From positions 1-29,575 of the forward strand of contig JADFJB010000053.1 in NCBI GenBank assembly GCA_022566355.1: 29,575 bases of DNA. Direction: 5' to 3'. Shown here piece by piece: positions 1 to 29,575 of the stretch (the stretch's first letter is position 1; each line of letters starts with the position of its first letter). A program made the position numbers and the translations under genes. The notes under the pieces were generated by a model. That model did not search any database and had not been told where the DNA came from. It saw only the letters and a list, made by a program, of their open reading frames with translations. This DNA is from a candidate division KSB1 bacterium. GTDB lineage: Bacteria; Zhuqueibacterota; JdFR-76; DREG01.

Positions 1-127
1 AAAGTAACAAAGTAACAAAGTAACAAAGTAACAAAGTAACAAAGTAACAAAGTAACAAAGTAACAAAGTAACAAAGTAACAAAGTAACAAAGTAACAAAG
101 TAACAAAGTAACAAAGTAACAAAGTAA
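1..127. repeat. Octamer tandem array (AAAGTAAC)n
   Basis: Nearly 16 head-to-tail copies of the 8-bp unit AAAGTAAC with no variation until the last unit, which ends in AAAA. It starts at the window edge, so it may extend further left. There are no spacers, so it is a microsatellite-type array and not a CRISPR. The rest of the 332-base gap to the first gene holds a second array and nothing that looks coding. Confidence 0.95.
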
Positions 128-178
128 AATAGAAAACTACTAACTACTATTGTCAACTTTTTTTCAGAAGGCACTACC

Positions 179-283
179 AGTATCTAGTATCCAGTATCCA
201 GTATCCAGTATCCAGTATCCAGTATCCAGTATCCAGTATCCAGTATCCAGTATCCAGTATCCAGTATCCAGTATCCAGTATCA
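179..283. repeat. Heptamer tandem array (AGTATCC)n
   Basis: Fifteen units of 7 bp: the first is AGTATCT, then AGTATCC copies, and the last is AGTATCA. It lies about 50 bases beyond the stop codon of the minus-strand beta-propeller gene. The same heptamer type, as AGCATCC, returns at the far right of the window, and a related one sits at 5122-5170. Confidence 0.95.
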
Positions 284-332
284 AGAATCGAGCATCAAAA
301 TCTTCTCCACACCGAAACACCTCAAATTACAA

Positions 333-2240
333 TCAATTCATCAGAACGATCGGTTTTACAATTCTTCTGCTGCCAACTGCCATTTCATAAAAATAGATGC
401 CACTGCTTGCCAGGATACCCAAATGGTCTGTACCATTCCAAACCGTTGAATAATTGCCCGGTGAATACGGTTGATCCACCAATGTTCGAACGAACTGCCC
501 GGCCAAATTATAAATACGAATTCTAATTTGTGAGGACGATTTAAGACTGAACCCTATCCTGGTTTGTAAAACTCCATTACTGATCGTAAATGGATTTGGA
601 TAGTTTTGGCTTAACTCGAAGTTCAAAGGAATTTCATTCTGTTCATCTGCAACCGCAGTAGGCATTCCTGGTTGGCTATTTACCGCTATCACTGCATCCA
701 AGTCGAAATCTCCATTAGATAGCCCTTCTTTTTTGATATCGCCCAGATCGGTCAATTTTACGAAGCGTGCATACGGCAAACCCACTGTTGACAGATCGAA
801 AGAATCTCCTCCCGACACTTCGGGATCGGAAAATTGACTGTTGTCTTTGGTTGGAGTAACACCGGCTAATCCTGCAAATGTTGCAGTATCATAAGGAAAC
901 TCCACAAAATCGATGCCATTCATGCTTACTGAAACAATGGCCGCTTCAATAAACGGTTCGTTGGTTGAAAATATTATAAAGACATTTTCAAAAACGGTGA
1001 AATCAGGTCCCGGGCCATCGACAATGTGATTATCTATAAACTCAAGAATGATTTCACCGCCATGGCCAAGTGACAGGATTTCTTGCGGCTTAAAGCTTGC
1101 ATTCGTTTCATTCAAGGTTGGATCTGGATCCGGCGGGCCCAGGATATTGTCCGGGAAGAAATTCTGACCGAATCCGGCGCCTTCTCCCGGGGAAAATGAC
1201 ACGACTGCATCCGCCCAAACATCACTAGCCGAAATAGGTCCAGCAATCGTCATGTCGATTACCCCATCTCCAAAGGGAAAGGTTTGCAGTACGGAATCAT
1301 CCGACAAATTGATTTCCTGAACAGTATCATCTTTAAAATTACTGACAAATAATCGGTTTGTTTGAGAATCATATAAAACATTCATCGCTCCAAACCCAAT
1401 TAGTAGTGGATTGGAAGAACCATACTTAATCTCTTTACTGAAAACATCATACGAATAGAGAAACCCTTTATTGTCAGCGCCAAAAGCTGTCACGTAAGCA
1501 ATGCCGTCCTTGGTAATTTGGATATCCCCGGGATCACCACCAAGCAGTACACTATCGACAACTGCTGGTACAAATTCTGGCGGCGCAAAAGGATTAATAA
1601 TATAAACCTTCCCATCATCCGATTCAAAAAACCCAGTACAAATCACATGGATATTACCGTCCGATGCGAGAGCTAAATCCTGGGGATTAGTGCAAACCTC
1701 TAATGTTTTGGTCACAGAATCCTTTTGAATATCGATAATGGATACTGTTGATGGCGAAAAGTTTGGAAAACCTCCGGTATTTGCAACATAGGCAGTGTTA
1801 TCAACAACCAGGATCCCTTCAGGTGCGAGACCAACAGAAATCGTGTTGAGTAAATTTCCGCTTTGCAAATCAACCACACTCACGGAATTTGCGACATAAT
1901 TTGTTACATAAGCTTTATTGGCGCCAACGAAAGCCATTGTCCATGGATTACTGCCTTCAGCCAGATTAATAGTTTGAACGATTTGATCCGTCTTAATATC
2001 AATGACTGTGATGCCAGGCGGAGTGGAATTTACTACGTAAACATTCTCCCCTTTCGCCAAAATCCGGTTGGGCACAACACCGACTGTAATGATGTCATTT
2101 TCGATCTGTTGAGTATCTAAATTCAATTTAGAAACTGTGCGCGCTGACCCATTTAGTACATAAAGCGTTCGTGGAATATCCTGGGCTATTGCTGCGCAAT
2201 TTAGTACGACTGTAAAGATAACAAAAATAATTGTTCTCAT
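333..2240 (-). CDS. Secreted YVTN beta-propeller protein with T9SS sorting tail (BtuG-like candidate)
   Basis: Predicted surface or secreted protein of 635 aa. A signal peptide (residues 1-20, ending AIAQ) is followed by repeated YVTN/YncE-type blades (about 20-335, for example [16 protein letters not shown]). Next comes a second domain (about 345-530) with the pattern SLGHGGEI...FTVFEN, and then a type-A T9SS tail (about 546-635, NYPNPF...GIYFYEM). The ATG start has AAGGAG six bases upstream. The gene begins 40 bases after the stop of the B12-riboswitch-linked TonB receptor, so the two are probably one operon. In Bacteroides, BtuG is a beta-propeller that hands cobalamin to BtuB, and the second domain resembles surface proteins of B12 loci. 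A role in cobalamin capture is therefore inferred, not shown. Alternative: a generic YncE-like surface protein. Confidence 0.8.
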
Positions 2241-2280
2241 TTTGACTCCTTTGTTAATTGTGCGACTTAGTAAACTTCAT

Positions 2281-4470
2281 TTAATAAACTACCTCAAGTC
2301 CTACTTTAAAATGCCGACCCGGCATCGGCGCTCGTTCGACAATTTCAAATTTATTGTCAAATACATTGAATACAGACAAGAAAAAAGAAACCCGGGTCTT
2401 TTTAACATTTTGCCGTATTCTCATCGTAAAATCATCAACTGTATATGCCGGCATTTTTACAGTGTTTGCTGCCGTTATATACCTTTCACCAATCAACCGT
2501 TTGTGATAATCCAAAGCCGCAAATCCCAAATTTACGGATAAATTAATTTTCGAAATATGTTCGGGCCGATAGGTGAGCCGCTTATTATGTGTGGTTCGTG
2601 ATTTATTCTTATTAAGAGCGTTATCGATAACATGACTGATCTGCAATTTTATTTTATCATTCCAGGACAACCACGATGAACTAAACTCATAACCTTGCAA
2701 CAAAGCGGCCGTGTTAAAAGGACGAAACGTAGCGAACGAGCCCAGCTCCCAAATGATAAGATTTTCAACATGATTCCGAAAATAGGCTACTTCGATTTCC
2801 AGCCAACCCAAGATTGGAAATCCGGATTTTATTCCAACATCAAAATTGCGGCTCGTTTCCGGTAACAATTCCGGGTTACCGCTAACACGAAAATCCTGGT
2901 AAAACAGATCCGCAAAAGTAGGCGCTCGAAAGGACTTGCTCAAATTTGATTTTAACTGCATGAGCCAATTCGTTGTTCGGGAAAGCAGCATGCCAATCCC
3001 GGGACTGAAATAAGTATTTGTGCGATTAAATTCATCCCGCTTGAATTGAATCGTTTCAACCCGTATTGCAGGTGTGAGAACGAAGCCCAAACTGAATTCT
3101 GGATAGGCTAACTTGATTTGCGTGCCAAATCCCATTTCACCCTGCACATTGTCTGTTTTTGAGATTTTATTAGTTGCAGAGAGTAAATCTTCATTTTGAA
3201 AACTATCTTTCCTCAAGCTGGCATTAATGGTCAGTTTTGTTCCATTCTTCAATTCAAGGAATGCAAGTTTGGAATTAAGTTGGTTGCGGGAGCGATAGGG
3301 TGGCACGGTTCGAAAATGAATAGGTGCATCGCCGGGTGGCGCATGGTTAAATTCCGTTTTGTTGAAATGATTGGAAAATTGTAATCGCGCCGACCAATCA
3401 TGATGCCGGAATTGATACCTGGCCAGAATAATCGACTGAGAATTCTTTGCCTCTGCATAGGGTGTTAATGAGTAGATTAAGCCAGGAATACCCCGATTTG
3501 AATTTTGAACATTTAGCTGCAAAATAACCGCATGTTCACCCCGGGAATAGCGTATCTTTCCGAATATATTTCTTGATGATAAATCAGCATTAAGCCTTTC
3601 ATCACGAACGAGGGTTCCATCCGGAAGCCGATAAGAATAACTAAATTTCCCATTCTTACTGCTGCCGTAAACATTGACAAAATAATTAGCGTGTTTTAAA
3701 ACACCGGATATTGAAGAACGAAAATCAAATTTATCATAACTGCCCAGATCAGCTTTGACGCTCACTTCTTCCATGGCAGAAGTTTTGGAAATGATTTCGA
3801 TAACACCACCGATTGCGCCACCCACACGACTATGGCTCCCACTTTTCCAAATGTTTATCTTTTCAATATTGGATAATGGCACCTGTCCTAAATCAGCCTC
3901 GCCAAGCATAGGATCGTTTAAAGGGACATCATCAAGCAAAACCAATACCTGGTTAGCATTACTGCCTCGAATCCTTGCTAGCTTTCCTCCTGAACTGTTT
4001 TCAGTAATCTCGATCCCGCTGACTTGATTGATTAAATCAGCCACATTGTCGAACGGACTGTTGCGAATGTCTATTGTGGTAATTGTTTCAAAGAAAGCGC
4101 TCTCGTTGGGATTTTCAAAGACATCTTCAACAAGTACACCTGGAAGGTTGATGACTTTTTGACTCAATACAAATTCCACAGTTGTAACAAAATCCTTCTG
4201 CACAATGACTTGCTTTTCGACGTCAAAATAACCAATGAAAGAGACTCTCAGGGTGTATTCACCCGCGAAAAGGTTTTCAATGGTGAAATTTCCTTTATGG
4301 TTTGAAATCACACCCACACCGGTTCCAACCACAACTACGTTTGCCCCTGTTAAAGGCTGACCGGATGTTGTCTTAACCCTTCCCTGGATTTTAATGATGG
4401 ATTGTGCCCAGGCACTCTGAATTGTGCCAAGAAGTGCAAGAATAATCAGGATGTTAAAATAGTAACGCAA
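2281..4470 (-). CDS. TonB-dependent outer-membrane receptor, probable cobalamin receptor
   Basis: Outer-membrane beta-barrel of 729 aa. It has a signal peptide (1-22, ending SAWAQ), a carboxypeptidase-regulatory-like domain (about 30-110), a plug domain (about 118-230, including ARIRGSNANQVLVLLDDVPL and GGAIGGVIEI) and a long barrel ending in an aromatic residue (VVY). Such receptors use TonB/ExbBD energy to import rare nutrients. The substrate guess is vitamin B12 because a cobalamin riboswitch with a terminator lies upstream in the same orientation. The apparent start is TTG: an in-frame TAG lies four codons before it and the signal peptide begins exactly there, with a weak AGGT ribosome site about 8 bases upstream. 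Length is normal for BtuB-like or CirA-like receptors with the extra N-terminal domain. Confidence 0.88.
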   Translation of the reverse strand: MRYYFNILIILALLGTIQSAWAQSIIKIQGRVKTTSGQPLTGANVVVVGTGVGVISNHKGNFTIENLFAGEYTLRVSFIGYFDVEKQVIVQKDFVTTVEFVLSQKVINLPGVLVEDVFENPNESAFFETITTIDIRNSPFDNVADLINQVSGIEITENSSGGKLARIRGSNANQVLVLLDDVPLNDPMLGEADLGQVPLSNIEKINIWKSGSHSRVGGAIGGVIEIISKTSAMEEVSVKADLGSYDKFDFRSSISGVLKHANYFVNVYGSSKNGKFSYSYRLPDGTLVRDERLNADLSSRNIFGKIRYSRGEHAVILQLNVQNSNRGIPGLIYSLTPYAEAKNSQSIILARYQFRHHDWSARLQFSNHFNKTEFNHAPPGDAPIHFRTVPPYRSRNQLNSKLAFLELKNGTKLTINASLRKDSFQNEDLLSATNKISKTDNVQGEMGFGTQIKLAYPEFSLGFVLTPAIRVETIQFKRDEFNRTNTYFSPGIGMLLSRTTNWLMQLKSNLSKSFRAPTFADLFYQDFRVSGNPELLPETSRNFDVGIKSGFPILGWLEIEVAYFRNHVENLIIWELGSFATFRPFNTAALLQGYEFSSSWLSWNDKIKLQISHVIDNALNKNKSRTTHNKRLTYRPEHISKINLSVNLGFAALDYHKRLIGERYITAANTVKMPAYTVDDFTMRIRQNVKKTRVSFFLSVFNVFDNKFEIVERAPMPGRHFKVGLEVVY

Positions 4471-4538
4471 TTTATTTACCTATTCTGAATAGACTTAATT
4501 TATTCTAATTTTTTCCATCTGTATTTAAGATCGAATAA

Positions 4539-4566
4539 TGTCATCCCGTCACGAGACGGGATGACA
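4539..4566. repeat. Palindromic element TGTCATCCCGTC-ACGA-GACGGGATGACA
   Basis: A perfect 12-bp stem with a 4-base loop, followed on the plus strand by a T-rich stretch (TTTCTTTTGTTTTT), so it could terminate plus-strand transcripts. It sits in the untranslated leader between the riboswitch terminator and the TonB receptor. A related palindrome, TGTCGTCCC...GGGATGACA, is at 13577-13602, which suggests a dispersed repeat family. Confidence 0.8.
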
Positions 4567-4724
4567 TTTCTTTTGTTTTTTATGATTTCCATTAAGATTC
4601 CGTGTTTATCATAGGCTCAACTAGTTTTTAATCTCAGAATATGCTTGAATACAGTTACCTGGAACTGCATTTCGCTATAAAAATAGTACATTACTCAACG
4701 AGAGAAGGGGTTCCCGGATGGAAA

Positions 4725-4757
4725 TAAAAAAACCCACCTCGGGGAAAAGATGGGTTC
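4725..4757 (-). terminator. Intrinsic terminator downstream of the B12 riboswitch
   Basis: On the minus strand AACCCATCTT pairs with GAGGTGGGTT (10 pairs with two G-T) around the loop TTCCCC, followed by seven T residues in total. It lies about 40 bases after the end of the cobalamin aptamer and before the TonB receptor, the position expected for a ligand-controlled transcription-termination platform. Confidence 0.85.
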
Positions 4758-4776
4758 ATTAAATACGCAGTGTGAC

Positions 4777-4790
4777 CTTCCCGCGAAGGA
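4777..4790 (-). promoter_or_regulatory. Short hairpin between aptamer and terminator
   Basis: On the minus strand CCTTC-GCGG-GAAGG forms a perfect 5-bp stem directly after the B12 box. A hairpin like this is often seen next to cobalamin aptamers and may belong to the expression platform or the kissing-loop region. Confidence 0.5.
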
Positions 4791-4794
4791 TTTT

Positions 4795-4958
4795 AATGGG
4801 CAGGTCTCCTGGCTTACAGCTTCAAATCTACTTGCCTTCCTTCCCATCCCGCCTGGGCGGGACAGTGGATTTATCAGGCATTCGTAGCTGATTACAGTTG
4901 CGGGGCAGCGCCGGATTCACACCGGCTTCCTTAGTCCAGTATCCTGGATTTACCCATT
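4795..4958 (-). ncRNA. Cobalamin (B12) riboswitch
   Basis: Read on the minus strand the conserved elements appear in order: AATGGG near the 5' end, GCCGGTGTGAATCCGGC, GCTGCCCCGCAACTGTAA, a variable arm with the hairpin TCCCGCCCAGGCGGGA, and the B12 box AAGCCAGGAGACCTGCC. These are the signature blocks of the adenosylcobalamin/cobalamin aptamer. When the vitamin is bound, such aptamers lower expression of downstream uptake genes. Here the downstream minus-strand genes are the TonB receptor and the beta-propeller protein, and an intrinsic terminator follows, so control by transcription termination is inferred. The exact 5' boundary is approximate. Confidence 0.95.
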
Positions 4959-5121
4959 TCTTATTTTAATTTAGAAACTTGAAGATAAATGTCAATACAA
5001 TTTTTTTGTTAAGTCACATGAATACAGTATTTAGCAAAAATCCAAATGACAAGTAACAAATCAGAAAGGTTGTTTTCCCATTGATTTTTGTTTTTTGATT
5101 TTTTGAGATTTATTGAATTTT

Positions 5122-5170
5122 GTTCATTGTTCATTGTTCATTATCCATTATCCATTATCCATTGCTCATT
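5122..5170. repeat. Heptamer array (GTTCATT)3(ATCCATT)3(GCTCATT)
   Basis: Seven consecutive 7-base units sharing the ending CATT. The last unit, GCTCATT, supplies the TGA stop codon of the minus-strand TPR gene, so the array begins exactly at the 3' end of that gene. The rest of the gap back to the riboswitch (4960-5121) is AT-rich with no recognised gene. Confidence 0.85.
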
Positions 5171-6737
5171 GGCTTCCGACCTGAACCAATTTACTATTTA
5201 TCTCCTGCAATTCCGGCAGATCATCAGAATTATGCCAAATCTCTTTCAGCTCCGAGTATGCTTTACGGCTTGCCTCGGAATCTCCCAGGGCAGAGTTCGC
5301 CCGCGCTAATCCCAACAAGGACAATGCCCGATTGGCATTTTGCGTCAATGAAATTTTGAATTCACGCTTGGCTTCTTCCGGTTGGTCTAATTGAAGCAAC
5401 ACCTCGCCAAATAACTCATGAACGGGTTTCACAGGAATAGGCGGGCCAAATTCGAAGCGCATGTTATCCTGTAAAGCGATGGCTTCCTGTAAAAGCGCCA
5501 ATGCCTTGTTATCGTTATCCATTTTAAATTGAATAAAAGCCTCCAGCTCTTTATGCATTAGTTGAACCAGTTCAAGATCATCCGACTTTTGTTCGGTGGA
5601 AATTAATTCCTTCAGCTGATCCAATATTTTAGTTGCTTTATCAATTTTCTCAAACTCAATTGCGGCAAATCCATTCACCAACAAAACATTGGCCATTGCC
5701 TTAGTTCCCAAACTTGAAGCATCAAAATTTCCGATATTCGCTTCTCGCCAATTCCGGGTCTCAACGATAAATGAAGAACGCATATGGGCTGCATGCCTGA
5801 TATAACTTCTGGAATTAGTCTGATTCATTTTTTTCTCAACTTCGGCCAATAATTTTCGCGCTTCTTCGTATCGGCCTTGCTGAAGGTAAGTATAGTGCAG
5901 CCACCAGGTTGGATGTAACCCATTTTGACCCTTTTTAAAAGCTGCCGCCGCCGATCTTTCATTTAAAGATGCGGAGTCGTCCCACATACCCAGCGCCATA
6001 AAAATATGGGAAGGCATGTGTAAGGCATGGGGCGCGTCCGGTGCGATATTAGAATACACCCTGGCTGCTTTCAATCCCAACGGTGCATGAATCGGGTCGT
6101 CGAATGAATGAATGACGTAATGTGCCGCACCCGGATGAAGGGGATTTTTCCCGAATACCTCCTGCGCAATAGCGCCGCTTCGTACGTAAGTTCTGAAGTC
6201 GCGTTTACCTTGAACCGTACCAAGGATGGAAAGGGCATAAAAACTCGCCGCTTCCAGGTCTTCGGGATATTTCTCATACAACTGTTTCATGGCTTCAGAA
6301 TAGGCATAATCACGGCTGATTTTATCGCCATCGCCATACAAAACCTCAAGCGCACGCCAGTAATCCTTCTCTCTTTGGGTGGGTACTTTTTTCATACGCT
6401 CCTCGGCAGTAGACGCTAATCCCTTCATAATTTTTTGTGCAGCAGATTTGTTTTGTTGATTCCAGACCGGGTGGTTATGGGTCATGGCTTCACCCCAATA
6501 CGCCATGGCAAAACCCGGCTCGATTTCCCTGGCTTTTTTAAATTCAGCCGCTGCATCCCGATATTCAAAACTGTGCATTAAGAGGACACCCCGAATGAAA
6601 TATTTTTGCGCCTCCGGAGAACCGGAAGTTGGAAAATCAATAATGCCCAGGTCTTTGTTTTGTGCAAATGCCGGACTGATAAGAACAAACATCGAGATGA
6701 AGACTAAAATAATTTTTTTACTGTTGAAATTAAACAT
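5166..6737 (-). CDS. Secreted tetratricopeptide-repeat protein
   Basis: 523 aa with a signal peptide (1-26, ending SPAFAQ), so it is exported. The mature part is alpha-helical with TPR-like units, for example FEYRDAAAEFKKAREIEPGFAMAYWGEA (about 55-82), and more repeats near the C-terminus (QPEEAKREFKISLTQNANRALSLLGLARANSALGD). A central block contains the conserved-looking DAPHALHMPSHIFMALGMWDDS. This is a widespread family of exported TPR proteins without an agreed function. TPRs usually mediate protein contacts, and no catalytic motif is evident. The ATG has AGGAGA eight bases upstream. It starts 21 bases after the DUF423 gene and is likely the last gene of a minus-strand operon. Confidence 0.85.
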   Translation of the reverse strand: MFNFNSKKIILVFISMFVLISPAFAQNKDLGIIDFPTSGSPEAQKYFIRGVLLMHSFEYRDAAAEFKKAREIEPGFAMAYWGEAMTHNHPVWNQQNKSAAQKIMKGLASTAEERMKKVPTQREKDYWRALEVLYGDGDKISRDYAYSEAMKQLYEKYPEDLEAASFYALSILGTVQGKRDFRTYVRSGAIAQEVFGKNPLHPGAAHYVIHSFDDPIHAPLGLKAARVYSNIAPDAPHALHMPSHIFMALGMWDDSASLNERSAAAAFKKGQNGLHPTWWLHYTYLQQGRYEEARKLLAEVEKKMNQTNSRSYIRHAAHMRSSFIVETRNWREANIGNFDASSLGTKAMANVLLVNGFAAIEFEKIDKATKILDQLKELISTEQKSDDLELVQLMHKELEAFIQFKMDNDNKALALLQEAIALQDNMRFEFGPPIPVKPVHELFGEVLLQLDQPEEAKREFKISLTQNANRALSLLGLARANSALGDSEASRKAYSELKEIWHNSDDLPELQEINSKLVQVGSQ

Positions 6738-6758
6738 GTGATTTTCTCCTAATAAATT

Positions 6759-7142
6759 TCATGAACTAACTGATTGCTTAAAAATAGCATAAGCAAACAA
6801 AAACCAGCCTACTAAAAATCCCAGGCCGCCAATAGGTGTGATTGCGCCAAACCACCGCAACCCGGATATACTTAAGGCATATAAGCTTCCGCAAAAAATC
6901 AGGATGCCAAATACCATGGACCAACCGGCCCAGATCATAGCCGAGGAATTGGAAATCCATTGAAATACTAAACCCACAATCATCAATCCCATTGCATGAA
7001 ACATATGGTACTGGATGCCTGTTTGATAGATCGCAAGCATTTCTTGAGAAATTTTTGATCGCAAGCCATGGGCGCCAAATGCACCCAGTCCGACTGCTAA
7101 GAAAGCGTTTATACTGCCTAAAAGAAGGAATGTTTTATTCAT
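6759..7142 (-). CDS. DUF423 family small membrane protein
   Basis: 127 aa with four predicted membrane helices. The N-terminal block GSINAFLAVGLGAFGAHGL and the following YQTGIQYHMFHAMGL are characteristic of DUF423 (YgdD/YwdK family). It sits in the inner membrane; its biochemical role is unknown. I chose the ATG at 7142. An in-frame TTG four codons earlier is possible, and neither has a strong ribosome site. It lies 42 bases after the rhodanese gene and 21 bases before the TPR gene, consistent with co-transcription. Confidence 0.9.
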   Translation of the reverse strand: MNKTFLLLGSINAFLAVGLGAFGAHGLRSKISQEMLAIYQTGIQYHMFHAMGLMIVGLVFQWISNSSAMIWAGWSMVFGILIFCGSLYALSISGLRWFGAITPIGGLGFLVGWFLFAYAIFKQSVSS

Positions 7143-7184
7143 TTTGAAAACCAAATATTTTTAGTTGTGTTTTAACAGGACCAC

Positions 7185-7631
7185 TCAATTCGATAGTCTC
7201 ACAACCGGCAAGTCAGCCTCTTGCCATTGCAAGATTCCTCCGGCTACGTTATAGACTTCCTTAAAACCCATTTCCTGCATGATTTCACATGCTTTGCCGC
7301 TTCGTTTGCCGGAACGGCAGTGAACGATATACGTTTTATTTTTGTCTAATTTACTGATTTCCATCTTGAAATTCGGATCGCGATAATTAATCAAAATACT
7401 GTTTTGAAGGCGAACTTGTTCATATTCCTGAGGAGTGCGGACATCGATTACAACCAGGTTTGGATTTTCGTTATCGTTCATGATTTTTTCATAAGCCTGC
7501 TGGACAGAAATTTCTTTTCGAATAGATAAATCTGACTCTGCGCTGGAAGTTTTGTTGCTGTTACTCTGGCAGGCAGCGAGACCATAAATCAGAAATAACA
7601 AAGGCAACATTTTCCTGTAATATCCATTCAT
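7185..7631 (-). CDS. Rhodanese-domain lipoprotein
   Basis: 148 aa with a lipoprotein signal peptide (lipobox LAAC, Cys21), so it is probably membrane-anchored in the periplasm. One rhodanese domain occupies about 38-145, with VVIDVRTPQEYE and the active-site loop CRSGKRS, whose catalytic Cys is residue 105. The family transfers sulfur or binds persulfide; the acceptor here is unknown. The last part, GFKEVYNVAGGILQW, is typical of single-domain GlpE/PspE-like proteins. The ATG at 7631 is preferred over an upstream TTG because GGAG lies eight bases before it. The gene is 49 bases downstream of the ABC permease on the same strand. Confidence 0.9.
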   Translation of the reverse strand: MNGYYRKMLPLLFLIYGLAACQSNSNKTSSAESDLSIRKEISVQQAYEKIMNDNENPNLVVIDVRTPQEYEQVRLQNSILINYRDPNFKMEISKLDKNKTYIVHCRSGKRSGKACEIMQEMGFKEVYNVAGGILQWQEADLPVVRLSN

Positions 7632-7680
7632 GTCATGAACTCCATAAAGATCCAAAATTTTTAAACCTATATTAAGAAAC

Positions 7681-8424
7681 TCATTCCCAGCGAAAAGTTT
7701 TGGCGGAGATAGGGATGGCGATGATCAGAATTCCAAACAACACCGCCACTTCAGTCAAATGTTGCTGCCAGCTGTGTCCAATCCAAAGCCCTCGCAACAG
7801 AATAACAACATGTTTCAGTGGCAAGATCGTAGCAATGTTTTGAACGTTTTCCGGCAACACTTCAAGGGGAATGGTTGCTCCCGATAAGAAAATCATCGGA
7901 TAAAATAACACCATCGCAGTCGCCTGGGCGGTTCTGGCTGTGGGTATTAAGCCGGCTATGAGAAATCCCAGGGAGAAGAAACTCAGACTGCTGAGTGTAA
8001 ACCCGGCTGCCACGCTTAGGAAATTCCCTTCAAACTGCATATTATATAGCAACTTACCGGTGATGATCAACAAGCCCATGCCCAGGGAAGTCATGATAAA
8101 AATTACAATAACATGAGCGCTCAATATGGTTTGCGGCCGAAGCGGTGTGGCATGCAACCTGCGCAGAATGCCCTTTTCACGGTAGGAAGCGATGATGGTG
8201 GTAATGCTGATGAGTCCGCTGGAGGCAATGATCATAGCCGTGTAAGATGGTACGGCAATGTCCACCATACCATAGCCGCCAAAGAAATCTGATTTTTCAT
8301 TGCCATAGATCATGCCGAATAAAACCAGCAGCATTACCGGAAAAGCTAAGGTGAAGAACGCCGCGAAAAATTCTCGTGTAAACAACTTGAATTCCACTAA
8401 AGATAGTTTGAATAGTCCTTTCAT
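7681..8424 (-). CDS. ABC-2 type transporter permease
   Basis: 248 aa with an N-terminal cytoplasmic segment and about six membrane helices, typical of ABC-2 exporters. The pattern YREKGILRRLHATPL (the conserved cytoplasmic EKGxxRRLxxTP coupling segment) and the C-terminal VLPLKHVVxLLRG-like stretch are diagnostic. With the ATPase encoded just upstream it should form an inner-membrane exporter; the substrate (drug, lipid or polysaccharide) cannot be told. The true start is the ATG at 8424, with AGGAG five bases upstream and 10 bases after the ATPase stop. A longer open frame to 8547 overlaps the ATPase and is not needed. Confidence 0.92.
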   Translation of the reverse strand: MKGLFKLSLVEFKLFTREFFAAFFTLAFPVMLLVLFGMIYGNEKSDFFGGYGMVDIAVPSYTAMIIASSGLISITTIIASYREKGILRRLHATPLRPQTILSAHVIVIFIMTSLGMGLLIITGKLLYNMQFEGNFLSVAAGFTLSSLSFFSLGFLIAGLIPTARTAQATAMVLFYPMIFLSGATIPLEVLPENVQNIATILPLKHVVILLRGLWIGHSWQQHLTEVAVLFGILIIAIPISAKTFRWE

Positions 8425-8434
8425 CTTTCTCCTC

Positions 8435-9355
8435 TTAATCCCGCATCGAATGGCCGGTGAGCGACAAGAACACATCCTCAAGATTAGGTTGCTCGGTTCG
8501 AAGATCGCGAAACTGGATTTTTTTCTCGGATAGGGCAACCACGACATCGACTACCAGTTGATCGCTTTTGCCATAGACCACCATGCGGTTGCCGCTCTGT
8601 TCGAGCTTGGTTACCGAGCTTTTTTCTTCAATGAAACCAGTATCAAACTCTTCGTCAACCATAAACACAACACGATTTTCCGCACCCAGATTCTTCACCA
8701 AATTTCCAGGGGTATCGATTGCGATTATTTTGCCGTTATCCATAATTGCCACCCGATCGCAAAGCCTTTCTGCCTCTTCCATAAAATGAGTAGTGAGGAA
8801 AACGGTCTTACCATCATCGCGAATTCCACGAACCAAATCCCACATATTGTGGCGCGCCTGGGGGTCAAGTCCCGTTGTGAGCTCATCTAAGAAAATGAGC
8901 TCAGGATTATTTAACAGTGCCATTGCAATAAACAATCGCTGTTTTTGGCCGCCGGAAAGTTTAGAATAATGGGTGTTCCGTTTCTCAGAAAGTCCTAGTC
9001 TTTCCAATAAATCTGCCAAATTTATTGAATTGCCATAGAAACTGCTGTAAAGATCGAGGGCTTCCCAAACCTTAATGCGTGCCTGTAATTCCGCTTGCTG
9101 CAGTTGAATTCCAATCTGCGTTTTGAGTTTATAACCATCTTTTGTGGGATTTAAGCCGAGGACATTTATCTCACCATCATTTGGAGATCTTAATCCTTCG
9201 ATGCATTCGATAGTTGTGGTTTTGCCGGCGCCATTAGGCCCAACCATGCCAAATATCTCGCCTTCATACACTTCGAAAGAGATGCCATCGACTGCCACCA
9301 GTGAGCCATAGGTCTTGCGTAAATTGTTTACCTGTACGACTGAATTATTTGCCAT
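8435..9355 (-). CDS. ABC transporter ATP-binding protein (DrrA/CcmA-like)
   Basis: 306 aa nucleotide-binding subunit. Walker A GPNGAGKT is at 39-46, the Q-loop near 84-88, the signature LSGGQ at 133-137, Walker B LIFLDE at 153-158 with catalytic Glu158, and the switch His at 190 (TTHFMEEAERL). The C-terminal 80 residues are the DUF4162-like extension of drug-exporter ATPases, ending NLEDVFLSLTGHSMRD. The motif after Walker B reads DELTTGLDP, where DEPTTGLDP is usual. It is the first gene of the minus-strand run ABC ATPase, permease, rhodanese, DUF423, TPR. The start is the ATG at 9355; upstream lies a 240-base AT-rich region shared with the divergent peroxiredoxin gene. Confidence 0.95.
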   Translation of the reverse strand: MANNSVVQVNNLRKTYGSLVAVDGISFEVYEGEIFGMVGPNGAGKTTTIECIEGLRSPNDGEINVLGLNPTKDGYKLKTQIGIQLQQAELQARIKVWEALDLYSSFYGNSINLADLLERLGLSEKRNTHYSKLSGGQKQRLFIAMALLNNPELIFLDELTTGLDPQARHNMWDLVRGIRDDGKTVFLTTHFMEEAERLCDRVAIMDNGKIIAIDTPGNLVKNLGAENRVVFMVDEEFDTGFIEEKSSVTKLEQSGNRMVVYGKSDQLVVDVVVALSEKKIQFRDLRTEQPNLEDVFLSLTGHSMRD

Positions 9356-9503
9356 TCATATTTCCGAATTTCGATTTTAGAGGTGTTGAATATAACCTAA
9401 TGAGTAATTAATAGCAAGAAGAAGAATAATTAAACTACGGTGAAATCCAAATTATGTGAGTTTCATTACTGCGTTTAAACCTTGAAAAAAAAATAATTAA
9501 CTC

Positions 9504-9532
9504 TTGACAGTGGTGGAAAAAAAAGTGTTAAT
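9504..9532 (+). promoter_or_regulatory. Candidate sigma-70 promoter for the peroxiredoxin gene
   Basis: A perfect -35 TTGACA (9504-9509) and a weak -10 GTTAAT (9527-9532) separated by 17 bases. It lies about 60 bases before the start codon of the selenoprotein candidate. The -10 match is only 4 of 6, so this is tentative. Confidence 0.4.
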
Positions 9533-9593
9533 TATAGAGATCACAAAGAAAAGGTATTTTAGTCTTTTATAACAAATTATTATGAGAGGTTTT

Positions 9594-10262
9594 ATGAGAA
9601 AATTATTTTTTAAAATCAGTTTGGTGTTTGTTTTGTTTGGATGGTTTTCAATTTGTTTGGCTCAGAACAATGAAAATACTAATCAATCACAAAATACATT
9701 GCCAAACTCTCCAAATGAAATCTGCCCTATCCTCATTGGCGAATCGGTCCCTAAATTAGAGCTGACAAAAATAGACGGCAGTTCGTTCAATTTAAATGCG
9801 GCAATCGAACAGAAGCCAACCATACTCATTTTTTACCGCGGCGGTTGGTGACCGTACTGCAACCTGCAGTTGGGTCAACTGCATAAGATCGAATCCCAGG
9901 TCATTGAATTGGGCTATCAAATCATTGCGATCAGTGCCGATCGCCCGGAGAAATTACAGGAAAGCCTTCAAAAGCATGATTTGAATTACACGCTCCTGTC
10001 TGATTCTAAAGCGATCAGCCCACAGGCTTTTGGTATCGCATATATACTTGATGACAAAACCCTCGAAAGATACAAGGGATTTAATATTGACATTGAAGTC
10101 GCTTCCGGCGAAACCCATCATATTTTGCCGGCTCCATCTGCTTTTGTTGTTGGGACAGATGGGATAATAAAGTTTTCATATACCAATCCGAATCATAGAA
10201 TAAGAATAGACCCTGATGTCCTTCTTGCCGCCGCCAAAGCTGCTTTAAAGAAGGATGATTAA
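9594..10262 (+). CDS. Secreted peroxiredoxin-like (AhpC/TSA) selenoprotein candidate, in-frame TGA = Sec
   Basis: Thioredoxin-fold protein of about 222 aa read through TGA at 9849-9851. A signal peptide (1-23, ending ICLAQ) indicates export. The frame before TGA ends ILIFYRGGW and the same frame after it continues PYCNLQLGQLHKIE, giving W-U-P-Y-C. In relatives this motif is FYRGGWCPYC, so the TGA replaces exactly the first catalytic Cys (residue 86); Cys89 remains. A SECIS-like hairpin follows. Downstream are VIELGYQIIAISADRPEKL and LPAPSAFVVGTDGIIKF, normal for this family. The expected role is peroxide or thiol-disulfide redox chemistry in the periplasm. The ATG at 9594 has AGAGG four bases before it; an ATG at 9582 is possible. 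Alternative: a nonsense pseudogene, but position, hairpin and intact flanks argue against it. Sec machinery genes are not in the window. Confidence 0.8.
9865..9883 (+). promoter_or_regulatory. Bacterial SECIS-like hairpin
   Basis: TGCAGTTG-GGT-CAACTGCA forms a perfect 8-bp stem with a G-rich apical loop. It starts 13 bases after the TGA, with the loop about 21 bases after it. Bacterial SECIS elements lie just downstream of the UGA inside the reading frame and need a G in the first loop positions; both hold here. This element is expected to bind SelB. Confidence 0.7.
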
Positions 10263-10289
10263 TAGCATAATTGGCTAAATAAATATTTT

Positions 10290-10413
10290 GTCCCTAGTGG
10301 GACTTACCGATTTTATAGGTTATATCTGCTATAAATATTTTGGCCTAGCAAGCCAATTAATAGAGTCTTACGTTTCTTTCGATCCCTATTATAGGGATCG
10401 AATATTTGTAGCA
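10290..10413. repeat. Cluster of small palindromes / MITE-like element
   Basis: The gap 10263-10483 has no gene but holds three hairpins: GTCCC-TAGT-GGGAC (10290-10303), TTGGC...GCCAA (10340-10356) and CGATCCCTAT-T-ATAGGGATCG (10380-10400). The segment 10327-10413 is bounded by imperfect inverted termini, TGCTATAAATATTTTG on the left and CGAATATTTGTAGCA on the right. AAATATTTTG also precedes the first hairpin. It looks like a non-coding palindromic mobile or REP-type element placed between two convergent genes. Confidence 0.7.
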
Positions 10414-10483
10414 TAATCTAACCTTTACTCCCCTTTTAAGTCCCGTAGAGCTAGAAAACCCAATGCACATTTAACCCAAGACC

Positions 10484-11227
10484 TTACATCGAAACTTCTT
10501 CCAATTCTTTTCCGAATTCGAAAGCAGGCAGGGTCAATTCTTGCCTTTTTCGTTCCGAGAGTTTCCGTCGTTTTTGATTCATTTCAACCAGGAGCATAGG
10601 AAGTTTTGGCAAAAATATTGGCCGGCTTACAACATTGACGCTATTGTTTCGGATGGCTGAAAATACAGATTCCATGGATTTTTCTTCAACTGCAATCATT
10701 GAATGGCAAACGCCCATATATTCCAGGAGATGGCAATCGGAATTCCCGATTAAAGGCAATCCCACTTTTCGACTTACTCTAACAGCCCTGCGATTCAGAT
10801 TAAATAATTTGCTGTAAAAGAAACAATATTCTATTGCATCAAACAGCTCGATTTCATTAATCAGCTTTCTTCCCAAACAGGTCCTCGCTTTAAAGAACGG
10901 ATGCGGTGCAATCACAAAAAGTCCGTCCTTTTTTGCATAATACAAATCGTCGAAAGTCTCAATTTTTTCGGTGGCAGGGAATGCATTTAATAATAACACA
11001 TGCTTCCCTGCAATTTTCTTTTCGATGCCGGGAATGAGGAGAATATCATGGTCGGACGCGTAGCTTTTTAAGTCATTATTAAAGGTAAAAAGATCATGAT
11101 TGGTTATAGCCAATGCCTTAAAACCCCGTTGTGCCGCACAATCGATTAATTCAAATCCCGTATGGCCTACATAATCTTTTAGATCGTCACATGTATGAAG
11201 ATGAAAGTCAGATTTTAATTCTATCAT
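10484..11227 (-). CDS. PHP-domain phosphoesterase-like protein
   Basis: 247 aa with metal-binding motifs of the PHP superfamily: FHLHT (His9, His11), ITNHD (about 44-48), APHPFFKAR and GNSDCH further on. PHP proteins hydrolyse phosphoesters using bound metals. This short stand-alone type, with a C-terminal PHP-associated region, is usually annotated PHP domain-containing protein, and its substrate is unknown. The chosen start is the ATG at 11227; a TTG three codons upstream directly follows AAAGGAAAC, too close to be ideal. It is transcribed away from the patatin region, separated by about 280 AT-rich bases in which I see only possible promoters. Confidence 0.85.
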   Translation of the reverse strand: MIELKSDFHLHTCDDLKDYVGHTGFELIDCAAQRGFKALAITNHDLFTFNNDLKSYASDHDILLIPGIEKKIAGKHVLLLNAFPATEKIETFDDLYYAKKDGLFVIAPHPFFKARTCLGRKLINEIELFDAIEYCFFYSKLFNLNRRAVRVSRKVGLPLIGNSDCHLLEYMGVCHSMIAVEEKSMESVFSAIRNNSVNVVSRPIFLPKLPMLLVEMNQKRRKLSERKRQELTLPAFEFGKELEEVSM

Positions 11228-11507
11228 TGTTACCAAGTTTCCTTTAAATTTTTCAGAATCATTACAATGCCTTAATATAATATTCGGAAAAAAATTTCAA
11301 AGCTGCAGTCCCTAGTGAATATTTTGACGATTATTTTTAATATATAAAAAAGTCTATAAAATCACAGCAATTAAATTCACTATATTTCACCTATTCTAAA
11401 GAATATAATTAATATGTAAACCAAACATGAATGAGGTTAGAATGACATCTCTTTTTAACCCACTAATATCTAATTAAATAATTAATTAAATCAGCAGGAG
11501 GTATAAA

Positions 11508-12430
11508 ATGAAGGCATTCGTATTAAGCGGCGGTTCCATAAAGGGAGCATTTCAAGCCGGAGTCATTACAGATTTACTCACATCAGGCAGTTTTGTGCCT
11601 GATGCTATTTATGGCACATCAGTTGGAAGTCTGAATGGCGCTTTTCTCGCAGACCGGGCAGGGCGGCCATAGCAAAAAAAGCGCCGGATTGGGTAGCTAT
11701 TGCCAACGAGCTGCAAAATTTTTGGATTCAGGAAATTACCGCTTTTGAAAAGTTGGGAAGAACACGAGATGGAATAGAACTTGCGATAGATGTCCTCTTT
11801 AGTAAATTTGATGGCTTTATAGACACATCACCTTTCCGGGATTTGGTAAAAAGAGAATTTAAGAGCGAGAATCTTAAAGAAAGCCCTGTAAAATTCTTTG
11901 CTTGCGCAGTTAACATCGCCAACGGAAAGCTAGTTTATGCTGGTGTTGAGGATTCGAATATTTTGGATTATATCATAGCCAGTACAGCCATTCCCCTGGC
12001 TATGCCCGTAAAAATGATCAACAACGAACCTTTTCTTGACGGCGGCATTCGCGAAGTTGCGCCGCTGCGCCAGGCCATCCGGGATGGCGCTACCGATATA
12101 ATCTGCGTTCTTTGTCAGACGAAAGATTTGAAAAGAGAAAAATTTAATCGGAAAAATGTCCTCGAATTAATGGAACGTTTGACGGGAATCGTCACCAATG
12201 AAACCGTAAACAATGATATTGAGCATTGTGAACAAATCAACACTCTCCTGGATCAAATACCGGCGCCTCCCACAGATAGTTTATTGAGTAAAAAACGAAA
12301 AATTGATGTCAAGGTTATTCGGCCACCAGAGCCTGTGAAACTTGAACTGGAGAATTTTAATCCAACCCAGATTCGGGCAGCGCTTCTCTTCGGTTGGGAA
12401 ACATCCCAAAAGGAACGAGCAAATTGGTGA
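11508..12430 (+). pseudogene. Patatin-like phospholipase, single-base frameshift
   Basis: An ideal ribosome site AGGAGGT (11496-11502) precedes the ATG at 11508. The first frame encodes the oxyanion region SGGSIKGAFQAGV and the nucleophile elbow GTSVG (Ser38), but hits TAG at 11670-11672 after 54 codons. Homology continues in the -1 frame from about 11660 (AAIAKKAPDWVAIANELQ) to the stop at 12430 and includes the second catalytic motif FLDGGIREVAPL. Restoring one base, for example a G in the GGG run at 11661-11663, would give a normal protein of about 307 aa. Patatins are Ser-Asp dyad lipid acyl hydrolases. As written the protein is broken; a sequencing error is the alternative. The next gene is also frameshifted. 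Confidence 0.88.
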
Positions 12431-12445
12431 TGGTTAATAGATAAT

Positions 12446-12995
12446 ATGAAGGCAGGTACCTTGGTTCTATTTTTCATTATTCTTAGTTCAGTTGGCATTT
12501 ATTATTACTCACAACCGCCATCCATAAAGAGTATAGTACGAAATACCACAATCGATACGGACAATGGATTTGTAAAATATAATGATGTGGTATACCTGGC
12601 AACCTGGGGACAGGAAACTGCCTATTCAGAGATATTCGACACATAGGCAGAGCTTATCATGAGCGTATGCCAATTTTTACTCATGATGTGATCCTCACGA
12701 CGGAAGAATTCAGCGATCCCGAGTTCGTTAAGATCGATCCGGTAAAAAACGGACAAACCCGTTGGCGAGCGCGGCAAAAACCGCAAGGGACATTAACCAT
12801 GCTTCACCTAATCCCTGAAAATAGTGAAATTTTGGTGCAGCTAGAAAACATCCATCTTTGGGACCGGTAGAATTTGCAGGGCGTGAAGAAGAAGACCATT
12901 TCATAGAGGGCTCAGATGACAGCGGTTTTAAGGTAAATCGTTCCCATAATCATTTGATGTTTTTGCTTACTGAAATCTGGCGTTTAGAGGAATAG
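12446..12995 (+). pseudogene. Decayed gene of unknown function with two frameshifts
   Basis: Starts 15 bases after the patatin stop. Frame one (from the ATG at 12446) gives an N-terminal hydrophobic segment (TLVLFFIILSSVGIYYYS) and then VYLATWGQE, stopping at 12646. A second frame carries CLFRDIRHIGRAYHER and TRWRARQKPQGTLTML to a stop at 12870. A third carries SLGPVEFAGREEEDHF to a TAG at 12993-12995. Two -1 shifts, near 12600-12640 and 12840, would join them into one anchored protein of about 180 aa. I do not recognise the family. Probably co-transcribed with the patatin and decayed together with it. Confidence 0.6.
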
Positions 12996-13060
12996 TCAAT
13001 TTCAATTCTTGATATTGAGTTATGCAGATTGCTTTAAAACATAAAGAGTATTAAATAAAT

Positions 13061-13426
13061 TTAGGCAATTTTTACCGTCCACTGTTTACAATAGCCTTTC
13101 GGATTAAATGGACCTTTCATGATCTGGCAACCACCGCAAGTGGCGCCTGCTTCCGGCACAGTCCAGAACTGGCAATTATCACACCGTTGCTCCGGAATGG
13201 GAGTACTTCCAACGTATTCAAAGGTTTTTCTCACAGTAATTTCTACATCTGTCAAGCCTGTCAAATCATTACAAGGATCCTCAACAGCCATTTTTACTTC
13301 CGGTTGAGCAGCCGGCGTCTCTGTTTCTGCTTGCTTTTCAGAGCTGCAACTTGATAACAGACCCGTCGCTCCAACCGCTCCGAAAAAAAACATCGAAAAC
13401 CGTTGTAGAAATTCTTCTCTTGTCAT
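13061..13426 (-). CDS. High-potential iron-sulfur protein (HiPIP)-like lipoprotein
   Basis: 121 aa. The N-terminus has a hydrophobic segment ending in a lipobox (LLSSC, Cys27), so it is probably a periplasmic lipoprotein; there is no twin-arginine motif. The C-terminus contains C-x2-C-x14-C-x12-C (Cys82, 85, 100, 113) with QFWTVP, CGGCQIM and GYCKQW, the spacing of HiPIPs, which hold one 4Fe-4S cluster and carry single electrons in the periplasm. One extra Cys (97) lies just before the third ligand. The start at 13426 is set by AAAGGAG about 8 bases upstream; an upstream in-frame ATG (13465) would break the signal peptide. It is convergent with the decayed gene. Confidence 0.8.
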   Translation of the reverse strand: MTREEFLQRFSMFFFGAVGATGLLSSCSSEKQAETETPAAQPEVKMAVEDPCNDLTGLTDVEITVRKTFEYVGSTPIPEQRCDNCQFWTVPEAGATCGGCQIMKGPFNPKGYCKQWTVKIA

Positions 13427-13576
13427 TTCATCTCTCCTTTTTCCTGTTTGCTTCACCGTTTTCAAATTTGATACAGGAAAAAGATAAACAGAATAAAAAT
13501 AATGTCCATTAATTTCGCACTAAAAAAGAAAGGAATGGAAAACATGATTTTAATACTAAAGCTTAAAGTTTCCTAA

Positions 13577-13602
13577 TGTCGTCCCATTGCAGCGGGATGA
13601 CA
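13577..13602. repeat. Palindromic element TGTCGTCCC...GGGATGACA
   Basis: A 9-bp stem (one G-T pair) around 8 bases, a diverged copy of the palindrome at 4539-4566. It is the only structure I see in the 13466-13858 gap; a 63-codon open frame there has no ribosome site and looks accidental. Confidence 0.65.
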
Positions 13603-13858
13603 ATTTAGAAAATAAATTTTTCATTATATTTCGTGTTAAATTGCAGCTTTTTCAAATGTATGAGAATAGACCCCTCCTGGGTGACACAGATGGGAGTTTT
13701 AAGCTTAAAAGCATGATTCATGAAGATGAATTATCCAGGTTAATTAATTTAAAAATGAATTCAGAGAAATTGCTGTAGTTGATACTAAATGGTTTTAACT
13801 ACAAATGTGATTTCATCATGCAATCTGATTCAGACCATGAGGAAGCACGGCCAGCTTT

Positions 13859-14764
13859 TTAAAAATTAAAAACAAAATCTAAATAAGGAACTCCCGGAAA
13901 AAACCCGATGTCCGTTGAATTCAAGAACGCCAGATCCACGCTAATTTTTTCTTCAAAAAACCGGATCCCATAAGAAAAAATAGCGCTGTCCACACCAGGA
14001 AGAATCCAATTTTCAGTTACCAATGCTATTCGGCGAGATACTCTGCTTTCGCCGCCTACCATGATCATTGGTTTTTCAGCCAGATCACCATCGGCAAAGC
14101 CGTAACCGATCCCAATCGTGAAACTTTTATCCGTAGTACCAAAAGTACCAACGCCATAAAGAATGCCGACTATGGGGTGATCATCATCACCAAAATCGGA
14201 AACTCGCATAATGAGTGCGCCGGCCGCAAAGTTGGCATTCTCTGTTGCTTTAATACCGATCTTCGGGGTTAGATAAAATATTTGGTTTTCAAAACCGACT
14301 CCAGGAATAAGGGAAATACCGCCTCCGATCGTTACATTATCGGAAACACCATAAGCAATGCCTGGAAAAAATAAGTAATAATCTGAAAAATAGCCTTCTC
14401 CTTTTTTCAACATTCGTCCGGTAGGAGCAAAAAAGAGCCGGGTACTGTTGGAGTTTGGAAACCAGTATTTGCCATCCTTTATCGAAGTCACAGGTGCTTC
14501 TTTAATATTCTCAATCTTTGCGATAGGAATTGTCAATTTACCAATAGTCGTTTCAAATTGGATCTCATTTTCACCAATTTCGACAATACGGCCGATTAGT
14601 GTCGAGCCATCGGTTGTGTTTAGAATTTGGATGATTGTTGAATCGGGAATGGTTAATTTAACTTTAATTTGAGATTCCTGGGCATTCATAGTTCCGCCCA
14701 AAAATAAAATGAAAAACACAAAAAGACCCGATCCTATAAGGTTACGTTTAACTAGTTCTTTCAT
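13859..14764 (-). CDS. Exported beta-rich protein, probable outer-membrane barrel, unknown function
   Basis: 301 aa with a signal peptide (1-28, ending GTMNAQ). A small N-terminal beta domain (about 30-90) contains TTDGSTLIGRIVEIGENEIQ and GKLTIPIAKIENI, a pattern seen in SH3/LSm-like sensing modules of exported proteins. The rest alternates Gly and aromatic strands (YFSDYYLFFPGIAYGVSDN, GGGISLIPG) and ends LDFVFNF with a terminal Phe, as outer-membrane barrels do. I do not recognise a named family beyond such proteins, which are common in FCB genomes. The ATG at 14764 has GGAGGAA six bases upstream. It stands alone downstream of the Nramp-like gene, separated by about 140 bases. Confidence 0.75.
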   Translation of the reverse strand: MKELVKRNLIGSGLFVFFILFLGGTMNAQESQIKVKLTIPDSTIIQILNTTDGSTLIGRIVEIGENEIQFETTIGKLTIPIAKIENIKEAPVTSIKDGKYWFPNSNSTRLFFAPTGRMLKKGEGYFSDYYLFFPGIAYGVSDNVTIGGGISLIPGVGFENQIFYLTPKIGIKATENANFAAGALIMRVSDFGDDDHPIVGILYGVGTFGTTDKSFTIGIGYGFADGDLAEKPMIMVGGESRVSRRIALVTENWILPGVDSAIFSYGIRFFEEKISVDLAFLNSTDIGFFPGVPYLDFVFNF

Positions 14765-14908
14765 GTTAATTCCTCCCAACTTTTGTAGTAATACTGGTTT
14801 CCTGATGAAACCACACTGCCCATATCAACTTGACAGAAAATAGTGATTTAATGTGTGTTAAGCAATTAAATAGTCCAAGATAATAAATCCGGTTTTGTGT
14901 GCAAACTG

Positions 14909-16183
14909 TTAACCTAAAAATCTGAAATAGAGAAAATACAGCATAAAAGCGCTTAGAAAAACAATTCCCGAAATGGCAAGCAATTGAAGCCAGAAACCGG
15001 GTTTGAATTCATCCGGCACTTCCGGCGCCATTACAGCTTTGTAAGTGAGAAAACCCAGGAATGGGGCTGAAAGAAAAGAAAGAGTCGTTGCCAGATCAAC
15101 CAGGTCGCCAAGGCTTTTCAGATAGAAAATGATGATAAGCATTGCCCCAATTGTCAGAGTAACCATCCAGATCCAATAATCAAACGAATGCCCTGATTTT
15201 TCAAGTACTTCATTAGGATTTTCAGCAGTCTTGAAACGCCTTCCCACAAGCTGTAAAGCCCGGGGAAAGCCATCAATGACGGTTAGCATGGTGGAGAAAA
15301 TCGTAGTAAAGGCAGAAATCACAATGATCGGTCTGCTCCATGAGCCAAGAGTCGAAGTATAGAGATCGATGATTTGCCCGGCAAAGGCTCCTGCACTTTT
15401 TTGGATCTCGATACCTTTATCAAACATCACTGCTGTGCCAAGAATACAAAACATCAATGCCAGAATACCGGTGCCAATATAGCCGATATTGAAATCCAGG
15501 AGAGTTTGCTTAAGAGTGGCGCTATGTCCGGGCTCCTTTTTTCGCTCAGAAGTCCAAAAGGATTGCCAGACACGCACATCCAGTCCTGTGGGCATCCAGC
15601 CAACCAGGGCTACAATAAAACCGATATCTTTCAAGCCTACAGATCCCCAAAGACGAATTCCGCTTAACCTGGGAAGTACAGAAATTGTAGCTACAATAGT
15701 GGATAGGATTAGAATAGCCATGGTACCTTTAATGACTTTGTCCATAAGAGGAAAACGGCCAACCGCCAGGATAAGTACACTGATGATCATGAGTATGACA
15801 GACCACACCGTGATTACCGATATTCCTGAAATGGAAGGTTCCCATCCGGTCAGCTGAATGGCCAGACCTGCAGCTACGGCAGTGATAGCGCCCAGAACGG
15901 TAAACATTGTTCCCAGGGTAAGTAAAAGGTAAAGGACCAGACTCCATTTTCCCTGTCTGCGATAGCCTTCAAGCAGACTGTAACCTGTTGCTACAGTGTA
16001 CCTTTGGCCAAATTCAAAAAGGGGATACTTTAATAATAAGGCCAGAATGATTATCCAGATGAGAGTAAAGCCATATTCAGCACCTGCCCTGGTAGATTGG
16101 ACCAAATGGGAAACCCCGACTGATACTGCCGCAAATAGAAGTCCCGGTCCTAAAGCCTTAAGCGTTCCTTTACCGAATGTCAT
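14909..16183 (-). CDS. Divergent Nramp-family transporter lacking DPGN
   Basis: 424 aa with about eleven membrane helices in the inner membrane. The fold is recognisable from LKALGPGLLFAA at the start of helix 1, LKYPLFEFGQRY in helix 2 and a WMP motif in helix 6. Canonical Nramp metal transporters bind Mn/Fe through DPGN in helix 1 and MPH in helix 6. Here helix 1 reads SVGVSHLVQST (21-31) and helix 6 reads MPTGLD (197-202), so both ligand sites are replaced. The substrate may differ, for example Mg2+ as in the Nramp-related Mg transporters, or something other than a metal; this is inference. ATG at 16183 with GAGGAAC upstream. Monocistronic by spacing. Confidence 0.85.
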   Translation of the reverse strand: MTFGKGTLKALGPGLLFAAVSVGVSHLVQSTRAGAEYGFTLIWIIILALLLKYPLFEFGQRYTVATGYSLLEGYRRQGKWSLVLYLLLTLGTMFTVLGAITAVAAGLAIQLTGWEPSISGISVITVWSVILMIISVLILAVGRFPLMDKVIKGTMAILILSTIVATISVLPRLSGIRLWGSVGLKDIGFIVALVGWMPTGLDVRVWQSFWTSERKKEPGHSATLKQTLLDFNIGYIGTGILALMFCILGTAVMFDKGIEIQKSAGAFAGQIIDLYTSTLGSWSRPIIVISAFTTIFSTMLTVIDGFPRALQLVGRRFKTAENPNEVLEKSGHSFDYWIWMVTLTIGAMLIIIFYLKSLGDLVDLATTLSFLSAPFLGFLTYKAVMAPEVPDEFKPGFWLQLLAISGIVFLSAFMLYFLYFRFLG

Positions 16184-16559
16184 GAATGTTCCTCAAAAGA
16201 GTGGATTTGGCTGGTTAAAACTTGTTCATCTTGTCGATCCTGTCTAAATATCTTTGGAGAATTAAATACATAATGCTGGTGAACCATTGATGGTTTTATC
16301 AGATAAACAACTTTGATTTTGAGTCAAGTTTTTTTGCGATGAAATAAAATTACTTTAATTTAGAATTCGAAATCCTAAATTCTAGATTCTAAACAATACA
16401 AAATTAAAATCATTTACTCTCCTCAATAGGTTTCTTCGTTTTGTTTGGTGTATTTGGAATTTTATCATTGGAATTTGTTTAGGATTTCGATTTTAGCATT
16501 TCGAGTTTATTAAGCTTGTCTTTTTTTGTCGGTTTGAGGCGAAGCTTCGCTAGTGGTTA
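16184..16559. other. Gene-free AT-rich gap
   Basis: 376 bases between two minus-strand genes. It contains degenerate, loosely palindromic AT-rich motifs around 16358-16395 (TTTAGAATTCGAAATCCTAAA, TCTAGATTCTAA) and a GC-rich stretch GGCGAAGCTTCGC (16538-16550), a short palindrome that could serve as a weak hairpin. No gene or RNA was recognised. Confidence 0.5.
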
Positions 16560-17246
16560 TCATTTTAAAATCGGTTTTGCCTCGTCCTGAAAATCACCTT
16601 CCAGATAATATTCTTTTTTTGCTATCAAATGTGGGTAGTGTTTCTTGAAGGATGCGATAATATCATCCAGGGGCACATCCGCATATTGACCATGATCGCG
16701 AACATACTCCATGTGTTTATTGCCTTTTTCATCAAACTCATGGAATATCGAATCATTTATGCCATCGAATTCAAGCGGCTTAACATGAAATTTTTCGCAA
16801 AGGGAGCGATTGAAAGCCGGAGTAGCTTTAACCCACCGGTTATTCAACAGCAGCTCCGTGTAGCCATGATATGCAAATATGTTGGTTTTCATTGCCGCCT
16901 TAATTTTTTCAGTCGAGAGGTGATTGATTACATCGGCAAAACCAAGACGACTGGGAATATGGACGGCCCTGCTAACGGCAGCCAATAATATAGCTTTTGG
17001 AATGCAGTAGTTTCTTTTGGAGGACAGAGTAAAACTCGCACTCATTTTTTCTGGCACCAGTTTAACGTGATAAGGATCATAATAGATATCATCCCGAACC
17101 GCATAATAGAGGCTAATTGCTTTTTCCACCTCTGATGAATCTGTCCTGGTAACAGCGTTGGCATAATCTATCACGTCAGCGTGATCGCTGTCGATGAACT
17201 GTGTGGGTGATAGGTATTTCTCGAAATCCATACTTTGGTTAGTCAT
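16560..17246 (-). CDS. Transglutaminase-like domain protein
   Basis: 228 aa, no signal peptide, so cytoplasmic. The transglutaminase/papain-like core is visible: RNYCIPKAILLAAVSRAVHIPSR carries the nucleophilic Cys81 on the conserved helix, and YHGYTELLLNNRWVKATPAFN carries His127. The position where most relatives have catalytic Asp (W..xDP) reads ATP, so Asp is replaced by Thr142. This KATPAFN variant is, as far as I recall, common in this subfamily. The family members are protease- or amidase-like, and no substrate can be assigned. ATG at 17246 with no clear ribosome site. It stands alone, with about 480 bases before the toxin-antitoxin pair. Confidence 0.8.
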   Translation of the reverse strand: MTNQSMDFEKYLSPTQFIDSDHADVIDYANAVTRTDSSEVEKAISLYYAVRDDIYYDPYHVKLVPEKMSASFTLSSKRNYCIPKAILLAAVSRAVHIPSRLGFADVINHLSTEKIKAAMKTNIFAYHGYTELLLNNRWVKATPAFNRSLCEKFHVKPLEFDGINDSIFHEFDEKGNKHMEYVRDHGQYADVPLDDIIASFKKHYPHLIAKKEYYLEGDFQDEAKPILK

Positions 17247-17540
17247 ATTTGTATTTGGGTTTATTTATAATAAATAATACTTCTTTCATTAATTCACAAG
17301 CCACTGTTTTGGGGATTTCTACAATACAAAGTATAGAATTAACTTTTGTAAACTTAGCCATAATGAATCCTTTTGATTATAATTTCTTTAATTAAGGTAA
17401 ATTGAACTATTTTTAAATGGTACTGACAATTTACTTAAAAGAGATGTGTTCACAAAGCTTTATTTTGATTTGTAACTTTAAGTAAGCCTTGATTTTTAGA
17501 AATTACTTAGTCTTATGAATAAGAATACTATTATCATAAA

Positions 17541-17622
17541 TGGAACGCGGATGAGCCTGATGACACAGATATTCGCTGATTTTTATCTGTACTGATCCGA
17601 GTAAAATGTGTAATCTGCGTGG
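17541..17622. repeat. Degenerate palindromic repeat (AACGCGGAT...AATCTGCGT type)
   Basis: Within the 17247-17731 gap, GGAACGCGGATGA near the left and TGTAATCTGCGT near the right face each other, with an inner ACAGATA...TATCTGT inverted pair. It resembles an eroded small palindromic repeat. A similar GGATTACTCGGAT-type element lies at 25691-25777. The rest of the gap is AT-rich with no recognised gene. Confidence 0.45.
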
Positions 17623-17731
17623 GGGATGGTGCTTTTGTTTGAGGTTTTTAGATGTGTTGCTTTTTGTAGTAACATATACTAATATGTTTATATAAATAGC
17701 TATAGAAATGTGGATAAAACCGAGGATTGAA

Positions 17732-17962
17732 ATGAAGACAATTCAAATGACATTGGATGAAGACTTGCTTAATCAGGTCGATAGAGCAATTCGCGCACTC
17801 AAGACGAACCGCTCTGCTTTTATTAGAAAATCACTTCAATACTATCTTGAGAGACTAAAAATAAAAGAACTTGAAAAGAGGCATCGTGATGGTTATCTAA
17901 AGCATCCAGTTCAAACAGGTGAATTTGATATTTGGGAAGATGAACAGGTGTGGGGGAATTGA
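17732..17962 (+). CDS. Ribbon-helix-helix (CopG/MazE-type) antitoxin
   Basis: 76 aa. The N-terminus MKTIQMTLDEDLLNQVDRAI plus TNRSAFIRKSLQYYLERL is the ribbon-helix-helix DNA-binding fold: a beta strand for operator contact followed by two helices. The acidic, flexible C-terminus (TGEFDIWEDEQVW) would wrap and neutralise the toxin. The ATG at 17732 has GAGG about seven bases upstream and fits the domain start; an ATG at 17708 is in frame but has no ribosome site. The toxin gene follows after 2 bases, the standard order of MazEF-like pairs, so autorepression of the pair is expected. Confidence 0.9.
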   Translation: MKTIQMTLDEDLLNQVDRAIRALKTNRSAFIRKSLQYYLERLKIKELEKRHRDGYLKHPVQTGEFDIWEDEQVWGN

Positions 17963-17964
17963 CT

Positions 17965-18276
17965 ATGGAACGAGGTGAAATTCGCTGGTATACATTTAAA
18001 TCAACCAATAAAAAACGACCTGTCGTTATCTTAACACGCAATTCTGCTTTAGATTTTCTAGGTGAAGTGACGATTGCTCTAATAACATCAACGATTCGAG
18101 ATATTCCAACTGAAGTTATTTTAGATCAAAAAGATGGTATGAAAACATTAAGCGCCATCAATTTGGACCATATTCAGACTGTGTCTAAGGGTAAAATTGG
18201 AGCTTACATTTCTAAATTGTCTGATTCAAAACTTGATGAAATCAAGCCTGCATTGCTTTTTGCTCTTGGGTTTTGA
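17965..18276 (+). CDS. MazF/PemK-type endoribonuclease toxin
   Basis: 103 aa. It starts MERGEIRWYTF, a variant of the MazF opening (RGxIxW), and continues KKRPVVILTRNSAL (family Arg-Pro block), ALITSTIRDIPTEVIL and LSAINLDHIQTVSKGKIG (conserved region around the active-site Ser/Thr). Family members cleave mRNA at short sequences and arrest growth. The ATG at 17965 lies 2 bases after the antitoxin stop, with GGGGGA upstream; a GTG at 17950 would overlap the antitoxin. Length is normal, nothing is truncated, so the pair is probably functional. Confidence 0.92.
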   Translation: MERGEIRWYTFKSTNKKRPVVILTRNSALDFLGEVTIALITSTIRDIPTEVILDQKDGMKTLSAINLDHIQTVSKGKIGAYISKLSDSKLDEIKPALLFALGF

Positions 18277-18377
18277 TAATTAATTACTTATTGTATTAGA
18301 TATTTCTTTCTACCTTAAGCCTTTTTATTCTTCATCTCAGAAGGTAAATTGTTATTTTTAATACAAATTATAGTTAT

Positions 18378-19119
18378 TTAAAACTCAACTTTTTGCATAG
18401 GTTTTATAAACACTGTAGCACTTGGATAATATTTAGCTACTTCTCTGCTTGCATCAGCTGAATCTCCTGGAGAAACATGCACTGCAATCAAATGTTTGGG
18501 TTTAATGAAATTGCTAATGATTTCCCGACCCTTTGTATTGGTTAAAAACCAAACAGGCAAAATTGCAACATCAATGTTTTCTTCTGACAAATTTAGTTTC
18601 TTAAAATCTTGTTCGCCAAAATACGGATCGCCAATATGCAAGAAATTCTTCCCGCCGATAGAAATGATATGACCTGCATTTTGGATCCAGCTCCAACGTT
18701 TGGATCCATGCGCAATTTTGCCGATTTTTACTCTAATTCCATTATATTCAAATTCTGATTTGTAGCCGGAAGTATATTGAGCCCGCTTGATTCGATCTAA
18801 AGAACTGTTATCTGGTCCCAAATAATTTAAAACACTATCAGCAACCTGTGGAGTAGTAAACAAAACGACATCTTTTACAACGTTTAGATATTTTGCAATC
18901 GATGATGCATCAAAATGATCTTTGTGAATGTGAGAAATCAGGATCAAATCAACACTGGAAAAGGGCTTTACTCCTCTGTTCATTTTATCTAAAATAGCAG
19001 GGTCAGTTGGTAAATAATCCGGGTAATAGTATTTATGGATGGCATCGATTAGAACTTGTTCTTCACCCTTTGCAATCAGAACCCCTTCATTTGCGATATA
19101 AGTTACTGTTACCGGTTTA
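18378..19119 (-). pseudogene. Metallo-beta-lactamase-fold hydrolase, 5' end lost
   Basis: The zinc-binding motif HIHKDH (18924-18941), then GHIISIGGKNFLHIGDPYF and LIAVHVSPGD, identify an MBL-fold hydrolase. The first in-frame ATG is at 18983, but the frame with clear protein character continues upstream to 19119 (KPVTVTYIANEGVLIAKG, EQVLIDAIHKYYYPDYLPT), which holds the first strands of the fold. No ATG, GTG or TTG precedes them, and a TAG interrupts inside the adjoining 71-bp inverted-repeat element (19120-19190). The original start and probable signal peptide therefore appear to have been displaced. Initiation at 18983 would omit the first strands, so the protein is probably non-functional. 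Alternative: a rare start codon such as CTG or ATA. Confidence 0.75.
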
Positions 19120-19190
19120 GTAAGGGCGAAGCATCTTGTTGAACATATTCTCTAAATCTCTTTTCCTGGGATTAGATGCTTCGCCCCTAC
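19120..19190. repeat. 71-bp inverted-repeat element (MITE-like)
   Basis: Left arm GTAAGGGCGAAGCATCT (19120-19136) and right arm AGATGCTTCGCCCCTAC (19174-19190) match at 16 of 17 positions as inverted repeats around 37 bases. It has no coding capacity and adjoins the conserved part of the MBL-fold gene. Beyond it, 19191-19405 is AT-rich with no recognised gene and probably contains the promoter of the next operon. Confidence 0.85.
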
Positions 19191-19405
19191 TTCATTACAC
19201 AAAATTTTGATAATTGAACACAAAAATAATTTTATCGTATGTTGTTAAAATCATCAATTGCTTGTAATCATAATTCAATTTATTATATTATTGTGTTTTA
19301 CATTTGATACTCCAATAAAAACAAAATGAATCTTAAAACAGAAAAGCATTATAGCAATTTCCGATCAGTTCATACTTTTTTCGCAAAAACCCAAGGAGGT
19401 TTTAC

Positions 19406-19996
19406 GTGGATAAACTCCGCATTTCCAAGAAAGCAATAATCGCTGCCATAGCAGGGGCGGTAGTGGGTCTTATTTTTAATGCATTAATCGGTTCGTTGTT
19501 ACCCATTATTATCGGAGCGGCGTTAGGATTGCTCATCGGTTTGTTTGTCTTTCCTGCAAGCGGTAAAAAACCAAAAATTGAAATCGTTGATACCGCCGAC
19601 CCCGTCGATAGATATCTCGAACAAATTCTTGCCATGAACAAAAAACTCAGGTTGGATCCCTATTTAAAAAAAGAAGTCCTCGATAAATTCGAATCCATTG
19701 CAGATAAGCTCGGAAATATTGTGCCGAAAGCCAATCGCGAACATCCTGGCTCGGAACTGACTTATGTAGTCAACAGGATGGTGACCAATTATCTGCCGGA
19801 ACTACTTGATCCATATTTAGCCTTATCACCGGATGCGAGGGAAGGGGAGATAACCACACTCATGGCTACCTTGAATTCCCTGGAAACGGAAATCGATAAC
19901 ATCATCAAATTAATTGAAGAACGCAAGGTTAATGAATTTCGTGTGCAGGATACATTCTTGCGACATAAGTTTACCGAAAAAGGTGTAGAAGCTTAA
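19406..19996 (+). CDS. Membrane-anchored coiled-coil protein, TelA neighbour, unknown function
   Basis: 196 aa. Two closely spaced Gly-rich membrane helices (about 9-27 and 29-50) form a hairpin, followed by a cytoplasmic helical part (about 65-190) with heptad-like stretches such as YLKKEVLDKFESIADKLGNIV and TLMATLNSLETEIDNIIKLIEERK. The GTG start has an excellent AAGGAGGT six bases upstream. I do not recognise a named family. It is the first gene of the plus-strand series, 66 bases before telA, so it is a candidate membrane partner of TelA. Confidence 0.8.
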   Translation: MDKLRISKKAIIAAIAGAVVGLIFNALIGSLLPIIIGAALGLLIGLFVFPASGKKPKIEIVDTADPVDRYLEQILAMNKKLRLDPYLKKEVLDKFESIADKLGNIVPKANREHPGSELTYVVNRMVTNYLPELLDPYLALSPDAREGEITTLMATLNSLETEIDNIIKLIEERKVNEFRVQDTFLRHKFTEKGVEA

Positions 19997-20062
19997 TATT
20001 AGGATTTTACGATTGATTTTGATGAACAAGATTATGGAAGAATTTAAACAAGGAGTTTGGAT

Positions 20063-21196
20063 ATGAACGAAACGCAGGGAAGTGCACAAACAACGGAAAT
20101 TGTTCCGACAGCGCCGAGTGAACTTGAAAGCAAAGAGCAAGAGGAGCTTGAAAAAAGGTCAGCAACTCTGGTTGAAGAATTGCAAGGTGGTAAAAACCGG
20201 GAATTGGTCCGTCAATTAGAAAGTCTTGGCTCTGACACTCAGGCCAGCTCTGCACGAGAGACCGAATTGCTTAAAGTTCGAGTCGGTGAAATGATGAAGC
20301 AGGTTGGAAGCGAAGGAGCAGCGATTCCGGATGGCATGGTGAAACTGCGTATGACTTTAGATGAAATCAATCCCCACGTTGTCGGACAGCCGGGAAAACT
20401 TTCCAGAATTTTCGGTAAGGTACCAGCGATTGGCAAAATTCTGAAAAAAATTGCTATAAAATATGAGACGGTTCAAACCCAGATCGATTCTATTGTCGCT
20501 AATTTACGTGAAGGCGGCGAAATGCTGATCAAAGATAATATTTCACTGGACAATCTATATATCAATGTTAAAGAACAGCAATTGGCTGTGCAAAAGAACG
20601 CCTATCTCGGTGAACTAATCATGAAAAAATTGCAAGAGCGTCTTGCGACCGCAACTGATGAGGAACGGCCTAAATTAGAATCGGTCCAGCATGCAGTGGC
20701 CATGCGGGTTCAAGACCTGCGCACCATGGAGCAGGTCAACATGCAATTCTTTGTCAGTATTGATATGACCATCGACAATAACCGATTGCTCAAGCAATCG
20801 GTGGATCGCACCATTACGGTCACAACAGGCTTACTGACGGTAGGTCTGGCCATCCAGGCTGCATTGGCACGGCAGAAGAAAGTTTTGGATGCCACCAGAG
20901 CAACCCAGGATTATGCAGCCGATCTGCTCAAGGCAAACGCGGCATCTATCCGTAAACAGAGCACAGAAATTGCGGAGCTTCATACGAATCCGGTATTGGC
21001 CCTTGATAAAGTAAAAGCAGCCCATGACGACTTGTTGGCTGCTATCGAAGAAACTGAAAAGATAAAAAGACAAGGCGTGCAGAAGGCAACTGAAGGAATT
21101 GCAGCTCTCAGTAAAATGTCTGAAACCATGGGTCAAAAAGCAGGTGTGATGCGGTCTGAAGAAAAAGAGAAAACCGAAACCTCGATTGAGGCATAA
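20063..21196 (+). CDS. telA: TelA family (toxic anion resistance) protein
   Basis: 377 aa, soluble and almost entirely helical, with an acidic N-terminus. The conserved TelA core runs from about 110 to 330, including KYETVQTQIDSIVANLREGG, ISLDNLYINVKEQQLAVQ, MRVQDLRTMEQVNMQFFVSI and LLKQSVDRTITVTTGLLTVG. TelA was named for tellurite resistance but is broadly linked to envelope stress and Ter-type systems; the molecular activity is not settled. The ATG at 20063 has AAGGAG eight bases upstream; a TTG two codons earlier is less likely. It lies between the small membrane protein and, after a repeat-rich insertion, the DUF4178-like gene. Confidence 0.93.
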   Translation: MNETQGSAQTTEIVPTAPSELESKEQEELEKRSATLVEELQGGKNRELVRQLESLGSDTQASSARETELLKVRVGEMMKQVGSEGAAIPDGMVKLRMTLDEINPHVVGQPGKLSRIFGKVPAIGKILKKIAIKYETVQTQIDSIVANLREGGEMLIKDNISLDNLYINVKEQQLAVQKNAYLGELIMKKLQERLATATDEERPKLESVQHAVAMRVQDLRTMEQVNMQFFVSIDMTIDNNRLLKQSVDRTITVTTGLLTVGLAIQAALARQKKVLDATRATQDYAADLLKANAASIRKQSTEIAELHTNPVLALDKVKAAHDDLLAAIEETEKIKRQGVQKATEGIAALSKMSETMGQKAGVMRSEEKEKTETSIEA

Positions 21197-21228
21197 ATTG
21201 TTCTTTAACTCCGTACTATTGAAAATTC

Positions 21229-21351
21229 CACCCTTCGACTCCGCTCAGGGCGCTAGCATTTGATTTTTTATGATATATGAATAAACTAAAGTTTTATAAT
21301 TTAATTTAGCAACGTATATTATCTTTGTCAACTTTGAAAATAACAGCCACC
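21229..21351 (+). repeat. Palindrome-bounded repeat, copy 1 (right end missing)
   Basis: Starts with the 22-bp arm CACCCTTCGACTCC...AGGG (21229-21250) and ends TTGTCAACTTTGAAAATA-ACAGCCACC. Its last 37 bases (21315-21351) match 21765-21801 with one mismatch. Unlike copy 2 it lacks the closing inverted arm and runs instead into the ribosome site and start of the GIY-YIG gene. Confidence 0.85.
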
Positions 21352-21368
21352 TATAAGGAATGATGTTA

Positions 21369-21715
21369 ATGAAGGGTTATGTTTACATCTTAAAATGTTC
21401 AGACAATTCGTACTATAAGGCTCTACTCATAATTTTGAAAAGAGAATTTATGAACATAAATCTGGCAAAGGTCCTGACTATACTAAGAAAAAACTACCTG
21501 TTGAAGTCGTTTTCGTTTCAGAATTTCCCAAATATTACGACGCTTTGATATTTGAGAAGCAAGTAAAAGGTTGGTCAAAAAAAAAGAAGGAAGCATTAAT
21601 TGACGGCAACTTTGATTTTTTACCCAAATTAGCAGAGTGTAAGAATGAAAGTCATTTCAAGACTTTTGAGAATGATTCATGGCGTCACACCCTTCGACTC
21701 CGCTCAGGGCGCTAA
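21369..21715 (+). pseudogene. GIY-YIG endonuclease, single-base frameshift
   Basis: From the ATG at 21369 the protein begins MKGYVYILKCSDNSYY, the GIY-YIG fold with YVYI as the GIY element. The frame then breaks just where YYTG is expected (about 21417). In the -1 frame it resumes GSTHNFEKRIYEHKSGKG and goes on DYTKKKLPVEVV, YDALIFEKQVKGWSKKKKEAL and FLPKLAECKNESHF, typical of UPF0213-like small GIY-YIG nucleases with the Arg and Glu in place. One missing base in TATAAGGC explains it. The C-terminal tail, HTLRLRSGR, and the stop at 21713-21715 are provided by the left arm of repeat copy 2. The family cuts DNA; as written the gene is inactive unless shifting occurs. Confidence 0.88.
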
Positions 21716-21821
21716 TATTAATTTTTACGAAATGAATTAACTTTGTTCATAATTTAACAATGTCTATATTATCTTTGTCAACTTTGAGAATAACAGCCAC
21801 CCTGAGCGGAGTCGAAGGGTG
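21688..21821 (+). repeat. Palindrome-bounded repeat, copy 2 (complete, MITE-like)
   Basis: A 134-bp unit whose 22-bp left arm (21688-21709, CACCCTTCGACTCC...) and right arm (21800-21821, ...GGAGTCGAAGGGTG) are perfect inverted repeats. The interior is a diverged direct repeat of 21251-21351. It ends 71 bases before the DUF4178-like gene, so it lies in that gene's leader. Confidence 0.9.
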
Positions 21822-21892
21822 ACTGAGTAAATTTGCGCTGATATTGAACAAGTCAAGAAAAGGTAACTAATAAACAGAAAGGAGCTTGAAAC

Positions 21893-22573
21893 ATGGCTCT
21901 GGATTTTCATAGAAAGTTAAAATTAATTCGTCAGATTCCAAAACCCCTTCCGATTAGAGAAAGGGCAAACTACACCCTTGAAAATGCCCGTCCGGGTGGT
22001 CTTCTGGAAATCGAAAACAATCTCCATCTTGTAGTTGGCGAGACCCACTATATGCAAGGCAAAACACCCTATAAGGAGTTTAACCTGGTGGATATAGATA
22101 CCGGCCAAAAGAGATTCCTCGAATTTGGAGAAGAGGATGAATTGGTCATCAATTTCTGGCATACAACGGGGATCCCGTTATCGAAAATCGAATATGACAA
22201 TAATTATTTTCTGGAGGATCATGGTATTCCGGATGTCAGAAGTATAAAGTTATTCCTGGATCTTTGCAATAAATACGATGATGGTGAAATCACATACAAA
22301 GGCCAGACTTTGTATTTCTATGAGAGCCTGCAAGCTACCTGGACCGGAGATGGTAAAAAGGAAACCCAGAAAGCATTTAACAAACATCGCTATTGGGATT
22401 TTCTACCGTTTGAAGCGGAAGAGGATAACGAAATTGACTTGGGCACACCTATCGTCAGTGTCGAACGTTGGTTTGGAGATAACGAAGAAGAAGACGAGTT
22501 TGATGTCAATTATGGTTACCGCATCGCGCCTGAGAAAGCTGTTGTCTGGGCTGTGGGAAATAGCAAGAAGTAA
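21893..22573 (+). CDS. DUF4178-like protein
   Basis: 226 aa, soluble, acidic C-terminal half. The block RPGGLLEIENNLHLVVGETHY (33-53), followed by YKEFNLVDIDTGQKRFLEFGEEDELVINFW, fits the DUF4178 pattern (a beta-rich domain describing an element, then a TG and a W). A second part, ITYKGQTLYFYESLQATW and VERWFGDNEEEDEFDVNYGYRI, is also characteristic of the longer members. Its function is unknown. ATG with AAAGGAG about nine bases upstream. It is followed after 17 bases by the DUF2617-like gene. As I recall, DUF4178, DUF2617, DUF350 and spermidine synthase genes also cluster in actinobacteria (Rv2597-Rv2601 region), which supports the call. Confidence 0.65.
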   Translation: MALDFHRKLKLIRQIPKPLPIRERANYTLENARPGGLLEIENNLHLVVGETHYMQGKTPYKEFNLVDIDTGQKRFLEFGEEDELVINFWHTTGIPLSKIEYDNNYFLEDHGIPDVRSIKLFLDLCNKYDDGEITYKGQTLYFYESLQATWTGDGKKETQKAFNKHRYWDFLPFEAEEDNEIDLGTPIVSVERWFGDNEEEDEFDVNYGYRIAPEKAVVWAVGNSKK

Positions 22574-22590
22574 ATTTAGCCGAGATCCAA

Positions 22591-23181
22591 ATGAATAAAA
22601 ATCACAAACACTATTCAGACAACTCAGCCACTGCTCTGCGTCATTCTGTAATCGAAGGAGAGCTTGATCTCAAGCAATTCAACATCCTCAAGCAAAGCCG
22701 GGTTGATTCAAAGGAACCAAAGTTCACGATTCACGGACGTATTATCGGCGCCAGTCATTTGTTAACATTTGATTTTGATTCAAGAGTATTTCACGAACTT
22801 TTTGCCTGCCAGGAAAACGAAATATCCAATAATGAAATTGCTGCGTATGGTCCCCTGGGTAAAGTTTCCGCAACTATTCAATTAAAATTATGGAACCGGA
22901 TCGATTATTCATTTCAGGCAAAACTACTTCGTTATGTCGATGCCGGGCAATGGCTTAATGAATTCGAACAAAACGCTGCGGAAATCGGTCGATCCGAAGA
23001 ATGGAATACGATGGGACTGGTATTCGATTTTCCCATGCATGAATCAATCAAAATCGTACCGAAGACCATAGTAATTGTAAATTATAACGAAACAGATGGC
23101 CAGATTAAAATCACAACGGCTCACTCCTACCCCAACGAACAAACAATTGTGCGAAGTGAAAGCACATTGCAATGGGTGTAA
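22591..23181 (+). CDS. DUF2617-like protein
   Basis: 196 aa, soluble, no signal peptide. The middle contains IHGRIIGASHLLTFDFDSRVFHELFACQ (about 46-74), which matches my memory of the DUF2617 core (GASH and HE motifs), then GPLGKVSATIQLKLWNRIDYSF and a C-terminal beta region. Its function is unknown. It starts 17 bases after the DUF4178-like stop with only a weak ribosome site (GAGAT), suggesting translational coupling. The neighbourhood with DUF350 and SpeE supports the call; the domain assignment itself should be treated as probable rather than certain. Confidence 0.6.
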   Translation: MNKNHKHYSDNSATALRHSVIEGELDLKQFNILKQSRVDSKEPKFTIHGRIIGASHLLTFDFDSRVFHELFACQENEISNNEIAAYGPLGKVSATIQLKLWNRIDYSFQAKLLRYVDAGQWLNEFEQNAAEIGRSEEWNTMGLVFDFPMHESIKIVPKTIVIVNYNETDGQIKITTAHSYPNEQTIVRSESTLQWV

Positions 23182-23198
23182 ATGAAGGTTGATCATTG

Positions 23199-23855
23199 AT
23201 GGCACGAATCAGATATAGTTTGAGCAACAAAGATAAAATCCGCTATGCAGGATTTGCTCTCCTGAATTATTTGATTAACGGCCCACATACTTTTCCGGTG
23301 CTTTTGTCCGGCAATGATCTTCATCTTGAACCCATTCTTCAGCATCTTCGAAAAAACGATACTATAATCATTAAAGAAAATCGATTTGTTCCAACAGAAT
23401 CGGGCCGAACTGCCCTGGCGGAGCTTTTGGTTCGCTACAAAGAATTAGACAAGGAATTATGCGTCTATGATTCCGTAGACCTGGAAGAGGGTGAATTCGG
23501 AATGGAGTCCATTTACGATTTTGATGACGAAGGTGAATGGAATGCATTCTTGGATGATGAGCGCTGGGAAGATTTGCGCATTACTGTTTTGGAGTACAAA
23601 ATTGAAAATAAGAACGAAGACCATTTAACCAGGCCGGTTGAATTTGTTTTCATGTCATTCCTTAAAGAAAATCGATTCGATTTCAAAAAACCAAATTGGC
23701 AGAATGAATTATTGTCCGGTGAAATCTGGCAGGAAATTTTAGAAACTTCTAATGCCGCCCTATCCTGGAAAGATTTGGGCGATGAAGATGTTATTGAGGA
23801 TATTATCGAGCATGGTTTGCAGTTAATGGCGGACCTTGAGGAAGAGGAAGAGTAA
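23199..23855 (+). CDS. Acidic protein of unknown function with possible winged-helix N-terminus
   Basis: 218 aa, soluble and strongly acidic, ending in a run of Glu. The first 80 residues (IRYAGFALLNYLI, LEPILQHLRKNDTIIIKENRFVPTESGRTALAELLVRYKELDKEL) resemble a winged-helix layout with a GR-containing recognition-like segment; the fold guess is weak. The later part has EFVFMSFLKENRFDFKKPNWQNELL and EIWQEIL. I do not recognise the family. The ATG at 23199 has AAGG about ten bases upstream and follows the DUF2617-like stop by 17 bases, so it belongs to the same transcript. Confidence 0.7.
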   Translation: MARIRYSLSNKDKIRYAGFALLNYLINGPHTFPVLLSGNDLHLEPILQHLRKNDTIIIKENRFVPTESGRTALAELLVRYKELDKELCVYDSVDLEEGEFGMESIYDFDDEGEWNAFLDDERWEDLRITVLEYKIENKNEDHLTRPVEFVFMSFLKENRFDFKKPNWQNELLSGEIWQEILETSNAALSWKDLGDEDVIEDIIEHGLQLMADLEEEEE

Positions 23856-23903
23856 AAAAAGAATTTTTAATAATACAACTAAACCGATTAAGGAGGTAAA
23901 TTC

Positions 23904-24722
23904 ATGAAAAAGCAATATTGCGTTTCATTGCTCATTGTTGGTAGTTTGGTGTTCTATACGTCTTGCAGTGAAAATTACTACAAAGTGAACACCCAGGTTA
24001 CTTCTTATGCCGCCGATGGCCTGGACTTAAAAGCTGTTGGTGAATTGTTGAAGACATCCACAGATGCTAAAGATTTGGAGAAAAAGTTGAACGAACCCAA
24101 CTCGGTTAACAATCTCGATCTCGATGAAGATGGCAAGGTAGATTTCATAAAGGTTGAAAGTGACGATAAGGGCAGCATCAAAGTGCTAAAACTCACGGCT
24201 GTTTTATCCGGAAGTGGCGAGGAACAAGATGTAGCGACAATTGAAATCGAAAGGACAGATGATAAGGCTAATGTTCAGGTACGCGGAAATGAGCAGATGT
24301 ATGGTCACAACCATTATCATCACTCTTCTTTTGGCCTCGGTCAAATGCTATTACTGGGCTGGATGTTTAGTCCCCGTTATTCTCCTTACTATTCTCCATT
24401 TGGCATGGGTGCTTACCCGGGTTATTACGGCCGTGGATATGGCCCCGTTTCTTCTCGTGCCTACCGAAACAGTACCGGTTCTTTGACAAGAAATTCATCC
24501 TATAATAGAACCAGAGGAAATAGTCTATCCAGGAATGTTACGTCAACAAATGTCAAATCTTCATCCAGGGTTAAAGCGCCTCTCAGGAATCCGACAACCA
24601 GCCAGAGAAGATTCCAGGCACGTAATCCTTCCAGCAAGGTACGTCGAGGCGGATTTGGCAGCAGCAGATCATCTCGCTCGAGTTCCAGAAGTTCAGGCAG
24701 AAGTTCCAGATCGGGTAAGTAA
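23904..24722 (+). CDS. Lipoprotein with Ca-binding-like loop and Arg/Ser-rich tail
   Basis: 272 aa with a lipoprotein signal (YTSC, Cys21). A folded N-terminal domain (about 25-130) contains LDLDEDGKVDFI with Asp72, 74, 76 and 80, an EF-hand/dockerin-like calcium loop. A His-rich stretch (GHNHYHH) and a hydrophobic Tyr/Gly/Pro segment (about 148-185, MLLLGWMFSPRYSPYYSPFG) follow. The last 80 residues are low-complexity Arg/Ser/Asn, ending GGFGSSRSSRSS. Its place beside DUF350 recalls the DUF4247 lipoproteins of actinobacterial clusters, which also have simple C-terminal tails, but I cannot confirm homology. Excellent ribosome site AAGGAGGT seven bases before the ATG. Confidence 0.78.
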   Translation: MKKQYCVSLLIVGSLVFYTSCSENYYKVNTQVTSYAADGLDLKAVGELLKTSTDAKDLEKKLNEPNSVNNLDLDEDGKVDFIKVESDDKGSIKVLKLTAVLSGSGEEQDVATIEIERTDDKANVQVRGNEQMYGHNHYHHSSFGLGQMLLLGWMFSPRYSPYYSPFGMGAYPGYYGRGYGPVSSRAYRNSTGSLTRNSSYNRTRGNSLSRNVTSTNVKSSSRVKAPLRNPTTSQRRFQARNPSSKVRRGGFGSSRSSRSSSRSSGRSSRSGK

Positions 24723-24838
24723 TATCAGGAAAGATTATTTTTTCTGCAAATTTGCTGTTTTGCTTTGAAATTCAACAATAGCTTGCTTTTGAACTAGACA
24801 CACATTAAGTTACTTCGAAAAATACAAAGGAGATTCCA

Positions 24839-25684
24839 ATGGTACAAGACATCTTAACTGAATCATGGCAAATGACCTGGTTTGTTGCTGTTGCGATGAT
24901 TATCGCTTTTATCGGCATAAAAATATTCGATGCACTCACTAAATTTGACGAGAATAAACTTGTCATCGAGGATGGCAATTTAGCTGTCGCCTTACGTAAA
25001 GGTGCAATATTATTAGGGCTTGGTCTCGGTCTTTCGAGTTCCCTGGTCGGGCCTGTCGAAAATCTTTGGCAAGATACCGCTTATGTTGCACTTTACGGTG
25101 TGATTACATTCCTATGCTTATTCATCGCTGGTTTCGTGAATGACAAGTTCTTGCTGATCGGTTTAAACAACAATCAACACATTGAAAAAGGCAACAGTGC
25201 AGTCGGATTTTTTGAAGTGGGTAGCTACCTTGCAACGGGTTTGATTTTGAAGGAATCGCTTGGCGGGGACAATGCCAGTATCTTCAATGCACTTATTTTC
25301 TTTGTAATCGGCCAACTTGTCCTGGTCATATTTTTCAAAATTTACGAGATGGTAACTCCGTTCAATTTGGTTGATCTCATCGAAAAGAACAACGTTGCTG
25401 CTGGAATCGCAGCCGGCGCCATGTTAACTGCGCTTGGATTAATACTTTCGAATAGCATCGCCGGACCATTTATCGCTCTCGGTGATGATATCATTGCAAT
25501 TTGCATTGCCGCCGTTCAAGGCATCGTTTTGTTACTTCTTGTCAGGTTAGCTGCTGCACGTTTATTCTTGCCAAAAGCCGATCTGAAAAAAGAAATCGAG
25601 GACAAACAGAACGCTGCAGCCATCGTACAGATGGATGGATTTATCCTCACAGCAGCTTTGATTATTGCTGCGGTAGTTCTTTAA
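24839..25684 (+). CDS. Tandem DUF350 integral membrane protein
   Basis: 281 aa with about eight membrane helices, made of two homologous halves. Half one has LVIEDGNLAVALRKGAILLGLGLGLSSSLVGP and half two has LIEKNNVAAGIAAGAMLTALGLILSNSIAGP; each starts with an acidic N-A segment followed by a Gly-rich helix, the DUF350 (YjfL) signature. The E/D-x-x-N-x-A-x-A/G pattern, conserved in both halves, probably lines a transport path, but no substrate is known. ATG with AAGGAG seven bases upstream. It lies between the RS-rich lipoprotein and the spermidine-synthase-like gene, an association seen in several phyla. Confidence 0.88.
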   Translation: MVQDILTESWQMTWFVAVAMIIAFIGIKIFDALTKFDENKLVIEDGNLAVALRKGAILLGLGLGLSSSLVGPVENLWQDTAYVALYGVITFLCLFIAGFVNDKFLLIGLNNNQHIEKGNSAVGFFEVGSYLATGLILKESLGGDNASIFNALIFFVIGQLVLVIFFKIYEMVTPFNLVDLIEKNNVAAGIAAGAMLTALGLILSNSIAGPFIALGDDIIAICIAAVQGIVLLLLVRLAAARLFLPKADLKKEIEDKQNAAAIVQMDGFILTAALIIAAVVL

Positions 25685-25690
25685 AGCGAT

Positions 25691-25777
25691 TGAACACGGA
25701 TTACTCGGATGTTAGCGGATTTCTAACAAATTTTCCTTTGGAAATCCGCTTTAACAATGTCAACTGCGTGCTGTTCA
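25691..25777. repeat. Imperfect palindromic element between DUF350 and speE-like genes
   Basis: TGAACA (25691-25696) and TGTTCA (25772-25777) form the outer arms, and AGCGGATTTC (25714-25723) with GAAATCCGCT (25741-25750) the inner 10-bp perfect stem. It fills almost the whole 103-base gap between two co-directional genes and may act as an mRNA hairpin or be a relict repeat. Confidence 0.7.
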
Positions 25778-25787
25778 AAAGATCAAC

Positions 25788-27575
25788 ATGAATAAAAACC
25801 AATCCACTGCACGCTGGTACATCGCATCATCGATGTTCCTCACGGGCTTGTGTGGTTTCGTCTTCGAATGTATTTTAAGCACCTCTTCAACGCATATTTT
25901 TGGTAACTCTACCAAAGAATGGACTTTCACAATTTCCTTTATGCTGTTGATGATGGGCTTGGCCAGTTATCTGCAAAAATTTCCTGCCTTCATAAAAAAT
26001 GAAAAACTAATCGAACAATTTATCTTTATCGAAATGGCGCTTGCTTTACTTGGCGCTTTTGCACCCATTATCCTATTCTCCGCTCATGCATTTTTTCCTG
26101 AAAAAGTCGGAGGGTTCCAGATATTCCTGGTTGGAGGAATTGGATTTCTCATTGGGCTGGAGATCCCGGTTGCCCAACGCATCAACGAAAAATATGCCAG
26201 CCTGGCTAAAAATATATCCGACACCATTGCCCTGGATTACATTGGTGCGTTTGTGGGAGCCCAATTATTCTACCGGTATTTATTGAAAGAATTTCCCTTG
26301 GAGCAAATTAGTTTTGTGGTTGCTGTTTTTAACTACATCGTTGCGGTTATGGCATATTGGTATTTTTACAAACAGGGAAACATTCGTAATGTTATCCAAA
26401 CCCGGCTTCTTATTGGTTTTACAGCCACAGCTTTAATCGCCGGATTTCTTCTTACTCCGCTAGTTACCATGTCACAACGACAAAAATTCTTTCGGGATCA
26501 TGTGATCATCGAACTACAGACTGAATACCAGCACATTGTTGTCACCCGGAATGCAAGAACCGGCAACCACGATCTTTTCCTGAATGGCCAGCTGCAATTT
26601 TCCGGCGATGATGAAGAACGCTATCATGAGCCATTAGTCATCCCGGCAATAACCTTATGGAGTTTGGATGAAAAGCGAACAGGCAACAAATTAAATGTCT
26701 TAATTCTCGGCGGTGGAGATGGATTGGCTGCTAATATTGTCCGTAACTATCCATCTGTAAACTCCATCACCATGGTAGATATCGATCCTGGTATGGTTAA
26801 ATTCTGTGCGTCTAACCCGGTTATTACCCAGTACAACCAGGATGTTTTTAAAGATGCCAATGTAGCTGTTCTGAAGTCCGGAGCGATTCGGAGCATGGGT
26901 CCAGTGCCGGTCTATTATGAAATCGGCGGGATTAATGATAAACGGAAAAAACATGAAATCAGCCAGGTTACCGAGGTTGCAGATTGGGAAATCGAAGTCG
27001 AATCGTTTGTTGGTGAATTGCAGAATCAGAAGTTGAACAAATTTGTAATTCTGAATTATGATGCGGATTTATTTATCAGTAAGATAAAAGATCGCAAATG
27101 GGATGTAATCATCATTGATTTTCCCGATCCCCGAACTTCTGAACTGGCTAAACTTTACAGCTGGGAATTTTATGTAAAAATCAGGAGTATTTTGGCAGAG
27201 GGAGGGATTATGGTCACCCAGGCTACCTCTCCCTATTATGCCAAGGAAGTGTTCCTAAGTATTCGCAGAACGATGGAAGCCGCAGGATTCAAGACCATTC
27301 CGTACCAGGGATTCGTCGGCAGCTTTGGGGGAAACTGGGGTTGGATTATCGGCCATTTACTTCCCAATGCGGATTTGGATAATCGCCTTTTGGCTTTGCA
27401 TCAAATGGAATCTTTTAAAGTGCCAACCCGCTATTTAAAGCCCAGCATGTTTCAATCCTTGCGAACGTTTGGCAAGGGAGACCTTACAGCGGAAGAGTAT
27501 CCCGATGCCATCAATTACCTTACTTCCATTCCAACACTTGACGTAATTTATGAAAAAGCATGGCAGAAGCTTTAG
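25788..27575 (+). CDS. Membrane-fused spermidine-synthase-like protein (polyamine aminopropyltransferase family)
   Basis: 595 aa. Residues 1-230 form about seven membrane helices, and 235-570 form a SpeE-like Rossmann domain. Visible motifs: HDLFLNGQLQFSGDDEERYHEPL (261-283), the decarboxylated-SAM loop LGGGDG (307-312), DIDPGM (331-336), YDADLF (424-429) and IIIDFPDP (441-448) in the catalytic loop where many synthases have DSSDP. Between DIDPGM and YDADLF about 85 residues occur where roughly 30-35 are usual, an insertion at about 355-415. The family moves aminopropyl groups from decarboxylated SAM to amines; the acceptor here is not known. ATG with only a weak ribosome site. It follows the DUF350 gene and precedes the K+ channel by 28 bases. 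Confidence 0.88.
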   Translation: MNKNQSTARWYIASSMFLTGLCGFVFECILSTSSTHIFGNSTKEWTFTISFMLLMMGLASYLQKFPAFIKNEKLIEQFIFIEMALALLGAFAPIILFSAHAFFPEKVGGFQIFLVGGIGFLIGLEIPVAQRINEKYASLAKNISDTIALDYIGAFVGAQLFYRYLLKEFPLEQISFVVAVFNYIVAVMAYWYFYKQGNIRNVIQTRLLIGFTATALIAGFLLTPLVTMSQRQKFFRDHVIIELQTEYQHIVVTRNARTGNHDLFLNGQLQFSGDDEERYHEPLVIPAITLWSLDEKRTGNKLNVLILGGGDGLAANIVRNYPSVNSITMVDIDPGMVKFCASNPVITQYNQDVFKDANVAVLKSGAIRSMGPVPVYYEIGGINDKRKKHEISQVTEVADWEIEVESFVGELQNQKLNKFVILNYDADLFISKIKDRKWDVIIIDFPDPRTSELAKLYSWEFYVKIRSILAEGGIMVTQATSPYYAKEVFLSIRRTMEAAGFKTIPYQGFVGSFGGNWGWIIGHLLPNADLDNRLLALHQMESFKVPTRYLKPSMFQSLRTFGKGDLTAEEYPDAINYLTSIPTLDVIYEKAWQKL

Positions 27576-27603
27576 TGAATTCAATTCAAAAGGGTAAAAT
27601 TGG

Positions 27604-28680
27604 ATGATGCTTTTCCTACCTGCAAAATTAAAAAAAATCATAGAACGACATGAGCCATTGCTATGGTTATTCAATCTACTCATAATCTTTTTTTTCATGT
27701 TTATACTTCATCTGTTTGTTTATAAATGGGTTGAGGGCGTTGCCTGGGAGGAAGCTTTGTGGGTAACCTGGGCTACTTTTAGTACAGTGGGCTACGGAGA
27801 TTTTTCAGCCCAAACCACAGTCGGGCGGTTTTCGTCGATCATATTGGGAACCATGGGAATTGCGGTACTGGGAACTTTATTTGCAGCTACCTTTGAGGCG
27901 ATGCAATACAGAAAAAACCAAAGGAGATTTGGATTTATGAGCAATCCGATAAAAAACGGTTATGTTATTTTTCATTTACCCGGCGAGAAAACACTGGGTA
28001 TGTTCCTGCGAGAAATTTATGCTGTTGAAGGTGATGTCGGTGTTTGTGTAGTCGATGACAGTACTGATGAGTTGCCGCGGAGTATTGTTCAGGAATATGG
28101 GAGCCGGGTTCATTTTATCCGGGGCAGCAGCCTGGACAAAGAAACTTATGAGAAAGCTAATCTTGCCAACAACAAAACAGTTCTGGTTTTTCCCAAAGAC
28201 CCATCGTCTGGTGAATCCGATGGTATTACCAATACTGTAGTTAAACTTATTCTCTCATTCGTTAAGGAAGACACCCGGGTGTTGTATATATTGGTTGATC
28301 AAAAAAATGGCTGGATGTTCGATAAACGAGCCATCGCGATACTGCAAGACCTGGAAATTCTTGCGATTGTACAAGAATGCCAGGATTCCGGTACTGCTTT
28401 GATGGTCGAGCGGCTGCTTCATAACACTTTGGGCGCCAACCCGAAGAGCGTTATTCCCAAAAAGATCATCGGCTATACCTGGAAGGAATTTCAGCTAGCT
28501 ATGATTACGGCAAATATTCGTGCCAACCCATTAGCATTGATACATGATGGAGAACCGGAATCTTGTCCAGAGCTTGAAACCGTGATTCAAAAAGGCGATA
28601 TTGTTTTGATTGCGGCTTATGACGGTTATAATTGGCAGGAGATTGAGGAGAAGTTGTCAAAAATTACCAGACAGGATTAA
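27604..28680 (+). CDS. Two-helix potassium channel with TrkA-N/RCK domain
   Basis: 358 aa. Helix one (about 19-41), pore helix and selectivity filter TVGYGD (61-66), then helix two (about 75-98) make an Ion_trans_2 channel unit. Residues 113-250 form a TrkA-N/RCK Rossmann domain (GYVIFHLPGEKTLGMFLREI, VHFIRGSSLDKETYEKANL, TVLVFPKD) and the end (about 275-358) is a TrkA-C-like domain (GDIVLIAAYDG). The glycine-rich loop of standard RCK domains (GxGxxG) is replaced by HLPGEKT, so the ligand may not be NAD. It should form tetrameric K+ channels in the inner membrane. It begins 28 bases after the SpeE-like stop and is the last gene of the series. Confidence 0.93.
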   Translation: MMLFLPAKLKKIIERHEPLLWLFNLLIIFFFMFILHLFVYKWVEGVAWEEALWVTWATFSTVGYGDFSAQTTVGRFSSIILGTMGIAVLGTLFAATFEAMQYRKNQRRFGFMSNPIKNGYVIFHLPGEKTLGMFLREIYAVEGDVGVCVVDDSTDELPRSIVQEYGSRVHFIRGSSLDKETYEKANLANNKTVLVFPKDPSSGESDGITNTVVKLILSFVKEDTRVLYILVDQKNGWMFDKRAIAILQDLEILAIVQECQDSGTALMVERLLHNTLGANPKSVIPKKIIGYTWKEFQLAMITANIRANPLALIHDGEPESCPELETVIQKGDIVLIAAYDGYNWQEIEEKLSKITRQD

Positions 28681-28984
28681 GGTAAATCTAAAACGATGTA
28701 AATAACAAGCTATCATGATATAGATCGTAAAACGGAGAAACGGAGAACGGAAAAAAAGTTGAAATCCGAATTTCTAATCTCTAAAAACGAAACAAATGTT
28801 AATTTTACAATTCAAAATTTCCAAACCTAAGACCATTCTTAACCTGAATAAAATATGGAATACATCAATCGTGTTGATGCTCTTAAATTATGACTAAAAC
28901 AGAAGCGATAGGGCGAAACAGAGAGCGGGAGGATAAAAAGAAAAAAGAAAAGAAAAACTGTCTACATTTTTCAAGACGACACTA
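28681..28984. other. Gene-free AT-rich gap
   Basis: 304 bases after the K+ channel gene. Purine-rich, with short AAACGGAGAA-type repeats around 28728-28750 and otherwise AT-rich. I see no gene, RNA or clear terminator in it. Confidence 0.5.
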
Positions 28985-29158
28985 GGGGGAATCCGTTATC
29001 CGGTATCCGGTATCCAGCATCCAGCATCCAGCATCCAGCATCCAGCATCCAGCATCCAGCATCCAGCATCCAGCATCCAGCATCCAGCATCCAGCATCCA
29101 GCATCCAGCATCCAGCATCCAGCATCCAGTATCCAGCATCCAGCATCCAGATTCCCCC
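28985..29158. repeat. Heptamer array (AGCATCC)n bounded by a 9-bp inverted repeat
   Basis: About 22 units of 7 bp, beginning with variant units (GTTATCC, GGTATCC) and continuing as AGCATCC with one AGTATCC near 29128. GGGGGAATC (28985-28993) and GATTCCCCC (29150-29158) flank the array as a perfect inverted repeat. It translates to a repeating LDAGCWM string on the minus strand, but this is an artefact of the repeat. Same heptamer family as the array at 179-283. Confidence 0.92.
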
Positions 29159-29161
29159 AAT

Positions 29162-29190
29162 AAAAAAAGGCCATCCTAAATCGGATGACC
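29162..29190 (-). terminator. Intrinsic terminator of the right-edge gene
   Basis: On the minus strand GGTCATCC-GATTTA-GGATGGCC forms an 8-bp stem (one G-T pair) followed by seven T. It lies 33 bases after the stop codon of the gene at the right edge. Confidence 0.85.
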
Positions 29191-29222
29191 CTTGAGAGTA
29201 AACCTCCTTGTTGTCGTTGTTA

Positions 29223-29575
29223 TTATTGCGCCGCTAATGCATAGCGAGAGAAGTGATCGATCTTCAGCAACATCTTATTGCCGCGATAATCGATTTTTTC
29301 AGGTTCCTGTTCGATATAATTGCCATTGCTATCGATGTAATAAAGTGTGGGTACTGATATTCCCAAATCGGCATAATTAAACCAGACGGTCGCTGATGGA
29401 CTGAACTCGCATCCCGAGGGTCCGAAACTAAACAGCAGCTCATTCTTGGCGGTGTCTATATCGATTTCCATGAAGAGGATGATCTGGTTATCCGTCCAGC
29501 CAGTAGGCGGTGTCAATGAGCCACTTCTGAACGAAAAGGTCGTGCCGTTTTCGACTTTCAACTGCCCACCCTGAA
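29223..29575 (-). CDS. 3' end of an exported beta-sandwich (ZU5-like) protein, runs off the window
   Basis: The open frame continues to the right edge without a start; the first TTG at 29561 is inside the coding region (upstream residues QGGQ). The visible 116 residues have LKVENGTTFSFRSGSLTPPTGW, ELLFSFGPSGCEF, VWFNYADLG, LYYIDSNGNYIEQ and the ending LKIDHFSRYALAAQ. This FGPSG...LYYxDxxGN...HFSRYA pattern is familiar from ZU5-like beta modules of exported FCB-group proteins, so it is likely the C-terminal domain of a secreted or surface protein. No sorting tail follows. Function unknown; most of the gene is outside the window. Confidence 0.75.
   Translation of the reverse strand, partial: QGGQLKVENGTTFSFRSGSLTPPTGWTDNQIILFMEIDIDTAKNELLFSFGPSGCEFSPSATVWFNYADLGISVPTLYYIDSNGNYIEQEPEKIDYRGNKMLLKIDHFSRYALAAQ

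Follow-up and report, generated by a model that had tools for sequence, protein, structure and literature searches.

A very probable UxxC peroxiredoxin-like selenoprotein gene in a draft genome of candidate division KSB1

Peroxiredoxin-like (Prx-like) proteins with a pfam00578 domain and a UxxC motif are a listed subfamily of prokaryotic selenoproteins (PMC2398784 Table 2; PMC9312934; PMC13188914), and a UXXC Prx-like family appears already in PMC1088965. The gene at 9594-10262 (plus strand) of the 29,575-nucleotide stretch of DNA analysed here, the window, is very probably a functional bacterial selenoprotein gene in which UGA is read as selenocysteine (Sec), and its product adds to this known and already catalogued kind. 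The window is the entire contig C53 of a candidate division KSB1 draft genome of 4.62 Mb in 213 contigs, 98.5% complete. Among described selenoproteins, the Prx-like thiol:disulfide oxidoreductases (pfam00578 with UxxC or UxxU; 'Prx-like 1' of ocean metagenomes) have in common with the window protein the AhpC-TSA domain, Sec in the leading position of UxxC, numerous Cys homologues and a SECIS-like hairpin behind the UGA; that literature does not single out an FYRGGWUPYCN subgroup, and the likeness holds above the subgroup level. The cd02970/AhpC-TSA_2 selenoprotein is likewise a peroxiredoxin-like AhpC/TSA protein whose redox motif begins with Sec, but that motif is UxxS and not UxxC. The Sec-peroxiredoxins (TxxU, as in PrxU of Eubacterium acidaminophilum) share the peroxiredoxin fold and an active-site selenium, although in these the Sec is the peroxidatic residue whereas in the window protein it takes a Thr/Ser position and Cys89 the peroxidatic one; the NCBIfam PrxU model gives the window protein 14 bits against a cut-off of 270. 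The SelL-related redox protein (NCBIfam NF040769) has a related thioredoxin fold, and here the window protein reaches 49 bits with a cut-off of 120. The best matches in both sequence and fold are the Bcp/PrxQ peroxiredoxins (PDB 3hjp, 2cx3, 3drn), the motif of which is PxxxT/SxxC in contrast to RxxxUxxC in the window protein.

Under the standard code the gene is broken into two ORFs, 9582-9851 (89 aa) and 9870-10262 (130 aa), the split that the sequence-only reading had foreseen for routine gene callers and which is now corrected to one gene. With TGA translated as U, 9594-10262 yields a single protein of 222 aa with one internal stop, the TGA at 9849-9851, which is residue 86 in the context FYRGGW-U-PYCNLQ and has intact frames on both sides; Cys89, the second UxxC residue, is encoded at 9858-9860. 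The Pfam AhpC-TSA match (81.8 bits, cut-off 26) covers residues 48-194 with the TGA inside it, and bears out the proposal that a single in-frame TGA separates two stretches of one AhpC/TSA-like protein. The start at ATG 9594 is favoured because a Shine-Dalgarno-like GAGAGG, seen by inspection at 9584-9589 (plus strand), lies 4 nt upstream; translation could also begin at the in-frame ATG 9582. Residues 1-30 have low pLDDT and no regular structure in the AlphaFold2 model, and inspection places a putative signal peptide (MRKLFFKISLVFVLFGWFSICLA) at 9594-9662; the N-terminus looks like that of an exported protein.

The protein matches PF00578 and not PF13911 at the thresholds used, and the Prx-like UxxC subfamily is defined by an active-site UxxC within a pfam00578 domain (PMC2398784, PMC9312934). 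Its AlphaFold2 model (pLDDT 87.9) has a peroxiredoxin fold closest to Bcp/PrxQ and AhpE, and the top Foldseek matches are Bcp1, Bcp4 and BcpB (TM by target 0.78-0.88). In the profile alignment with Bcp/PrxQ, U86 occupies the Thr/Ser position of PxxxT/SxxC, C89 matches the peroxidatic Cys and R82 stands where the motif has Pro. The term peroxiredoxin-like, as first applied to this gene, is right for the fold but not for the active site, where the motif is RxxxUxxC and not PxxxTxxC/U, and with Sec86 away from the peroxidatic site a classical Sec-peroxiredoxin (TxxU) is excluded. Because Sec86 is at the Thr/Ser site and Cys89 at the peroxidatic site, UxxC selenylsulfide chemistry is favoured over that of the classical enzyme; Sec86 and Cys89 likely form a selenylsulfide couple, and they would alternate between the selenol/thiol and selenylsulfide forms outside the cytoplasm, the reduced targets perhaps being disulfides, sulfenic acids or peroxides. 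The identity of the substrate is much less certain than the selenoprotein reading.

That the TGA falls on the first Cys of the family motif is borne out by the homologues, Cys being present in 82 of the 83 other loci and TGA in the remaining one; across all 84 loci compared the residue-86 column thus holds 82 Cys and two TGA, most of the loci having been fetched with a peptide pattern holding WCPYC, which biases the sample toward Cys forms. Residues R82, G83, W85, C86, P87, C89 and N90 are invariant in a 46-row alignment in which U is written as C. The single TGA homologue, L019, comes from a genome of the same phylum but another family (G013), which encodes SelB; it has TGA at the same codon, in FYRGKW-U-PFCN, followed by a weaker hairpin (p 0.28 by synonymous recoding). 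In the tree the window protein clusters with a Cys-containing protein of G069, another genome of the phylum (58% identity, support 87), and L019 lies in a different clade (support 99), so that the Sec form occurs at two separate places in the family. The exact UGA-form pattern had no match in viral contigs, and plasmid homologues are distant, at 34% identity or less among the matches listed.

The SECIS-like hairpin is at 9865-9883 (plus strand) and consists of TGCAGTTG (9865-9872), the loop GGT (9873-9875; GGU in RNA) and CAACTGCA (9876-9883), a perfect 8-bp stem separated from the TGA by a spacer of 13 nt, exactly as originally described. It has G in the first loop positions of a stem-loop just downstream of the UGA. 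Dinucleotide shuffling of 42 nt gave a z of -3.25 (0/200 shuffles), a value for the whole minimum free energy (MFE) fold, the pairing of which is other than that of the reported hairpin. In synonymous recoding with the codon usage of the genome, p is about 0.013 for a G-loop hairpin of equal stability and 0.044 for a stem of equal length. The hairpin is less striking than at first sight because codons for the peptide QLGQL tend to form this palindrome; it does better than chance and a chance origin is unlikely, but it is partly a by-product of this peptide. The MFE fold of the free RNA has UGACC paired with GGUCA in place of the reported hairpin, which becomes the MFE fold once the UGA is excluded from pairing; a ribosome holding the UGA in its A site would keep it unpaired and so free the hairpin. 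At the SECIS position -9 kcal/mol is reached by 5 of 82 Cys homologues overall and by none of the 47 with a G+C below 50% there. A Cys-containing Phycisphaerae homologue (L020) has a hairpin, TGCAAT-TGGGGCA-GTTGCA, behind its Cys codon at the SECIS position, which either is what is left of a SECIS or follows from the peptide QLGQL.

Of 683 long ORFs in the 1.23 Mb of the genome examined, 185 terminate in TGA; the codon thus serves as a regular stop here, and a genome-wide code change is ruled out by this stop usage. Two more genes carry an in-frame TGA at a redox site. SelD, found in the genome with 375 bits (L100 1393-2451, minus strand of L100; C12, about 35945-36865), has TGA at its catalytic position, in TCG-U-AAKISP, where it aligns with the Cys of the AGCGCKISP motif of a solved SelD, and the hairpin CAGCCC-GGTC-GGGTTG behind it belongs to the MFE fold; SelD is probably the second selenoprotein of the genome. 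The probable third, about 456 aa long, is thioredoxin-like and exported and has TGA at 19393-19395 of L230 (C7, complement), in HIFASW-U-AGCR. Its FASW-U-AGC lines up with ASWCPYCR in a thioredoxin of solved structure, a strong hairpin (CGTGCC-CGGGT-GGCACG) stands behind the TGA, and the protein's C-terminal part is long and uncharacterised. Screening by codon usage has no power to reveal readthrough genes in this genome, and the thioredoxin-like gene was the one further convincing gene from a screen of about 2 Mb (44% of the genome) for TGA in an open frame with a G-loop hairpin and Cys. Strong hairpins without redox context, for example at L278 (plus, 6958), L302 (minus, 6998) and L262 (minus, 2262), were discounted as chance or terminator-like structures. 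The p values from synonymous recoding are 0.013 for the Prx-like gene, 0.053 for SelD and 0.016 for the thioredoxin-like gene, combined 0.0009, the third value being biased in that the gene was found partly through its own hairpin. A strong hairpin with Cys nearby occurred at TAG 0 times, at TAA 2 and at TGA 4; this TGA excess over the stop-codon controls is weak evidence alone and therefore homology carries the weight.

The search for selA, selB, selC and selD that the sequence-only reading had proposed gave a divided answer, SelD being present with its own TGA but SelA, SelB and tRNA-Sec not being found in the draft. The outcome that this reading had named as refuting for a complete genome, no selB or selC, is, to the letter, what this draft gave. 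SelA had no match in the 213-contig, 98.5% complete assembly; a profile search of the assembly gave nothing above cut-off for SelB, the SelB-like matches on C37 and C43 being read as EF-Tu and CysN; and no tRNA-Sec in the genome exceeded the Rfam cut-off, the tRNA-Sec-like matches of 35-40 bits overlapping, where checked, ordinary tRNAs for Ser, Leu, Tyr, Lys and Trp. An anticodon-arm motif that fits the selC of all 28 relatives had no exact match in the genome, and a looser motif gave no selC-like T arm among the matches listed. The genes that neighbour selA in relatives, for a membrane protein and an MFS transporter, are also missing from the assembly. Of 99 relatives, 64 have a SelB match above cut-off, both same-family genomes and three of the four same-order genomes among them; selA and selB are adjacent in the three family and order genomes examined, and both same-family genomes carry selA-selB. 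Of 49 genomes, 35 carry SelB, and the Rfam search finds selC in 28 of these; in roughly a fifth selC is thus either overlooked or really lacking. Where selC was found in the family and order mates it is on another contig than selAB, and therefore two assembly gaps may be needed.

Reading the gene as a selenoprotein gene rests on the pairing of Cys with TGA, the intact flanks, the TGA homologue L019 and the two more hairpin-backed TGAs at redox sites, with the SelA, SelB and tRNA-Sec missing from the draft standing against it. By the standard bacterial route SelA and SelD would make the Sec-tRNA-Sec for the UGA at 9849-9851, SelB would bind the hairpin just downstream and lead to Sec insertion, and the product would be a peroxiredoxin-like protein with the AhpC/TSA fold, exported and of the pfam00578 UxxC type; selA, selB and selC would then sit in genome regions that the 213-contig draft does not cover. 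Such an assembly gap, the weakest link of the account, is judged more likely than loss; the absence is put down to the draft assembly because same-family genomes have selA-selB, and a gap is preferred because three hairpin-backed TGA genes remain intact. A recent loss of selA, selB and selC in this lineage would leave these TGA genes as intact-looking relics that end at the stop, and it is in keeping with all three machinery genes being missing from so complete an assembly and with the Sec trait being commonly lost in bacteria (PMC1794560, PMC5029168). However relics are expected to decay fast, and the three TGA genes, SelD included, retain their hairpins and long intact frames on both sides while selA-selB is kept in both same-family genomes, so that loss seems unlikely.

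Still less probable is an isolated nonsense mutation or base-calling error from TGC or TGT to TGA in a Cys gene, since it must have struck precisely the redox Cys with a G-loop hairpin behind it, the same combination recurs in two further genes of the genome, and L019 of the same phylum has TGA at the same codon; that TGA is one base away from TGC or TGT and that close homologues, including the 58% identical protein of G069, carry Cys speaks for it. Decoding of the UGA without SelA, SelB and tRNA-Sec, for example by a suppressor tRNA inserting Cys or by an unrecognised Sec system, takes the canonical genes to be truly absent and would accommodate both their absence from the assembly and a SelD with its own TGA. 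It is scarcely credible, in that the hairpins are placed where SelB needs them, close relatives have the ordinary system, no TCA-anticodon tRNA occurs among the scanned loci (the rest of the genome being covered by a pattern scan only), and roughly one ordinary gene in four terminates in TGA, which makes general suppression unlikely. Next to no weight is likewise given to an undescribed route that would decode UGA in SelD and in the Prx-like and thioredoxin-like proteins, with SelA, SelB and tRNA-Sec of known type truly absent. The preferred reading, insertion of Sec by the standard machinery, adds an apparently exported UxxC peroxiredoxin-like selenoprotein and two probable sister selenoproteins in one genome, and suggests that the lack of selA, selB and selC in a nearly complete draft need not mean that the Sec trait is absent.

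Elsewhere on the window contig a cobalamin riboswitch (4782-4972, minus strand, 95.8 bits) lies upstream of a TonB-dependent receptor gene (2281-4470, minus strand), and the two look like an ordinary B12 uptake locus. A weak match to a high-potential iron-sulfur protein (26 bits, cut-off 22) is at 13061-13465 on the minus strand. From 20057 to 28680 genes for TelA, DUF4178, DUF2617, DUF350, spermine-synthase-like and ion-channel proteins follow in a run that looks like a conserved cassette.
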